DNA of 64,000 bases from Gilliamella apis (GTDB lineage: Bacteria > Pseudomonadota > Gammaproteobacteria > Enterobacterales > Orbaceae). Of this stretch, positions 1 to 64,000 are shown in pieces; within the stretch, counting starts at the first letter, position 1, and each line of letters begins with the position of its first letter. The stretch covers positions 2,604,001 to 2,668,000 of the forward strand of contig NZ_CP132381.1 of assembly GCF_030758615.1 (NCBI RefSeq), in the 5' to 3' direction. The position numbers and the translations under genes were made by a program. A model generated the notes under the pieces. That model saw only the letters and a program-made list of their open reading frames with translations. It did not search any database and was not told the origin of the DNA.

Positions 1-1
1 T

Positions 2-661
2 TCCCGTGTTTCTGGGGTTTACCTTTCAATAATTACACAAGCACTCACCTTTGCATTAATGCTAGCTTTTCAACTCAATGAGATGGGATTTGGGGGTGAT
101 AATGGTCTGACTAACTTTAAATATTTATTAGGTTTTTCAATCACCACTAACGGAATGCGGATAACATTATTACTTATCACGTTAATGGCTGTCATTATTA
201 GTTATCTGATATGTTATCAATTAATCAAAAGTAAATTGGGTAAAGTAATTATTGCTATTCGAGATGCAGAACCACGCATTAGGTTTGTTGGATATCGAGT
301 TGAAAATATCAAATTAGCTGTTTTTACGTTTTCAGCCGTATTAGCTGGTATTGCAGGAGCGTTATATGTGCCACAAGTAGGAATTATCACACCTATTGAA
401 TTTTTACCTTTAAATTCAATCGAAATTGTCGTTTGGGTTGCAGTCGGCGGACGAGCGACTTTATATGGCGCTATTGTTGGTGCATTTTTAGTTAATTATT
501 GCAAATCACTTTTCACCGTATGGTTCCCTGACCAATGGCTATTTGCTTTAGGCCTTCTGTTTGTATTAGTTACTTTATTTCTTCCAAAAGGTATTGTTGG
601 TTTAATCAATCTAACTATATCTAAAAAATACAAACTAAAACAATTGGAGGCAAATATATGA
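2..661 (+). CDS. urtC: Urea ABC transporter permease UrtC (5' end cut by window)
   Basis: Inner-membrane permease of the five-component urea importer UrtABCDE, branched-chain amino acid transporter (LivM) type. The frame is open from base 2, reading SRVSGVYLSIITQALTF before the first internal Met at 59, so the gene starts upstream of the window. The residues MGFGGDNGLTNF and the later AEPRIRFVGY and VGGRATLYGAIVGA are typical of UrtC/LivM permeases, and several hydrophobic segments are visible. Its stop (TGA) overlaps the ATG of urtD as ATGA, so the two are translationally coupled. The adjoining urtD, urtE and urease operon support urea over amino acids as the substrate. Confidence 0.93.
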   Translation, partial: SRVSGVYLSIITQALTFALMLAFQLNEMGFGGDNGLTNFKYLLGFSITTNGMRITLLLITLMAVIISYLICYQLIKSKLGKVIIAIRDAEPRIRFVGYRVENIKLAVFTFSAVLAGIAGALYVPQVGIITPIEFLPLNSIEIVVWVAVGGRATLYGAIVGAFLVNYCKSLFTVWFPDQWLFALGLLFVLVTLFLPKGIVGLINLTISKKYKLKQLEANI

Positions 662-1518
662 ATAAAAAAAGTTTAAATAAAAAATTAAAATCTGCCTCTC
701 CTTTGCTTAAAGACTTTGAAGCACTACCACAACCAGATTTGGATACCAATAAAGGTATTATTCTTTACTTGGAAGGCATTAATGTTAGTTTTGATAACTT
801 TAAAGCGATTAATGATTTGAATCTTTATATTAAACAGGGTGAATTACGCTGCATTATTGGTCCTAATGGCGCAGGTAAAACGACAATGATGGATGTAATC
901 ACTGGTAAAACAAAACCACAAGCAGGCACAGCATGGTTTGGTCAAAAACTTAATTTATTAACTATGGATGAACCACAAATTTCCCAATCCGGCATCGGTC
1001 GCAAATTTCAAAAACCGACTGTATTCGAAGCCTTAACAGTTAATGACAATTTAATGATAGCAAATGCCGGGAAAAAAACAGTTTGGCATACTCTTCGCCA
1101 TCGAGTTAACAAGATAGAACAAGAACAAATAGATGAGATACTTCTGCTAATCGGTTTAATGGACATGCGTCATAAATATGCGGCTATTTTATCTCATGGA
1201 CAAAAACAGTGGTTGGAATTAGGAATGTTATTAATGCAAAAACCTCAACTATTATTAGTTGATGAACCTGTTGCCGGAATGACAACTCAAGAAATGGATA
1301 AAACCGCAGAATTATTAAATTCGTTAGCGGGCAAACATTCGTTAATTGTTGTTGAACATGATATGGATTTCGTCAGACAAATTGCCAAAACTGTTTCAGT
1401 ATTGCATCAAGGTTCAATATTGGCTGAAGGAAATATGGAACAAGTACAAAATAATCCTAAAGTAATTGAAGTCTATTTAGGACAATCTACTACTAGGAGG
1501 AACGTTAATGTTGCTTAA
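658..1518 (+). CDS. urtD: Urea ABC transporter ATP-binding protein UrtD
   Basis: One of the two cytoplasmic ATPases that energise urea import. Visible motifs in order are Walker A GPNGAGKTT (about residues 69-77), the signature LSHGQKQWLELG (an H variant of LSGGQ, usual for UrtD/LivG) and Walker B LLLVDEPVAGM followed by the switch EHD. The N-terminus carries about 40 extra residues before the ABC core, as is common in UrtD. At 286 residues it is slightly longer than LivG. The start overlaps urtC and the end overlaps urtE by 11 bases, so this is a compact operon. LivG is the alternative reading, but linkage to urease argues for UrtD. Confidence 0.95.
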   Translation: MNKKSLNKKLKSASPLLKDFEALPQPDLDTNKGIILYLEGINVSFDNFKAINDLNLYIKQGELRCIIGPNGAGKTTMMDVITGKTKPQAGTAWFGQKLNLLTMDEPQISQSGIGRKFQKPTVFEALTVNDNLMIANAGKKTVWHTLRHRVNKIEQEQIDEILLLIGLMDMRHKYAAILSHGQKQWLELGMLLMQKPQLLLVDEPVAGMTTQEMDKTAELLNSLAGKHSLIVVEHDMDFVRQIAKTVSVLHQGSILAEGNMEQVQNNPKVIEVYLGQSTTRRNVNVA

Positions 1519-2206
1519 ATTATCTAATGTCAATCAATTTTATGGACAAACGCACATTTTATGGGATATCGATCTGTGTTTAGCCAAAGGTAAATGTACA
1601 TGTCTAATGGGACGTAATGGCGTTGGCAAAACTACTCTAGTACAGTCTATTATGGGAAATTTAAAGATAAAAAAAGGTAATATACAATTTAATGATACCG
1701 ATATTACCCATAAATCTATCGAAACCCGCGCCTATATGGGAATAGGTTACGTTCCACAGGGTAGACAAATCTTTTCTCAACTAACTGTTGAAGAAAATCT
1801 ACGTGTTGGTTTAGCTGCTAAAAGATCCCGCTCAGCCAAAATACCTGATTTAGTTTATTCGTTATTCCCTGTATTAAAAGAGATGAAAAACCGTCGTGGC
1901 GGCGATCTATCTGGAGGACAACAACAACAATTAGCGATTGGAAGAGCTTTAGTTATTGAACCATCATTATTAATTTTAGATGAGCCAACAGAAGGTATTC
2001 AACCCAATATTGTACATGATATAGGCGATATCATTAATCGACTCAATCATGAATTAGGTTTAACTGTATTGTTAGTTGAACAAAAATTGCCTTTTATTCA
2101 GATGGTTGCTGATGATTTTTATTTACTTGACCGAGGACGAAATATCGCTAATGGCGCCTTACAACAACTAACACCAGATTTAATAAAAAATTATTTAACG
2201 GTATGA
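1508..2206 (+). CDS. urtE: Urea ABC transporter ATP-binding protein UrtE
   Basis: Second ATPase of the urea importer, LivF-like, 232 residues. Walker A is GRNGVGKTT, the signature is LSGGQQQQLAIGRAL and Walker B is [14 protein letters not shown]; the phrase TEGIQPNIV is characteristic of UrtE. A strong Shine-Dalgarno (AGGAGG, about 1495-1500) lies inside the end of urtD. The TGA stop overlaps the ATG of ureD (ATGA at 2203-2206), which directly couples urea transport to urease synthesis. Confidence 0.95.
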   Translation: MLLKLSNVNQFYGQTHILWDIDLCLAKGKCTCLMGRNGVGKTTLVQSIMGNLKIKKGNIQFNDTDITHKSIETRAYMGIGYVPQGRQIFSQLTVEENLRVGLAAKRSRSAKIPDLVYSLFPVLKEMKNRRGGDLSGGQQQQLAIGRALVIEPSLLILDEPTEGIQPNIVHDIGDIINRLNHELGLTVLLVEQKLPFIQMVADDFYLLDRGRNIANGALQQLTPDLIKNYLTV

Positions 2207-3045
2207 TTCAAAATAATACATCTCAAAAAAATGCTAATGGCTGGCTAGGTAAACTATCACTATCTTTTGCTAACCGTTTTGTAAATGGTGAACTACAGCG
2301 AACTGAGTTAGTTGATCGTCAACAACAAGGGCCTTTAACTATACAACGGCCATTCTATCCAGAAGGAAAACCTTGCCATATTTATTTACTCCATCCCCCA
2401 GGAGGGATTGTTGGAGGGGATAAACTTGAGCTGGATATTTTTTTAGATCACGATAGCCATCTATTAATGACTATGCCCGGAGCAAGTAAATTTTATCGCA
2501 GTCACGGCAATATTGCACAGCTAAAACAAAAATTTACTTTAGCGCCGAATAGTATTATGGAATGGTTACCGCAAGAAAATATTTTTTTTAATGGTACTAA
2601 TGCTAATTTAACGACTGAATTTAATTTAACGTTAAATAGTCGATTGCTTGGCTGGGAAACATTATGCTTTGGTCGACCGGTTATGCATGAAAAATTTGGA
2701 CAAGGCAATATCAAAAGCCGTTTAACAATTAATTTACCGGATGAATTAGGTCTTGAGGAGCACTTAAAAATTATTGATGGTAATTGTGCTCCTATAGGTA
2801 ATTACACATATAGTGCAACTTTATTTGCCTATCCGATTAATCTAACCATTTTACAACAAGTGCAAAAAAAACTTGAAAATAGTAGGGTTCCAATCGGTGC
2901 AACTGCTTTGGGACAATTATTAACCGTTCGCTTGCTAGCAAATGATAACCAAATTTGCCAACAATATTTACACCAATTATGGGCATTATTGCGTCCGTTA
3001 ATTATCAATTTACCCGCATGTCCACCTCGAATTTGGGCAACCTAA
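2203..3045 (+). CDS. ureD: Urease accessory protein UreD
   Basis: UreD (UreH) is the scaffold that, with UreF and UreG, loads nickel into apo-urease. The protein has the family hallmarks LLHPPGGIVGGDKL near residue 63, PGASKFYRSHG near 92 and PQENIFFNG near 125, and ends with PPRIWAT as UreD proteins commonly do. At 280 residues it has family length. It overlaps urtE by four bases and precedes ureA by about 33 bases. No internal defects are visible. Confidence 0.95.
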   Translation: MIQNNTSQKNANGWLGKLSLSFANRFVNGELQRTELVDRQQQGPLTIQRPFYPEGKPCHIYLLHPPGGIVGGDKLELDIFLDHDSHLLMTMPGASKFYRSHGNIAQLKQKFTLAPNSIMEWLPQENIFFNGTNANLTTEFNLTLNSRLLGWETLCFGRPVMHEKFGQGNIKSRLTINLPDELGLEEHLKIIDGNCAPIGNYTYSATLFAYPINLTILQQVQKKLENSRVPIGATALGQLLTVRLLANDNQICQQYLHQLWALLRPLIINLPACPPRIWAT

Positions 3046-3078
3046 CTTATTTATTATATATGCAATGAGAAAATAACG

Positions 3079-3381
3079 ATGAAACTAACTCCGAGAGAAA
3101 AAGACAAATTATTACTATTTACAGCAGCATTGGTCGCCGAAAGGCGAAAAGCGCGAGGGGTAAAATTAAATTATCCTGAATCAATAGCACTAATTAGTGC
3201 CGCAATTTTAGAAGGTGCTAGAGATGGTTTAACCGTTACTGAATTAATGAATCTAGGACGAAAAGTCTTAACGCGTAACGACGTAATGGAGGGAATTGCC
3301 GATATGATCCAAGATGTTCAGGTTGAAGCAACATTTCCTGATGGGACTAAATTAGTGACTGTTCATAATCCTATTATTTAA
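3079..3381 (+). CDS. ureA: Urease gamma subunit UreA
   Basis: Smallest structural subunit of urease (urea + H2O to ammonia and carbamate). All 100 residues match the bacterial gamma subunit: [16 protein letters not shown] at the start, [18 protein letters not shown], and the C-terminal [15 protein letters not shown]. It is a separate gene followed 12 bases later by ureB, the usual three-gene enterobacterial arrangement, not the fused Helicobacter form. Confidence 0.97.
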
Positions 3382-3393
3382 AAGGTAAATTAT

Positions 3394-3723
3394 ATGATTC
3401 CAGGCCAAGTGATTGTACAAGCAGGTAATATTGAATTAAATAAAAATCGCAAAACCATTCAAATAACGGTTGCTAATCATAGTGATAGACCTATTCAAAT
3501 AGGCTCTCATTATCATTTTTTCGAGGTTAATCAAGCCTTAAAATTTGAGCGAGCCAAAAGTTATGGATTTCGCTTAGATATTGCCGCCGGTACAGCTGTA
3601 CGGTTTGAGCCCGGGCAAAGCCGTACTGTAGTGTTAGTTGAACTAGCTGGTAAAAGGCAAGTGTATGGATTCCAAGGTGCTGTAATGGGTGCATTAGATA
3701 ATAAAGGAATTGAAAATGAGTAA
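3394..3723 (+). CDS. ureB: Urease beta subunit UreB
   Basis: Second structural subunit, 109 residues, which packs against UreC. Diagnostic segments are [34 protein letters not shown] and the closing [22 protein letters not shown]. The start has a plausible AAGG about ten bases upstream. Its last codons overlap the ATG of ureC by eight bases, so ureB and ureC are translationally linked. Confidence 0.97.
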
Positions 3724-5419
3724 TATTTCTAGACAAGCGTATGCAGAAATGTTTGGCCCAACCACCGGAGATAAAGTTCGCTTAGCCGACACCGAGTTAT
3801 GGATACAAGTTGAGCAAGATTTCACTACTTATGGTGAAGAGGTTAAATTTGGTGGTGGAAAAGTAATCCGTGATGGTATGGGGCAAAGCCAATTATGTGC
3901 AGATTTGGTTGCCGATGTTGTAATAACCAATGCTTTAATCATTGATCATTGGGGAATTGTTAAAGCTGATATTGGTATTAAAAATGGACGTATTTTAGCT
4001 ATTGGTAAAGCGGGAAATCCCGATATACAACCAGATATAACCATCGCTATTGGTGCTAGCACTGAAATTATTGCTGGCGAAAATAGCATTGTTACAGCAG
4101 GCGGAATTGACTCTCATATCCATTTCATTTGCCCACAACAAGCTGAAGAGGCTATATGTTCAGGAATAACTACATTTATAGGTGGTGGTACCGGCCCAGC
4201 AACGGGAACAAACGCAACCACGTGTACACCAGGTAAGTGGTATATCGAAAAAATGTTACAAGCTTGTGATAATTTACCTGTAAATGTTGGGTTATTAGCT
4301 AAAGGGAATTGCAGTGTTATTGAGCCATTAATCGAACAAGTCAATGCCGGCGCTATTGGCTTAAAATTACATGAAGATTGGGGCTCAACACCACAAGCAA
4401 TAAGTAATTGCCTTGATGTAGCCGATAAGATGGATGTACAGGTAGCTATTCATACCGATACTTTAAATGAATCTGGCTTTGTAGAAGACACTCTCGCTGC
4501 CATTGGAGAGCGAACCATTCACACTTATCATACGGAAGGCGCAGGAGGCGGCCATGCCCCCGATATTATAAAAGCTTGTGGTTACGCTAATATTTTACCT
4601 TCCTCCACAAATCCTACTCGCCCTTATACTATCAATACTATTGATGAACATTTAGATATGTTGATGGTTTGTCATCACTTAGATGCTGGAATTGCAGAAG
4701 ATGTTGCTTTTGCCGAATCAAGGATACGCAGAGAAACTATTGCTGCCGAAGACATATTACATGATTTAGGCGCATTTTCTATGATTTCATCAGACTCTCA
4801 GGCCATGGGACGAGTGGGAGAGGTTATCATAAGAACATGGCAAACTGCTCATAAAATGAAAACGCAACGTGGCCCATTATATCCAGATAATCAACAGAAT
4901 GATAATTTTAGAGTTAAACGTTATCTAGCTAAATACACTATAAATCCAGCGATTACCCATGGTATAAGCCATGAAGTAGGTTCTATTGAAGTAGGAAAAT
5001 TAGCCGATTTAGTCATTTGGCAACCTGCTTTTTTTGGCATAAAACCAAGTTTAATTATTAAAGCGGGAATGATTGCTTACGCCGAAATGGGTGATGTTAA
5101 TGCATCAATTCCCACACCACAACCCGTACACTATCGCCCTATGTTTGCTAGCTTAGGAAAAGCAGGTTTTTTATCTAGAATGACATTTATTTCACAAACA
5201 GCTGCCGATTTAAATGTAGCAAAAAACTTGGGATTAAAAAGTTTGATTGGTGTGGCAAAAAATTGCCGTCAGATTAAAAAACAAGACATGATCCATAACT
5301 CATGGCAACCCAATATTGAAGTGGATGCCCAAACCTATGAAGTAAAGGCCGATAACAATCTATTGAGTTGTGAAGCTGCATCTATCTTACCAATGGCACA
5401 GAGATACTTTTTATTTTAA
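3716..5419 (+). CDS. ureC: Urease alpha subunit UreC (catalytic)
   Basis: Catalytic nickel subunit, 567 residues from the ATG at 3716. A TTG six bases upstream is in frame, but the ATG has AAAGGA at the right spacing and gives the normal MSN start. All metal and active-site residues are present at the Klebsiella numbering: His134 and His136 (DSHIHF), the carbamylated Lys217 and His219 (LKLHEDWG), His246 (HTDTLNESG), His272 ([13 protein letters not shown]), the flap Cys319-His320 and Asp360 ([12 protein letters not shown]). The enzyme should therefore be active once nickel is loaded. It is cytosolic and assembles with UreA and UreB. Confidence 0.98.
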
Positions 5420-5439
5420 TAAATTGAGAACATAACATC

Positions 5440-5907
5440 ATGATAATTTTAACAAAGATACTTACTAAACCATTAACAAAAACACAACTACAGTCTGTCA
5501 AATACTGTACTAAATTAGATATTGATAGCCGAATAAAAAGCCGCAGCAAAATAGTGCTTAATAGTGGTCAGGAAGCCGGTGTTATATTACCTAGAGGTTT
5601 ATTAATTCGCGGTGGTGATTATCTTGCAACAGAGGATGAATCAATAATTATTGAAGTATTGGCTGCAAACGAAAATGTATCCACAGCCTACTGCAATGAT
5701 AAATTGTTGTTAGCCAGAGCATGTTATCATTTAGGTAATCGTCATGTTCCATTACAAATTGCTACAGACTTTGTTCGTTATCAACATGATCATGTGTTGG
5801 ATGAAATGCTAACACAATTAGGAATTAAAGTACTGGTTGAACAAGCTCCATTTGAACCGGAAGCTGGAGCTTATCAAAGTAGTGCTATTGGCCACCATCA
5901 TCATTAA
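5440..5907 (+). CDS. ureE: Urease accessory protein UreE (nickel metallochaperone)
   Basis: UreE brings Ni(II) to the UreD/F/G complex. The N-terminal peptide-binding domain includes LPRGLLIRGGDYLATED. The C-terminal metal-binding domain has the conserved YHLGNRHVPLQI with its interface histidine, followed by LGIKVLVEQAPFEPEAGAY. The chain of 155 residues ends in only four histidines, far fewer than the long His tail of Klebsiella UreE, so nickel storage is probably modest. It lies 20 bases after ureC and 10 bases before ureF. Confidence 0.95.
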   Translation: MIILTKILTKPLTKTQLQSVKYCTKLDIDSRIKSRSKIVLNSGQEAGVILPRGLLIRGGDYLATEDESIIIEVLAANENVSTAYCNDKLLLARACYHLGNRHVPLQIATDFVRYQHDHVLDEMLTQLGIKVLVEQAPFEPEAGAYQSSAIGHHHH

Positions 5908-5917
5908 GATAAAAAAC

Positions 5918-6577
5918 ATGCTGCAATATTTACGTAACTTACAATTAGCCAGTGCAAATTTACCTGTTGGGGGATTCACCTATTCTCAAGGATTAGAATG
6001 GGCAGTTGAAGCCAAATGGGTAACTAATCAAATCGAAACCAAAGATTGGCTAATACAGCAAATGTATAGCACATTGCGCTTTTGTGACTTACCTATTTTG
6101 GCTCGACTACATCAATGTACTATTAACCAAGATGAACAAGGTTTTAGTTATTGGACTAGAAATTTACTACGTCAACGAGAAACAAGTGAATTAAGACTTG
6201 AAGAACAGCAACGAGGAAAAGCCTTTTTTCGATTCCTAGAAGGATTAGGGTTTATTCATCCATGGCAAAATTTATTAATACAATCACAAGTTGCCGGATT
6301 TGCTTGGTATGGTGCGACAAATAAAATGTCGTTAGAAGATATACAAATAAGCTGGAGTTACAGTTGGCTCGAAAGCAACATTATGGCGGCAATCAAATTA
6401 GTACCTTTAGGACAGCAAGCAGGACAACAGCTGATTTATCAATTATCAACATTATTACCTTCAATTATTAAGCAAGCAAATGATGTTAAAGATGATGATA
6501 TTGGCGCAGGATCGCCTTTAGTAGCTATTGCCAGTAGTTGTCACGAAACACAGTACTCAAGACTGTTTCGATCATAA
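5918..6577 (+). CDS. ureF: Urease accessory protein UreF
   Basis: UreF belongs to the UreD-UreF-UreG activation complex and controls the UreG GTPase. The ATG at 5918 gives the family start MLQYLRNLQLASANLPVGGF; an in-frame TTG at 5837 lies inside ureE and would add a basic stretch that UreF proteins lack. Other family marks are YSQGLEWAVE, LLRQRETSELR and the C-terminal region rich in alpha helices. The length of 219 residues is normal. It sits ten bases after ureE. Confidence 0.94.
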   Translation: MLQYLRNLQLASANLPVGGFTYSQGLEWAVEAKWVTNQIETKDWLIQQMYSTLRFCDLPILARLHQCTINQDEQGFSYWTRNLLRQRETSELRLEEQQRGKAFFRFLEGLGFIHPWQNLLIQSQVAGFAWYGATNKMSLEDIQISWSYSWLESNIMAAIKLVPLGQQAGQQLIYQLSTLLPSIIKQANDVKDDDIGAGSPLVAIASSCHETQYSRLFRS

Positions 6578-6615
6578 ATTAAGCTCATAAAATTATAGAA
6601 AAAAGAGAAGAGAAT

Positions 6616-7233
6616 ATGAATACCATTACACATACACCGCTAAGAATTGGAGTTGGCGGACCGGTAGGTTCAGGAAAAACGGCCCTACTTGAAATGCTAT
6701 GTAAAACAATGCGCAACAAATATCAATTAGCCGTTGTCACTAACGACATTTATACAAAAGAAGATCAGCGAATATTAACCGATGCAAAAGCATTAGATCC
6801 CGAACGTATTGTTGGTGTTGAAACTGGTGGTTGCCCACATACAGCAATTCGCGAAGATGCATCAATGAATTTAGCTGCAGTTGAGGGATTAATGGAAATG
6901 TTTCCACATCTAGATATTATTTTTATCGAAAGTGGAGGAGACAATCTTAGTGCAACTTTTAGTCCTGAATTGGCCGATCTGACTATCTATGTCATTGATG
7001 TTGCTGAAGGAGAAAAAATTCCACGAAAAGGAGGTCCTGGTATAACTAAATCAGACTTTTTAGTCATTAATAAAATTGATCTCGCACCGTATGTCGGTGC
7101 TTCTTTAGCAGTGATGGAATCTGATACCAATAAAATGCGCATTGATAAACCATGGGCATTTACTAATTTACGGACGAAACAAGGATTAGATAAAGTCATT
7201 GAATTTATTGAAACCAATGGTTTATTTAAATAA
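6616..7233 (+). CDS. ureG: Urease accessory GTPase UreG
   Basis: SIMIBI-class GTPase that supplies GTP energy and nickel during urease maturation. The P-loop [10 protein letters not shown] lies near residue 14, the metal-binding Cys-Pro-His in [13 protein letters not shown] near 73, the [17 protein letters not shown] segment near 103, and the guanine-specificity motif NKIDLAP near 151. It has family length (205 residues) and is preceded by AAAAGAGAAGAG. This is the last gene of the urease operon and is followed by a hairpin. Confidence 0.97.
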
Positions 7234-7243
7234 GTTTATCACA

Positions 7244-7277
7244 TTCCCAACATTATCCAGATAAATAATGTTGGGGA
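7244..7277 (+). terminator. Hairpin after ureG, probable end of the urease operon
   Basis: An 11-base perfect stem, CCCAACATTAT at 7246-7256 pairing with 7265-7275, encloses an eight-base loop and can be extended by two weaker pairs. No T-run follows, so it may only stabilise the 3' end or act with Rho. It lies 10 bases after the ureG stop. Confidence 0.5.
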
Positions 7278-7354
7278 AGTTAAGAACCAAGCATAAACAT
7301 TTAACCTAGCAATTAATAAGCTTAAATTAAATTGTTAATAACAAGTTAATGTAA

Positions 7355-7672
7355 TTATTTTTCTTTATGTTGAAGACGCTTTAATTCTTCATCAATAAAA
7401 TATTTCACTAAATTAGCATACAATTCTTTAATGATATCACCATCGAGACCTAACTCATCAGCCCAAAGCTTACGTTGCTCAAGCATACTATTAAAACGTT
7501 CTTTAGCTTGAACATCGATAGCATTTTTTTTGAACTGACTGGCGGCTTTAACATAGTCAAAACGAGTTGCTAGTAATTGAATTACTAGATGATCGATATT
7601 ATCAATTTCCGCGCGAATATCATTCATATCACGACATTCATTGGCTAAGACATTTGGATGGTATTGAAACAT
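7355..7672 (-). CDS. PchB/chorismate mutase-like protein (AroQ fold)
   Basis: A 105-residue all-helical protein of the AroQ chorismate mutase superfamily. It reads most like isochorismate pyruvate lyase PchB of pyochelin/salicylate synthesis: DIRAEIDNIDHLVIQLLATR, then FDYVKAASQFKKN, then KERFNSMLEQRKLWAD. The PchB active-site positions Arg14, Arg31 and Lys42 have counterparts here in DIRAEID, ATRFDYVKA and QFKKN. No salicylate or siderophore synthesis genes adjoin it, so the reaction could be either lyase or mutase. The gene stands alone between the urease operon and the island boundary, and no strong ribosome binding site is visible. Confidence 0.75.
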   Translation of the reverse strand: MFQYHPNVLANECRDMNDIRAEIDNIDHLVIQLLATRFDYVKAASQFKKNAIDVQAKERFNSMLEQRKLWADELGLDGDIIKELYANLVKYFIDEELKRLQHKEK

Positions 7673-7751
7673 ATAGTGTGGCCGATAATTGATAGTTTTG
7701 CTATCTTAGCACTGTATAAATATTGCTAAAAGAATTTAAATTGCCAAATTT

Positions 7752-7770
7752 GGAATTGGTGAGCCAAGGG
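7752..7770. repeat. Left attachment-site copy (att) of the tRNA-Ala island
   Basis: The stretch gaattggtgagccaaggg (starting at 7753) matches the tRNA-Ala 3' end and its flank, gaattggtggagccaaggg at 17680-17698, except for one missing G. Tyrosine integrases of the P4 family recombine at tRNA 3' ends and leave such a copy at the far end of the element. The integrase relic next to tRNA-Ala has the matching orientation. Confidence 0.7.
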
Positions 7771-7832
7771 AAACTAAACAACCCAATAAAAAACCTTATT
7801 AGTACTATATTTTTATTTTTAACAAACTCAAT

Positions 7833-8109
7833 CGTATACCTAAAACGAAAAGTGACCGCTAAAATTGGGTATTTTTAGTACTCACTTATTTTGGATTTAA
7901 AGTTGATTTTTCGCGGATGTAAAAATCTGTCCAAAGAGGCTGTACCCAAATTTGAGTGTTAAAGAAATTACCCCCTCCATTAAAATAAAATTTTATAAAA
8001 AACTGTCCATACTATACATGATTTTTTATAAGCCTTATTGTATAAGGGTTTGTGCTATGTATAGTCTACATTTTAACTCTGCATAACTCTACATTTTTAC
8101 TGTACATAA
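7833..8109. repeat. Long direct repeat, copy A (iteron-bearing)
   Basis: About 260 bases, from 7848, are repeated at 13231-13490 with clear similarity throughout. The right half holds repeated 8-mers of form CTNTACAT: 8003, 8012, 8064, 8077, 8087 and 8100 on the plus strand (some with one mismatch), and 8057-8064 inverted. The left edge carries cgtatacctaaaa (7833-7845), identical to 17551-17563 in front of the integrase. There is no open frame. The layout resembles a replication-origin iteron array of a satellite element, which is inference. Confidence 0.75.
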
Positions 8110-8187
8110 AAACAACGAACCTTTTTCCTATAACTTAATTATTGTTATACTTTTTAAGCATAAAAAATAGTTGTATGTGAGGTCATT

Positions 8188-9069
8188 TTGGATATTAAAG
8201 TATTACGTTATTTTTTAGCTCTTGCTAGAGCGGAAAGTATCACTGCGGCTGCTGAGTATTTACATCTGACTCAGCCAACATTATCTCGTCAACTGGCTGA
8301 ATTAGAGCAAGAATTGGGTAACACCTTATTTATTCGAGGCAGTCGTAAAATTACCTTAACCGATGAAGGTATGCGTTTACGCAAACGTGCTGAAGAAATT
8401 TTAGAATTAGTGCAAAAAACTGAATTAGAGTTTCAAACCTCAGCTGAGGAAATCAGTGGCAATATCTATATTGGTTGTGGTGAAACCCATGCCATGGGAT
8501 TAATTGCTGAGGTTGTTAAAGCATTACAACACGACTATCCGCAAATTCATGTGCATATTTATAGTGGTGATGCTGATGAAGTAACAGAACGTCTCGATAA
8601 AGGCTTGCTCGATTTTGGATTATTAATTGGTGTGGAAAATATCAGCAAATATGAGTCGTTGCTATTACCGGAAAAAGATACTTGGGGAGTGTTAATGCGT
8701 AAAGATAGTCCACTTGCACATCAAGATGTGATTAGACCTAGCGATTTATGGAACTTGCCACTTATTATCTCTAAACAGAAAGAAGTCGATAACCGAATTA
8801 CGCGCTGGTTAAAACGTGATTTAGATAAACTCAATGTAATTGGCTCATATAACCTACTTTACAATGCCTCACTTATGGTCGAAAAAAATATGGGTTATGC
8901 ATTAAGTATTGATAAGCTGATTAACACGACAGGTAATAGTCATCTTTGTTTTAAACCTTTAGAGCCACAATTAATGGTTGATATTCACTTAGTTTGGAAA
9001 CGTTATCAAATTTTTTCAAAAGCAGCTGAAATCTGTTTACAGCGAATGAAACGGGCTTTTTCTCAATAA
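8188..9069 (+). CDS. LysR-family transcriptional regulator
   Basis: 293 residues. The N-terminal winged helix-turn-helix (residues 1-60) reads MDIKVLRYFLALARAESITA followed by AAEYLHLTQPTLSRQLAELE, and the rest is a periplasmic-binding-like effector domain. The start is TTG at 8188 with GAGG five bases upstream; this matches the family's usual first residues exactly. It is followed in the same direction by a NepI-like exporter, a secreted esterase and a cyclophilin-fold gene, so it may control them. The inducer cannot be told from the sequence. It is cargo of the tRNA-Ala island, directly after repeat copy A. Confidence 0.9.
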   Translation: MDIKVLRYFLALARAESITAAAEYLHLTQPTLSRQLAELEQELGNTLFIRGSRKITLTDEGMRLRKRAEEILELVQKTELEFQTSAEEISGNIYIGCGETHAMGLIAEVVKALQHDYPQIHVHIYSGDADEVTERLDKGLLDFGLLIGVENISKYESLLLPEKDTWGVLMRKDSPLAHQDVIRPSDLWNLPLIISKQKEVDNRITRWLKRDLDKLNVIGSYNLLYNASLMVEKNMGYALSIDKLINTTGNSHLCFKPLEPQLMVDIHLVWKRYQIFSKAAEICLQRMKRAFSQ

Positions 9070-9300
9070 ATTCCTCTGAATATAGAAGTGAGCAAAATGA
9101 TCCTCCTATTTTGCTGGGCTTATTCTTATGACTTCTTTTTATTGATATTAATGACATTAAATACAGTTTATACCCATGCTTTTAAGGCATAAATAACCAT
9201 AAAATATAAGTAATTTACATATATTTAGCTGCTATTTAGACTATGACCCATTCCACAACTATTCAATTCATTCGTCTTTAATATAATAATGGGATTAACC

Positions 9301-10509
9301 ATGTCAGATAACACATTAAATTCCCCAAGTACGGCGTATTGGGGAGCAATATTTTCACTATTTATTGGAGTAACAAGTTTGATTGCCGCGGAATTTATTC
9401 TTGTTAGCTTATTAACCCCTATCGCACAAGATTTCAATATTACTGAAGGTCAAGCAGGCCAAAGCGTCACAATGGTGGGGATTTTTGCGGTAGTCACCAG
9501 TTTGGTTCTCGCACCCATGACCAAAAATATTAATCGTCGAGTAGTATTACTCACTTTTTCTATTTTATTAGTATTATCCAATTTGTTCGTTGCTGTTGCG
9601 CCTAATTATTTCATTATGCTGATTGGTCGAGCGCTATTAGGGATTTGTGTTGGTGGATTTTGGTCAATGGCATCTGCTGTAGTATTACAATTAGCGCCGA
9701 GTAAAGATATTCCTCGAGCATTAAGTATTGTCTATACCGGAGTGTCGGTTGCAACGATTATTTCACTGCCTCTTGCCAGTTATTTAGGTCATTTAGTCGG
9801 TTGGCGTAATGTGTTTTTTATTGCTGCGGCGTTAAGTTTTATCGCACTAGTTTGGCAACGGCTTACCCTACCATCTTTACCGCCGCGTGAAAGCAGTAAT
9901 TTTAAAAATATGTTTGCCCTATTTAAGCAAAATTGGTGTTTTCTTGGCATTATCGGTACAATTTTTAGTTATGGAGGCTATCACCTCTTTTTTACTTATC
10001 TGCGACCGTTTTTAGAACACAATTTAGCACTACAAACCGGTCCATTAACCCTTATTTTATTGGTGTTTGGTATCGCTAATTGCATCGGAACCTTTGTTGC
10101 GGGTTTACTACTTGGCCGATTTTTTAGACCTGTGATGATCGCTATTCATTTAGTCTTAGCCGCTATAGCCATGCTCTTATTTATTAAATATAGGTTTTTA
10201 AGTTCTGATAATGTGACTATGGATACTACATTAGTGATTGCTTGGGGATTTGTGTTTGGATTTATCCCTGTTGGTTGGTCAACGTGGATCACTCGAACGC
10301 TTGCTGATAAAGCTGAATTGGTTGGTGGATTGTCGGTTGCCGCGATTCAACTTTCCATTGGTTTAGCAGCTGGTGTTGGTGGAATGACCTTTGACCAATT
10401 AGGGGTTAGTGGCATTTTTATCACGGCCACGATTATTTGTATTATAGGTGCTATCATTACCGCCTTGTGTTTTAGTTTATATAAAAAAGCAACAGGCAAC
10501 CATGCTTAA
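9301..10509 (+). CDS. MFS efflux transporter, NepI-like
   Basis: Twelve-helix major facilitator of the drug:H+ antiporter group. It resembles E. coli NepI (purine ribonucleoside exporter): AEFILVSLLTPIAQDFNITE, GRALLGICVGGFWSMAS, LGHLVGWRNVFFIAA and the C-terminal PVGWSTWITRTLADKAE. The ATG at 9301 has GGGA at good spacing and gives 402 residues; an ATG at 9289 is in frame but has no ribosome binding site. Substrate is unproven, since NepI-like proteins include general arabinose/drug exporters (AraJ, YdhP). It lies 230 bases after the LysR gene. Confidence 0.85.
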   Translation: MSDNTLNSPSTAYWGAIFSLFIGVTSLIAAEFILVSLLTPIAQDFNITEGQAGQSVTMVGIFAVVTSLVLAPMTKNINRRVVLLTFSILLVLSNLFVAVAPNYFIMLIGRALLGICVGGFWSMASAVVLQLAPSKDIPRALSIVYTGVSVATIISLPLASYLGHLVGWRNVFFIAAALSFIALVWQRLTLPSLPPRESSNFKNMFALFKQNWCFLGIIGTIFSYGGYHLFFTYLRPFLEHNLALQTGPLTLILLVFGIANCIGTFVAGLLLGRFFRPVMIAIHLVLAAIAMLLFIKYRFLSSDNVTMDTTLVIAWGFVFGFIPVGWSTWITRTLADKAELVGGLSVAAIQLSIGLAAGVGGMTFDQLGVSGIFITATIICIIGAIITALCFSLYKKATGNHA

Positions 10510-10539
10510 TCAATCTTATATAGATAAAAAGGAGCACAA

Positions 10540-11571
10540 ATGAAAATCAAGTTTACGGCTTTAGTGTTTATGCTAACTTTTGTACAAACAACACTTGCGA
10601 ACACGGCAGAAGTGGCTGTGCAACATTTTCCAAATCCATCAACAGTGAGTCAAGCATTACAACCTTTAGTCTCTGGCGAACCCCCTTCCTTTTGGAATGA
10701 TCATCCTAAAACTAATTCCGAATGGCATCAATGGGTTGATACGATTGCTGCCCAAACATTAAAAACACTTCCTATGTTAAAAGAACGAATGCAAGTCAGT
10801 GTTACAGCTACGCAGCTTGGTAATGTTAATGCCTTTATGGTCACACCTAAAACGATTGCACCATATAATCAAAATCGTATCTTATTACATTTTCATGGCG
10901 GTGGTTATGTGCTTAATCCAGGTGAGGCAGGTACCGCTGAAGCAATTATGATGGCGGAATATGGAAAAATCAACGTCATTTCAATTGATTATCGAATGGC
11001 ACCAGACTTTCTGTTTCCAGCGGCCGTAGACGATGCACTAACAGCCTATCGCGAATTGCTTAAACAGTATCCTGCCGAGAATATTGGCGTATTTGGCACC
11101 TCAACTGGCGGTGGTATGACACTAGCCTTAATGCTAAATGCCAAAGCTCACGACCTACCTTTACCAGCGGCGATCGTTGTTGGCACGCCTTGGACCGATT
11201 TAAGTAAAACTGGTGATTCCTATTTTACGCATGAGGGGATTGATAATGTGCTCGTCAGTTATGACGGCTGGTTGGGAGACGCAGCCAAACTGTATGCTGG
11301 CGATCATGATCTTAAAGAGCCACTATTATCTCCCATTTATGGTGACGTGAATGATTTTCCACCAACGCTGTTAGTTACGGGAACGCGCGATCTATTTTTA
11401 AGTAACACAATCAGAATGCATTTGAAATTACGAGATGCCGGCGTGGCTGCTGATTTAGTGGTGCTAGAAGGCGTATCTCATGCCCAATATTTAATGGTTT
11501 CTGATGCGCCAGAAGCCCAGCGTTATTTTAATGAAGCAAGTCAGTTTTTTGATCAGTATCTAGCTAACTAA
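10540..11571 (+). CDS. Exported alpha/beta-hydrolase (HSL-type esterase)
   Basis: 343 residues with a cleavable signal peptide (MKIKFTALVFMLTFVQTTLA, about residues 1-20), so it is periplasmic or secreted. The hormone-sensitive-lipase family oxyanion motif HFHGGGYV is near residue 113. The nucleophile elbow is GTSTGGG near 187, the acid Asp is in TGTRDLF near 280 and the catalytic His in GVSHAQY near 310, so the triad is complete. It is preceded by AAAGGAG and lies 30 bases after the exporter gene. It probably hydrolyses short acyl esters or a similar carboxylester; the natural substrate is unknown. Confidence 0.85.
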   Translation: MKIKFTALVFMLTFVQTTLANTAEVAVQHFPNPSTVSQALQPLVSGEPPSFWNDHPKTNSEWHQWVDTIAAQTLKTLPMLKERMQVSVTATQLGNVNAFMVTPKTIAPYNQNRILLHFHGGGYVLNPGEAGTAEAIMMAEYGKINVISIDYRMAPDFLFPAAVDDALTAYRELLKQYPAENIGVFGTSTGGGMTLALMLNAKAHDLPLPAAIVVGTPWTDLSKTGDSYFTHEGIDNVLVSYDGWLGDAAKLYAGDHDLKEPLLSPIYGDVNDFPPTLLVTGTRDLFLSNTIRMHLKLRDAGVAADLVVLEGVSHAQYLMVSDAPEAQRYFNEASQFFDQYLAN

Positions 11572-11594
11572 TTCTCACTCTAGGCGATATCATC

Positions 11595-12053
11595 ATGATA
11601 AATAGACATCCATTACGACAATTAAACTTGTTTATAACCGCATTTATTACACTTTTGATGAGTTTCTCGGCGTTTAGTCAAAAAACTGAAAGTGCAACAT
11701 TAGCAAAAATAAAACTGACTATTGACGATCAGCAAGTGATTGTCAATTTGCTCGATACTCCTGCCAGTCATCAGCTACTGGCACTGCTACCTTTAACACT
11801 GACTTTTAGTGATTATGTTGGTGCCGAGAAGATCGCTTATCTGCCACAACGCTTAATTACTCAAGGTATGGCAAGTGCCGCTCATATTTCTGGGGATTTT
11901 ACTTATTATGCACCTTGGGGGAATTTGGCTCTGTTTTATCAAGGTGTAGGTACTAATTCACAATTGTATACATTGGGTCATATTGAGTCTGGCCGAACCG
12001 TATTAGCAAATTTAAAACAGGATTTTGTGGCAACACTAAGTCGTGTGGAGTAA
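11595..12053 (+). CDS. Cyclophilin-like fold protein with signal peptide
   Basis: 152 residues beginning with an export signal (FITAFITLLMSFSAFSQ). The mature part resembles the bacterial cyclophilin-like domain family: IKLTIDDQQVIVNLLDTPAS, LLALLPLTLTFSDY, then GDFTYYAPWGNLALFYQG and LGHIESG. Members often sit beside oxidoreductase or hydrolase genes; peptidyl-prolyl isomerase activity is not established for the family. It follows the esterase by 23 bases and is probably co-transcribed with it. Confidence 0.7.
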   Translation: MINRHPLRQLNLFITAFITLLMSFSAFSQKTESATLAKIKLTIDDQQVIVNLLDTPASHQLLALLPLTLTFSDYVGAEKIAYLPQRLITQGMASAAHISGDFTYYAPWGNLALFYQGVGTNSQLYTLGHIESGRTVLANLKQDFVATLSRVE

Positions 12054-12115
12054 ATTAAATAAGGCATTAAAATATAAAAAAAGTGGATTTATAAAATAGT
12101 GGTAATATTATTACT

Positions 12116-12842
12116 TTTATCCGTTGCACTGGCAATCGCTTACCCAAGTTGGCGAGCAGCTATTTCGTACTGTTGAAACAAGTTTTGCTAAAATGGATAA
12201 CGAACTTCAACAGATTGAACACTATCGAAATTGACCATCTGGCTTAGTGCGTATTAACTGTGGACTACAAGTGATTGAGAGGCTACTACTCTCTAAATTA
12301 GCCCATTTTAAGGACAAATATCCTGATATTCAGTTTGAGTTTATTAGTAATAATCGTTTTGTTGATATTGTTGCAAAAGGATTTGATGTGGGTATTCGTT
12401 TTGGTAGTGGTGTTGCGGAAGATATGGTCGCTTTTTGCATTAGTCAACCTATGAAAATGGCGGTTGTAGCAACGGCTGATTATTTTCAAAAAAAGGATTT
12501 CCTAGCACGATACAAAAGTTAACACAACATCAAGGTATTGGTTATCGTTTATCCAACGGACATCTTTTTTAGTGGCAATTTGAATACTCAGGTCAAATTG
12601 TTAAAATCACCCCACAAGGACAATGGATTTTAAATGATGATTATCCAACGCTCGTTGCCGCAAAAATGGGATTAGGGATTGCTTATTTACCCGAAGAACT
12701 GATTGCAAAGGAACTGGTTAATGGTCAACTCATCCGCATTTTTAATGAGTATAGCTATACTTTTCCATTTTTATACCTCTACTATCCACATCGCAATATA
12801 TCATCCGCATTACGGGTTGTGGTGAATACGTTGAGGGTTTAA
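12116..12842 (+). pseudogene. LysR-family regulator pseudogene
   Basis: Translated in pieces this gives a LysR protein lacking its DNA-binding domain. It begins LTQVGEQLFRTVETSFAKMD, hits TGA at about 12232, continues GLVRINCGLQVIERLLLSKL and FDVGIRFGSGVAEDMV to a frameshift near 12500. It then reads GFPSTIQKLTQHQGIGYRLS, has an in-frame TAG near 12570, and ends with AAKMGLGIAYLPEELIAKEL and a TAA at 12840. The 5' truncation, two stops and one frameshift show it is dead. It lies at the right end of the exporter-esterase cargo. Confidence 0.85.
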
Positions 12843-13652
12843 ATTTAAATGTGAATATTTAGAGGATTGTTCAATTTTTAAGAAATAAAATTATAATCGT
12901 TATTAAGGGAAAGTTATGAAATATATTTTTCAAGCCCTGTTATAGGACACGAATAACTTAACTAACATGTTGAATAAAAATAAAAAATTTAGTTAATGTT
13001 TTTTCTGTATCCTGTTTGGTATCCGATTTAATACTAGATTTGGGATAATTGCAGTTGAACTCAGTTGAGTAAGGATTTCTTGAAAGTGTTTGTATATAAG
13101 GGTTTGATTGACTTCGGTAGAGTTGTGTAGATTTGTTAATGGTGCATGGTCGGGACTTGAAAAACGTCTTTTAAACCCTTTTGGGTAAATGATTTCTATT
13201 TTTTATATTTGTTAGTGTACCCAAAAAATAAAAAGTAACCCCTAAAATTGGGTATTTTTAGTACTCTCTTATTTTTGATTTAAAGTTGATTTTTCGCAGA
13301 TGTAAAAATCAGTCCAAAGAGACTGCACCCAAATTTGAGTGGTAAAGAAATTACTTCCCCATTAACATAAAATTTTATAAAAAACTGTACATACTATACA
13401 TGATTTCTTATAAGCCCTATTGTATAAGGGTTTATGCTATGTATAGTCGGCATTTTAACTATACATAACTCTACATTCGAGCTGTACATAATTCAGTGGT
13501 GTAAAAATTTATTACTAGATTAGCTAAATAATGGGCTATTTATTTTTTATGATTTTGATTATTCCAAGTCAACTATAATGTTATACTTAAGGGAATAAAC
13601 TTCAATGCGGTTAAGTTGTATTTTCTATATCCAACATCTTTAGGAGATTATA
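12843..13652. other. Non-coding stretch containing repeat copy B
   Basis: About 810 bases without a gene. 12843-13215 shows no recognisable frame, RNA or repeat; 13216-13490 is the second long repeat; 13491-13652 is the leader of the MmcQ/YjbR gene. Confidence 0.6.
13216..13490. repeat. Long direct repeat, copy B (iteron-bearing)
   Basis: Second copy of the repeat seen at 7848-8109, in the same orientation. It holds six 8-mers of form CTNTACAT: plus strand at 13385, 13394, 13459, 13469 and 13482, and one inverted at 13439-13446. The pair 13394-13401 and 13439-13446 forms a dyad around the sequence between them. The outer part keeps the shared segments around 'gggtatttttagtact' and 'cccaaatttgagt'. 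No protein-coding signal is seen. Confidence 0.75.
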
Positions 13653-14012
13653 ATGAATAGAGAAACATTATTTAACTATGCCAAAAAACATTTTCATTCA
13701 GAACCTAATTATCTGTGGGAAAATTTACCTAATTATGCAGTATTGCGACATCATCAAGATGGTGATAAATGGTATGCTATTGTTATGAATGTATCTGGCT
13801 CAAAACTTGGTATAAAAGATGATAAAGAGATTGATATTCTGGATATTAAAGCAAGACCTGAACATATAGGATCTTTAAGGAAAAAAGAAGGTATTTTGCC
13901 AGCATATCATATGAATAAAGAACATTGGATCAGCATTATTCTTTCTGGACATTTATCAGATAAAGAAATATTCGATTTACTTACCGAAAGTTATCACTTA
14001 ACTTCAAAGTAA
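13653..14012 (+). CDS. MmcQ/YjbR-family protein
   Basis: 119 residues of the MmcQ/YjbR (DUF419) family, whose fold resembles a DNA-binding CyaY-like domain; no member has a firmly proven function. Typical segments are AKKHFHSEPNYLWENLPNYA, WYAIVMNVSGSKLGI, the KARPEH-type segment and the end HMNKEHWISIIL plus LLTESY. A good ribosome binding site (TTAGGAGA) precedes the ATG. The gene stands alone between repeat copy B and the alpha-primase relic, so it looks like an island passenger. Confidence 0.85.
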   Translation: MNRETLFNYAKKHFHSEPNYLWENLPNYAVLRHHQDGDKWYAIVMNVSGSKLGIKDDKEIDILDIKARPEHIGSLRKKEGILPAYHMNKEHWISIILSGHLSDKEIFDLLTESYHLTSK

Positions 14013-14071
14013 GTTTAGCCTTAGCTTTAATATATTTGTTTATTTCCTTAAGTATCTATTTTGTATAATAC

Positions 14072-14143
14072 AAAAAAACCGCCAATCAAGGCGATTAGAA
14101 TACTCATGAACAAAAAAGCAGGCTCATCTGCTTTAGGTAACCA
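14072..14143 (-). pseudogene. Relic of a second P4-alpha primase 3' end and its terminator
   Basis: 14077-14094 is a decayed copy of the hairpin at 15908-15929 (ccgccaatcaaggcg shared). 14121-14143 reads WLPKADEP on the minus strand, against WLPKAEEP at the C-terminus of the primase fragment (15959-15981). The order, hairpin then C-terminus, is the same in both places. So the 3' end of another alpha gene, with its terminator, survives here. Confidence 0.65.
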
Positions 14144-14166
14144 ATTTATACAGCTTATTATGATTT

Positions 14167-15063
14167 CTAACTTTGTTCACATTCACCAAATTTTTTAATA
14201 CAAAAATCAATAAAACATCTTAGTTTAGGTAAAACATGGCGATTAGATGCATAAAGAATATGCATGGGTCGGGTTGGTACATGATAATCAGGTAAAAGAT
14301 GAACTAACAGTCCTTTTTCTATTGCTGGTGTCACCATTTCGGCTGATTGTAACATAATACCTAATCCAGCAATGGCAGCTGGTAATAGTGCATCACCACT
14401 GTCGGTCATGAATCGCCCTGATACAGGTACAGAAAAATGACCTTCAGCTCCCTCAAATTGCCAATGAGTTTGTAATGTTGTATGAGAAAAACCTAAACAT
14501 TCGTGATATTTAAGATCTTTTGGTGAATTAATCGGTGGTGAGGATTTTAAATATAAAGGGGCAGCACACAAAATCAACTGGTAAGGTTTTAATTTTCTTG
14601 CAATTAATCCACTATCAGGTAATTCGCCAACTCTGAAAACTAAATCAAATCCTTCATCAATTAAATCAACAATACGATTAGTAAGTGATAAATCAATGGA
14701 AATTTCTGGATAAGTGCTTAAAAACTCGGGTAACTGAGGTGCTAATGCATGAGTGCCAAATGTTGTTGGTGCACTAATCTTAATTCGCCCTCGAGGTATG
14801 GCATTAATTTGTGCTGCAATCGCTTCTGACTCTTCAACTTCGGCAAGAATATTTTTGGCACGTTCATAAAATGCACGTCCTACTTCGGTTAAGCTCTGGT
14901 GACGAGTTGTTCTATTTAACAAACGAACATTTAGGTGTTCTTCAAGCATTCGGACATGTTTACCGACTAATTGTGGTGACATATTAAATACGTTCGCTGT
15001 AGCCGAAAATGAGCCTAATTCAACGGCTTTCACAAAAACAGACATAGAAGTTAATCTATCCAT
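14167..15063 (-). CDS. LysR-family transcriptional regulator
   Basis: 298 residues from the ATG at 15063; a TTG nine bases upstream is the other possible start. The helix-turn-helix region reads MDRLTSMSVFVKAVELGSFS followed by MSPQLVGKHVRMLEEHLNVR and LLNRTTRHQSLTEVG, the CrgA/AaeR-like branch of the family. The effector domain is full length. It is divergent from the NADP-binding oxidoreductase gene at 15164, with a 100-base shared promoter region, the classic arrangement of a LysR gene and its target. Confidence 0.92.
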   Translation of the reverse strand: MDRLTSMSVFVKAVELGSFSATANVFNMSPQLVGKHVRMLEEHLNVRLLNRTTRHQSLTEVGRAFYERAKNILAEVEESEAIAAQINAIPRGRIKISAPTTFGTHALAPQLPEFLSTYPEISIDLSLTNRIVDLIDEGFDLVFRVGELPDSGLIARKLKPYQLILCAAPLYLKSSPPINSPKDLKYHECLGFSHTTLQTHWQFEGAEGHFSVPVSGRFMTDSGDALLPAAIAGLGIMLQSAEMVTPAIEKGLLVHLLPDYHVPTRPMHILYASNRHVLPKLRCFIDFCIKKFGECEQS

Positions 15064-15163
15064 TAGAAACAATTTGTTTTTAAATATGAAATATAACTGA
15101 AATTTATCACTTTTTATTTCTATTGTATAGTTTTATCAATTCATTCATAAACAGGAGATAAAA

Positions 15164-15784
15164 ATGAAAATTGCTATTATTGGAACAGGAAATATGGGGA
15201 CAGGACTTGCAAATGTACTTGCCACAACAAATCATGATATTGTAATTGCAAGCAGAAACTCAGCAAAAGCTCAGACTCTCGCAAAAAATATAGGCGCTGA
15301 AAGCGGTTGTATTGAAACTGCGGTAAAATCAGCCGAAATGGTGATTTTAGCACTACCTTATCAAGCCGTAAAAGAGGTATTACTCTCTTGTGGTGATTTA
15401 ACCGATAAAATATTAATTGATATAACTAACCCAGTTACGGAAGACTTTAAAGAGTTACTGATTGGTCATGTCACATCAGGCGCAGAAGAAATTCAAGCAT
15501 TGGCACCAAAGGCGAAAATCGTAAAAGCATTTAATACTATCTTTGCTCAATTATTACCTACATCAGCACGAACAAAACAAACTTTGCAAGTTTTTATTGC
15601 TTCTGATGATGATAACGCGAAAACCGTTGTATCAAACATTGCTAATTCAATTGGATTTGAACCGATTGACGCTGGTTCTTTGTGTAATAGTCGTTTTATT
15701 GAACCTATTGGTGCAATGAATATTCATTTTGCCTTTTTCCTTGGGCAAGGACCAACTGTAGCCCCGATTTGGGTCAAAGCATAA
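15164..15784 (+). CDS. NADP-binding oxidoreductase (F420-dependent NADP reductase-like domain)
   Basis: 206 residues. The N-terminal Rossmann motif is MKIAIIGTGNMGTGLANVLA, with the basic ASRNSAKA after beta-2 that favours NADP(H). The middle has VILALPYQAVKEVL and DITNPV, and the later part KIVKAFNTIFAQLL, all typical of the YrhD/NPF-like reductases in PF03807. Organisms of this type do not make F420, so the real substrate is unknown. A ribosome binding site (CAGGAGA) precedes the ATG. The divergent LysR gene probably regulates it. Confidence 0.85.
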   Translation: MKIAIIGTGNMGTGLANVLATTNHDIVIASRNSAKAQTLAKNIGAESGCIETAVKSAEMVILALPYQAVKEVLLSCGDLTDKILIDITNPVTEDFKELLIGHVTSGAEEIQALAPKAKIVKAFNTIFAQLLPTSARTKQTLQVFIASDDDNAKTVVSNIANSIGFEPIDAGSLCNSRFIEPIGAMNIHFAFFLGQGPTVAPIWVKA

Positions 15785-15861
15785 ATACGAAAATAACAGT
15801 CAATTTTGTTATTCAATTTATAATGAACAAAATGATATTAAAATTTATATTTCTGAATAAT

Positions 15862-15904
15862 CATCATGTACGGTCTATATTTTAACTCTACATTCGTACT
15901 ATAC
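15862..15904. repeat. Partial third copy of the iteron repeat
   Basis: The end of the long repeat is recognisable here: 'ctatattttaactctacattcg' type sequence parallels 13446-13480, with one internal deletion, and ends in actatac. It lies directly at the 3' end of the alpha-primase fragment and its terminator, placing the iteron region next to the alpha gene. Confidence 0.55.
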
Positions 15905-15929
15905 AAAAAACCGCCAATCAAGGCGGTTT
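15905..15929 (-). terminator. Rho-independent terminator of the primase gene
   Basis: An eight-base stem, AAACCGCC at 15908-15915 with GGCGGTTT at 15922-15929, encloses a six-base loop. On the minus strand it is followed by a run of T (15910-15905). It lies 22 bases beyond the primase stop. Confidence 0.8.
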
Positions 15930-15951
15930 AAACATTAATAAATAATTAGCT

Positions 15952-16769
15952 TTAGATAGGCTCTTCCGCTTTAGGTAACCAGTCTTTGCTGACGTTTAAA
16001 TTAAGTTCTAAATTAGTTTTATTTCCTGCTGTATAGCGCTTCTTCATGTATTGCTTGCCGTTCTCGTTCATTGCATAACTTAAAGATGTGCCGAACTGGG
16101 TAAGGGATAGGGGATTATTCAGCCCTGTGTTACGGATGTATTCGATATAAGCATGGTAAAGATACTTTCTTGGATTAAATGGCGTAATTCCAAGATTTCC
16201 TATTAACATACCGGTAGGGTTGTTTAACGCGTCAAAATAGCTACAGAAATCGACTAAATGGTCCGATTCTCTTTTAATAGTCGTTGCTTCTTCTGATTGT
16301 TGCTGTTTGTGTAATCGTTCTTTGACATCATTAGGGTTAGAGAACTCATTAAGTAGCAGTCTAACAATTGAGGGTAGCTCTTGCTCTATTTTGCTAACCA
16401 AGTTTAAATCTCGCTCTTTTTCTGGTATAACCTCGCCAAAGTGAAATATTACTCTTCGCCTTGATATGCCCCCGTTGCGCTCATTAAATCGCATGGCTTC
16501 GTTGTTAATTACTAACACTACTGCTGGAATCTTGCAGGAATAGGGTTGCTTATGTTTAGGGTCAATTGCGACTTCATCACCGCCAGTAATCGCTTTTAAT
16601 CCTGCGCCACTGCCCATGTAACGTGGTTGGTCGGGTAATATGACTAATGAGTAACCCACGATTAAGGCTCTGTCCCTTGCCTTTTCTAATGCGTCCATAG
16701 TGCCTATTACAGTATTGTTTTTACCTGATAACATCGTCGCAATTTCAGCAAAAACACTTTTACCGCGTT
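15952..16769 (-). pseudogene. P4-alpha-type phage primase/helicase, C-terminal fragment
   Basis: The open part (16734-15952, 260 residues) matches the C-terminal helicase region of P4-like satellite primases: DALEKARDRALIVGYSLVIL, GSGAGLKAITGGDEVAIDPK, then GGISRRRVIFHFGEVIPEKE and the winged C-terminus ending in DWLPKAEEP. Reading further upstream in frame gives RGKSVFAEIATMLSG, the end of the Walker A motif, immediately preceded by a stop. The N-terminal primase domain and most of the ATPase are missing. The fragment is joined directly to an integrase fragment. In P4, alpha starts replication by binding iterons. Confidence 0.88.
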
Positions 16770-17500
16770 AATAATTGCCATTCAATCAAGCAACGCGTTT
16801 GTAATTCGATTCGGGCCATAGTAAGGGATTGCATAAATTGGGGAAGCTCTTGTGCGTTTATTGTTGGCATCTGCCCTTTTATAGGGCTTTCAAGCATCTT
16901 TTATCTTGGCTGCTGGGTTAGCATCAATCAAGCCTATATTCACCGCATAAAACATAACCTAATTGATACGTTGGCAAAGTCTTTTAATTGTTTCTAATTT
17001 ACCATTAGCTCTTAGTGGCTCCATGGCCTTAATAAATTCTTTTGCTTTTCATTTAAAGATTGATTTATCACCAATATAAGGAAATAAATGTAACTCTAAC
17101 GATTCCCACGTTCTTTTAAGGTGCTTTCAGTTACTCCTTTACCACTTTTAACTTTAAACCAATCAGCGGCTACCTTTTTAAAGGTGCTAGTAATTTCGTC
17201 ATGCTTGCGTTGTTCTTGTTCTGCTTTGTGCTCTTGAGGATCTACACCTTACTTTATTAATTCTCGCGCTTCATCTCGTTGTTTTCGTGTTTGCTGTAGT
17301 GAAACCTCAGGATAACTACCGAAGCTAATTAATGCGCCCTTTTTGGTATACGGACGAGTATACTTAAAACGCCAGATTTTAGAATTATTCGATTTAACTA
17401 AGAGATACATACCACCGCCATCAAATAAAGAGTAATCTTTATCTCTTGGTTTGGCGGTTTTTATTTGGGTGTCTGTTAATGGATGTGTTTTCCTTCCCAT
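16766..17500 (-). pseudogene. P4-family tyrosine integrase, broken 5' half
   Basis: The DUF4102 N-terminal arm-binding domain is clear (THPLTDTQIKTAKPRDKDYS, FDGGGMYLLV, FGSYPEVSLQQTRKQRDEAR). An in-frame TAA follows ELIK at about 17251, after which GVDPQEHKAEQEQRKHDEI and VAADWFKVKSGKGVTESTL continue. At least two frameshifts and further stops occur before TINAQELPQFMQSLTMARIE and RCLIEWQLLTR. The sequence then runs straight into the alpha fragment, so the catalytic Arg-His-Arg-Tyr domain is gone. It points away from tRNA-Ala in the same direction as the tRNA, as in typical P4-type islands. Confidence 0.9.
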
Positions 17501-17509
17501 AATTATTTA

Positions 17510-17563
17510 AGGTATACGATATATAGGTATATTGCATCTGTATACCTAAGCGTATACCTAAAA
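17510..17563. promoter_or_regulatory. Cluster of GTATACCT motifs upstream of the integrase (arm-site/operator candidate)
   Basis: AGGTATAC or one-base variants occur at 17510-17517 and 17525-17532, and the inverse GTATACCT at 17540-17547 and 17552-17559. The longer cgtatacctaaaa at 17551-17563 recurs exactly at the other island end (7833-7845). Repeats on both sides of the att site are what integrase arm-type sites look like, and they also overlap the integrase promoter region. Confidence 0.55.
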
Positions 17564-17683
17564 ATTATGGTTGTAAATGTACCTTACTGATACTTAATGG
17601 GCAATGAAATAGACATTAAGGCTTGTTATTACTGGATTTGGTGTACTTTGTAGGGTTTAAAAGAATGTTACTGATTATTGAAT

Positions 17684-17759
17684 TGGTGGAGCCAAGGGGG
17701 ATCGAACCCCTGACCTCAACGCTGCCAGCGTTGCGCTCTCCCAGCTGAGCTATGGCCCC
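17684..17759 (-). tRNA. tRNA-Ala (GGC)
   Basis: On the minus strand the 76-base sequence starts GGGGCCATAGCTCAGCTGGG and folds as a cloverleaf. The anticodon stem CAACG/CGTTG encloses CTGGCAG with anticodon GGC. The T-arm GGTTCGATCCCC is canonical and CCA is encoded. The seven acceptor pairs contain one G-U. It lies 120 bases downstream of secF on the same strand, and its 3' end is the attachment site of the island to the left. Confidence 0.97.
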
Positions 17760-17832
17760 TAAAGGGATAAAAAACTGTGGCTAATAATATGCAACTAGTT
17801 AAAGGGTGTCAAATAATTTAATATTATTTGCT

Positions 17833-17876
17833 CAAAAAAAAAGCTAACAAAGCTCTGTCAGTCTATGACAGAGCTT
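17833..17876 (-). terminator. Rho-independent terminator after secF
   Basis: An 11-base perfect stem, AAGCTCTGTCA at 17850-17860 with 17866-17876, has a five-base loop. On the minus strand a run of nine T follows nine bases later (17842-17834). It lies just past the secF stop and would end the yajC-secD-secF transcript. Confidence 0.8.
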
Positions 17877-17882
17877 AAATGA

Positions 17883-18884
17883 TTAACGTAAAATTGCGTT
17901 TTGATCCGCGCCTTCTGCTTCAACTTTTGGTGGCATAAAGTGTTCACGTTTCACACCTAATTTAAGCGACATATATGCTGCTACATAAATTGATGAAATT
18001 GTACCTAACACAATACCAACCCCTAATGTTTCAGAGAAACCTTTTAACATTGAACCACCGAAGATATATAAGATAATAACAACGGCTAACGTTGTGCCAG
18101 ATGTCATTAAGGTTCGATGTAATGTTTGGGTTAACGAAATGTTGATAACATCATATGGCGACGCACGTCGTATTTTTCTAAAATTCTCACGAATTCGGTC
18201 GAATACAACGATAGTATCATTAAGAGAATAACCAATGATAGATAACATTGCTGCAATAATGGTTAAATCCAACTCACGATCAAAGAGTGATAAATAACCA
18301 GCGGTAATAACCACGTCATGCGCTAATGCTACAACAGCACCAGTACCAAATCGCCATTCAAATCGAAATGCAATATAGATTAAGATACAAATTAATGCGG
18401 CGCAGATCGCCAAAATACCATCTTGAGCTAATTCAGAACCAACCGTAGGACCAACGAATTCAACTCGCTTAATTTCAGCATTACTATCAATATCTTTATG
18501 TACTAAATTAGAGATTTTAGTACCTAATGCATTATCAATTGCAGATGATGCACTACTCTCATTTTGATTGGCGGTGGCTAATCGGATAATAATATCTTTA
18601 CTGCTACCATAATACTGAACGACTGGCTCATGATAACCTGCATCACGTAAACTATTACGTAAATCATCAAGATTTACAGCTTTAGTTACTGTCAGTTCAA
18701 CGGTGGTACCACCGGTAAAATCCTGTCCAAGATTAAAGCCTTTAACAAGAATAACCACAAATGAAACAACAACCAATAACATTGAGATAACAAAAGCAAT
18801 AAAGCCAAATTTTAAAAAGTCGAGTACTCTTCGTCCATGATTTAGTTCTCTAACATCATGATTTTCTTTTTTATTAATAGTCAC
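17883..18884 (-). CDS. secF: Protein translocase subunit SecF
   Basis: SecF works with SecD in the inner membrane, using proton flow to pull proteins through SecYEG from the periplasmic side. Family marks are FNLGQDFTGGTTVEL near residue 55, VEFVGPTVGSELAQDGI at the start of the transmembrane core, ALAHDVVITAGYLSLFDRE and GYSLNDTIVVFDRIRENFRK. Six membrane segments are apparent. The start is GTG at 18884 with AGAGG six bases upstream. It follows secD by nine bases. Confidence 0.97.
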   Translation of the reverse strand: MTINKKENHDVRELNHGRRVLDFLKFGFIAFVISMLLVVVSFVVILVKGFNLGQDFTGGTTVELTVTKAVNLDDLRNSLRDAGYHEPVVQYYGSSKDIIIRLATANQNESSASSAIDNALGTKISNLVHKDIDSNAEIKRVEFVGPTVGSELAQDGILAICAALICILIYIAFRFEWRFGTGAVVALAHDVVITAGYLSLFDRELDLTIIAAMLSIIGYSLNDTIVVFDRIRENFRKIRRASPYDVINISLTQTLHRTLMTSGTTLAVVIILYIFGGSMLKGFSETLGVGIVLGTISSIYVAAYMSLKLGVKREHFMPPKVEAEGADQNAILR

Positions 18885-18893
18885 AATAAACCT

Positions 18894-20750
18894 CTAAATT
18901 GATAACTTATTGACGCGACGACCACCATAAATAAGATTGGCCAGAGCTCGAGTCCCTACGATCGAGGTAAACATCGATGTTACAATACCGATACCTAATG
19001 TAATGGCAAAGCCTTTGATAGAACCTGTACCTACTGCATAAAGAATAATCGCAGTTATCAATGTAGTAATATTGGCGTCAAAAATACTACTCCAAGCACC
19101 AGCATAACCTTCGTTAATTGCATGTTGGACACCTCGACCATTACTGAGCTCTTCTTTTATACGCTCATTAATTAAAACATTCGCATCGACCGCCATACCT
19201 ACAGTTAGTACGATACCTGCAATCCCTGGCATACTTAATGTTGCTCCAGGTAATAAAGACATTGCACCAACAATTAAAATTAAGTTTGCAACTAATGCAA
19301 GACTAGCAAATACACCAAATAGACGATATACCACTAACATAAAGATTACCGAAATTAATAATCCCCATACACAAGATTCTAAACCTTGAGTGATATTTTC
19401 TTGCCCCATTGATGGCCCAACGGTGCGTTCTTCGATTATTTGGATCGGCGCAATCAAGGCTCCTGCTCTTAATAATAGTGATAAATTTCTAGCTTCATCA
19501 ACACTACTAATCCCAGTTACTTGGAATCGGTCACTAAAAATACCTTGGATCGTTGCTACATTGATAACTCTCTCTTGTTTTTCAAGAATAGGTTTATCAT
19601 TTTCATCACGTTTTCCAGTATCTTTATATTCAACAAATAATGTTGCCATTGCTTTTTTCAGATGTTTCTGCGTGAAATCAAGCATGGTTTTGCCACCAGC
19701 ACTATCTAAGTTAATAGAAACTTCTGGTTGGCTATATTCATTTACTCTAAATGAAGAATCGGTAATATGATCACCCGTTAATACCACACGTTTATAAAGT
19801 AAGACCGGACGACCATTTTCCATATATTTTATTTCAGAACCATATGGAACACGCATTTCACCTTTTAAAATAGCTTCTAAATTAGTTGAACCATCTTCAT
19901 TTACTTGTCTAAACTCAAGGGTTGCAGTTGCACCTAAAATTCGTTTAGCTAATGCAGTATCTTGAATACCTGGTAACTCAACAACAATACGATCAGAGCC
20001 TTGACGTTGAACAATTGGTTCAGCAACACCTAATTGATTAACACGATTACGCAAAATGGTGGTATTTTGTTGTACAGCATCACTTTTAGCTTGTTGTAGG
20101 CGCTGTTGGCTAACACTAATAACGATGCTATTTTCACTTTGCGAAGTTAATTCATAATCTAGCAATCCATTAATTTTAGTAATAGCTTTGTTTCGATCTT
20201 CTGTATTATCGAATTGCATTAAGATTTGTTGATTACTACTTTTATTTAATGCTTTGTAATTTAAATTATTTTTATTGAACTCTGCTTTTAAATTTTCAAT
20301 CGATTGTTCTGTCAATTTACTTAACGCAGTAGTCATATCTACTTCCATTAAGAAATGCACACCACCACGCAAATCGAGCCCTAATTTCATGGGTTCGGCA
20401 CCAATGATCGTTAACCATGATGGTGTTGCAGGCGCTAGATTTAGTGCAACAGTATAATCATCACCTAATTCTTGTGATATTAATTCCTTAGCTTTCAGCT
20501 GAGTATCATTATCACTTAAACGAATTAAAATAGATTTATTTTCATAAACTAGTGATTTAGGTTCAATTTGATTTTTCACCAAAAGTTGTTTGACTTTATC
20601 TTGCGTAGCAACATTAATTTCGGCACTATTTGAACCTGAAATTTGTATAGCGGGATCTTCACCATAAATATTTGGAAGAGCATAAAGTAGGCCGACGCAA
20701 ATCACGGCGACCAACATAATGTACTTCCACAAAGGATAGCGATTTAGCAC
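18894..20750 (-). CDS. secD: Protein translocase subunit SecD
   Basis: 618 residues, the normal E. coli length. The GTG start at 20750 gives MLNRYPLWKYIMLVAVI, identical in form to E. coli SecD. The periplasmic P1 region holds LGLDLRGGVHFLMEVDM; the second part has LPGIQDTALAKRILGATATL; the membrane core has GMAVDANVLINERIKEEL with the Asp needed for proton use. It acts with SecF and YajC at the SecYEG channel. The operon order yajC-secD-secF is conserved. Confidence 0.97.
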   Translation of the reverse strand: MLNRYPLWKYIMLVAVICVGLLYALPNIYGEDPAIQISGSNSAEINVATQDKVKQLLVKNQIEPKSLVYENKSILIRLSDNDTQLKAKELISQELGDDYTVALNLAPATPSWLTIIGAEPMKLGLDLRGGVHFLMEVDMTTALSKLTEQSIENLKAEFNKNNLNYKALNKSSNQQILMQFDNTEDRNKAITKINGLLDYELTSQSENSIVISVSQQRLQQAKSDAVQQNTTILRNRVNQLGVAEPIVQRQGSDRIVVELPGIQDTALAKRILGATATLEFRQVNEDGSTNLEAILKGEMRVPYGSEIKYMENGRPVLLYKRVVLTGDHITDSSFRVNEYSQPEVSINLDSAGGKTMLDFTQKHLKKAMATLFVEYKDTGKRDENDKPILEKQERVINVATIQGIFSDRFQVTGISSVDEARNLSLLLRAGALIAPIQIIEERTVGPSMGQENITQGLESCVWGLLISVIFMLVVYRLFGVFASLALVANLILIVGAMSLLPGATLSMPGIAGIVLTVGMAVDANVLINERIKEELSNGRGVQHAINEGYAGAWSSIFDANITTLITAIILYAVGTGSIKGFAITLGIGIVTSMFTSIVGTRALANLIYGGRRVNKLSI

Positions 20751-20808
20751 GACATATTCTCTTGTGGGATTAGATAATTAATACAATGAATTATAATAGG
20801 AAAATCTA

Positions 20809-21141
20809 TTATAATGATTTCATTGTTCCTTTTGGTAATACTGATGTGATAAAGTCACGTTTGATAACAACTTCAGTTGTATCATTTAACTCTAACACAA
20901 TATAACCATTTTCATTAACTTTTGATACTCGACCAATAAGTCCACCATTAGTTAATACTTCATCACCTTTTGAAATAGAAGCCATTAACTCGCGATGTGC
21001 TTTAGCACGTTTTTGTTGTGGACGCATAATCATAAAATAGAAAAATAGTCCAAACACGACTAACATGATAGGTAAAAAATAAGGATTTGCTTCAGCACTA
21101 GCACCATCAGCTGCGTATGCATTAGAAATAAAAAAGTCCAT
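20809..21141 (-). CDS. yajC: Preprotein translocase accessory subunit YajC
   Basis: 110-residue single-span inner-membrane protein of the SecDF-YajC complex. The membrane helix is PYFLPIMLVVFGLFFYFMIM (near residues 20-40), followed directly by the family motif RPQQKRAKAHRELMASISKG and DEVLTNGGLIGRVSKV. The operon normally starts with tgt (queuosine transglycosylase); here the upstream neighbour is nuoN instead. Confidence 0.96.
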   Translation of the reverse strand: MDFFISNAYAADGASAEANPYFLPIMLVVFGLFFYFMIMRPQQKRAKAHRELMASISKGDEVLTNGGLIGRVSKVNENGYIVLELNDTTEVVIKRDFITSVLPKGTMKSL

Positions 21142-21323
21142 ATTGGTCCTCTTAATGTATATAAAAATATTAAAGTGCAGAATTATAACACAATAAATAA
21201 ATCGATTATTAACTATTTCTTGCCAATATCTTTTAAGTCAACAACAAATATCGTTATTATTAACTATTTTATTCAATTAACTAAATAAATACAGTACCCA
21301 CTAACAATCAACCAGCAAAAAAA

Positions 21324-23039
21324 TTAAGTCGTTAAATATTGTGCCATACTAACCAGGTTAAATAACCATTTAGGATAAACACCACATACCATGGTTAAAA
21401 ATGCTGCGATAACAATAAACAATTCACTCACTTTTATATCTCGCCACTTCAATTTAATAATAGAATTATTACTGGAGAAATCATCACGATTGATAGGCCT
21501 GATATAAAGATTGAGAATAAGTCTTGAGTAGAAATATAATCCTATGGTACTACCAATCACTACTGCAGCAATTAACCACCATAATTCAGCCGTAACCCCT
21601 AATAGAACTAAAAGAAAACGCCCCACAAAACCCGCAGTAAGTGGTGCTCCTGCTAGAGATAATAAACCGACTCCCATTGCTAAGGCTAAAATAGGTCGAC
21701 GCCAAAATAATCCTGAAAGATCAATTTCCTTTTCATGATCCTGTAACTCATTGGAATGGGATTCTAAGCTGATCACGCCTAAAACACAGATGTTGGCAAA
21801 AATGTAGCCAATTAAATAAACACCTATTGTTTCTAAAGCGAGCACTTGATACTGCACGGCAATTAATGCCAGCAAAAGATAACCAAAATGAGCAATTGAT
21901 GAATAAGCCAGTAACCTTTTTAAGCTACTTTGCATTAATGCCGATAAATTTCCCCATAGAATTGAACAAAAGGCCATAATAACCAAAATAATACGGATTG
22001 TTTCATTATTCACTATTGGCGCTAATAAAAATAGTCTGGCAATAGCACAAAACACAGCAACTTTACCTACAGTTGATAGTAGTAATGAAACAACAGTCGG
22101 AGCCCCTTGATAAACGTCGGGTAACCAAAGTTGAAAAGGTACCAGCGAAAGTTTAAAACCAATACCAACTAACATTAAACAAATACCGATTAATAATAAA
22201 GTACTTGGATAAGTCATAGTTGATAATTGATAACTTAAACCACTAAATGTGAGCTCACCAGTAGTTGCATAATAGAAAGCAATTCCCATTAACAAAAATG
22301 AACTAGCAATGGCGGACAAAATCATATATTTAATCGCAGCTTCAAGCGCATGAGTTTGGATATATTGATAGCCTATTAAACCTATAAATGGAATTGAAAG
22401 CAACTCAATGCCAAGAAAGAATGACATTAAGTGGCTAGCATAAACTAAAGTTATTCCGCCTAACGCCATAAACAGTAAAATTAGATAGAATAATCCATGG
22501 TTGATTTTTTCTTGTACAAACCATCGATAAGCTAATGATGAAACCACAATTGAAATAATTAAAATTAAGCAGGTATAAAGTAATCCATAACCATCACAAG
22601 TAAATAATGCAGTAACATGACGTGCTTGCCATTCGTTATTGGTATCATACTGCTGAGTATCATCAACCTGAGGGAATGGTCCAACCATATCATTATTTTC
22701 CGCAATAGATTCGGTAACTTCTTCACTTGTTGAGGCGGTGGTTTCTTGCTCCGTAGGTACGGTATCAATAGCGACTGTTTGTTCTGTTGCAGATGTTGTA
22801 TCGGTATTCTCTGCTGGCGAAGAAACCGATATTTGCATATTATCACTACTAATATCTGATATTGCTTCGGTATTAAAGGAAATTTTATACCCCAAAAATG
22901 CTGAGCCGATTAGTGCAAAAATTAATCCCGATATGGTTAAAGTAGCACATTTTTTAGTATCTATTTTAAAAATAAATAGTGCGATGAGCAAAATTATTAT
23001 GGCAAAGCTCAATATAAATATTGGCAATAAAGCTATCAT
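21324..23039 (-). CDS. nuoN: NADH-quinone oxidoreductase subunit N (with long low-complexity insertion)
   Basis: Antiporter-like membrane subunit of complex I nearest the quinone side. The core is well conserved: GIELLSIPF (Glu212), LEAAIKYMIL (Lys237), GIGFKLSLVPF (Lys296) and STVGKVAVF (Lys326) match E. coli Glu133, Lys158, Lys217 and Lys247 with a constant offset of 79. The E. coli His224 and Lys395 positions are Gln303 and Arg474. The offset comes from an acidic, Thr/Ser/Glu-rich stretch at about residues 55-140, between two early membrane helices, not known from E. coli NuoN. Length is 571 against 485. It follows nuoM by six bases. Confidence 0.93.
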   Translation of the reverse strand: MIALLPIFILSFAIIILLIALFIFKIDTKKCATLTISGLIFALIGSAFLGYKISFNTEAISDISSDNMQISVSSPAENTDTTSATEQTVAIDTVPTEQETTASTSEEVTESIAENNDMVGPFPQVDDTQQYDTNNEWQARHVTALFTCDGYGLLYTCLILIISIVVSSLAYRWFVQEKINHGLFYLILLFMALGGITLVYASHLMSFFLGIELLSIPFIGLIGYQYIQTHALEAAIKYMILSAIASSFLLMGIAFYYATTGELTFSGLSYQLSTMTYPSTLLLIGICLMLVGIGFKLSLVPFQLWLPDVYQGAPTVVSLLLSTVGKVAVFCAIARLFLLAPIVNNETIRIILVIMAFCSILWGNLSALMQSSLKRLLAYSSIAHFGYLLLALIAVQYQVLALETIGVYLIGYIFANICVLGVISLESHSNELQDHEKEIDLSGLFWRRPILALAMGVGLLSLAGAPLTAGFVGRFLLVLLGVTAELWWLIAAVVIGSTIGLYFYSRLILNLYIRPINRDDFSSNNSIIKLKWRDIKVSELFIVIAAFLTMVCGVYPKWLFNLVSMAQYLTT

Positions 23040-23045
23040 AAGTTA

Positions 23046-24590
23046 TTACTCTCCCACTCGTTCGGTAATTATATATTGCAGTGTTTGGTTAACAATAGAA
23101 TAAGACATATCTAAAACCATTTTTGGATATAATCCAATAAAAATTAATACAATAAGAACACTAGACAATAGAAAAATATCTTTTTTACTCAGCAAGTGTT
23201 TTGTAACCGTAATTTTATCAACTTCACCATAAAAAATAGGTTGCATGCGAATAATTAACGATATCGACAATAACAATAATCCAATTGCTAATAAAATAGT
23301 GTAATAAGGATATGAATTATAACTACCTAATAACATCATATAATTACCTATGAAGTTAGCTGTTCCGGGAATACCTAACACAGCTAACATGAAAAACAGA
23401 GTAAAAGAAGACAAATACTTTACTTGTTCTTTTAAGCCAATAAATTGGTTAATATTTCGAGTTAAATAGCATTCTGCTAATAAACCACTTATTATAAACA
23501 TACCAACAATAGCTAAATTAATCGCTATCATTTGAATAACAACACCTTGGAAAGCAATAACTGAGCCGCTAAAGATAATCGCCGTCACAAACCCCATTAA
23601 AGCAATATGGATATAAGCAATCAGTTTCTTAATATCGGTTTGATTAAAAGCAAGTAACGCGGTGTAAAATAGCGTGCATATAGCTAATACTAAAATAAAC
23701 GGCATAATCGCTAACGAAGCATTAGGGAAAAGAGGTATCACAAAACGTAATAAACCAAATGCCGCCGTATTAACTAATAAACCACTAATCATCATCGAAC
23801 CACTTGTTGAAGATTCGATATGTGCCTCAATAAACCAATTATGAAAAGGGATTAAAGGAATTCGTATAATAAAAGCGGCTAAAAATCCTAGCATTAATAA
23901 AAATTCGGTATTACTTGAAATCGGCGTCTTAGTTAAAATTTGATAATCAAAAGTCCATTTTGCCGTTAGATTCCAGTTGATCAAAGCCAACGACACAATC
24001 GATATTAGCATTAGTAGGCTACTTATCTGAGTGTAAATTAAAAATTTACTAGCCCCATTAAAACGTAATTGAGAATTTAAATCGCGTCTGCCCCACAATG
24101 AAATTAAAAAATAAATTGGAATAGCTACCGCTTCCCAGAAGAAAAACATTAAAAACAGATCAGTAATTACGAATAACATCATAATGGCTGATGTCATAAA
24201 TAATACACATAAATAAAACAATCCGACATTATTAAGATTTTCTTTACTAGAATAAACAATAACTAACAATACAATAAAGAGTGTTGAACTAATAACAATC
24301 AAAGATAAACCATCTAATACCAGATGAAAATGAATGCCAAGTAAAGGTATCCAATCAATATTAACTTCTTTAATCCAGTTTGGACTTTGTTCTAAAGCAC
24401 TATTTGCATCTGCCCATAAAACAATTACCAAAATAAATGTGATTAATATGGTTGTAAGAGCAATCATCATTGGTAAACGTTGCCAACGCAACTGTATATC
24501 GGTTGAAGTCACGATTCTTTGTAAAAATACATGACAAAACCAACCAATAAATCCACCAATTACAGGTAAGAAAACAAGCCATAACAACAT
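23046..24590 (-). CDS. nuoM: NADH-quinone oxidoreductase subunit M (key proton-path residues altered)
   Basis: 514 residues from the ATG at 24590, which reproduces the family start MLLWLVFLPVIGGF; a GTG nine bases upstream is in frame. Complex I hallmarks include MFFFWEAVAIPIYFLISLWG with Glu153 (E. coli Glu144), RIPLIPFHNWFIEAHIE and LAVLGIPGTANFIGNYMML. Compared with E. coli, Lys234 is Arg243 (IIRIP), Lys265 is Asn274 (LLVNTAAFGLLRF) and Glu407 is Asn416 (IGNYM). These residues are needed for normal activity in E. coli, so proton transfer through this subunit is doubtful even though the reading frame is intact. Confidence 0.92.
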   Translation of the reverse strand: MLLWLVFLPVIGGFIGWFCHVFLQRIVTSTDIQLRWQRLPMMIALTTILITFILVIVLWADANSALEQSPNWIKEVNIDWIPLLGIHFHLVLDGLSLIVISSTLFIVLLVIVYSSKENLNNVGLFYLCVLFMTSAIMMLFVITDLFLMFFFWEAVAIPIYFLISLWGRRDLNSQLRFNGASKFLIYTQISSLLMLISIVSLALINWNLTAKWTFDYQILTKTPISSNTEFLLMLGFLAAFIIRIPLIPFHNWFIEAHIESSTSGSMMISGLLVNTAAFGLLRFVIPLFPNASLAIMPFILVLAICTLFYTALLAFNQTDIKKLIAYIHIALMGFVTAIIFSGSVIAFQGVVIQMIAINLAIVGMFIISGLLAECYLTRNINQFIGLKEQVKYLSSFTLFFMLAVLGIPGTANFIGNYMMLLGSYNSYPYYTILLAIGLLLLSISLIIRMQPIFYGEVDKITVTKHLLSKKDIFLLSSVLIVLIFIGLYPKMVLDMSYSIVNQTLQYIITERVGE

Positions 24591-24606
24591 TAAGTTCACA
24601 CCTTTA

Positions 24607-26454
24607 TCAAATAAAAATCAATAACATTAATATAATAATGCTACCTATTACCATTGAAACCATATACCATCTTATTTGTCCATTTTCTAAACTGACAATA
24701 TAGGCATTTATTTTCTTTATACCCCACATAATCCAATCATCCCATAAGGCTAGTGGATCCTTTTTCAATAAGTTTGCTAAATAAATATACGGTTTTACAA
24801 AAAAATTATTTAACAAATAGTCGAATCGCCAATCACTTTTACATAATTTTCCTAACGATTTGATCATCGGAGTATTAAGAATTTCATGAACTTCAGCATT
24901 CGGATGAGCATAAAGAATATATGCAATGACAAAACTTAATAGGGTTACTGCACACAATAATATTCTAAATGGGATTTGACCTTGTGTATCTAAATTGGCT
25001 AGTGGGATTATCCCTTGTATCGGTAATGGTAAGTAGATAAACAGTGCCGTAGTAAATATCAATAAAATAAAAATCGGATAATAATTTATTTTTCTGATTC
25101 TTATTATTTTTTCAATTTTAATTGAATGATGAAAAACTAAAAATATCAAACGCCAAATGCATAAACTCGACAATAAAATTCCTAATAAGCCAATAGTACC
25201 GGCCATTAAGCTATCTTGAACCATTAAACCCCAGATAATATCGCCTTTAATATAAAAAGATGCGGAGACCCACGGTAAGGCACTAAGTGATAACATGATG
25301 ACTAAGAAAATTGCATATAAGACTCTATTAGACTTTAACAAGCCACCAAGTTTATTGATGTCCCGTTCACCTTGGCACTGTTTGATTAAAATTGCAGAAG
25401 CAAGAATGAGTAAAGTGCTAGTAACAGTATAATTAATCAAACAACTTAAGGATAAATTCCAGCTCTGTGTCGAAAATGCATAAAATAGATAACTTATTTG
25501 CGCTAAATTGATATAAGTTATAATCTGTTTTATATCATTTTGAACCAAAGCAATACTACTAGCAAAAATAACAGTTAAAGAAGCGAATAAAAGCATTATA
25601 TAAAGCGTATCACTTGACATCATAAACAGATTACTTAGCCTTAGGACTAGATAAACACCAGCGAATATAACAGTAGATGATTGCAATAACGCGACAGCAG
25701 GCATCGGTGCTAGTGTTGTTTCTTTGAACCATGAATGCATTGGGAAAAGCGCTGATTTACTCATAGCGCCAAGGAATAACATCAACGTAATCCAAAAAAT
25801 AATGTCTGAATCAACTGCTAAGTCATTATGTGCTTTTATTAAAATATCACTGATTTTTAATGTTTCTAAAGTCTGATAAAGTAAAAATATACCTATGATT
25901 AGAAAAATATCAGTTAAATGCATCATAACAAATGCTTTAACTGCTGCATAACTATTGCGAGTTTGTTTGTAGTAGATACCAATAAGTAAGTAAGTACTTA
26001 TACTTACCCCTTCCCAACCAAGTAACATCACAAACAAATTATCAACAAGAACAACCGTTAACACACTTGCTATCAGTAAATTGCTATATGCATAAAAAGT
26101 GTAAATATCTTTCCTCGATTTTAAATAACAGGCAGCAAAAAAATAGATCAACAAACCAAAGAATGATATTAATACCAAGAATGTCAGTGATAAGCCATCT
26201 AGCGTTAAAGATATAGGAACATCAAAATCACCAACTGAAAACCAAGTCCATAAATTTCTTGTATAAACCAATGTCATATCTGGAACTGTATTGGTAGTAA
26301 AATCAATACAAGAAAATATTGTTATTAATCCAACAAGAAACATCGTACAAATCCCGATTAACATAACATTAATGGATTGTATTTGTCGCCCAAAACAGAC
26401 TAATATCAAGAAAGATAGCAATGGAACAATGATAGTTAAATAAAGTAAATTCAT
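24607..26454 (-). CDS. nuoL: NADH-quinone oxidoreductase subunit L (divergent)
   Basis: Distal antiporter-like subunit with the long lateral helix, 615 residues. Glu148 (LGWEGVSISTYLLIG), Lys233 (MSKSALFPMHSW) and Lys309 (NDIKQ) keep the E. coli Glu144, Lys229 and Lys305 positions. The usual HAATM segment (His254) is replaced by LQSSTVIFAGVYL (Gln258). The usual MTHAFFKALLF segment is LINYTVTSTLLI, so the two histidines and Lys342 are lost. The lateral-helix region (FDYLLNNFFVKPYIYLANLL) and the C-terminal RWYMVSMVIGSI are normal. It overlaps nuoK by four bases. Assignment as NuoL is firm, but its proton route looks damaged. Confidence 0.92.
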   Translation of the reverse strand: MNLLYLTIIVPLLSFLILVCFGRQIQSINVMLIGICTMFLVGLITIFSCIDFTTNTVPDMTLVYTRNLWTWFSVGDFDVPISLTLDGLSLTFLVLISFFGLLIYFFAACYLKSRKDIYTFYAYSNLLIASVLTVVLVDNLFVMLLGWEGVSISTYLLIGIYYKQTRNSYAAVKAFVMMHLTDIFLIIGIFLLYQTLETLKISDILIKAHNDLAVDSDIIFWITLMLFLGAMSKSALFPMHSWFKETTLAPMPAVALLQSSTVIFAGVYLVLRLSNLFMMSSDTLYIMLLFASLTVIFASSIALVQNDIKQIITYINLAQISYLFYAFSTQSWNLSLSCLINYTVTSTLLILASAILIKQCQGERDINKLGGLLKSNRVLYAIFLVIMLSLSALPWVSASFYIKGDIIWGLMVQDSLMAGTIGLLGILLSSLCIWRLIFLVFHHSIKIEKIIRIRKINYYPIFILLIFTTALFIYLPLPIQGIIPLANLDTQGQIPFRILLCAVTLLSFVIAYILYAHPNAEVHEILNTPMIKSLGKLCKSDWRFDYLLNNFFVKPYIYLANLLKKDPLALWDDWIMWGIKKINAYIVSLENGQIRWYMVSMVIGSIIILMLLIFI

Positions 26455-26753
26455 CCTTTCATTTCACTCAATGAGTCAATATTAAAGTTTTTACGTCGAT
26501 AAATTAATTTTACCAATAAAGCAAGCCCGACAGATATTTGAGCTAATACAGCCGTTACCGCTAATATAGCAAGCACCTCTCCATCGGATTGTTGCCAATA
26601 ACTACTTGCGACAAAAAGTGCAGCGATGGCCCCATTATTCATGATGACAAGACTTAACAATAAGAAATAGAGATTACGTCTAATCATTACCCCTAAAAGT
26701 CCTATTACAAATAAGATTGAGGCAAAAATCAAACCATACATAAGTGGTATCAC
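26451..26753 (-). CDS. nuoK: NADH-quinone oxidoreductase subunit K (both conserved glutamates lost)
   Basis: 100 residues that align end to end with E. coli NuoK: MIPLMYGLIFASILFVIGLL, IRRNLYFLLL, the SYWQQSDGEV loop and the end NIDSLSEMKG. Two membrane glutamates that are nearly invariant and required for pumping, Glu36 and Glu72, are Val36 (SLVIMNN) and Gln72 (LAQISVGLALL). The rest is so close to the family that misalignment is unlikely. It lies between nuoJ and nuoL with an ATGA overlap to nuoL. Confidence 0.95.
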   Translation of the reverse strand: MIPLMYGLIFASILFVIGLLGVMIRRNLYFLLLSLVIMNNGAIAALFVASSYWQQSDGEVLAILAVTAVLAQISVGLALLVKLIYRRKNFNIDSLSEMKG

Positions 26754-26754
26754 A

Positions 26755-27246
26755 TTATTTCTCCGACAGCATTCGATGCATAAAATGATAAGATATAACT
26801 GCAGCGCCTAATAATAAAAACGCAGCTAACTCAGCCATTAATACATAAGCATAGATTGACATTTGGTGCATCAATTCATGCGATTCAGTGAATTGTGTAT
26901 AGTCAGTACTTACTACGCCATAAATAAGAACAACTAATAAAATAAATGCTAAAACTAATGGCCCTAGCCAAATTTTAGGACTAATACCATGTTTACCATT
27001 TTCAACATTGTCACGACGTATTTCCAGCATTAAAGAAACAGCTCTAAACAGAATGACTGCTCCACTTATAAAAAAGAGAATATATAAAACAGCCGAAATA
27101 TACGTTTCAAGGAGAATAAATATTAATGCTGATGCAAAAAGTGATATAGCCAGATATAAAATTGCTTTTTCTACTCGCCGACAAAAAATCACTTTTATAC
27201 TTGCAACAACAGCAATTATCGATGCGATATAAAAAACAACGATCAT
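26755..27246 (-). CDS. nuoJ: NADH-quinone oxidoreductase subunit J
   Basis: 163 residues from the ATG at 27246; a TTG twelve bases upstream would add MDEL. Five membrane segments are visible, with CRRVEKAILYLAISLFASAL early and LMAELAAFLLLGAAVISYH late, as in E. coli NuoJ. The third helix, which forms a functional bulge in complex I, reads LYILFFISGAVILFRAVSLM and appears one residue shorter than in E. coli, with the conserved Tyr59 position not Tyr. First gene of the local nuoJKLMN set; nuoA-I are not upstream. Confidence 0.9.
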   Translation of the reverse strand: MIVVFYIASIIAVVASIKVIFCRRVEKAILYLAISLFASALIFILLETYISAVLYILFFISGAVILFRAVSLMLEIRRDNVENGKHGISPKIWLGPLVLAFILLVVLIYGVVSTDYTQFTESHELMHQMSIYAYVLMAELAAFLLLGAAVISYHFMHRMLSEK

Positions 27247-27574
27247 TAATTCATCCAATACCTATTCATAATGCCACTAGTATATACTTAATTGACAACA
27301 ATATACAGTTTACTAACCTAGTGTTAATGCAAAAAAGTCTTTCTAAATAGAATATTAACCTTTCATAATAGTCAGGATATTTATTTAGCAAATATAATAA
27401 AAACAATAGAAATAATAAAATCCATAAAATTTTATTATTTAAATTCAATACAACATTGTTATAAAGTATGTATTCTGAGCGATTAACCTATATTTATACC
27501 TTTTTCTTTAAATTGTCATTTTAATCATGCAGCTTAAAGGTACTTAGGCAAAATATAAACAAGTAGAGAATAGA
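27247..27574. other. Intergenic region between divergent nuoJ and ppc
   Basis: 328 very AT-rich bases that must hold the promoters of the nuoJKLMN transcript (-) and ppc (+). No gene, stable RNA or clear repeat was recognised, and no nuoI or nuoH remnant is visible. Confidence 0.6.
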
Positions 27575-30217
27575 ATGAATAATCAATACTCATCAATGCG
27601 AAGCAACGTCAACATGTTAGGCACCCTATTGGGCGATGCAATTAAACGCGCAACAGGTAATGAAACTTTCGATTTAGTCGAAAAAATCCGTCAGTTATCC
27701 AAATCGGCGCAACAAGGAAATAAACAAGCGCATAACGAATTACTTAAGTTAATAGAGAATCTTAATGATCAAGATCTACTTCATGTTGCACGTGCATTTA
27801 ACCAATTTTTAAATTTAGTTAACACTGCTGCAGAGTATTATGGTATTTCGCCTCATGGCGAAGCATCAAGCAGTCCTAAAAAAATGACTGAATTATTCAA
27901 ATCACTTAAAAACTTAAATTTTGCCCCTCAGACTATTTCACAAGCGATTAATAATTTATCTATTGAGTTAGTACTTACTGCTCATCCAACGGAAATTAAC
28001 CGCCGCACAATGATTAATACTTATACCGCAATTAATAGTTGCTTATCACAACTTGACCATAATGATTTAGCCGATTATGAAAAAGAACGGATTATGCGTC
28101 GTTTAAAACAGCTCGTTTGCCAAGCATGGTATACCGATGAAATTCGTAAAAAACGCCCTACTCCGCTTGATGAAGCTAAGTGGGGATTTTCGGTTATTGA
28201 AGATAGTTTATGGGAAGGTGTTCCTTTATTTTTACGTGAGTTCAATGACCAGCTAGTTGATTCCTTTAATGAAGAACTATCCGTTGAACATGTACCAGTT
28301 AAATTTACCTCATGGATGGGCGGAGATCGAGATGGCAACCCAAATGTGACAGCAAAGGTGACTGAAAAGGTCATGTTACAAGCCAGATTAAAAGCAATCG
28401 AATTATTTTTAGCTGATATTCAGATTTTAGTTCGTGAATTATCCATGACAGAATGTAGTCAGTCGGTTATTGATTTATTAAACGAACAAAATAAAACAGC
28501 ATCAGAGCCTTACCGAGCGGTAATGAAACAACTACGGTCTCGTTTAGTTAAAACTCATAGTTATATCGTTTCTCTATTAAACAATGAGCAAGTTTTAGCA
28601 CCAGCCGATCTGTTGACTAAAAATGAACAATTATGGACACCACTTTATATCTGTTATGAATCTTTAATAGAGAATGGCATGTCAACTATTGCCCATGGGC
28701 CATTATTAGATACATTAAGACGTATTAAAAGCTTTGGGTTGCAATTAGTTCGATTAGATATTCGCCAAGATAGTTCTGTACACACAGAAGCATTAGACGC
28801 CTTAACTAAAGAACTTAATTTAGGTAGTTACGCCTCATGGACAGAAGAAGAAAAACAGGAATTTTTATTAGCTGAATTACAATCTAATCGACCATTACTT
28901 CCTTATAATTGGCAACCTGATGAAATGGTTCAAGAAGTATTAGATACCTGCCGAGTTATCAAAAAAGCTGGTGAGGAATCAATTGCTTCTTATGTAATTT
29001 CAATGGCCAAAGCACCTTCTGATATTTTGGCTGTTTATTTACTTCTAAAAAGTGTTGATTGCCAAAAAAATATTCCTGTTGCGCCTTTATTTGAAACCTT
29101 AGAAGATTTAAATAATGCTAAATCTGTTATGCAAAAACTTTTAGATATTCCTTGGTATCGTGAAAAGATCAATGGCAAACAGATGGTAATGATTGGCTAT
29201 TCAGATTCAGCGAAAGATGCAGGATCGCTTGCTGCGTCATGGGCACAATATCGGTCACAAGAAGAACTAGTCAATTTATTTGAAAAATATAATATCAACT
29301 TAGTATTATTCCATGGTCGTGGTGGTTCAATTGGACGTGGTGGTGCACCAGCTCATGCGGCTTTACTTTCACAACCACCAGGATCACTTAAAGGTGGTTT
29401 ACGTGTTACCGAACAAGGTGAGATGATTAGATTTAAGCTTGGTTTACCTGAGGTTGCACTTAGTAGTTTAATGCTTTATGCCTCAGCGATTTTACAAGCA
29501 AATTTACTTCCACCTCCAGAGCCTAAGCAAGTCTGGCGAGATATTATGGATGAAATGTCAGATTATTCTTGCCAATGCTATCGAAGCTATGTTCGAGAAA
29601 AAGCTGAATTTGTCGATTATTTTAGAGCCGTTACACCAGAAGCTGAACTAGGTAGATTACCATTAGGTTCTCGTCCACAAAAACGTCGAACAGGTGGGGG
29701 GATTGAGAGCCTACGAGCAATACCATGGATTTTTGCTTGGACACAAAACCGTTTAATGGTGCCATCATGGCTTGGTGCAGGTAGTGCACTTAGAGTTGTT
29801 ATCAGTGAAGGCAAAAAAGAGCAATTACAAGATATGTATCATAATTGGCCATTTTTTAATGCTCGTTTAGGAATGCTAGAAATGGTTTATGCCAAAGCAG
29901 CACCAAATATTCATGAATATTATGAACAACGTCTAGTTTCTTCTACATTATGGCCATTAGGTGATGAATTAAGAAATTTATTAACTGAAGATATCAATAC
30001 TGTACTAACGATCACAGATGATATTAGCTTAATGGCAGACTTGCCATGGATTGCCGAATCAGTCGCATTGCGTAATACTTATATTGAACCTCTTAACTTA
30101 TTGCAAGCCGAATTATTGAGTCGTTCTCGTAAAAATAATGATGAAAATAGTATCGTTGAACAAGGATTAATGATAACTATTTCAGGTATTGCAGCTGGAA
30201 TGCGAAATTCAGGATAA
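27575..30217 (+). CDS. ppc: Phosphoenolpyruvate carboxylase
   Basis: Converts phosphoenolpyruvate and bicarbonate to oxaloacetate, refilling four-carbon acids. The 880 residues match E. coli length (883). The start [20 protein letters not shown] is conserved. The catalytic motifs are [13 protein letters not shown] (His near 138), [10 protein letters not shown] near 550 and [14 protein letters not shown] near 580. The C-terminus ends MRNSG, close to the usual MRNTG. It is a single-gene unit with a terminator directly after the stop. The product could feed the citrate synthase operon at 43.5-48.5 kb. Confidence 0.98.
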
Positions 30218-30218
30218 T

Positions 30219-30244
30219 AAAAAAGGGCTTATTCGCCCTTTTTA
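30219..30244 (+). terminator. Bidirectional terminator after ppc
   Basis: AAAAAGGGC and GCCCTTTTT (30220-30228 and 30235-30243) form a nine-base stem with a six-base loop and T/A runs on both sides. It closes ppc on the plus strand and overlaps the last codon of the Sel1-repeat gene on the minus strand, which it can also terminate. Confidence 0.85.
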
Positions 30245-31299
30245 TTTTGAGAAAGTTGTTCCAAATATGCTTTAGCATCTTCATCACCTTGCTCGCTAGC
30301 TTTGGTGAACCAATAGATAGCTAACTTGATATTTTGTTTAACATCCTGACCTTCAAGGTATTTAATAGCTAAATTATATTGAGCATCAACACTTCCTTGA
30401 TTGGCGGCTTTATTATACCAATCTATAGCTTTTTTCTCGTCTTTAGGGACCCCACCACCGACATCATACATAACAGCAATATTATATTGGGCATCAGCAT
30501 TACCACCCTCGGCTGCTTTAGTAAACCAATAAGCTGCTTGAGTATTATCTGGTCTTGTCCCCGAGCCTGTTGCATACATAATACCTAAATTATACATTGC
30601 CAATACATGGCCTCGTTCTGCGGCTTGCGTATAAAAATAAAGTGCTGCAACATAATCCTGAGTTAAACCATCACCATTTTGAGACATTAATCCTAAATAA
30701 TATTGTGCTTCAGCATTATTATCTTTTGCAGCTTGACTAAACCAATCAGCAGCAATCATTCGATCTTTTTCGACATCATCACCAAAAAAGTACATAATAC
30801 CCAAATTTAAATAGGCATCATAAATACCTTGATCACCGGCTTGAGTAAAATAATTAATCGCAGCAGAAATATCTTTAGCAACTCCCTCTCCATTTTTATA
30901 CATTAACGCTAAATTATATTTAGCTAAAGCGTAATTCTGATCTGCAGCCAATTTAAAAAATTTAAATGCTTCAGATAAATTTACTTTGGTTCCTAATCCA
31001 TTTTGATACATATAGGCTAAATTGTTTTGTGCCCTAGCTGATCCCTGTTCAGCAGCTTTATTAAACCAAAAAAAGGCTCTTAAATCATTAACTTCAACAC
31101 CTAATCCTTGTTTATAAATGGTACCGAGAGTATATTGTGATTGCATATCACCCTTTTCAGCAGCAAGTAATAAAGAAGGTATTAGTGAACTAGGATCGCT
31201 CACTTTTAATTCCGTATCAGGCTGTGTTTTAGCTTCAATTGCCATTACTCCACAAGAGATAAATAACATCAAAGCCAATATAATTTGAAGTTTTTTCAT
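30229..31299 (-). CDS. Exported Sel1-repeat (TPR-like) protein
   Basis: 356 residues with a signal peptide (MKKLQIILALMLFISCGVMA, cleaved near residue 20). The rest consists of about eight Sel1-like repeats of 36 residues with the pattern A-x-x-x-LG-x-MY-x-x-G-x-G followed by A-x-x-W-x-x-KAAEQG, starting near residue 53. Such solenoids bind other proteins; periplasmic members act in envelope assembly, stress signalling or host interaction. The specific partner cannot be inferred. It is a single gene between ppc and ubiD with a 115-base upstream gap. Confidence 0.88.
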   Translation of the reverse strand: MKKLQIILALMLFISCGVMAIEAKTQPDTELKVSDPSSLIPSLLLAAEKGDMQSQYTLGTIYKQGLGVEVNDLRAFFWFNKAAEQGSARAQNNLAYMYQNGLGTKVNLSEAFKFFKLAADQNYALAKYNLALMYKNGEGVAKDISAAINYFTQAGDQGIYDAYLNLGIMYFFGDDVEKDRMIAADWFSQAAKDNNAEAQYYLGLMSQNGDGLTQDYVAALYFYTQAAERGHVLAMYNLGIMYATGSGTRPDNTQAAYWFTKAAEGGNADAQYNIAVMYDVGGGVPKDEKKAIDWYNKAANQGSVDAQYNLAIKYLEGQDVKQNIKLAIYWFTKASEQGDEDAKAYLEQLSQNKKGE

Positions 31300-31414
31300 A
31301 ATTGTCTAAATGCCATAATATTGGCAATAATTATACATAATTGCCCTAAAAGGGAATAGTTTTGTTTTGCAATAAACGTTATCCATTACTTTCCCCATTA
31401 ATTAGTTAAATATA

Positions 31415-32878
31415 TTACAAACCAAGTTCGTGCCAAATTTCATCAACATGGGCTACCACCTTTTCATCTTTCGTAATAATGCTACCCCATTCTCGATTTG
31501 TTTCGCCCTGCCACTTATTTGTAGCATCCAATCCCATTTTAGATCCCAAACCAGACACTGGTGAAGCGAAGTCTAGATAATCAATTGGAGTATTATCAAC
31601 AAAAGTAGTATCTCGGTGTGGATCCATTCTTGTTGAGATCGCCCACATAACATCTTTCCAATCCCTTGCGTTAATATCATCATCACAAATAATAATAAAT
31701 TTTGTATACATAAATTGTCTTAAATAAGACCAAACGCCCATCATGACTCTTTTGGCATGTCCTGGGTATTGTTTTTTAATTGTGACAATAGCAATACGGT
31801 AAGAACATCCCTCTGGTGGAAGATAAAAATCAACAATTTCAGGAAATTGCTTTTGCAATATCGGAATAAACACTTCATTTAATGCTAATCCCATTACAGC
31901 TGGTTCATCTGGAGGCCTACCGGTATAAGTGGAATGATAAATTGCATCTTTGCGTCGAGTTAAATGAGTCACCGTAAACACGGCAAATTTTTCAACTTCA
32001 TTATAATAACCAGTATGATCACCGTAAGGGCCTTCAGCAGCTAGTTCGTTGGGATTGATATAACCTTCGAGAATAATTTCAGCTGTCGCTGGCACTTCTA
32101 ATTCATTTGATAATGACTTCACAACTTCAGTTCGACTATTTCGTAACAATCCTGCAAAAGCGTATTCTGATAATGTATCTGGTACCGGCGTAACGGCACT
32201 TAATATAGTTGCCGGATCTGCGCCTATTGCGATACTAACTGGAAAATTTTCATTTGGATGAGATTTTTGCCATTCAGCAAAATCAAGCGCGCCACCTCGA
32301 TGCGATAACCAACGCATGATTAATTTATTTTTACCTAATAATTGTAAGCGATAAACGCCAATATTTTGACGCTCTTTATGAGGCCCTTTGGTTACTGTTA
32401 ACCCCCAAGTTACAAGTGGAGCAACATCTCCTGGCCAGCAATGCATAATAGGTAATTGAGTTAAATCGACCTCATCATCTTTAAAAATTAATTCCTGACA
32501 AGGTGCTGAAGACCGATGCTTTACCGGCATATTGAGAACTTGTTTATATTTAGGCAAAACATTAAAAAACTGTCGAATACCTTTCGGTGGTTCAGGCTCT
32601 CGTAAAAAAGCGAGTAATTCGCCAATTTCTCGCAATTCCGTGGTATCTTCACGTCCCATCGCCATAGCGACTCGTTTAGCCGTACCGAAAAGATTACACA
32701 ATACTGGAATTTTATAACCAATTGGATTTTCGAATAATAATGCCGGGCCTTGTGAACGTAATACACGATCAGCGATTTCTGTCATTTCAAGATAAGGATT
32801 AACGGGATAACTAATTCGTTTCAGTTCGCCTTGCTGCTCAAGGTAATCTAAAAAATTTCGAAAATTAGATAATGCCAT
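31415..32878 (-). CDS. ubiD: 3-octaprenyl-4-hydroxybenzoate decarboxylase UbiD
   Basis: Prenylated-FMN-dependent decarboxylase of ubiquinone synthesis. The ATG at 32878 has AAAGGAG six bases upstream and gives 487 residues, close to E. coli UbiD; an in-frame start 15 bases earlier would lie inside that ribosome binding site. Family marks are [20 protein letters not shown], the prFMN/metal segment [33 protein letters not shown] with the catalytic Glu, and [18 protein letters not shown]. UbiX, which makes the cofactor, is not in the window. Confidence 0.97.
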
Positions 32879-32934
32879 TATTACTCCTTTCAACTCTAAA
32901 TTACATTAATCAAATACAAGCTGATAAATATTAA

Positions 32935-33351
32935 CTAATCTGCATCGAAGTTTTCACTATATATAGGAACTTCTTTGATCTGATTACACTCAACAATTTT
33001 AGGTAATAAAATTTGAAACTGTTGCTGATCAACTTCAGTAAATTTATTTTGATCTACTTGATAAAATAGATAATCCTCAGCTTTATTATCTGTTTGAATC
33101 GAAGCTAACCAGTAATTACGATCATCACTATTTTCATTGGCAAAAATTTTAATAATGCTATTTTCTCGTTTCTCAGGTTGATTATGTAATTTATAATCGA
33201 TAATTTTTTCGGCAATTTGAGAATCATACTCATCAAAAATAATGTAGTCACCTTGATTTGCTTTACATTTTTTTATATTTATCTCAGCATAACTGTTTGA
33301 CATTAGAAAGAATAAACTAAACAACAAAAAGATATATTGGTTAAATTTCAT
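32935..33351 (-). CDS. Small exported protein of unknown function
   Basis: 138 residues with a typical signal peptide (MKFNQYIFLLFSLFFLMSNS, ending YA near residue 22). The mature part has two cysteines (CKANQGDYIIF near the start and IVECNQI near the end) that could form a disulphide, and is otherwise acidic and polar. No family was recognised. Its ATG overlaps the nudB stop by four bases, so it is translated from the aspS-nudB transcript. Its function is unknown. Confidence 0.7.
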   Translation of the reverse strand: MKFNQYIFLLFSLFFLMSNSYAEINIKKCKANQGDYIIFDEYDSQIAEKIIDYKLHNQPEKRENSIIKIFANENSDDRNYWLASIQTDNKAEDYLFYQVDQNKFTEVDQQQFQILLPKIVECNQIKEVPIYSENFDAD

Positions 33352-33815
33352 TTTTGGTCTCTTAAATTAATTTTCTCAATTGAACCAATTTTACCAATAG
33401 CCTCACAATTATTTGGTGATACAGTAAGATTGGCTGCACTATTTATAGTTAACCATTGATAAGATAAATGTTCTGTAAGCACTGGCGTTATCTCATCACA
33501 AAGAGGTAAATAAAACCAATGCTCTTTATTTATCTTTATTTCTGGTGCATACCGATATCTGAACTGAGGGAAAATTTCAAATTCAACCACATGTTTTGCA
33601 TCAATTAATTTAAGATTTTTTCCATTAATATCTATACCGGTCTCTTCAAAAACTTCACGAATTGCCGCCTCCCTTGGCAATTCATTTTCTTCCAAACTAC
33701 CTGTAACTGATTGCCAAAAATTAGGATCATCTTTACGTTGCAACATAAGAACACGCTGAGTGCTTTTACAATAAATAACAACTAAAACTGACTCAGGGTT
33801 CTTATACTTTTGCAT
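33348..33815 (-). CDS. nudB: Dihydroneopterin triphosphate diphosphatase NudB
   Basis: Nudix hydrolase of folate synthesis that removes diphosphate from dihydroneopterin triphosphate. The complete Nudix box is GSLEENELPREAAIREVFEE followed by TGI, near residues 40-62. The early segment KNPESVLVVIYCKSTQRVLM and the late WFYLPLCDEI and LTEHLSYQWL are as in E. coli NudB. It lies ten bases after aspS, the same neighbour as in E. coli, which supports NudB over a general Nudix enzyme. Confidence 0.93.
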   Translation of the reverse strand: MQKYKNPESVLVVIYCKSTQRVLMLQRKDDPNFWQSVTGSLEENELPREAAIREVFEETGIDINGKNLKLIDAKHVVEFEIFPQFRYRYAPEIKINKEHWFYLPLCDEITPVLTEHLSYQWLTINSAANLTVSPNNCEAIGKIGSIEKINLRDQK

Positions 33816-33825
33816 ATAAATACCG

Positions 33826-35583
33826 TTACTTTTGGCTCACTTCGATACCAAGTTCCTTTAACGCTGCTGGATTAGCTGGACTAGGTGCATCAGTTAACAA
33901 ACATGTTGCTGCAGTTGTTTTTGGAAAAGCAATAACATCACGGATATTATCTGTTCCAGTTAATAGCATAGTTAATCTATCTAAGCCAAAGGCTAAACCT
34001 GCATGCGGTGGCGTACCATATTTTAGCGCATCAAGTAAGAAGCCAAATTTTTCACGTTGATCATCTTCATTAATACCTAAAATTGAGAATACGGCTTGTT
34101 GCATTTCACTTCGATGAATACGCACAGAACCACCACCGACTTCATAACCATTAATAACCATATCGTATGCATTAGCTACCGCATTTTCAGGGTTACTGAT
34201 TAATTGCTCTGGAGTGAAATCCTTCGGTGATGTGAATGGATGATGCATAGCACTTAAGCCTTCGTCTGTTTCTTCAAACATAGGGAAATCAACAACCCAA
34301 AGTACTGCCCATTTATTTTCATCAGTTATACTTAAATCTTTACCGACTTTCAAACGTAAAGCCCCTAATGCATCACTAACAATTTTATAGCTATCTGCAC
34401 CAAATAGTAAAATATCACCATCTTCAGCATCAGCACGATTCAATAAAGCTTCCATTTGAGTTTCATTAAAGAATTTAGCTACAGGGCTTTGTACACCAGC
34501 TAAACCTTTGTTACGTTCATTAACTTTGATCCACGCCATACCTTTCGCGCCGTATACCGAGATAAATTGCGTATAATCATCTAATTGTTTGCGCGTTAAT
34601 TGTGCACCATTTGGTACGCAAAGCAGTGCAACGCGACCTTTTGGATCATTCGCTGGCGTTGAAAATACTTTAAAATCGATATCTTTTACTAAATCAGCCA
34701 CATCAATAATTTCCAGTGGGTTACGTAAATCTGGTTTATCACTACCAAATCGTCGCATTGCTTCAGCAAAAGTTAATATTGGAAAACTACCTAAATCGAC
34801 ATTTTTCACATGTAACCAAAGTTCACGAATCATTTTCTCCATTATTTCACGTACTTGTTCAGCACTCATAAAAGAAGTTTCAACATCAATTTGGGTAAAT
34901 TCTGGTTGACGATCAGCGCGAAGATCTTCATCACGAAAACATTTAACTATTTGATAATAGCGATCAAAGCCTGACATCATTAGTAGCTGTTTAAATAACT
35001 GCGGCGATTGTGGCAATGCATAAAACTCACCATTATGAACACGACTTGGTACAAGATAATCTCGAGCCCCTTCAGGTGTAGCTTTGGTTAACATTGGTGT
35101 TTCGATATCTAAAAAGCCATGTTCATTCATGAAAGAACGAACAAATGCGGTAATTTGGGCTCGAGTTTTGAAAATGGTAGACATTTCCGGGCGACGCAAA
35201 TCAATATAACGATATTTTAAACGCTGCTCTTCACTGTTATTTTGATTAAAATCAAGAGGTAAGATATCACTACGATTAAAAATAATCAGCTCTGTGGCCA
35301 AAATTTCAACTTCACCCGTTGCCATATCTTTATTAACTTGACCGTCAGGTCTTGCTCTTACTTTCCCTTTAATTTGAATACAAAATTCATTACGTAATTC
35401 ACCAGCTAATTCGTGTGCTTGTGGGTAATCAGGATCAAAAAAAACTTGCACAATTCCTTCACGATCACGCATATCAATAAAAATCATTCCACCTAAATCT
35501 CGGCGTTTATTGACCCATCCACATAGTGTGACTTCTTGATTAATATAACTTGCGTTTAATTGTCCGCAATAAATTGTTCTCAT
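33826..35583 (-). CDS. aspS: Aspartyl-tRNA synthetase
   Basis: Class II synthetase, 585 residues from the ATG at 35583, which matches the E. coli start MRTIYCGQL; an upstream in-frame start adds nine unrelated residues. It has the anticodon-binding OB domain (residues 1-105), motif 2 [18 protein letters not shown], the bacterial GAD insertion domain (about 290-420) and motif 3 [20 protein letters not shown] near the C-terminus. It is the first gene of aspS-nudB and the small exported protein. Confidence 0.98.
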
Positions 35584-35868
35584 TAAATATATCCTGTGTA
35601 CAATTGTCAAAAATGATAATTATTATAGAGCAATTTATCGGGGGATAAAGACCATCTATAAAAATAATCCTTATTTAATTTATTTATACTCAGTTTATGA
35701 TAATAATTTTAATTTATATAATCATTTATAAATTTATTTAAATTCAATAAGATAATTAATCAAATTACATCTTTTATAAATAAATTTGAAAAATGATTAA
35801 TTTAATAACTTGTCATATCTGATATTTATTAATAAGCTTTAGGACTATTTAAATATTGTTTATTGGAT

Positions 35869-36414
35869 ATGAAAGCTTTAATTTCAATTGATTATACCAA
35901 TGATTTCATTGCTGATGATGGAGCATTAACGACTGGCGCTGTGGGTCAACAAATTGAATCAGAAATGATAAATATAACTCAATCATTTATTAAAAATAAT
36001 GAGTTTATCGTTTTTGCTATTGATGCTCATAATCCCTTAGATAAATACCATCCGGAAAATTTGCTATTTCCCCCTCACAATCTTGTTGGGACTCTTGGCC
36101 AACAATTATTTGGTAAATTACAGCAACTTTACCAACAACATCAATATTCAGACAATATCTACTGGATCAATAAACGTCACTACTCAGCATTTTGTGGTAC
36201 GGATCTTGACCTCCGTTTACGCGAAAGACATATCACTGAAATCCATCTGATTGGCGTTTGTACTGATATTTGTATTTTACATACGGCTGTAGATGCCTAT
36301 AACTTAGGTTATAAATTAGTTATTCATCAAAATGCTGTTGCAAGCTTTGATCCCATTGGCCATCAATGGGCTTTAAAGCATTTTCAAAATACCTTAGGAG
36401 CAACCGTAGTATAA
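35869..36414 (+). CDS. Isochorismatase-fold cysteine hydrolase (nicotinamidase-like)
   Basis: 181 residues from the ATG at 35869; a TTG six bases before it is also in frame. The catalytic triad is visible: Asp in SIDYTNDFIADDGAL (near 9), Lys in NKRHYSAFCGTDLDLRLR (near 105) and Cys in HLIGVCTDICILHTAVDAYN (near 140). These residues suit hydrolysis of an amide such as nicotinamide or a ureido compound, but YecD/RutB-like hydrolases look similar, so the substrate is open. It runs in the same direction as the DUF3100-M20 genes 45 bases downstream and may belong with them. Confidence 0.8.
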   Translation: MKALISIDYTNDFIADDGALTTGAVGQQIESEMINITQSFIKNNEFIVFAIDAHNPLDKYHPENLLFPPHNLVGTLGQQLFGKLQQLYQQHQYSDNIYWINKRHYSAFCGTDLDLRLRERHITEIHLIGVCTDICILHTAVDAYNLGYKLVIHQNAVASFDPIGHQWALKHFQNTLGATVV

Positions 36415-36459
36415 GAAGTGCAGTGTAAAAATAGATAAAAAAATGAAGAAGGAGCAAGA

Positions 36460-37236
36460 ATGGAAGTTTTACGAGACTATAAATTGCATTTAATTGCCTT
36501 TTTAGTAGTAATTATTTGTGAGCTTATCGGTAGACAAACTATATGGATTATTGCAGTTTATCCAATGCTATATGCAATGATTTTTGGTGGCATCATTAGC
36601 TTCCCAAAACTAAAAATATTAACCAACAAAAATATGCAAAATGCAAGTCTTGTGATGATGGTTACATTAATTCTACTTGTGGCAAAACTTGGTGTAGCTG
36701 TAGGCCCGAAAATTGATATGATTTTAGAAGATGCCAAGCTAGCCCTAATTTTTCAAGAATTAGGTCATTTTGCCGGAACCATTTTACTGGGCCTACCATT
36801 AGCAATGATATTAGGTATGAAACGAGAAGCTGTTGGGGCTACTTATTCGGTAGCTCGCGAACCTAATATCGCCATAGTTGCTGATAAATATGGTTTAGAT
36901 TCACCCGAAGGTCGAGGTGTCATGGCTATGTATGTCTGCGGTACGCTTTATGGTGCGATTTGGATGAGTATTCTTGCCAGCTTAATAGCACAATTGAACA
37001 TTCTACACCCATATGCGCTAGCAATGGGAGCTGGCGTAGGTAGTGGAAGTATGATGGCAGCCTCTCTTGCACCAATAAGTGATTTATACCCTGACTTATC
37101 AGAAAACATTAATGCTTATGCTACCACAGCGAATTTAATGTCGGGAATGGTGGGCATGTATATTTACACACTATTTTCTTTGCCTTTCGCTTCTTTTATG
37201 TATAACACTTTAGACCGTTTCCGACGCAAGAAATAA
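36460..37236 (+). CDS. DUF3100 membrane protein
   Basis: 258 residues and about seven or eight hydrophobic helices. Two glycine-rich conserved regions stand out: GMKREAVGATYSVAREPNIA (near 123) and YALAMGAGVGSGSMMAASLA (near 188). These fit DUF3100, an uncharacterised integral membrane family. A good ribosome binding site (GAAGGAG) precedes the ATG. With the 149-residue membrane protein and the M20 amidohydrolase that follow within 10 and 21 bases, it forms a tight three-gene unit. A two-part transporter for the hydrolase substrate is a reasonable guess, not shown. Confidence 0.78.
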   Translation: MEVLRDYKLHLIAFLVVIICELIGRQTIWIIAVYPMLYAMIFGGIISFPKLKILTNKNMQNASLVMMVTLILLVAKLGVAVGPKIDMILEDAKLALIFQELGHFAGTILLGLPLAMILGMKREAVGATYSVAREPNIAIVADKYGLDSPEGRGVMAMYVCGTLYGAIWMSILASLIAQLNILHPYALAMGAGVGSGSMMAASLAPISDLYPDLSENINAYATTANLMSGMVGMYIYTLFSLPFASFMYNTLDRFRRKK

Positions 37237-37246
37237 GGATGTCATA

Positions 37247-37696
37247 ATGAAGATTTTTGAGACGATTTTTGTATTTATTCTAGTCGCCATTATTATGGCA
37301 GCTGGTAACACCGTGGGATATAAAATTGATTTGATTTCATCGCTTGAAGCAGTAGCGATGCTAGTTATTATCTCTATTGTAGGACTGTTAATCAGTAAGT
37401 TACCCGGATTTAATAAATTACCGGTAATTTTATGGGTATCTGTGGTTGCAGCTATCATGTCAGCACCAATATTCCCATACCATCAAGAAATTGTTGCAAT
37501 TACTGATCAAGTGTCATTACTTGCTGTTTGTACTCCTATACTTGCTTATGCAGGATTGGCTATCGGTAAAGATCTTGCACTATTTAAAAATATATCTTGG
37601 CGCATTATTCCCGTATCTTTAGCTGTTTTTTCTGGTACATTTATTTTTGCTGCTATAATTGCTCAAGTCACACTACACTGGGAAGGCGTTATCTAA
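37247..37696 (+). CDS. Small membrane protein, probable partner of DUF3100 protein
   Basis: 149 residues and about five membrane helices, with a conserved-looking loop LLISKLPGFNKLPVILWVSV near residue 45 and CTPILAYAGLAIGKDLALFK near 95. It has its own ribosome binding site (AAGGATG) and ATG, and lies ten bases after the DUF3100 gene. The length and pairing suggest a two-subunit membrane complex. I do not recognise a named family with certainty. Confidence 0.65.
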   Translation: MKIFETIFVFILVAIIMAAGNTVGYKIDLISSLEAVAMLVIISIVGLLISKLPGFNKLPVILWVSVVAAIMSAPIFPYHQEIVAITDQVSLLAVCTPILAYAGLAIGKDLALFKNISWRIIPVSLAVFSGTFIFAAIIAQVTLHWEGVI

Positions 37697-37717
37697 ATTT
37701 AGATAAGGATTTTATTT

Positions 37718-39037
37718 ATGACAAAAGAAGAACTAAAGAAAAAAGTTTGCGATGCAATTGCAAATCGAAAAGCAGATATCAAGTCAATTGCCGAAGCAAT
37801 TTGGTCAGAACCAGAGCTTGGTTACAAAGAACATAAAACCGCTAAAAAAGTAGAAGATGCTTTTGAAAAATTAGGTGTTCCTTTTAAAAATAAATTAGCC
37901 TTAACCGGGGTAAAAGGTCGTCTTAAAGGCGGTAAAGGTAGCAAATATAGTATAGCGGTTATTGGTGAGCTAGATGCTATCATCTGTGCCGACCACCCAG
38001 CTGCTGATGAAACATCAGGTGCAGCTCACTGCTGTGGACATAATGCCCAAATAGCCAACATGATGGCGGTTACCATGGGATTAATTGACTCAGGTGCAAT
38101 GGAATTTTTAGCTGGTGATGTAGTACCATTTGCCGTTCCTGCAGAAGAATATGTTGAAATTACTTATCGAAATCGATTAATAGAAGAAGGTAAGATTAAA
38201 TATATTGGTGGTAAACCAGAATTAATTTCACGTGGTGATTTTGATGATGTTGATATGGCATTACAAATACATTTAACCAGTGTACCTGCTGAACGCCAAG
38301 ATGGTTTTATTGAGATCTCAACTACAAGCAATGGCTTTATTGGTAAACTAATTAAATATAAAGGTGAAGCATCCCATGCTGCCGCAGCTCCTCATGCTGG
38401 TGTAAATGCATTAAATGCAGCTATGATGGGAATGATGGGTGTACATGCTATCCGTGAAACATTTCAAGAAAAAGATTATATTCGTTTTCATCCAATTATT
38501 ACCCAAGGTGGTGATTTAGTGAATGTTGTACCAAGCGATGTAAGAATGGAAAGTTATGTGCGAGCAGGTAATGTACCAGCCATGATTGATGCTAATGAAA
38601 GAATTAATCAAGCACTAAAGGCAGGAGCAATGGCTGTTGGTGCTACTTGTGAAATTAAAGATCTTCCAGGTTATCTGCCGTTAAATAATAATCCAACACT
38701 CAATGATTTTCTAAAACAAAATGCTGAAAATTTAATTGGTGAAGAAAATGTTTCAATTGCACCTCATATGACAGGAAGTACCGACACAGGTGATCTATCG
38801 CATATTATGCCAGTAAGTCACCCTTGGATTGGTTCGGTTAGAGGCGTATTACATGGTAAAGATTACACCGTATTTGATGAAGATATGGCTTATATCCGCC
38901 CTGCACAAATGATGGCCTGTACCATTATTGATTTACTTTATGATGATGCTGAATCAGCTCAAACACTAATGGCAAACTACAAGCCACTTATGACAAAAGA
39001 AGAATATTTAACATTCCTATCTGGTTTTGATAAATAA
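37718..39037 (+). CDS. M20-family amidohydrolase (AbgB/aminoacylase-like)
   Basis: 439-residue zinc or manganese peptidase of the M20D amidohydrolase group. Visible metal or catalytic motifs are GELDAIICADHP near 88, HCCGHNAQIANMMAVTMG near 108 (Cys and His ligands), VPAEEYVEIT near 138 (Glu pair), SHAAAAPHAGVNALNAAM near 220 and the closing GSTDTGDLSHIMP near 352. Relatives cleave N-acyl amino acids, indole-acetyl amino acids or p-aminobenzoyl-glutamate. There is no signal peptide, so it acts in the cytosol, after uptake. It is last in the DUF3100 unit and is followed by a strong terminator. Confidence 0.87.
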   Translation: MTKEELKKKVCDAIANRKADIKSIAEAIWSEPELGYKEHKTAKKVEDAFEKLGVPFKNKLALTGVKGRLKGGKGSKYSIAVIGELDAIICADHPAADETSGAAHCCGHNAQIANMMAVTMGLIDSGAMEFLAGDVVPFAVPAEEYVEITYRNRLIEEGKIKYIGGKPELISRGDFDDVDMALQIHLTSVPAERQDGFIEISTTSNGFIGKLIKYKGEASHAAAAPHAGVNALNAAMMGMMGVHAIRETFQEKDYIRFHPIITQGGDLVNVVPSDVRMESYVRAGNVPAMIDANERINQALKAGAMAVGATCEIKDLPGYLPLNNNPTLNDFLKQNAENLIGEENVSIAPHMTGSTDTGDLSHIMPVSHPWIGSVRGVLHGKDYTVFDEDMAYIRPAQMMACTIIDLLYDDAESAQTLMANYKPLMTKEEYLTFLSGFDK

Positions 39038-39042
39038 AGTTA

Positions 39043-39073
39043 AAAACTTGGCACAATCATGTGCCAAGTTTTT
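39043..39073 (+). terminator. Rho-independent terminator after the M20 gene
   Basis: A perfect 12-base stem, AAAACTTGGCAC at 39043-39054 with 39061-39072, encloses a six-base loop and ends in TTTTT. It lies six bases after the stop. Confidence 0.92.
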
Positions 39074-39116
39074 GTTATACTATACAAATCATTATCAACA
39101 ATAACTATCATTTCAT

Positions 39117-39896
39117 ATGTTAACGCTTTCTGATCAAGAATTGCTACGCTACGATCGACAAATCACTTTGCATGGATTCGATATCGACAAGCAGCAAATT
39201 TTAAAAAATAGTACAGCATTAATTATAGGATTAGGCGGGTTAGGTTGTGCTGCTGCCGTCTATTTAGCAGCATCAGGCATCGGTAAACTAACATTGATTG
39301 ATTTTGACACAATATCAGCGTCGAATTTAAATAGGCAAATTTTATATACTCAACAATCAATAAATCAGTATAAGGTTGAAGTCGCAAAACAAGCATTATG
39401 TAATATTAATGCCGATATGATTATTGAAACAATTAATCAGAAACTGAGTGATAATGAGCTAATTTCCCTAATCAAACAACATGATATCGTTATTGATTGC
39501 ACCGATAATTTAACTAGCCGTGAACAAATTAATCGCTGTTGTTTTATCGAAAAGAAACCATTAATTTCTGGTGCAGCAATCCGCATGGAAGGTTTACTCA
39601 CTGTATTCAATTATCAAGAGAATCAACCATGCTATCAATGCTTAAGTCAATTATTTGGGCAAAACCAGCTGACGTGTATTGAAGCGGGCGTAATGGCTCC
39701 ATTAGTTGGTATGTTCGGTTCAATGCAAGCTCTAGAGGCAATCAAAGTACTTACCAATTATGGAAAACCTTTAATTGGTCGAGTTCTAATGATTGATAGT
39801 ATGACAATGGAATTTAACCAAGTCATATTTACTAAACAAACTAATTGTATTGTGTGTGGAAACCAACATGCTAAACAGGATTTAAAATGCAAATAA
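39117..39896 (+). CDS. moeB: Molybdopterin-synthase adenylyltransferase MoeB
   Basis: Adenylates the C-terminal glycine of MoaD in molybdenum-cofactor synthesis. The start LSDQELLRYDRQITLHGFD and the nucleotide loop IIGLGGLGCAAAVYLAASGI match E. coli MoeB closely. They are followed by DFDTISASNLNRQILY, DCTDNLTSREQIN and GVMAPLVGMFGSMQALEAIK. The zinc cysteines are CYQC near 178 and CIVC near 248. ThiF is the close alternative, but the GAAIRMEGLLTVFNYQ stretch favours MoeB. It overlaps dusC by ten bases. Confidence 0.92.
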   Translation: MLTLSDQELLRYDRQITLHGFDIDKQQILKNSTALIIGLGGLGCAAAVYLAASGIGKLTLIDFDTISASNLNRQILYTQQSINQYKVEVAKQALCNINADMIIETINQKLSDNELISLIKQHDIVIDCTDNLTSREQINRCCFIEKKPLISGAAIRMEGLLTVFNYQENQPCYQCLSQLFGQNQLTCIEAGVMAPLVGMFGSMQALEAIKVLTNYGKPLIGRVLMIDSMTMEFNQVIFTKQTNCIVCGNQHAKQDLKCK

Positions 39897-40837
39897 ATCG
39901 CATCATTTTAGCACCAATGGAAGGGGTTCTTGATTATCATGTGCGGCAAATATTAACCGAAATCAATCAATTTGATTATTGTGTAACTGAATTTGTAAGA
40001 GTAACCCAGCATAAATTATCAAACCGAACTTTTTATCGACTATGTCCAGAACTTTATAATGAAGGAAAAACCTTATCAGGAACGCCAGTCCGAGTTCAAC
40101 TATTAGGACAATCTCCTGAATGGATGGCAGAAAATGCCATTAGAGCGCTTGAACTAGGTTCTTATGGCATAGATATCAATTTTGGTTGTCCCGCTAAAAC
40201 CGTTGTTGGCAGCCACGGTGGTGCTTATTTATTACAATATCCCGAACAAATATTGAAGATTGTAACGCAGGTTAGGACAGCAATAGGCGCTATCCCAACT
40301 TTATCGGTTAAAATTCGATTAGGTTGGGATGATAAATCTCACTGTTACGAAATAGCTGAAGCAATTGAACAAGCTGGTGCTAATGAAATTGTTATTCATG
40401 GACGAACAAAAATTGATGGATATAAAGCCGAGAAAATTGATTGGCCAACCATTGGTAAAATTAAGCAAAAATTAACCATTCCTGTTATTGCTAATGGTGA
40501 AATATTTTCTGCTGAAGATGCTAAAAATTGCATAACACAATGTCATACAAATGACATTATGCTAGGTCGAGGAATACTTAATATTCCTAATTTAGCCAAT
40601 ACAATTCGTTTTAATCATTCACCATTAAATTGGCATCAAGTAATGCAATTACTACTTCGTTATGCAATGACATCAATCGAAGATGTTAAACCACTTTATC
40701 ATTCGGCTAGGATAAAGCAGTGGTTAGCTTATTTAAGGCAATATTACCCACAAGCATCAATATTATTACCTGAAATCAGGCAACTAAAATCACAAAATGA
40801 TATTTGCGAATTCCTGAACAACCACTTAGCTAATTAG
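39887..40837 (+). CDS. dusC: tRNA-dihydrouridine(16) synthase DusC
   Basis: FMN enzyme reducing uridine 16 in the tRNA D-loop. The start IILAPMEGVLDYHVRQILTE and FVRVTQ are DusC-like, distinct from DusA and DusB. They are followed by RVQLLGQSPEWMAENAIRAL, the active-site GIDINFGCPAKTVVGSHGGA with the catalytic Cys, VKIRLGWD and the FMN-phosphate region MLGRGIL. Length is 316 residues. It overlaps moeB, so the two are translated from one message. Confidence 0.95.
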   Translation: MQINRIILAPMEGVLDYHVRQILTEINQFDYCVTEFVRVTQHKLSNRTFYRLCPELYNEGKTLSGTPVRVQLLGQSPEWMAENAIRALELGSYGIDINFGCPAKTVVGSHGGAYLLQYPEQILKIVTQVRTAIGAIPTLSVKIRLGWDDKSHCYEIAEAIEQAGANEIVIHGRTKIDGYKAEKIDWPTIGKIKQKLTIPVIANGEIFSAEDAKNCITQCHTNDIMLGRGILNIPNLANTIRFNHSPLNWHQVMQLLLRYAMTSIEDVKPLYHSARIKQWLAYLRQYYPQASILLPEIRQLKSQNDICEFLNNHLAN

Positions 40838-40844
40838 AGGTAAT

Positions 40845-41783
40845 CTAATCGATTTTATTGTCTCTAATTCGTGTCTTATTAAAATGATATTGAGTAGTGA
40901 TATTAAGAATTATACAAATTAATGAACTAAGTAATAACAACAAAAACAATTTATGAATACTATTAAAAATAGCACTAAATGAATCAACATAATATTTTGA
41001 TGGATTATTATCAATAAGGCTAAAGACAATAAAAATCACCGATAAAATAAAAATACTTGATATTGATATGCTTTTAACAAGTTTTCCATATCGAATTTTA
41101 TCAGAGAAAATCTTAAAATTCCGCTTACTTATGATAAGACCTAGCAATACAGCAAACAAATAAATAGTAGCTAAATAATTATGTAATGTACCAGAAAATA
41201 AAGCTGTAAAAGCGTTACTTTCCAAAATATAACCTTTCAATAATATAAAACAGCTAAAAGTAGAAAAAACAATATAATGAATTTGTGAGAGATTCTTTTC
41301 AGTTAAACGAAACTTGTTTTGACTTTTAACAAAATAACCTTTTGAGAATTCAATTAAATAATATAACAGCAAAGCTTCAAGTAAATATCGGATAATAGCA
41401 AAAATTATGCTAAGAAATATTTGCCCGAACGGCGATAGAGTTTGCAAGTGAATGTTAGTATTTATCGAAATAAAATAAGCTATAACTGAATAAATCGACA
41501 TTAAAATGATTAATGAAATGACATTAATTCTATTAACTATATTAATATGAGCTGAATACAAAAATAACGTTAAAATACCAAACGTCCATAGAATTTCAAC
41601 CAAACAAACATCTAAAAGAATTCGCAAAAAGAATGATGAATTCAAAAAAAGATGCCAGAATAGACCTTGTGGCAATAAAATATCTGTTTGTAAAAATAAA
41701 ACCAATATAGTCAATAATATGCTTATTAAAAAATAGACTAAACTGCCTATTAGCGACAATTGGAAGAAGGACCCGTTTTCCAT
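40845..41783 (-). CDS. Integral membrane protein of unknown function
   Basis: 312 residues with about eight hydrophobic helices and few charged residues outside short loops. There is one longer basic loop near 160-180 (KGYFVKSQNKFRLTEKNL) and a basic C-terminus. No signature of a transporter, enzyme or sensor was recognised. It is convergent with dusC (seven bases apart) and about 100 bases downstream of murJ on the same strand. The function is unknown. Confidence 0.65.
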   Translation of the reverse strand: MENGSFFQLSLIGSLVYFLISILLTILVLFLQTDILLPQGLFWHLFLNSSFFLRILLDVCLVEILWTFGILTLFLYSAHINIVNRINVISLIILMSIYSVIAYFISINTNIHLQTLSPFGQIFLSIIFAIIRYLLEALLLYYLIEFSKGYFVKSQNKFRLTEKNLSQIHYIVFSTFSCFILLKGYILESNAFTALFSGTLHNYLATIYLFAVLLGLIISKRNFKIFSDKIRYGKLVKSISISSIFILSVIFIVFSLIDNNPSKYYVDSFSAIFNSIHKLFLLLLLSSLICIILNITTQYHFNKTRIRDNKID

Positions 41784-41884
41784 TTCTATTTAATTTCCTA
41801 ATTATCAATGTTTTTATTTATTGATAATAACTCGTCATTCAACTCTTTTTGAATAACTGGTTTTAATTAGCAGGTAAAAATAAT

Positions 41885-43423
41885 TTATTCAATTCGTTTA
41901 ATAAAATGCTTTATTTTAAACCCCATTAAAGCCAGTGATCCGAAATAGATGCCAATACCAACTATAACCAACAACAATAGACGACCAATTCTGGTTAACA
42001 TTGAGCCAGTAGACCAATCAGGTAATAACTGAGCACCAAACCATAAAGTCAAAGACATCAATACAACAGCAATAATTACCTTGATTAAAAATCGATACCA
42101 GCCAGGTTGAGGTTGATAAAGATTCTTTTTACGTAATTGCCAAAATAATAAACCGGCATTAAAACAAGCAGCAAGGCCAATTGATAATGAAAGCCCTGCA
42201 TGTTGTAATGGCCCAATAAATACCAAATTCATTAACTGAGTTAGTATCAAAGTGACAATGGCTATTTTAACGGGTGTTTTAATATCTTGTCTGGAATAAA
42301 ACGCAGGAGCTAATACTTTAATTAAAATCAGCCCGAGTAAACCAATTGAATACGCAATTAAAGCACGTTGAGTCATTAATGTATCATTCAAAGTAAATTG
42401 CCCATACTCGAAGAGTGTTGAAACTAATGGTTTAGAAATTACACCTAATGCGACAGTACTTGGTAATGCTAGTAAAAAACAGAGACGAAGGCCCCAATCT
42501 AATAATTCAGAATATTGCTGTTGGTCACCTTTAGCAAAACTTTTAGCTAAAGATGGCAATAAAATAGTACCTAGTGCCACACCGAGCACACCGGCAGGAA
42601 ACTCCATAAGTCGGTCAGCATAATACATCCAAGAAACAGAACCAGAAATTAAGAATGATGCAAATATCGTATTAATGATCAACGATATTTGACCAACCGA
42701 AACACCTAAAATAGCAGGCCCCATCTGTTTTAACACTCGCCAAACACCACTATCTCTAAAGCTAATCCGAGGTAAAACTAACATACCAATCTTTTTTAAA
42801 TATGGTAGCTGATAAAGCAGTTGTAAAACACCACCAATAACGACCGAAACAGCGAGTGCAAGTACTGGCGGATTAAAATAAGGTGTTAAAAATAATGTAC
42901 AAACTATCATACTTAAATTAAGTAAAGTTGGCACAAAAGCAGGAACAGAAAAACGATTCCAGGTATTAAGTATGGCACCAACTAATGATGCGAGTGAAAT
43001 AAAAAAGATATATGGAAATGTTATTCTCAACATTACAGTAGCAAGCTCAAACTTTTCAGTTGAATCTTGCATAAATCCAGGTGCAGTTAACATTATTATA
43101 AAAGGTGCAGTTATAACACCAATTAAGGTAACAATAGCTAATACTAGCGTTAATAGCCCAGCAACATAAGCCACAAAAGTACGTGATGCCTCAATACCTT
43201 GTTGATTTTTATATTCAGCTAAAATCGGTACAAACGCCTGTGAAAATGCACCTTCGGCAAATATACGGCGAAGCAAATTTGGTAATTTGAAAGCAACAAA
43301 AAAGGCATCAGTTGCCATCCCCGCACCAAAAAAGCGGGCAATAATCGCATCACGAACAAAGCCTAAAACTCGTGAAACCATTGTCATTGAGCTGACTGTA
43401 GCTAAAGATTTTAAAAGATTCAT
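41885..43423 (-). CDS. murJ: Lipid II flippase MurJ
   Basis: Flips the peptidoglycan precursor lipid II across the inner membrane; 512 residues and about 14 helices. The ATG at 43423 gives [20 protein letters not shown], as in E. coli; upstream in-frame starts add ten unrelated residues. Conserved stretches are [40 protein letters not shown] and [20 protein letters not shown], which include the central-cavity arginines. The E. coli neighbours flgN and flgM are absent. Confidence 0.97.
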
Positions 43424-43531
43424 ATATAATTTATGTACAAAGTACATAGCCAAAAACGATTAATTAGGCATAGTCTACAAACTATTGCTCTAAATCACCA
43501 CGATTTTTTAATAAGCAATATTTTGGGGTGC

Positions 43532-43555
43532 TACCGTCAGAGAATACTGACGGTA
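43532..43555 (-). terminator. Hairpin after the citrate synthase gene
   Basis: TACCGTCAG (43532-43540) pairs perfectly with 43547-43555 around a six-base loop, seven bases beyond the citrate synthase stop. No clear T-run follows on the minus strand, so termination strength is uncertain. Confidence 0.45.
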
Positions 43556-43561
43556 AATAAA

Positions 43562-44917
43562 CTAACGATCTTTTAGAGGAGTAAATGACATAAGTTGTCC
43601 AATGTTTTTATAGGCTGGACGTATAATTCGACGATCATCAAAATTGAGTTCTTCAATGCGATGAGCACACCAACCAACAATTCGCGACATAGCAAATAGA
43701 GGGGTATAAACTTCTTTAGGTAAACCAATCATGTCGTAAACAAACCCTGAGTAAAAATCGACATTGGCACAAACTTGTTTTTTGGTTCTGGCATTTTTAC
43801 GATTCACCACCGCATGAATAGCTCGTTCTTCTAATAAATTTAAGAAGTTATACTCTTTTTCACGGCCTTTTTCTTGAGCTAATTTATATGCCATCTCTTT
43901 TAGTAACATTGCCCGTGGATCTGACACCGTATAAACAGCATGACCAATACCATAAATTAGCCCTTTTTGATCAAAGACCTCTTTATTTAAAATACGTTGT
44001 AAATAAGCATCAATTTCATTTACATCAGTCCAATTTTTAATCTCATCAGCAAGATGTTTAAGCATTTTTCCGACTTGTAAATTTGCTCCGCCATGTAATG
44101 GCCCTTTCAATGAACCAATCCCAGCGGCAATTGATGAGTAGGTATCTGTACCTGTTGAACTTGTTACCCGAACGGTAAACGTCGAGTTATTACCACCACC
44201 ATGCTCAGCATGAATAATCATCGCTAAATCAAGTACTCTTACATCTAACTCGGTATATCCGCCTGACCCTTTCATCATATAAAGAAAATTTTCCGCAATT
44301 GAAAAATCCTCATGAGGATGGCGAATATGTAAGGATTTACCTTTAGCGCTATGGCTTAACATATTATAAGCATACGCAATAATAGCTGGAAATTTAGCAA
44401 TCAGATCTATGGATTGACGCATTAAATTATCACGAGAAGTATCATCTGGTAGTGAATCATAAGTATACATTTCTAGAACAGTTCTAGCCAAAATGTTCAT
44501 TACATCGTGCCCTTCAAGCTCCATAATTGCAATCTTGGTTTGCTTTTCTAATGCCATTGATTCACAAAGTAAACGTGAGAAATCACGTAATTCTTCTTTA
44601 TCGGGCAAAGAACCAGATAAGAGTAAATAAATAGTCTCTTCGAAACCTGTACGTTGTTCTTTCTGTGCATTATGTACTAATTCTTCAATATCGATACCAC
44701 GATACAATAATTTACCCGCGATGGGTTTCAATGAACCATCATCTAAGCGTTCATAACCTAGTACATCGCCAATTTTAGTTAATCCTACTAAAACCCCAGT
44801 ATGATCGGCATTACGTAATCCGCGTTTTACATTAAATTGTTCAAATAGTTGTGATTCAATTTTGCTCGTGTTTTTAATCGTTTCCGATAATTTATAAACC
44901 AAAAACTTTTCTTTCAT
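43562..44917 (-). CDS. Citrate synthase (Bacteroides/Clostridia-type)
   Basis: Condenses oxaloacetate and acetyl-CoA to citrate. The catalytic regions are MIIHAEHGGGNNSTFTVRVT with the first His, LIYGIGHAVYTVSDPRA with the second, and ANVDFYSGFVYDMIGLP with the Asp. At 451 residues with an N-terminal extension (about 35 residues before RGLRNADHTGVLVGLTKIGD), it differs from the 427-residue NADH-inhibited GltA of enteric bacteria. It resembles the form found in Bacteroidetes and Clostridia; 2-methylcitrate synthase activity cannot be excluded. It lies 20 bases after icd as the last gene of the acn-icd-citrate synthase operon. Confidence 0.9.
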   Translation of the reverse strand: MKEKFLVYKLSETIKNTSKIESQLFEQFNVKRGLRNADHTGVLVGLTKIGDVLGYERLDDGSLKPIAGKLLYRGIDIEELVHNAQKEQRTGFEETIYLLLSGSLPDKEELRDFSRLLCESMALEKQTKIAIMELEGHDVMNILARTVLEMYTYDSLPDDTSRDNLMRQSIDLIAKFPAIIAYAYNMLSHSAKGKSLHIRHPHEDFSIAENFLYMMKGSGGYTELDVRVLDLAMIIHAEHGGGNNSTFTVRVTSSTGTDTYSSIAAGIGSLKGPLHGGANLQVGKMLKHLADEIKNWTDVNEIDAYLQRILNKEVFDQKGLIYGIGHAVYTVSDPRAMLLKEMAYKLAQEKGREKEYNFLNLLEERAIHAVVNRKNARTKKQVCANVDFYSGFVYDMIGLPKEVYTPLFAMSRIVGWCAHRIEELNFDDRRIIRPAYKNIGQLMSFTPLKDR

Positions 44918-44936
44918 TAATCACCTCCCTTTTGAA

Positions 44937-46199
44937 CTATAATTTATCAATTACTGCTTGAGTAAATTGGGTTGTTGATAGTGATTGCCCATTGTGCATA
45001 AAACGTGCTAAATCAGCAGTTGCTTTGCCTGATTGAAATAAGCTTTCCATGGCATTAGTAATTCGTTGCCCAACTTCATGCCATCCTAAATATTCAAACA
45101 TCATCACGCCAGATAATAAAAGTGATGACGGATTAGCTTGATTTTTGCCAGCTATATCAGGGGCAGTTCCGTGAGTTGCCTCAAAGATAGCATGTCCGGT
45201 TAAATAGTTAATATTAGCGCCCGGCGCAATACCAATTCCTCCAACCATCGCAGCCAGCTGATCGGAAACATAATCACCATTAAGGTTTAATGTTGCAACA
45301 ACCGAATAATCTTCTGGTTTTAATAAGGTATTTTGTAAGAATGCATCACAAATAACATCTTTTATAATTAATCTACCGGCTGATTTAGCAGTTTGTAATG
45401 CTTGTTCAGCTGCAGCATTACCCTCGGCTTTTTGAATTTTGCCATATTGATTCATGGTGAACACAGCGTCAGAAAATTCTCTTTCCGCAAGTTCATAGCC
45501 CCATTGCTTAAATCCACCTTCAGTAAATTTCATAATATTACCTTTATGAACTAAAGTAACCGACGGTAATTTATGTTGTAGTGCATAGTTAATGGCAGAT
45601 CGAATTAAACGTTCCGATCCTTCAATTGAAACAGGTTTAACACCAAAAGCGGATGTATTAGGAAAGCGTACTTTACTCACTTGCATTTGTTCAGATAAAA
45701 AATGATAAAACTTTTCAGCTTCAACTGTACCTTGTTGCCATTCAATCCCAGCATAAATATCCTCAGTATTTTCACGGAAAATCGTCATACTAACCTTTTC
45801 AGGATGCTTTAATGGTGATTCTACCCCTTTAAACCAACGCACTGGCCGTAAACAGACATAAAGATCTAATTCTTGGCGTAACGCAACATTAAGTGAACGG
45901 ATCCCACCACCAACAGGTGTCATTAATGGCCCTTTAATACCAACAAGATAATGTTTAAAAGCATTCATGGTATCTTCTGGGAGCCATGTACCATTTAGGT
46001 TGTATGACTTTTCGCCAGCAAGTACTTCTTGCCATTGAATACTACGCTTACCTTGATAAGCTTTTTCAATAGCTTTATCAAAAATTGTTTGAGCAGCCTG
46101 CCAAATCTCTTTGCCAACACCATCACCTTCAATAAAAGGAATAGTTGGATGATTTGGGACGACTAATTGTCCATTTTCAATTGAAACTTGCTGATTCAT
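44937..46199 (-). CDS. icd: Isocitrate dehydrogenase with NAD-type cofactor residues
   Basis: Oxidatively decarboxylates isocitrate to 2-oxoglutarate. Substrate motifs are intact: GIRSLNVALRQELDLYVCLR near 99-118, FRENTEDIYAGIE near 141 and LNLNGDYVSDQLAAMVGGIG near 305 with the metal aspartates. The cofactor loop reads HGTAPDIAGKNQANPSS: Asp348, Ile349 and Ala355 stand where E. coli NADP-enzyme has Lys344, Tyr345 and Val351. Those exact changes are known to switch E. coli Icd from NADP to NAD, so this enzyme probably prefers NAD. Length is 420. It is between the aconitase and citrate synthase genes. Confidence 0.94.
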   Translation of the reverse strand: MNQQVSIENGQLVVPNHPTIPFIEGDGVGKEIWQAAQTIFDKAIEKAYQGKRSIQWQEVLAGEKSYNLNGTWLPEDTMNAFKHYLVGIKGPLMTPVGGGIRSLNVALRQELDLYVCLRPVRWFKGVESPLKHPEKVSMTIFRENTEDIYAGIEWQQGTVEAEKFYHFLSEQMQVSKVRFPNTSAFGVKPVSIEGSERLIRSAINYALQHKLPSVTLVHKGNIMKFTEGGFKQWGYELAEREFSDAVFTMNQYGKIQKAEGNAAAEQALQTAKSAGRLIIKDVICDAFLQNTLLKPEDYSVVATLNLNGDYVSDQLAAMVGGIGIAPGANINYLTGHAIFEATHGTAPDIAGKNQANPSSLLLSGVMMFEYLGWHEVGQRITNAMESLFQSGKATADLARFMHNGQSLSTTQFTQAVIDKL

Positions 46200-46220
46200 A
46201 TTGTCTCTTCCTCTTATCTG

Positions 46221-48485
46221 TTACTTAAATTCTTCTTTTAGCTTATTTAATGCACTACCCGCTTTAAACCACTCAATTTGTGCGTGATTGTAAGTATGTG
46301 CAACAGCAAAAGATTCTATGCTACCATCATGATGATGAAGGGTTAATGTTAGATTTTTACCTGGAGCAAAATCACTAAGTCCAGTAATGCTGATTTGGTC
46401 ATCTTCTTGAATTTTGTCGTAATCATCCTTATTAACAAAAGTTAGCGCTAACATACCTTGTTTTTTCAGATTCGTTTCATGGATACGAGCGAAAGATTTA
46501 ACGACAATTGCTTTAACGTTCAAAAAACGAGGCTCCATTGCAGCATGCTCACGAGATGACCCTTCACCATAATTCTCTTCGGCTACAACTATCGACCCCA
46601 TTCCTTGCGCTTTTAATTTACGAGCTAAAGCAGGTACTTCAATATAATTACCAGATTGAGTGTCTAATACACTATTAGTTTTTTGATTGAAGGCATTAAC
46701 GGCACCAATTAACATATTATTCGAAATATTATCTAGATGGCCGCGGAATTTTAACCACTTACCAGCCATTGAAATATGGTCCGTGGTACATTTACCTGTT
46801 GCTTTAATCAGCAGTGGTTGGGAAAGAATATCTTTACCATCCCATGGGGAAAAAGGTACAAGCTGTTGTAAACGTTCAGAATGCGGATCAATATTTACTT
46901 CAACCAAACTACCATCAGCAATTGGCTTAATATATCCGGCATCATCGACAGCAAATCCTCGTTTTGGTAACTCATCACCGATAGGTTCCGGCAGCTTAAC
47001 TTTTTCACCTTTATCATTAATTAGTTCATCAGTTATTGGATTAAAACTTAATTTACCCGCAATCGATAATGCAACAACAATTTCGGGCGAACACACAAAT
47101 GCATAAGTGTTTGGACTACCATCATTTCGTTTAGCAAAATTACGATTAAACGAAGTAACTATCGAATTTTTGTGCTCATCGGCAACATCATCACGACGCC
47201 ATTGGCCTATACAAGGACCACAGGCATTAGCCATAATAGCTGCTCCTGCTTGTTCAAAACACTGCAAAATACCATCACGTTTAGAAGTATATTTAACTTG
47301 TTCTGAACCAGGATTAATAATTAGTTTTGCATTTACTTTTAAGCCTAATTTATTGGCACTATCGATTACAGAAGCAGCTCTCATCATGTCTTCATATGAA
47401 GAGTTAGTACATGAACCAATAAGACCTACCTCCATATTATCAGGATAATCATGTTGTTGAACTGCGTTTGCTAGCTGTGAAATTGGATAAGCTAAGTCAG
47501 GTGTAAATGGACCATTTACATAAGGCTCTAACGTCGACAAATCAATTTCGATAACTTGATCATAATAGCTTTCTGGAGCATCTAAAACAGCTGCATCAGG
47601 ATTAAAACAAGAGATTAATGTATTTGCTAAATCAACTACCTCTTGACGACCGGTCATGGTTAGATAATCAGCTGATTTTTGGCTATAAGGAAATATTGAA
47701 GTGGTCGCTCCTACTTCAGCCCCCATATTACAAATCGTAGCTTTACCAGTAGCAGACAACGACTCAGTACCCTCTCCAAAATATTCAATGATTGAATTGG
47801 TGCCTCCTTTGACGGTTAGTATTCCAGCCAACTTTAAGATGACATCTTTGGGAGAGGCCCAACCGGATAATTTCCCAATTAATTTTACACCGATGATTTT
47901 CGGCATTTTCAATTCCCATGGCATACCAGCCATAACATCAACCGCGTCAGCCCCACCAACACCAATAGCAATCATCGATAAACCACCAGCATTTGGTGTG
48001 TGTGAATCAGTACCAATCATCATTCCGCCCGGAAAGGCATAATTTTCAAGTACCACTTGATGAATAATTCCGGCATCAGGTTTCCAGAATCCAATACCAT
48101 ATTTGTTCGATACATCACGTAAAAATTGATAAACTTCATGGTTATTACTTTCAGCAATAATCAGATCATCATGTGCATTTTTATAGGCTTGTATCAGATG
48201 ATCACAGTGGACTGTTGATGGAACTGCAACTCGTTTACGTCCAGAATTCATCAGTTGTAATAGCGCCATTTGTGCAGTTGCATCTTGCATTGCAACTCGA
48301 TCAGGTGAAAAATTTACGTAATCCTCTCCCCTTTTATAAGCTTTCAGCTCTTCATCTTCGGCAAGATGAGTATAGAGAATTTTTTCCGTCAATGTTAATG
48401 GTTTTCCAATTTTCTGGCGGATAACATCAATTTTTTGTGGATAACTTTGATAAATACCTTTTATTAAATCAATATCGAAAACCAT
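46221..48485 (-). CDS. Aconitate hydratase, mitochondrial/Bacteroides type
   Basis: 4Fe-4S enzyme interconverting citrate and isocitrate. 754 residues, clearly shorter than E. coli AcnA (about 890) or AcnB (about 865) and like the mitochondrial enzyme and that of Bacteroides. The cluster cysteines are in [16 protein letters not shown] near 355 and [15 protein letters not shown] near 420. Early catalytic parts are [10 protein letters not shown] and [20 protein letters not shown]; the C-terminal swivel domain has [18 protein letters not shown]. It is the first gene of the operon, with icd 21 bases downstream. Confidence 0.94.
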
Positions 48486-48942
48486 AATTAAGCTCCCATT
48501 GCTGATATTATAATATCCTTTAAAGCTCTATTCACAAGCACAATAATTGAATATTTATTCTATTTTTTTGATTAATTATTCATATAATATAGCATTGTTT
48601 TTATTTTATGCAATCCTAACGTAATTGCTACTATAAATATTATTAGCAGTAATTAGTTTAGACTTGTTAACTAGTACAAATTCTATACTAGCGGAATATT
48701 AAATATTATGCACATTAAAGAAAATTCAAAATTAGCAAATTGTATAAGTAAAAATAATGTGAAAATTTTGAGGAGAGGGGTTTTTTAAGCTATAAAATGG
48801 CAAACGGAGGATGTTTTTTTGATATTAATAAATAATTTTTTGTTACATCTAAATTTTATTTTAAGTTTTTTAACATTAATCTCATTATTCAAATTAGTTG
48901 GTCAGAATTATTTAATCAGTCGTTAAAAGATAAGAATAATTA
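48486..48942. other. Intergenic region upstream of the aconitase operon
   Basis: About 460 very AT-rich bases between the aconitase start and the terminator of the TonB-receptor gene. It contains a possible promoter (48586-48613). No gene, RNA or repeat was recognised. Confidence 0.6.
48586..48613 (-). promoter_or_regulatory. Possible sigma-70 promoter of the aconitase operon
   Basis: On the minus strand TTGCAT (48613-48608) and TATATT (48591-48586) stand 16 bases apart, about 100 bases before the ATG. In such AT-rich DNA chance matches are common. Confidence 0.3.
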
Positions 48943-48967
48943 AAAAAGGGAATACTATTCCCTTTTT
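48943..48967 (-). terminator. Bidirectional terminator after the TonB-dependent receptor
   Basis: AAAAAGGGAA (48943-48952) pairs with TTCCCTTTTT (48958-48967) around a five-base loop; A and T runs on both flanks would serve either strand. It is 43 bases beyond the receptor stop. Confidence 0.8.
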
Positions 48968-49010
48968 AATTTATTAACCTAATTTAGCTCTGACAAATAT
49001 TTATCAACAA

Positions 49011-51128
49011 TTATAATTTATAACTAGCAGTTAATAAGAAAGCTCGAGGCGTGCCCGGCATACTACTTGATCGCCAATACTCTTTACCCAATAAATTAGT
49101 TACCGCTAAGGTTACATCAACAGATCGTGTTTGATAACCAACTGCCGCATTCCATGTTCCATAACCAGCACGTTTAACCAGATTTTTATCATCGTTATAC
49201 ATCGAGCCTTTATAATTGAATTCTACTTCGGTAAACCAATTTTCGTAAGGTAAATAACGAACACCAATATGACCACTATGTTTGGCTGTGTTAGATAAAT
49301 ACTTACCTTTATTATCAGGTGTTTTTTTATCTTTATTAACTTTGGCCTGTTGATAACCAATGCCACTATTGAGATACCAATTTTTACTCAATTGTCCTAT
49401 TGCACTTAATTCTATACCTTGGCTTCGATCACTACCTCTAACCTGCCAATTATAAGGGTCATTGACGGCATCTGGTTGATAACGAACATTATACAGTTCA
49501 AGGTCATAGAGGGCGATTTGAGAAGATAGCTTATCATTAAACCAATCGCTCTTAATTCCGACTTCATACTGGCGCGAATATTGAGGTTTGTCATCATAAA
49601 CCGTCTTAGAGTCAGTAGCAATGGTAATCAGGCCTCGTCCCCCATAAGGTGCAAAATTTTTACTATAAGAAGCATAAAAACTTTGTGACGCTATTGGTTG
49701 CCAAATTAATCCTACCCGTGGACTTAAAGAGTGACCATCATAAGAACGACTTTGTTGATTTAATTTATTATCCGAAGCAAATTCATACTTATCATAACGT
49801 AATCCTGCCAGTAATTTCCATTGTTCAGTAAAACTAATGAGATCTTGCCAATATAATCCTTTAGATGTAGCTTTATGATTTGTCTTAGTACTTAATTTAT
49901 TGTAACGAGGCTTTTTAGAGTTCCAGTGAGGATGAAACGGATCAATCACTTCTGGATATTCACTAGTTAAAGCTAATCTAGGTTGTCGTTTTTCAATATT
50001 ATATTCAATTCCGATTAGCATATCATGACCAATACTTGCTGTATCAAATTTACCCGCTAAATCAAGCGTATTACTATAGGTTTTGTTTGAGGTTTCTTGC
50101 CATGCTCGACGGAATTTCAATTTACCTTGGTAGTTACAAGAGGTATTTCTACTAGTTTTTCCATTCAGATCACAATAAGTACCCGCATAAAGATGGTCAA
50201 AATTTTGATCAGCTTTACGATACATATTCGTTAATTTGATAGACCAATTATGATTGAATTGATATCCCATTACCGAACGTAATGAATTAAAATTATCTTT
50301 GACATAGTCATCTGGATGCGCATAAGCGGTTTTAATCGAAACACCTTTAGGTAAATCATAATAAGCTGGAGCCCGATCTGGTTTACGCCATAATTTATCA
50401 TTAGTATATTGTACTAACCAATTAAAGCCTTCCAAATTATCATACAATAAACTTGGAGAAATCATTGTATCTCGTTGTTTAATACCTTTACGAAAACTTT
50501 TATCCGATTGATGATCAATGGTCATTCGTACCGCAAGCTTATCATGTAAAACATGATTAATATCTACCATTCCACCATATTTATCCCAAGATCCACCACG
50601 TATACTTAATGTCGTTGGTGAATCAAAGTTGGCTTGTTTACTGATCATATTTATTATTCCGCCACCAGAACCTCGACCGTAGAGTACCGATGCAGGACCT
50701 TTTAATACTTCAATTCGCTCAATATTAGCGGTACTTTGCCTAACCTGTCCGCTTGCACGAACACCATCTCGGTAAATATCACCAGAACTTGCGGAAAAGC
50801 CTCTAATTTTTATGCCTTCATCCCGCATATCATAGGTTGCATCTACACCAGGCAATTTATTGACAATAACACTTAGGTCGTTTTGTCCATAAATTTTCTC
50901 TTGTTCAAGATTAACCGAATTGATCGTTTGTGGTATATCCTTAATATCAAAGGATGTTTTAGTTGCTGTTGATGATTTTTTTATGCGCTGATCATTATTA
51001 TCCTTAATAGTTGCGACAACTTTCATAGTTTCAATTTCATTATCATCATTAACTTTTTCTTGGGCGTTAACTATAAAAGCTGATGAGCCCAATATACAAG
51101 GTAAGACTAATTGATTAACTAATTTCAT
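49011..51128 (-). CDS. TonB-dependent siderophore receptor (FhuA/FiuA-like)
   Basis: 705-residue outer-membrane receptor. It has a signal peptide (about residues 1-22, ending VNA) and a TonB-box-like ETMKVVAT near 33. The plug domain holds IPQTINSVNLEQEKI, RGFSASSGDIYRDGVRASGQ and IERIEVLKGPASVLYGRGSG, then GGIINMISK. The 22-stranded barrel ends in the aromatic signature AFLLTASYKL. Plug motifs place it with ferric-hydroxamate or similar siderophore receptors, but the ligand is not certain. A Fur box about 55 bases upstream fits iron control. No tonB, exbBD or siderophore synthesis genes are nearby. Confidence 0.93.
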   Translation of the reverse strand: MKLVNQLVLPCILGSSAFIVNAQEKVNDDNEIETMKVVATIKDNNDQRIKKSSTATKTSFDIKDIPQTINSVNLEQEKIYGQNDLSVIVNKLPGVDATYDMRDEGIKIRGFSASSGDIYRDGVRASGQVRQSTANIERIEVLKGPASVLYGRGSGGGIINMISKQANFDSPTTLSIRGGSWDKYGGMVDINHVLHDKLAVRMTIDHQSDKSFRKGIKQRDTMISPSLLYDNLEGFNWLVQYTNDKLWRKPDRAPAYYDLPKGVSIKTAYAHPDDYVKDNFNSLRSVMGYQFNHNWSIKLTNMYRKADQNFDHLYAGTYCDLNGKTSRNTSCNYQGKLKFRRAWQETSNKTYSNTLDLAGKFDTASIGHDMLIGIEYNIEKRQPRLALTSEYPEVIDPFHPHWNSKKPRYNKLSTKTNHKATSKGLYWQDLISFTEQWKLLAGLRYDKYEFASDNKLNQQSRSYDGHSLSPRVGLIWQPIASQSFYASYSKNFAPYGGRGLITIATDSKTVYDDKPQYSRQYEVGIKSDWFNDKLSSQIALYDLELYNVRYQPDAVNDPYNWQVRGSDRSQGIELSAIGQLSKNWYLNSGIGYQQAKVNKDKKTPDNKGKYLSNTAKHSGHIGVRYLPYENWFTEVEFNYKGSMYNDDKNLVKRAGYGTWNAAVGYQTRSVDVTLAVTNLLGKEYWRSSSMPGTPRAFLLTASYKL

Positions 51129-51184
51129 TATTTTTCCTATTATTTGCTGTGTTATCTAATTAATTTCAAAATAACAACAAATAA

Positions 51185-51199
51185 TGATAATGATTATTA
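51185..51199 (-). promoter_or_regulatory. Fur box
   Basis: TGATAATGATTATTA matches the 7-1-7 Fur consensus TGATAATNATTATCA at 14 of 15 positions and continues in A/T-rich ATT repeats on both sides. It lies 57 bases before the receptor start, where the promoter is expected, so the receptor should be repressed by Fur with iron. Confidence 0.85.
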
Positions 51200-51629
51200 T
51201 TTACCTTTACAAATTATTTTATATTTTTTAACCAATTAAAAATGGTTATCAACTCATATATTATTGAAATTGTTTTATATTATTAGAAAATTTAATTAAT
51301 TTTAGTTAGGGTTCAATTTACTAGTTAAAGCAAGTTTTAGAAATGATAAAAATTGAATAAACGATAATGGAAATAATTCACACAAATTTGCCGAACGCCA
51401 GCGTTCTCATCGCTTCATCTATTGATTTTACTTGAGTTGCTTTTTTAGTGATGGAGAAGAAGTGGTGGGTCGTGAGCTAGATTATTCGACACATCCTGTG
51501 TCTCACCCTTTCAGTGCCAACACGTTGTGTTGTTCAAATTCGTTCCTGACGAATTTGTCGAACGCTAACGTTCTCATCGTTTTATCTATTAATTTTATTT
51601 GAGTTGCTTTTTATAGTGATGCAAAGAAG
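51200..51629. other. Intergenic region with tRNA-derived repeat and serial hairpins
   Basis: 51200-51384 shows nothing recognisable. From 51385 a 93-base segment duplicates the 3' end and flank of tRNA-Lys. Between the two copies three short perfect hairpins follow each other (51488-51502, 51518-51532, 51537-51555). Confidence 0.65.
51385..51477. repeat. 93-base direct repeat, copy 1, with tRNA-Lys 3' end
   Basis: 51385-51477 and 51552-51644 are clearly alike over their full 93 bases (both contain gttctcatcg, gttgcttttt and gaagtggtgggtcgtgagc). The second copy runs into the real tRNA-Lys gene; the first stops after the last 15 bases of the tRNA and continues with unrelated sequence. Each copy also holds a small hairpin (gaacg...cgttc). 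Confidence 0.85.
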
Positions 51630-51644
51630 TGGTGGGTCGTGAGC
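51552..51644. repeat. 93-base direct repeat, copy 2, overlapping tRNA-Lys
   Basis: Partner of the repeat at 51385-51477, shifted by 167 bases. Its right end is the 3' end of the functional tRNA-Lys gene. Confidence 0.85.
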
Positions 51645-51705
51645 GATTCGAACGCTCGACAAACGGATTAAAAGTCCGCTGCTCTACCGACTGAGCTAAC
51701 AACCC
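51630..51705 (-). tRNA. tRNA-Lys (TTT)
   Basis: On the minus strand the 76 bases start GGGTTGTTAGCTCAGTCGGT and fold as a cloverleaf. The anticodon loop is CTTTTAA with anticodon TTT. The T-arm is CGAGCGTTCGAATCGCTCG-like with TTCGAAT, and CCA is encoded. The acceptor stem is intact with one G-U pair. It lies downstream of cpoB on the same strand. Confidence 0.97.
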
Positions 51706-51840
51706 ATTTTGATAAGATAACTTCTGTGAAATTACTTTATGTTTCAAGCAATTTCGGGTTGCTATAATACTTATAATTGTAAAAGCACGCAACCCTTTTA
51801 TTGCTATTTTTATTCGATAGCTGGTTATTTATACACTTTG

Positions 51841-52572
51841 TTACAACGATGCTAGCTTTTTATTTGCTTGCTCAACCGCATTTTTGTCTTTAGCGTATTT
51901 ATTTATTACTTGTTGAAAAACAGCTTTAGCATTCTTTTTATCACCTTTATCAAGTAAGATAACACCTACTTTATAAAGACTATCTGCAGCTTTTGGTGAC
52001 GCAGGGAAATCTTTCACTACTGTTGCATAATAGAATGAAGCATCATCTTTTTGGCCTTTCTTATAACAAAGTTGACCAAGCCAATAGTTAACATTCGCAC
52101 GATAGTTGGTCTTTGGATAAGCTTTTAAGAAACTTTGAAAGGCAACAATAGCATTATCTGTTTGCTTGTCATCATTTATAAATTGCATAACAAAATTATA
52201 ATCAGCTTTATCATCTCCTGATGTCGTCCATCCAGATAGGTTTGAAGACGATTGCTCAGAACTTACAGCCGAATCAGAACTACTTTCTTGTGAGCCTGTA
52301 TTGGAATTATTTGCTGAGAAACCTGTACCATTAGCTATTTCTTGCAAAATCATTTTTTGACGTTCAATAGTTTGATTAAGTTGGTATCTTGTTTCTTCTA
52401 ATTGGCCACGAAGTGTATCTAAATCAGATTGTAGATCACTAATTTTTTGTTGATTCTGAATGATTAACTGCCCTTGAGCTTGTATTGTTCTATCAACATC
52501 AGAACTACCAGCAGCACAACCATAACCAGCAAACAAAAGAAATAAGGACAATGTGATTATTTTTTTATACAT
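51841..52572 (-). CDS. cpoB: Cell division coordinator CpoB (YbgF)
   Basis: Periplasmic protein that links outer-membrane constriction by Tol-Pal with PBP1B activity at division. The ATG at 52572 gives a 243-residue chain with a signal peptide (MYKKIITLSLFLLFAGYGCA). Next comes a trimerising coiled coil (about 25-80, with SDLQSDLDTLRGQLEETRYQ), then a Ser/Asn-rich linker and C-terminal TPR repeats (KADYNFVMQFINDDKQTDNA, NYWLGQLCYKKGQKDDASFY). An upstream in-frame start would add 20 residues with no function. It lies after pal, separated by a terminator. Its partner PBP1B (mrcB) is frame-disrupted nearby. Confidence 0.93.
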   Translation of the reverse strand: MYKKIITLSLFLLFAGYGCAAGSSDVDRTIQAQGQLIIQNQQKISDLQSDLDTLRGQLEETRYQLNQTIERQKMILQEIANGTGFSANNSNTGSQESSSDSAVSSEQSSSNLSGWTTSGDDKADYNFVMQFINDDKQTDNAIVAFQSFLKAYPKTNYRANVNYWLGQLCYKKGQKDDASFYYATVVKDFPASPKAADSLYKVGVILLDKGDKKNAKAVFQQVINKYAKDKNAVEQANKKLASL

Positions 52573-52602
52573 ATTATATAAACTCAACGTGAACATTGGA
52601 AA

Positions 52603-52629
52603 TAAAAAAACGGCTGATGATTCAGCCGT
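52603..52629 (-). terminator. Terminator between pal and cpoB
   Basis: ACGGCTGA (52610-52617) and TCAGCCGT (52622-52629) form a perfect stem with a four-base loop, followed on the minus strand by TTTTTTTATTT. It lies 13 bases after the pal stop and 31 before the cpoB start, so most transcripts probably end with pal. Confidence 0.85.
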
Positions 52630-52641
52630 CATTAGATGGGA

Positions 52642-53115
52642 TTAGTATCCAGCGTAAGTAACTACTGCACGACGGTTTTTAGCATAAGCTGCTTCGTTGT
52701 GACCTAATACTGCTGGTTTTTCTTTACCATAAGAAACGATTGATAGTTGTTCACCAGAAACACCATTACCTTGTAGGTAAGATTTAACTGCTGACGCACG
52801 ACGTTCACCTAAAGCGATATTATATTCTGGTGTACCACGCTCATCGGCATGACCTTCAATAATAACATTTAAGTTAGTTGAACGAATAAATACAGCATGT
52901 GCATTTAATAATGTTTCATATTCTGCTTTAACATTGTATTTATCATAATCAAAATAAACAGTGTTAATTTGTTGTAGTTTTTGAAGTTGCTCTAAAGCTT
53001 CTTTTGATAAAGTGCCGTTACCACCTGCAGTGCTGCTGCTGTTTGATGAACATGCTGTCACAGCGATTAATGGTAAAGCAACCGCAGCTACTTTAAGAAA
53101 TTTAGAAAATTGCAT
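52642..53115 (-). CDS. pal: Peptidoglycan-associated lipoprotein Pal
   Basis: Outer-membrane lipoprotein anchoring the Tol-Pal system to peptidoglycan. The signal ends with the lipobox VTAC, so Cys22 is acylated. A Ser-rich linker follows, then the OmpA-like domain with [40 protein letters not shown] and [16 protein letters not shown]. Length is 157 residues. It lies downstream of tolB with a 163-base gap and ends at a strong hairpin. Confidence 0.97.
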
Positions 53116-53278
53116 TGTATTAACTCCTTTTTTTAAATAAATTTACTTATTTTTATACATCTAACCGACTTAACAGTAACACTTGTTACTAACTAGAAAG
53201 ATTAGATGTATATATTATAACGACCTTCACATTTACACAATTTTAATAATGTTATTATTGCCCAAAAATTAGTCGTTC

Positions 53279-54577
53279 TTATAAATAAGGTGACCACGAA
53301 GGGAATTTCACTTGCCCATCTGTCGCTGGTAACCTTGCTTTAAAATTACCATCAGTAGAAACAAGATTCAAAATTGTACCTAAACCTTGTGAAGAACTGT
53401 AGATAATCATAGTGCCATTTGGAGCAATACTCGGTGTTTCATCTAGAAAAGTATCGGTCAATCGTTGATATGTATTAGTTTCTACATCATATCGAGTAAT
53501 ATGTTGCTCACCATTATTAGTAGAAATAACAGCAATAAACTTGCCATCTGGAGATACGCGAGCATTTTGATTTTGGGTATTATCCCAAGTTACCCGTTGC
53601 GATGCTCCACTACTAATATTAATTGAATAAAGTTGCGGACGTCCTGCCTGGTCAGAGGTATAAACTATGGTTTGATTATCTGGCATCCAAGAAGGTTCTG
53701 TATCGTTACTACGTCCAGATGTAATTTGGGTAATCTTTTTAGAACTCAAATTCATCATATATAAATTTAAACTCCCACCTTTTGATAAAGCAAAAGCTAA
53801 TTTACTACCATCAGGCGAAAATGCTGGTGCACCGTTATGTTGTGGGAATGAAGCAATAGTTTCAACTGCGCCACTGTCTAACGTCTTTAAGACTAAAGCA
53901 GAACGACCACTTTCAAAAGTTACGTAAGCTAACTTTTTACCATCAGGAGACCAGGTTGGTGACATTAGTGGCTCTTTAGAACGATGCACAGTAATTTGAT
54001 CATAACCATCGTAATCTGATACACGCAATTCATGGGTATAAGGTCCTTTATTGTTTTTTACCACATAAGCAATACGTGTTCTAAATGCACCTTTAATACC
54101 AGTTAATGCTTCAAAGATTTCATCACTTGCTGTATGAGAAGCATAACGTAACCAGCGTTTTTCTATAGAAAATTGATTTTCTGCTAATACTGAACCAGGG
54201 CGATCAACAGTATCAACTAGTTGATAAGTTATAAGATATTTTCCTGATACATCTGGTTGAATTGATCCCACTACAACAGCAGAAATACCCATATTACTCC
54301 AAACACTAGGATTAACTTCCGATGCAGTAGTTGGCTTTTGTGGCATTGCTGCCACATCAATAGGATTAAATTTACCACTATTACGTAAATCGGATGCAAC
54401 AATATTATCTACAAATTGGGGAGGTTCTCCGCTACCAGTCCATTTAAATGGTACGATAGCAATTGGCTTTGCTGAACTGACACCATCAGTAATTACAATT
54501 CTAACTTCAGCTGTAGCCATCATTGTTGATAATAAAACAAAACAAGCTATCAAAAAGCGAGAAGCAAATTTGATCAT
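53279..54577 (-). CDS. tolB: Tol-Pal system protein TolB
   Basis: Periplasmic beta-propeller that releases Pal from peptidoglycan when engaged by TolA. The ATG at 54577 with AAGGAA upstream gives 432 residues and a proper signal peptide ([20 protein letters not shown], ending ATA); the ATG ten codons earlier is unlikely. The N-terminal domain has [10 protein letters not shown]. The propeller repeats read [36 protein letters not shown] and [16 protein letters not shown]. tolQ, tolR and tolA are not upstream, unlike E. coli. Confidence 0.97.
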
Positions 54578-54974
54578 CTTAAATTCCTTAATCAAAGCGA
54601 AATACACTAGGTTAAAATAGACTTAACCCCATATAAAGAAAAGTAAAAGTATTTTAAAATTAAACTGTTACAGTTAATTTATAACAGATACTATGCTTTA
54701 AAAAAATAGTTAATTTTACAGCGAGAAAGATAGCCGATATTGTGTAACAAGTCCATAGCCTTTTGAGTAAAAAAGATTTTTTTAATTTATACTATTATAT
54801 TCTTTTTAAATCCATAAATAAATTGTTTATTATCTATACTATTTAGAAATAAACTAAGTTAAAAGTGGTTAATAAGTATTTTATATAATTTATAACTAAA
54901 AAGAGTTGAATTTACATTACTATTCAATAAGTAAAAAATTATTAGGAAAGAAAAATATAAGTAATTTTTATCTA
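54578..54974. other. Intergenic region between tolB and mutM
   Basis: About 400 AT-rich bases upstream of tolB (-) and downstream of mutM (-). No remnant of tolA, tolR or tolQ, no stable RNA and no repeat was recognised. The tolB promoter presumably lies here. Confidence 0.6.
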
Positions 54975-55784
54975 TTATTTTTGGCAGTTTTCACAATAAA
55001 AAGTGTTACGTTGTCCTATTCTATTAGACTTAATATTAGATTGGCAAATTAAGCATTGCTCACCTTCTCGGCCATATACTTGGAGGTTTTGAACAAAATA
55101 CCCCGGCTTACCATCAGATTGAACAAAATCTTTAAGCGTCGTCCCGCCTTGTTCTATAGATTTCGTAAGTACCAGCTTGATTGCTGTGACTAATCGTTCA
55201 CATTCGACTAATGTTAAGCTACTAACTTTTCGATTTGGATTAATTTTTGCCAAAAACAATGATTCTGAAGCATAAATATTACCAACACCGACAACAATAT
55301 GATTATCCATAATCCAACTTTTGATTGGTATTTTTCGATTGTTAGCTTTTTCAAATAAATAATTAGCTGAAAAATCATCTGTTAGTGGTTCTGGTCCCAA
55401 TTGCTTCAATTGAGGTAATTCTTCAATAGAGTGAGTCCATAGCCATGATCCAAAACGTCTTGGATCGGTATATCTTAATCTCACTCCATTCACTAATACT
55501 AAATCGACATGATCATGTTTAGCCGGTGGTTGATTTGTCTCTAATATCCGTAAACTACCAGACATTCCCAAATGAATGACAATCCAATCATGAGTCAATT
55601 GTAATAACAGATATTTGGCACGCCTTTTAACATCTACTATCACTTGCCCTAGAGTATTGTTAATTGTTTCATCTATGGGCCAACGAAGCTTTGGATTTCG
55701 GACAATAATCTGCTCAATAGTTTGGCCTTTTAAATAAGGTAAAATACCTCGTCGACTTGTCTCAACTTCAGGTAATTCAGGCAT
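54975..55784 (-). CDS. mutM: Formamidopyrimidine-DNA glycosylase MutM (Fpg)
   Basis: Base-excision enzyme removing 8-oxoguanine. The N-terminal catalytic PELPEVE (Pro1 after Met removal, Glu2) is followed by the catalytic Lys in [10 protein letters not shown] near 57. The helix-two-turn-helix region has [20 protein letters not shown]. The C-terminal zinc finger holds CLICQSN and the terminal CENCQK. It is 269 residues, as in E. coli. It follows the mrcB locus by 13 bases. Confidence 0.97.
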
Positions 55785-55797
55785 ATAATAACCTCAT

Positions 55798-58121
55798 TTA
55801 ATTATTTAACAAATCTGTCACCCAACTTGGCGCTTGTTGATTAGATGTAGCTTGAGGACTACCCGAACATAAACTTTGAGGATTGATTGTCCATGCAGGC
55901 AAACTACGTACACCACCGCCATTACACTGCCATTGACCATTACTATCAATAGGTACCATAAATATATTTTGCGGTACGGGAAGTTGTAACCTTTTTGGTG
56001 GATTATTTTGTAAGTATTCACTATATATTTTTAAGGCACCCGTTGCACCGGTTAATTTCATTGGAGAATGATCATCGAGACCGATCCAAACTACAGCGAC
56101 ATTTTTACCATCAATTCCAGTAAACCAGCTATCGCGGGAATCATTACTGGTCCCTGTTTTCGCTGCTAAATTAAATGATCCATATTTAGCTTTTAGTGAA
56201 CGCGATGTTCCCGATTCAACTACTTGTTGCATCGCATAAGTCGTCAAATAAGCTGATTGTTGAGAAACCGCTTGAATTTGTTGTGGATAATTTTGATAAA
56301 CAAGTTCACCCTTGTCGGATAAAACATATCTTAAAATTGTTAATGGTGCCCGTTGACCATTATTAGTAATAGTTTGGAACATCTGTGCGGTTTCTAAAGG
56401 CGTTAACTCTAGAGCACCCAATAATCTTGATGGTAAATTCGGAATACGATCTTGAGGTACACCCAATGCTTGTAAAGTATTCTTGGTTGCATCTAAACCT
56501 AATCCCATCCCTAAATTAACGGTAGGAACATTAAGAGAAAGGGCTAACGCATCAATTAACATTACTTTATCGCGAAACTTGCGGTCAAAATTCTTTGGTT
56601 GCCAATAACTACCATTATCCAACTTTATTGATAATGGACTGTCATCAAGCCAACTATTAAGCTGATAACGCCCCGGTTGGCCTAATGCGGTTAAGTAAGT
56701 CGATGGTTTTGCAAGTGAACCAATTGCTCGTCTTGTTAGCCACGCGCGGTTATAACCAGGATAACGAGGCTCAGCACTACCAATAATAGCACGAATTTCA
56801 CCTGTTTCACGGCTGACAATGACCATTGCCGTTTGTAAATCTTTATTCGTCGATTTGCGTAAATTTTCAATTTCATTGGTTACAGATTGTTCAGCTGCAG
56901 CTTGAGCAACCGGATCAAAGGTGGTGAAAATTTTCATACCGGAAAGGTGATCCGCTTTATCACCTAACTGTTTTCTCAGCTCGCTACGCACAACTTGCAT
57001 AAATGCAGGTTGTGGAGATATTACCCCCCTTTTGGTAAAACGGAAAGAGGACGTTGACTGAGTAAGTTGAATAACTCCTCATCAATAATCCCTTGTTGTT
57101 CAGCAAGCTTTAAGACAACATTACGGCGTTCAATCACTTGTTGTGGTTGAGTCCAAGGATTATAGTATGAAGCACCTTTTACCATCCCCACTAATACAGC
57201 TTGTTGATCTAATGTCAATTCATTAACTGGGCGTCCAAAGTAATAAAGACTGGCTAATGGAAAGCCATGGATCTCTTCACTACCAGCTTGCCCTAGATAA
57301 ACCTCATTGAGGTAAAGTTCTAAAATACGTTCTTTACTATAACGAGCATCTAAAATTATAGCCATATATGCTTCACGTATTTTACGGCTTAAGCTTCTTT
57401 CATTAGTCAAAAAAAGGTTTTTAACTGTTTGTTGGGTTAATGTGCTACCACCTTCGGTTCGGCCGGTGGTTAAATTGACAAAAATAGCCCGTCCAATTGA
57501 ATATAAACTTACACCATGATGGTCATAAAAACGTTTATCTTCAGTTGCAATTAAGGTTTTTATTAACGAATCAGAAAACTCTTTTAACGGGACAAAAAGT
57601 CGTTGTTCACCGTTAGGTGAATGCATCATAGTTATTAATTTAGGATCTATTTTAAGTAAGCCAAAGTCACGACCAGTATCTAAATTAGATATACGATCAA
57701 TTCTGTTATCATAAAAAGTAATTCTGACTCGAAAAGCTTGCTCTTCACCATCAGGGAAAGTAAATGGTCGTCGATAAATTTCTACAGCATCGTTTTGGAC
57801 AATAAATTCACCAGGACGAGTTGCTTTACTATCTTGTTGACGATATTGTGCACCTTTTAACAGCGTAACAACATCACTCAGGCTATAATCACTATCAGGT
57901 TCAAGATCTACAATTTGCCCATACACAGCAGCCGGTAATTCCCAGACATTACCATCGATGCGTTCTTTAATTTGTTGATCTAAATAAATTCCATAAACAA
58001 CAGTTACTGCAACAAATATAAGAAATAACTTAAATAGTAACCACCAGACACGGCGCCACCATGATTTGTTATTTTTCTTCGAAATTTTTTTAGTAGATGT
58101 CTTTTTCGTTGTTTTTTTCAA
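55798..58121 (-). pseudogene. mrcB: Penicillin-binding protein 1B, mrcB, disrupted by a frameshift at a G6 tract
   Basis: Two adjacent frames make one PBP1B. The first (to 57021) has the membrane anchor, the UB2H domain (LPAAVYGQIVDLEPD) and the glycosyltransferase motifs ATEDKRFYDHHGVSLYSIGR and GGSTLTQQTVKNLF, ending LSVLPKGG then TAA. The second (57000-55798) starts MQVVRSELRKQLGDKADHLS and has the transpeptidase motifs SLAK, SLN and KTGT. One extra G in the run of six (57024-57029) would restore VISPQPAFMQVV across the junction, as in E. coli. A TTG at 58121 with AGGTG upstream is the likely start; an ATG at 58199 is possible. All catalytic motifs survive, so a sequencing error or slippage is possible. 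Confidence 0.88.
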
Positions 58122-58244
58122 ACTGCACCTGATATTTATGTTAAATAAAACTGTCTTATGATAGCACAACTTTTTTCTGATGCATTGGCCTTCTTTCACA
58201 TAAGAATTTTTAGTTTAAATAATGGATTTGAAGACAAAAATCAG

Positions 58245-59606
58245 TTAAAAACTAAGTTTAGGTTTAATATTTTTAACTTTTTCAATAAATGCTTTCTTAG
58301 ATTTACCTGTTAAACCTTCATTAATTGGCAAACTAGCAGTTAATGGATTAACTGGTTTGTTATTGATATGTAATTCAAAATGTAAATGAGGTCCTGTCGA
58401 ACGCCCTGTATTACCTGACAAACCAATTTTATCGCCTTGTTTAACTTGTTGTCCTGGTTTTACTAAAATTTTATCCAGATGCATATAAGCTGTCATATAT
58501 TGCCTACCATGTCGAATAGCAACATAGTTACCGGCAGAACCGCTATATTTTGCAATAACAACTTCACCATTACCAACCGATAAAACAGGTGTTCCTCGAG
58601 ATACAGCGAAATCAACACCATTATGTGCTGTAACTATCCCTGTAACTGGATTTACCCGGCGTGGATTAAATCCTGATGATACGCGAGCTTGTTTAGCTAA
58701 AGGATAACGGAAAAAACTTTGAGATAAACTACTTGCATTAATATCATAGTATTTACCATCATCAGCCAAAATAGCGTAATAATCTTTAGTTCCATTTTTA
58801 ATCCGAACACCAAGAAGTTTGCTATTAGATAATCTTTTACCATGCATTTCACGTGACAAATATACAGCAAATTTATCTCCGACTTTTAAACGGCGAAAAT
58901 CCAATCGCCATTGCAAGGCGCGAGTAATAATACCGATTTCATTGCTTGTCAAACCGGCTTTACGTGCATCAGCTACAAAACTCGTTTTAAGATCACCAGT
59001 AATGACAACATTTTCGGATGTACCTTCTATAGTTTCAGAACTTTCTATAAATTTATTACCTGACTTTTCAAAAATACGAACGTTATTGCTCGATATTGTC
59101 CAATTGAAAGTTAATAAATTATGGTTGTCATCAGTTGTCCAGCTTACTTGCTGGCCAATTCTTAAATTGGCCAGCTGTTTAAATTTACTTGTTAACTGTA
59201 AAATGTCATTTTTATTAACATTATAACGAAATAAAATATCGTGTAATGTATCTCCACGTGCAATGGTATATTGTACAGTATTATCTTTTTCTTCAGAGAT
59301 ATCATCTAATTCATCTTTAGCTATAGCATCTTCTGGAACATCGGATGATTCGGTAACATTTTCCGATTTTGATTTATCACCAACCATATCTATTCGACCA
59401 TCACCAATAACAACTGATGATGTTGACGTATCTGTCACTGTGGTTTGCGCTTGTGAATTTAACGGAACATATACTGTACGATCTAGATTTAAAGGACGCC
59501 ACAATATAGTTACTAAAATCACAACAACAAGGACGCCTAATATTGAAAAATAAGGAATCTTCAACTTATTTTTTTCATTATCAGGGGATTTAATCTGCTG
59601 TACCAA
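58245..59606 (-). CDS. mepM: Murein DD-endopeptidase, MepM-like (OapA/LysM + M23)
   Basis: 453 residues anchored by an N-terminal helix (YFSILGVLVVVILVTILW). A LysM-like segment near 110-155 reads TVQYTIARGDTLHDILFRYN and LANLRIGQQVSW. The OapA-like middle is followed by the M23 zinc peptidase (about 320-420) with HNGVDFAVSRGTPVLSVGNG, the YVAIRHG segment and the GPHLHFELH ligand motif, so the zinc site is complete. MepM cleaves D-Ala-mDAP cross-links so the wall can grow. It lies between znuA and mrcB, near znuA as in E. coli. Confidence 0.92.
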   Translation of the reverse strand: MVQQIKSPDNEKNKLKIPYFSILGVLVVVILVTILWRPLNLDRTVYVPLNSQAQTTVTDTSTSSVVIGDGRIDMVGDKSKSENVTESSDVPEDAIAKDELDDISEEKDNTVQYTIARGDTLHDILFRYNVNKNDILQLTSKFKQLANLRIGQQVSWTTDDNHNLLTFNWTISSNNVRIFEKSGNKFIESSETIEGTSENVVITGDLKTSFVADARKAGLTSNEIGIITRALQWRLDFRRLKVGDKFAVYLSREMHGKRLSNSKLLGVRIKNGTKDYYAILADDGKYYDINASSLSQSFFRYPLAKQARVSSGFNPRRVNPVTGIVTAHNGVDFAVSRGTPVLSVGNGEVVIAKYSGSAGNYVAIRHGRQYMTAYMHLDKILVKPGQQVKQGDKIGLSGNTGRSTGPHLHFELHINNKPVNPLTASLPINEGLTGKSKKAFIEKVKNIKPKLSF

Positions 59607-59634
59607 AATTAACCTTAACTATTTATTATCTAAA

Positions 59635-60594
59635 TTATTTTTCATCTAAACAATCCAACAGTTCTTGTGTCAATGCAAATAAAAAGTGTGAATATGAATC
59701 TTTTGTTATAGGGATACCAGTCCCTAATGGATTTAACTCACCAATTCGAACATCCGTACCATTCACTATCTTTTTAATTATTGCAGGGCTAAACTGTGGC
59801 TCTCTAAAAACACAGACCGCTTGATGTTCAGCTAATTCTTTTTGAATTGCATAAACTGTTTGAACGCCAGGCTGTACTGCTGGATTTATGGTAAAACTTC
59901 CTAGATTCTTTAATCCGAAATGCGATTCAAAATAACCATAAGCATCATGAAACACAAAATAGCCCCTATTTTGGACGTTAATTAGTTTTTTTGCAATATT
60001 TTGTTCCGTTTCTGATAAATTTGTAATGAACTCGTCTAGATTTGCACCAAGTATTGCTGCTTTATTGGGGTATAAGTCGATCAGTTTAGCATGAATTGAT
60101 TTAGCAATGATTTTAGCAATTTTAGGTGAAAGCCAAATATGTTCATCATATTCACCATGATGATGATGATCACTATCAATGTGCATATCATTATCATGAT
60201 GTTTATCTTCTTGATGGCTTGTACGAAGTAAAGTTTCAATTTCAGCGATATCCATTAATTCTATTTGTTTCTGTTGATCAATATTTTTTAAGACAGTTGG
60301 CATAAAAGTTTCCATATCCTCACCAACCCAAATTATTAAGTCTGCATTCTTGATTTTAATTAAATCAGAAGGTTTTAATGAATAAGTGTGTGGTGAAGCG
60401 CCATCAGGTAATAATATATCGGTATCTATTACACCTGATGATATTGCTTCGGTAATAAATCCAATAGGCCTTACTGAAGAAATTATTGTTGCATTAGCAT
60501 TAACTATTAGCGCCCAAATAGATAAAAAAACTAATAAAAAAAAACGGATAGACTTTATAGTAGTGTTAGTTAAATTTGTCACATTATCATCCAA
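59635..60594 (-). CDS. znuA: Zinc ABC transporter substrate-binding protein ZnuA
   Basis: Periplasmic zinc receptor, 319 residues. It has a signal segment (SIRFFLLVFLSIWALIVNAN) and the zinc ligands in DGASPHTYSLKPSD (near 64), EYDEHIWLSPK (near 155), FVFHDAYGYFESHFGL (near 220) and a late Glu/Asp. The His-rich loop HHDNDMHIDSDHHHH near 131 is typical of ZnuA. The start is TTG at 60594 or GTG at 60582; neither has a perfect ribosome binding site. It is divergent from znuCB across a Zur-type palindrome. Confidence 0.95.
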   Translation of the reverse strand: MDDNVTNLTNTTIKSIRFFLLVFLSIWALIVNANATIISSVRPIGFITEAISSGVIDTDILLPDGASPHTYSLKPSDLIKIKNADLIIWVGEDMETFMPTVLKNIDQQKQIELMDIAEIETLLRTSHQEDKHHDNDMHIDSDHHHHGEYDEHIWLSPKIAKIIAKSIHAKLIDLYPNKAAILGANLDEFITNLSETEQNIAKKLINVQNRGYFVFHDAYGYFESHFGLKNLGSFTINPAVQPGVQTVYAIQKELAEHQAVCVFREPQFSPAIIKKIVNGTDVRIGELNPLGTGIPITKDSYSHFLFALTQELLDCLDEK

Positions 60595-60624
60595 TATTTA
60601 TAAAATATGATGGAATAAACCAGA

Positions 60625-60648
60625 ATAATTGTTATAATATAACATAAC
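60625..60648. promoter_or_regulatory. Zur box between znuA and znuCB
   Basis: GTTATAATATAAC at 60631-60643 is a palindrome around a central A and matches the core of the E. coli znu operator (TGTTATAATATCAC-like). It lies midway in the 82-base znuA-znuC gap, so one Zur dimer pair could repress both directions when zinc is sufficient. Confidence 0.75.
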
Positions 60649-60676
60649 ATATTGACCAGCAAGGACTAATAATATC

Positions 60677-61447
60677 ATGACGCAATTAATGTCACTTGAT
60701 AATATTTCTGTTGAAATAAATAACCAGAAAATATTATATGATATTTCATTAACGGTTAATTTAAATCAAATTATTACAGTTTTAGGGCCAAACGGTGCTG
60801 GTAAATCAACGCTTGTCAAAGTTATCTTAGGTTTAATTAAACCAACTACAGGTAGCATTAAACGTACAAGTGATTTAACTATCGGCTATGTTCCTCAATC
60901 CATAAATTTAAATCCAACTTTACCGATTACTGTAAAACGTTTTATGCGGTTAAATAAACAATTAAGTCAAATAGATATTCATAAAACATTATCATTAGTT
61001 AAGGCTGAATATTTGATAGATCGATCCATGCATCAACTATCAGGTGGTGAACTGCAGCGAGTTCTTTTAGCACAAGCATTAGCCAAACGCCCAAAGTTAC
61101 TCATTCTTGATGAACCAACACAAGGCGTTGATGTTAATGGACAGGTACTGTTATATGATTTAATTATTGATGCAAAACATGAGTTTAACTGTGGTGTATT
61201 AATGGTTTCACATGATCTACATCTAGTCATGGCAAAAACTGATGAGGTAATTTGTTTAAACCACCATATTTGTTGTTCAGGAACACCAGCAAGTGTTTCA
61301 AATGATCCTGAGTTTATTTCGCTTTTCGGACAACATGGCGCATCACAAATTGCTTTATATAAACATCATCACAATCATGACCATGATTTTTGCCAGCATC
61401 AACATAATCAAAAAATTATATTACCTGACCAACGAGGAAAAAAATAA
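60677..61447 (+). CDS. znuC: Zinc ABC transporter ATP-binding protein ZnuC
   Basis: ATPase of the zinc importer, 256 residues. Walker A is [13 protein letters not shown], the signature is [17 protein letters not shown], Walker B is [12 protein letters not shown] and the switch is SHDLHLV. The C-terminal 30 residues are rich in His ([15 protein letters not shown]), a tail seen in many ZnuC proteins that may sense or buffer zinc. Its TAA overlaps the ATG of znuB by one base. Confidence 0.96.
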
Positions 61448-62247
61448 TGATCGAGTTACTGTTACCCTCTTTACTGGCAGGATTAAGTTTAACCTGTTTG
61501 ACAGGACCTTTAGGTACATTTGTTGTTTGGCGAAGAATGTCCTATTTTGGTGATACATTATCTCACGCCGCATTATTAGGGGTAGCTTTTGGTTTTCTTT
61601 TAAATATCAATCTATTTTATGCCATTATTTTAGTAACATTGATATTAGCTATTGGATTATTATGGTTAGAATCTCAAAAGCAACTTCCTGTTGATACTTT
61701 ACTGGGTATTTTAGCTCATAGCGCTCTTTCATTAGGTTTAGTTGTAATAAGTTTAATGAATAATATACGCATTGATTTAATGGGCTATCTATTTGGTGAT
61801 CTTTTATCTATAACGATGTTTGATGTTTACCAAATAATCATCTGTGTAGTAATAATTGGACTATTGCTTGTGTGGCGGTGGAATCATTTTTTATTTATTA
61901 CGGTTAGTGAAGAATTAGCATTTAGTCATGGAATTAATGTACCAATAACAAAATTTATTCTAACCATACTACTAGCATTAACGATAGGTATTGCTATGAA
62001 ATTTGTTGGCGCTTTAATAATTACAGCACTGTTAATCATCCCAGCAGCTACTGCAAAATACTATGCTAAAAATCCTGAATCAATGGCAATTATTGCGATA
62101 TTAATTGGCATGTGCTCAATCATTGGTGGAATACTATTTTCATTAGTTTATGATACTCCTACAGGTCCTTCTGTTGTATTAAGCAATACTTGCTTATTTT
62201 TTATATCACTATTTATTTCTAAATTATTTTTGAGTAAGAAAAATTAA
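61447..62247 (+). CDS. znuB: Zinc ABC transporter permease ZnuB
   Basis: Inner-membrane permease of the ABC-3 family, 266 residues and about eight helices. Characteristic parts are [45 protein letters not shown] and [20 protein letters not shown]. It is coupled to znuC by a one-base overlap. Confidence 0.96.
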
Positions 62248-62367
62248 AATGTTTGCAAAAATATAAAATTTATTGCGAGAAGCTACGTATTTTTCTATCT
62301 ATTATTTATAACAATTTTTAATTAATAATAAGCTAACAAGAATTTCCATGTTATTGATGATAAAATT

Positions 62368-63891
62368 ATGTCTCTCGCTATTATTTTTACTAGAGCCTCT
62401 ATTGGTATACAAGCACCTCAAATTAACGTTGAGGTACATATTAGTAATGGTTTACCGGGCTTCGTGCTTGTTGGTTTACCAGAAGCAACAGTAAAAGAAT
62501 CTAAAGACCGTGTTAGAAGTGCTATAATCAATAGTGGTTTTACATTTCCTTCAAAGAAAATAACCGTTAATTTATCCCCTGCCGATCTACCCAAAGAAGG
62601 GAGTCGTTTTGATTTACCTATAGCTATTGCTATTCTTGCTGCAACAGAACAGATACCAATGGATCAACTTGCTAAATATGAATTTTTAGGTGAATTAGCC
62701 CTTTCCGGTGAAATTAAGGCTGTGAAAGGGGCGATTCCTGCAGCTATATCATCGAAAAAAAATAATCGTATTTTAATTATTTCAGCTGAAAATCAATCTG
62801 AAATATCATTAATACATCAAAATCATACATTAATTACACATAATTTACTGGAATTGTGTCAATATTTATATAATGAAATTAGCTTACACTCAGTTGAATA
62901 TAGAAAGTATCAAGAAGAGAAAGATCAACTCGCTAGCCTACAAGATGTAATTGGTCAGGAACATGCTAAAAGAGCGTTAGAAATTGCTGCAGCCGGTGGA
63001 CATAATCTATTATTAATAGGACCACCAGGAACAGGTAAAACCATGTTAGCAACACGATTAACATCATTACTACCACCTTTATCAGATGATGAGGCTCTTG
63101 AAAGTGCAGCAATTACAAGTCTTGTTAACTCGAATGGTTCAATACTGAATTGGCGAACAAGACCATTTAGATCACCACATCACAGTGCATCAACTGCGGC
63201 GCTAGTAGGAGGAGGCTCAATTCCCAGACCTGGCGAAATTTCATTAGCACATAATGGAGTTTTATTTTTAGATGAATTACCAGAGTTTAACCGTAAAGTT
63301 TTAGATGCCTTAAGAGAACCTATTGAGTCAGGTGAAATCGTTATATCAAGAGCCAATGCAAAAATAAAATTCCCAGCTAGATTTCAACTCATAGCTGCAA
63401 TGAATCCAAGTCCCACAGGTCATTATCAAGGTACTCATAACAGAACAACACCACAGCAAATAATACGATATTTAAATAGGCTATCCGGGCCATTTTTAGA
63501 TCGGTTTGATATTTCTATTGAAGTACCATTATTACCAAGGGGCACATTAAGCCAAAAGGCTACAGCAACAGAGACAACAGAAAAAGTAAAAAAAAGAGTG
63601 ATTGATACGAGAAAGATTCAAATGCTAAGAAATAACAAATTAAATAGTCAATTATCACCAAAAGAAATTCAAATACATTGCCAACTAAGTGATGAAGACA
63701 ATAATTATTTGGAGCAGGCTTTAATCAAGTTAGGTCTCTCTGCTAGAGCGTGGCATCGGATATTAAAAGTATCACGTACTATTGCTGACTTAGACTGTTC
63801 AAAAAACATAGAACGAAAACATATTTCAGAAGCTCTGAGTTATCGTTCTATGGATCGATTATTAATTCAGCTGCACAAAAATATTGGCTAA
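62368..63891 (+). CDS. comM: ComM (YifB) AAA+ branch-migration helicase
   Basis: 507-residue Mg-chelatase-like AAA+ protein which, in Vibrio and Haemophilus, drives branch migration while transformed DNA is integrated. The N-terminal Lon-like fold begins MSLAIIFTRASIGIQAPQIN and has GLPEATVKESKDRVRSAI. The ATPase core has LLLIGPPGTGKTMLATRL (Walker A, near 215), VLFLDELPEF (Walker B) and LIAAMNPSPTGHYQG (sensor 1, here with no zinc Cys cluster). The C-terminal helicase lid has GLSARAWHRILKVSRTIADL. A separate transcription unit, 120 bases after znuB. Confidence 0.95.
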   Translation: MSLAIIFTRASIGIQAPQINVEVHISNGLPGFVLVGLPEATVKESKDRVRSAIINSGFTFPSKKITVNLSPADLPKEGSRFDLPIAIAILAATEQIPMDQLAKYEFLGELALSGEIKAVKGAIPAAISSKKNNRILIISAENQSEISLIHQNHTLITHNLLELCQYLYNEISLHSVEYRKYQEEKDQLASLQDVIGQEHAKRALEIAAAGGHNLLLIGPPGTGKTMLATRLTSLLPPLSDDEALESAAITSLVNSNGSILNWRTRPFRSPHHSASTAALVGGGSIPRPGEISLAHNGVLFLDELPEFNRKVLDALREPIESGEIVISRANAKIKFPARFQLIAAMNPSPTGHYQGTHNRTTPQQIIRYLNRLSGPFLDRFDISIEVPLLPRGTLSQKATATETTEKVKKRVIDTRKIQMLRNNKLNSQLSPKEIQIHCQLSDEDNNYLEQALIKLGLSARAWHRILKVSRTIADLDCSKNIERKHISEALSYRSMDRLLIQLHKNIG

Positions 63892-63895
63892 AACA

Positions 63896-64000
63896 TTAAT
63901 CATCACTATCGACAAAATCATCACTTACATCAACTTGAGGTTTTCCTCCTGATAATGTGTGAAAACGTTTTGGTTTATTAATTTTAGAAAGGTACTTTAT
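63896..64000 (-). CDS. C-terminal end of an unidentified gene (cut by window)
   Basis: The minus strand is open from the window edge to a TAA at 63898-63896, reading [18 protein letters not shown] and then [13 protein letters not shown]. The tail is basic then strongly acidic. It is convergent with comM, four bases apart. Too little is present to name the family. Confidence 0.5.

Follow-up and report, generated by a model that had tools for sequence, protein, structure and literature searches.

Three described systems come closest to the locus analysed here: complex I (NDH-1) of the Enterobacterales type, the Mrp (CPA3) antiporter and hydrogenase-4/formate hydrogenlyase (Hyf). The sharing of pumping among the three antiporter-like subunits of complex I is described as debated in a passage of PMC9271201. 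An orphan nuoJKLMN is already in print: passages of PMC11325843 (2024) report that, of the 14 nuo genes, 95 Gilliamella genomes contain only 5, read these same genes as a possible "remnant" (an idea traced to references 15 and 32 of that paper) and, citing earlier work, describe a lack of nuo genes as shared with Ca. Schmidhempelia bombi. If a lineage had indeed lost the arm, this would mean that the arm is dispensable. The passages of that paper hold no residue, selection or surface analysis of the orphan arm; PMC11325843 is the sole paper on this arm among the literature matches listed, and nuo terms gave no match in PMC10104596 and PMC13372188.

The window, that is, the whole 64,000-nucleotide stretch of DNA from the bee-gut bacterium Gilliamella apis that was analysed, carries nuo genes in the order J-K-L-M-N, and only these five nuo genes stand there. 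The features referred to below are as follows:

26755..27258, minus strand: nuoJ, 167 aa from a TTG start (Pfam PF00499).
26451..26753, minus strand: nuoK, 100 aa.
24607..26454, minus strand: nuoL, 615 aa.
23046..24599, minus strand: nuoM, 517 aa from a GTG start.
21324..23039, minus strand: nuoN, 571 aa.
22632..22877 (approximate), minus strand: acidic insert of NuoN, rich in Ser/Thr/Glu/Asp, about residues 55–136, in the TM2–TM3 loop.
27259..27574, no strand assigned: intergenic region between the divergent ppc (plus strand) and nuoJ (minus strand), presumed to hold the nuo operon promoter.
17883..21141, minus strand: yajC-secD-secF, neighbouring genes and candidate members of the nuo system.

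The arm resembles Enterobacterales complex I in gene order, subunit lengths, the fold of NuoM and the family matches of NuoJ–N, and departs from it in lacking NuoA, NuoD and NuoH, the relay residues of NuoL and NuoM and the coupling residues of NuoJ and NuoK, and in having an insert and a new periplasmic face in NuoN. With Mrp it has in common free-standing, homologous antiporter-like subunits without redox partners; unlike Mrp, it combines NuoL with two MrpD-like subunits, lacks MrpB/E/F/G in the operon and has none of the cation-site residues (the MrpA E706 position and the MrpC His pair, the MrpC register being taken from text passages of PMC7419157). Hyf shares antiporter-like subunits with the arm, but forms a separate locus with its own HyfB/F-type proteins in 5 of 44 genomes, one of them identified protein by protein.

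The sample comprised 42 Orbaceae arms, the window and 41 relatives, from five genera; 33 rows belong to the genus group of the window and 9 to the four others, so that row counts are not counts of independent events. The complex I reference consisted of 21 rows, E. coli K-12 and 20 further loci of the same order, reduced to 19 for NuoL by leaving out two loci with a short NuoL (L085 and L086). In L057, L058 and L060 the NuoN row begins at an internal start and is missing the N-terminal helices and a portion of the insert; these relatives do have longer open frames (694, 646 and 664 aa, respectively). In a tree of the L-M-N proteins, a single fully supported branch splits the Orbaceae from the complex I of the order. 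There is no gene-sized gap or extra gene inside J–N in the window or the 41 relatives. yajC follows nuoN directly in 38/41 relatives, and neither the gap to yajC, short in 38/41, nor that to ppc, short in 33/41, holds an extra gene. For nuoJ, the ATG at 27246, four codons on, is a likelier start than the TTG, because seven relatives carry a stop just upstream of that ATG; their NuoJ match extends at most four codons 5′ of the chosen start before reaching the stop, and the gene itself is open. NuoJ of E. coli has a longer C-terminus. In the region upstream of nuoJ, the regulatory motif matches were all weak, with one or two mismatches, and were not conserved (19 of the 42 regions, those listed); sites in a promoter and terminator scan were rarer than in shuffles, and the scan found no terminator-like site in the nuoN–yajC gap.

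The Gilliamella genome of the window is closed (2.71 Mb), and NuoD, NuoH and NuoA have no match in it, nor does PF00346, the hydrogenase large subunit. NuoA is without a match in all 44 family genomes. NuoD-like and NuoH-like matches occur in 5/44, the same five for both; in the one tested protein by protein (G012) the locus proved to be hydrogenase-4, and a hidden complex I was rejected there, while in the other four the two matches lie a few kb apart on one contig each. The arm is present in 37 of the 39 family genomes without such matches. Two of the 44 genomes, 59% and 74% complete and outside the 42 arms, gave no NuoM match. Across the phylum, a comparison of NuoM and NuoH lists from 397 sampled genomes gave six with NuoH only and, derived from the totals, one with NuoM and no NuoH, which is the single sampled member of this family. 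Thus, nuoJKLMN is an orphan arm: NuoA, NuoD and NuoH are gone, so there is no complex I in the genome. An earlier note, made from the DNA of the window alone, had called the locus a complex I membrane arm, which is right in that J, K, L, M and N are present but not as to NuoA and NuoH, which have no match in the own genome. Its question of pumping as complex I becomes moot, since the tested quinone and electron-transfer subunits NuoD, NuoH and NuoA are absent. Neither the orphan state, nor the family-wide pattern, nor the preserved NuoN with its newly constrained face had been noticed in it.

All five frames are open in all 42 arms. Pairwise dN/dS (NG86, pairs with dS of 0.1–1.0, 50–417 pairs per gene) had medians of 0.158 for nuoJ, 0.082 for nuoK, 0.099 for nuoL, 0.077 for nuoM and 0.104 for nuoN, with a highest single-pair value among the nuo genes of 0.30. 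The neighbouring genes served as a yardstick (ppc 0.038, secD 0.064, secF 0.045, yajC 0.102), and constraint on the nuo genes is weaker than on ppc, secD and secF. These data show that J, K, L, M and N are under strong purifying selection. A decaying pseudogene cluster was rejected, as the medians of 0.08–0.16 are far from 1 and the frames are open; an apparently broken arm in one genome (G002; a split NuoM match with one TGA) was likewise rejected, its frames being open.

The losses of proton-pathway residues described in the earlier note were for the most part borne out by alignment with E. coli K-12 and the 20 other complex I loci. In NuoM of the window, K234, K265 and E407 of E. coli are replaced by R246 (codon 23864–23862), N277 (codon 23771–23769) and N419 (codon 23345–23343); the earlier numbering, R243, N274 and N416, counts from an ATG three codons 3′ of the GTG start. 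H322 and H348 are also replaced (L334 and I360), and E144 is kept as E156. Positions 234/265/407 read K/K/E in 21/21 complex I rows and in 0/42 Orbaceae rows; K234R, H322L and E407N are fixed in 42/42. As judged from the aligned sequences, these losses at 234, 265 and 407 are neither chance nor alignment slip. That the charges might instead lie a few positions away finds no support in the window: within four residues of NuoM 265 or 407 or of NuoL 342 there is no Lys, Glu or His that could take their place. A His does appear three residues before the lost H322 (S319H, 41/42). The predicted structure of NuoM (pLDDT 87) is a 14-helix antiporter-like fold with the broken TM7 and TM12 kept, and its best structural match is E. 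coli NuoM (TM-score 0.91); the predicted NuoN had a mean pLDDT of 40.6 and was not used.

In NuoL, H254 is replaced by Q258 and the HxxxHxxxK helix is lost, as previously described (H334, H338 and K342 to C338, Y342 and S346), and D400 is G404; E148, D182, K233 and K403 (E. coli E144, D178, K229 and K399) are kept, and the C-terminal stretch, which in E. coli contains the long amphipathic helix, can be aligned over its whole length. H338Y is fixed in 42/42 and K342S is found in 40/42 (E. coli numbering). V36 and Q72 of NuoK (codons 26648–26646 and 26540–26538) do stand for E36 and E72. E36 is lost in 42/42, with a hydrophobic V, I or M instead; position 72 is E in 25 and Q in 17 rows, with at least five changes on the tree, and its loss is not family-wide. 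The spread over several subunits is otherwise wider than had been claimed, with H322L and H348I in NuoM, D400G in NuoL and Y59F in NuoJ (F63 in the window, F in 42/42). A NuoJ helix 3 one residue short was not recovered, there being no gap in the helix in the 16 alignment rows listed. After loss, some sites are variable rather than fixed (NuoM K265 and H348, NuoL H334 and NuoK E36), which looks like relaxed constraint at these positions. Columns invariant in complex I are still held to very different extents: 41/48 in NuoN, 47/86 in NuoM, 33/100 in NuoL, 7/12 in NuoK and 4/15 in NuoJ.

NuoN keeps E212, K237, K296 and K326 (E. coli E133, K158, K217 and K247), and the relay is kept in 42/42. K395 is R474 in the window and Arg in 41/42. 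These earlier observations stand; the H224Q exchange, in contrast, is no true loss, since Gln also occupies position 224 in 4/21 complex I rows. Conservation was then compared between the two faces of NuoN, on a topology assigned from hydropathy and loop charge, not from structure. Periplasmic columns were conserved at 60/101 in 11 spread Orbaceae rows and at 13/101 in 11 similarly diverged Enterobacterales complex I rows (both sets hand-picked; 11/101 without two reduced genomes), at 16/101 in five rows from a different clade of complex I and at 54/101 in the five deepest Orbaceae rows. The corresponding cytoplasmic counts, out of 150, were 63, 59 (56 without the reduced genomes), 56 and 60, and this contrast is stable under topology shifts of up to four residues. 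Conservation gained in Orbaceae falls on 50/101 periplasmic vs 25/150 cytoplasmic columns (Fisher p 5e-8). NuoM has no such bias (p 0.74) and NuoL a weak one (p 0.03–0.11); synonymous variation on the NuoN periplasmic face is normal. Five acidic residues are conserved on this face. The insert measures 59–152 aa in 42/42 Orbaceae, against 0–2 aa in 21/21 complex I rows, is net negative in 42/42, evolves fast (dN/dS 0.45) and is probably disordered; given the assigned topology, it is shown to lie on the periplasmic side. The conserved face could be a surface for assembly or self-association.

Co-evolution of SecD with the arm was considered and rejected, the SecD periplasmic domain having no special excess of conservation (222/414 conserved vs 204 in outgroups; the excess in the membrane part of SecD is larger). 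The outgroup here was 11 of 28 rows, identity-matched as nearly as possible and still more diverged (0.71 vs 0.77), and L062 replaced L063, whose SecD was cut.

The reading we favour, tentatively and at close to an even chance, is that the arm is a membrane complex built around NuoN, free of redox chemistry, with a new interface on its periplasmic side, a putative partner and a putative transported ion. The Orbaceae no longer have the parts of complex I that serve quinone binding and electron input (NuoA, NuoD and NuoH being those tested) and have retained the five distal membrane subunits under strong purifying selection. NuoL and NuoM, their central relay residues gone, would probably be a scaffold or proton-tight spacers, while NuoN, with its E133-K217-K247 relay, R for K395 and nearly all conserved positions retained, has on the assigned topology gained a highly conserved periplasmic face and an acidic insert on that side. 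The five proteins most likely still assemble, with NuoN as the working subunit, a redox-independent conductor of protons (or of a proton-coupled cation) that may be docked or gated on its periplasmic side by a new partner; alternatively, NuoN may use the proton-motive force to act on such a partner. In a more specific form, which strikes us as unlikely, the arm would be a novel type of energy-transducing membrane machine: NuoN would conduct protons down their gradient, the acidic face and flexible insert would drive, or be gated by, the periplasmic partner, and NuoM and NuoL would be a proton-tight scaffold, so that a redox-driven pump would have become a proton-driven periplasmic actuator. 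The lost sites NuoK E36 and NuoJ Y59 (42/42) and NuoK E72 (17/42) adjoin NuoN in complex I, and the NuoN path may for this reason be cut off.

A membrane scaffold without ion transport, which would hold or position another membrane or periplasmic protein, YajC-SecDF being one candidate, is an unlikely alternative. On this account an arm without coupling would let protons leak, and the proton paths of NuoL and NuoM, whose relay residues are gone, were shut for that reason; the new NuoN face and insert, together with yajC directly after nuoN in 38/41 relatives, fit it as well. A pure scaffold, however, would not need the NuoN relay residues kept in 42/42, and SecD has no special excess of periplasmic conservation. 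Reversion to an Mrp-like Na+ or K+/H+ antiporter, which the arm resembles, seems quite unlikely. Passages of PMC7419157 give NuoL, M/N, K and J as homologous to MrpA-N, MrpD, MrpC and MrpA-C, and the five acidic residues of the NuoN face would suit a cation antiporter; yet MrpB, E, F and G are missing between J and N, NuoM and NuoL have lost relay residues, and the cation-site residues are absent, NuoJ 59 (MrpA E706) being F and NuoK 36 hydrophobic in 42/42.

Two further readings concern the missing redox arm. An electron-input module that went unrecognised, such as NDH-2 or a FrdCD anchor, might replace it and keep the arm redox-coupled; passages of PMC11325843 report frdCD and nuoJKLMN both conserved across Orbaceae, ndh in all 95 Gilliamella genomes, and ubiquinone-8 and cytochrome bd retained. 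We regard this as very unlikely, as the residues nearest the lost quinone module (NuoK E36 and NuoJ Y59) are lost in 42/42, no extra gene lies within J–N or in the short gaps on either side, and the face that has become conserved lies on the periplasmic side, opposite to known input modules, which are cytoplasmic. The non-functional remnant of genome reduction suggested in PMC11325843 would agree with the loss of NuoA, NuoD and NuoH, the strong drift of NuoJ and of the NuoL axis, the most drifted of all, the variable lost sites and the fast-evolving insert. It is nevertheless scarcely credible, because frames open in 42/42 arms across five genera, low dN/dS in all five genes, residue switches that became fixed and a new gain of conservation are not expected of decay. 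The earlier suggestion of a change of function, not simple decay, is supported by the same open frames and low dN/dS and by substitutions that are ancient and largely fixed.

Returning to the NuoN-centred complex, the residue, selection and surface pattern of the orphan arm goes beyond the passages of PMC11325843. The arm has the look of a former pump component put to another use, not of a leftover, and the findings speak against the published remnant reading, which would discourage a search for its function. The arm amounts to a natural experiment, in which evolution took away the redox arm and severed the NuoL and NuoM relays while sparing NuoN, and selection has maintained the outcome family-wide; it offers a natural system for isolating the function of NuoN, and it indicates a partner for which one can search.

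The nuoJKLMN genes were assigned by matches to the NuoJ-N family models and lie in the window between ppc, which is divergent, on one side and yajC-secD-secF on the other (these four names were given from the translated sequences). The features of this part of the window are:

27258 to 21324, minus strand: nuoJ, nuoK, nuoL, nuoM and nuoN
17684-17759: tRNA-Ala, downstream of secF
within the 17249-17759 and 15952-16734 region, beyond tRNA-Ala: integrase arm-domain fragment, 83 aa (PF13356)
within the same region, beyond tRNA-Ala: D5-like primase/helicase fragment, 260 aa (PF03288)
12247-12522: LysR substrate-binding-domain fragment, 91 aa

The two fragments that follow tRNA-Ala are probably what is left of a degraded integrated element, and the fragment at 12247-12522 is probably the remnant of a LysR-type regulator.

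Neither NuoD nor NuoH had a match in the source genome, a single contig of 2,714,786 bases that is 99.99% complete, and NuoA was found in none of 44 Orbaceae genomes. Forty-two of the 44 have a NuoM relative, as do 39/39 of those of high quality. NuoD-like and NuoH-like proteins occur together in the same five family genomes; the one such locus with proteins tested is a hydrogenase-4 and not a complex I. Judged by these matches, hydrogenase-4 type loci are present in 5/44 genomes, including the relatives' loci L075 and L076; one of the five was identified protein by protein. This organism has no complex I, and its nuoJKLMN arm is an orphan, a state that is rare: among 397 genomes of the phylum, NuoM was detected in 340 (E <= 1e-35) and NuoH in 345 (E <= 1e-20), with NuoH lacking NuoM in six and NuoM lacking NuoH only in the source genome, as the lists compare by reading. 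Among 158 genomes of the order outside Orbaceae, only one, a 60%-complete genome, had a NuoM match (better than 1e-30) and no NuoH.

The closest named relatives by NuoM are Gilliamella sp. N-G2 (99%) and Gilliamella apis NO3 (97%), and the family is taken to be Orbaceae from the records that carry the same genes, which are named Gilliamella, Orbus and Utexia or are other Orbaceae. nuoN is followed by yajC in 38/41 relatives, and a divergent ppc adjoins nuoJ in 33/41. The three exceptions to the nuoN-yajC adjacency (loci L059, L061 and L063) form one clade in the tree; two of them have yajC and secD past ppc in reverse orientation, and in the third the contig stops there. In L061 and L063, from one Gilliamella clade, the ppc-nuoJKLMN block seems inverted relative to yajC-secD, and L059 probably carries the same inversion.

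We took NuoJ-N from the 41 relatives, in all of which the five genes have open frames, and compared these and the window (42 Orbaceae rows) with complex I from E. coli K-12 and from 20 more loci in the order. Several residues invariant in complex I are changed in 42/42 Orbaceae: NuoJ Y59 (F), NuoK E36 (M/I/V), NuoL H338 (Y) and K342 (S, T or I), and NuoM K234 (R), K265 (N/T/S/G), H322 (L) and E407 (N). Q replaces NuoL H254 in 39/42 and R replaces NuoN K395 in 41/42; at NuoK position 72, 25 rows have E and 17 have Q, and the tree requires a minimum of five changes there. NuoM and NuoL are each missing at least four relay residues; several switched residues are fixed, and the sites of NuoM K265 and H348, NuoL H334 and NuoK E36 are variable. 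Retained are NuoM E144 (42/42), NuoL E144 (39/42), D178 (42/42), K229 (40/42) and K399 (41/42), and NuoN E133, K158, K217 and K247 (42/42). In a search of 5.8 billion proteins, 119 of the best 120 of 481 NuoM matches, down to 45% identity, carry Arg at 234 and are without Lys265, His322 and Glu407, two ending short of 407; the last of these 120, at 44% identity, has the canonical residues. One fully supported branch separates the Orbaceae arms from complex I (FastTree, 42 and 19 rows). The losses are family-wide and old. An earlier note, which had described proton-pathway residues as lost across several subunits, holds overall, with two corrections: the missing residue that it saw in NuoJ helix 3 has no counterpart in the alignment, and NuoN H224Q, which it counted as a loss, is also found in 4/21 complex I rows.

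Passages of PMC11325843 report nuoJKLMN, five of 14 nuo genes, in all 95 Gilliamella genomes, describe the arm as conserved across Orbaceae, suggest that it may be a mere remnant of genome reduction, and state, citing earlier work, that Ca. Schmidhempelia bombi shares the lack of nuo genes. The same source reports that all Orbaceae keep frdCD, the fumarate reductase membrane anchor, and that some of the family have lost the catalytic frdAB, which may be a case parallel to the orphan arm. The remnant reading is opposed by the evidence for selection. In pairwise comparisons the median dN/dS comes to 0.158 for nuoJ, 0.082 for nuoK, 0.099 for nuoL, 0.077 for nuoM and 0.104 for nuoN, a constraint weaker than that on ppc (0.038), secD (0.064) and secF (0.045), similar to that on yajC (0.102), and far from neutral. 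NuoM is predicted to adopt an antiporter-like 14-helix fold with helices 7 and 12 broken (pLDDT 87, pTM 0.89), and the top structural match of the model is E. coli NuoM (TM-score 0.91). The change of function proposed in the earlier note is upheld, on stronger grounds than it gave.

The site of the constraint has moved. Of the positions whose conservation in complex I reaches 95%, those kept at 95% or more in Orbaceae number 41/48 in NuoN, 47/86 in NuoM, 33/100 in NuoL, 7/12 in NuoK and 4/15 in NuoJ. With topology assigned from hydropathy and loop charge, on which the counts depend, 11 spread Orbaceae rows (mean identity 0.61) show conservation at 60/101 periplasmic positions of NuoN, versus 13/101 for 11 Enterobacterales complex I rows of comparable depth (0.58; 11/101 without two reduced genomes) and 16/101 for a further complex I clade, represented by five rows; the corresponding cytoplasmic counts, of 150, are 63, 59 (56) and 56. 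The excess is robust to topology shifts of up to four residues and is spread over 7/8 periplasmic stretches. The same type of comparison revealed no periplasmic bias in NuoM and a weak one in NuoL, and SecD gave no sign of a matching constraint; the analysis turned up no partner. Synonymous variation across the NuoN face is normal, so the constraint acts on the protein. Five periplasmic positions, D149, E262, E346, E403 and E485, hold an acidic residue in 40-42 of the 42 rows. In all 42 the helix 2-3 loop also contains an insert, 59-152 residues long, net negative in every case, missing from 21/21 complex I rows and fast-evolving (dN/dS 0.45). In some G. apicola proteins the insert contains repeats and varies in length by tens of residues; among NuoN proteins P0191, P0197, P0206, P0215 and P0229, the G. 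apicola inserts have Asn/Thr/Glu-rich repeats, and lengths include 643, 653, 663, 673 and 703 aa, a series such as a variable-number repeat within a membrane protein gene would be expected to give.

Single residue losses need not stop pumping, since the NuoM E407K mutant of E. coli complex I retains pumping at a level estimated as 75% (PMC9271201); in contrast to that single change, Orbaceae have lost several relay residues in each of NuoM and NuoL. By PMC7419157, NuoJ Y59 is the equivalent of MrpA E706 in the Mrp antiporter, and the NuoK glutamates are the counterparts of the MrpC histidines; with F at NuoJ 59 and a hydrophobic residue at NuoK 36, the Mrp cation site is absent from the Orbaceae arm. 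The arm is retained and selected in a family without NuoA, and here without NuoD and NuoH, with the relays of NuoL and NuoM cut. NuoN has been spared and is under a new constraint on its outer face. We propose that the five proteins still assemble together, that NuoL and NuoM would serve as a scaffold or be proton-tight, and that NuoN may conduct protons or a proton-coupled cation, docked or gated on its periplasmic side by a putative partner. Beyond the print that we searched, the family-wide residue pattern, the selection evidence opposing a remnant, and the newly constrained periplasmic face of NuoN with its insert are new.
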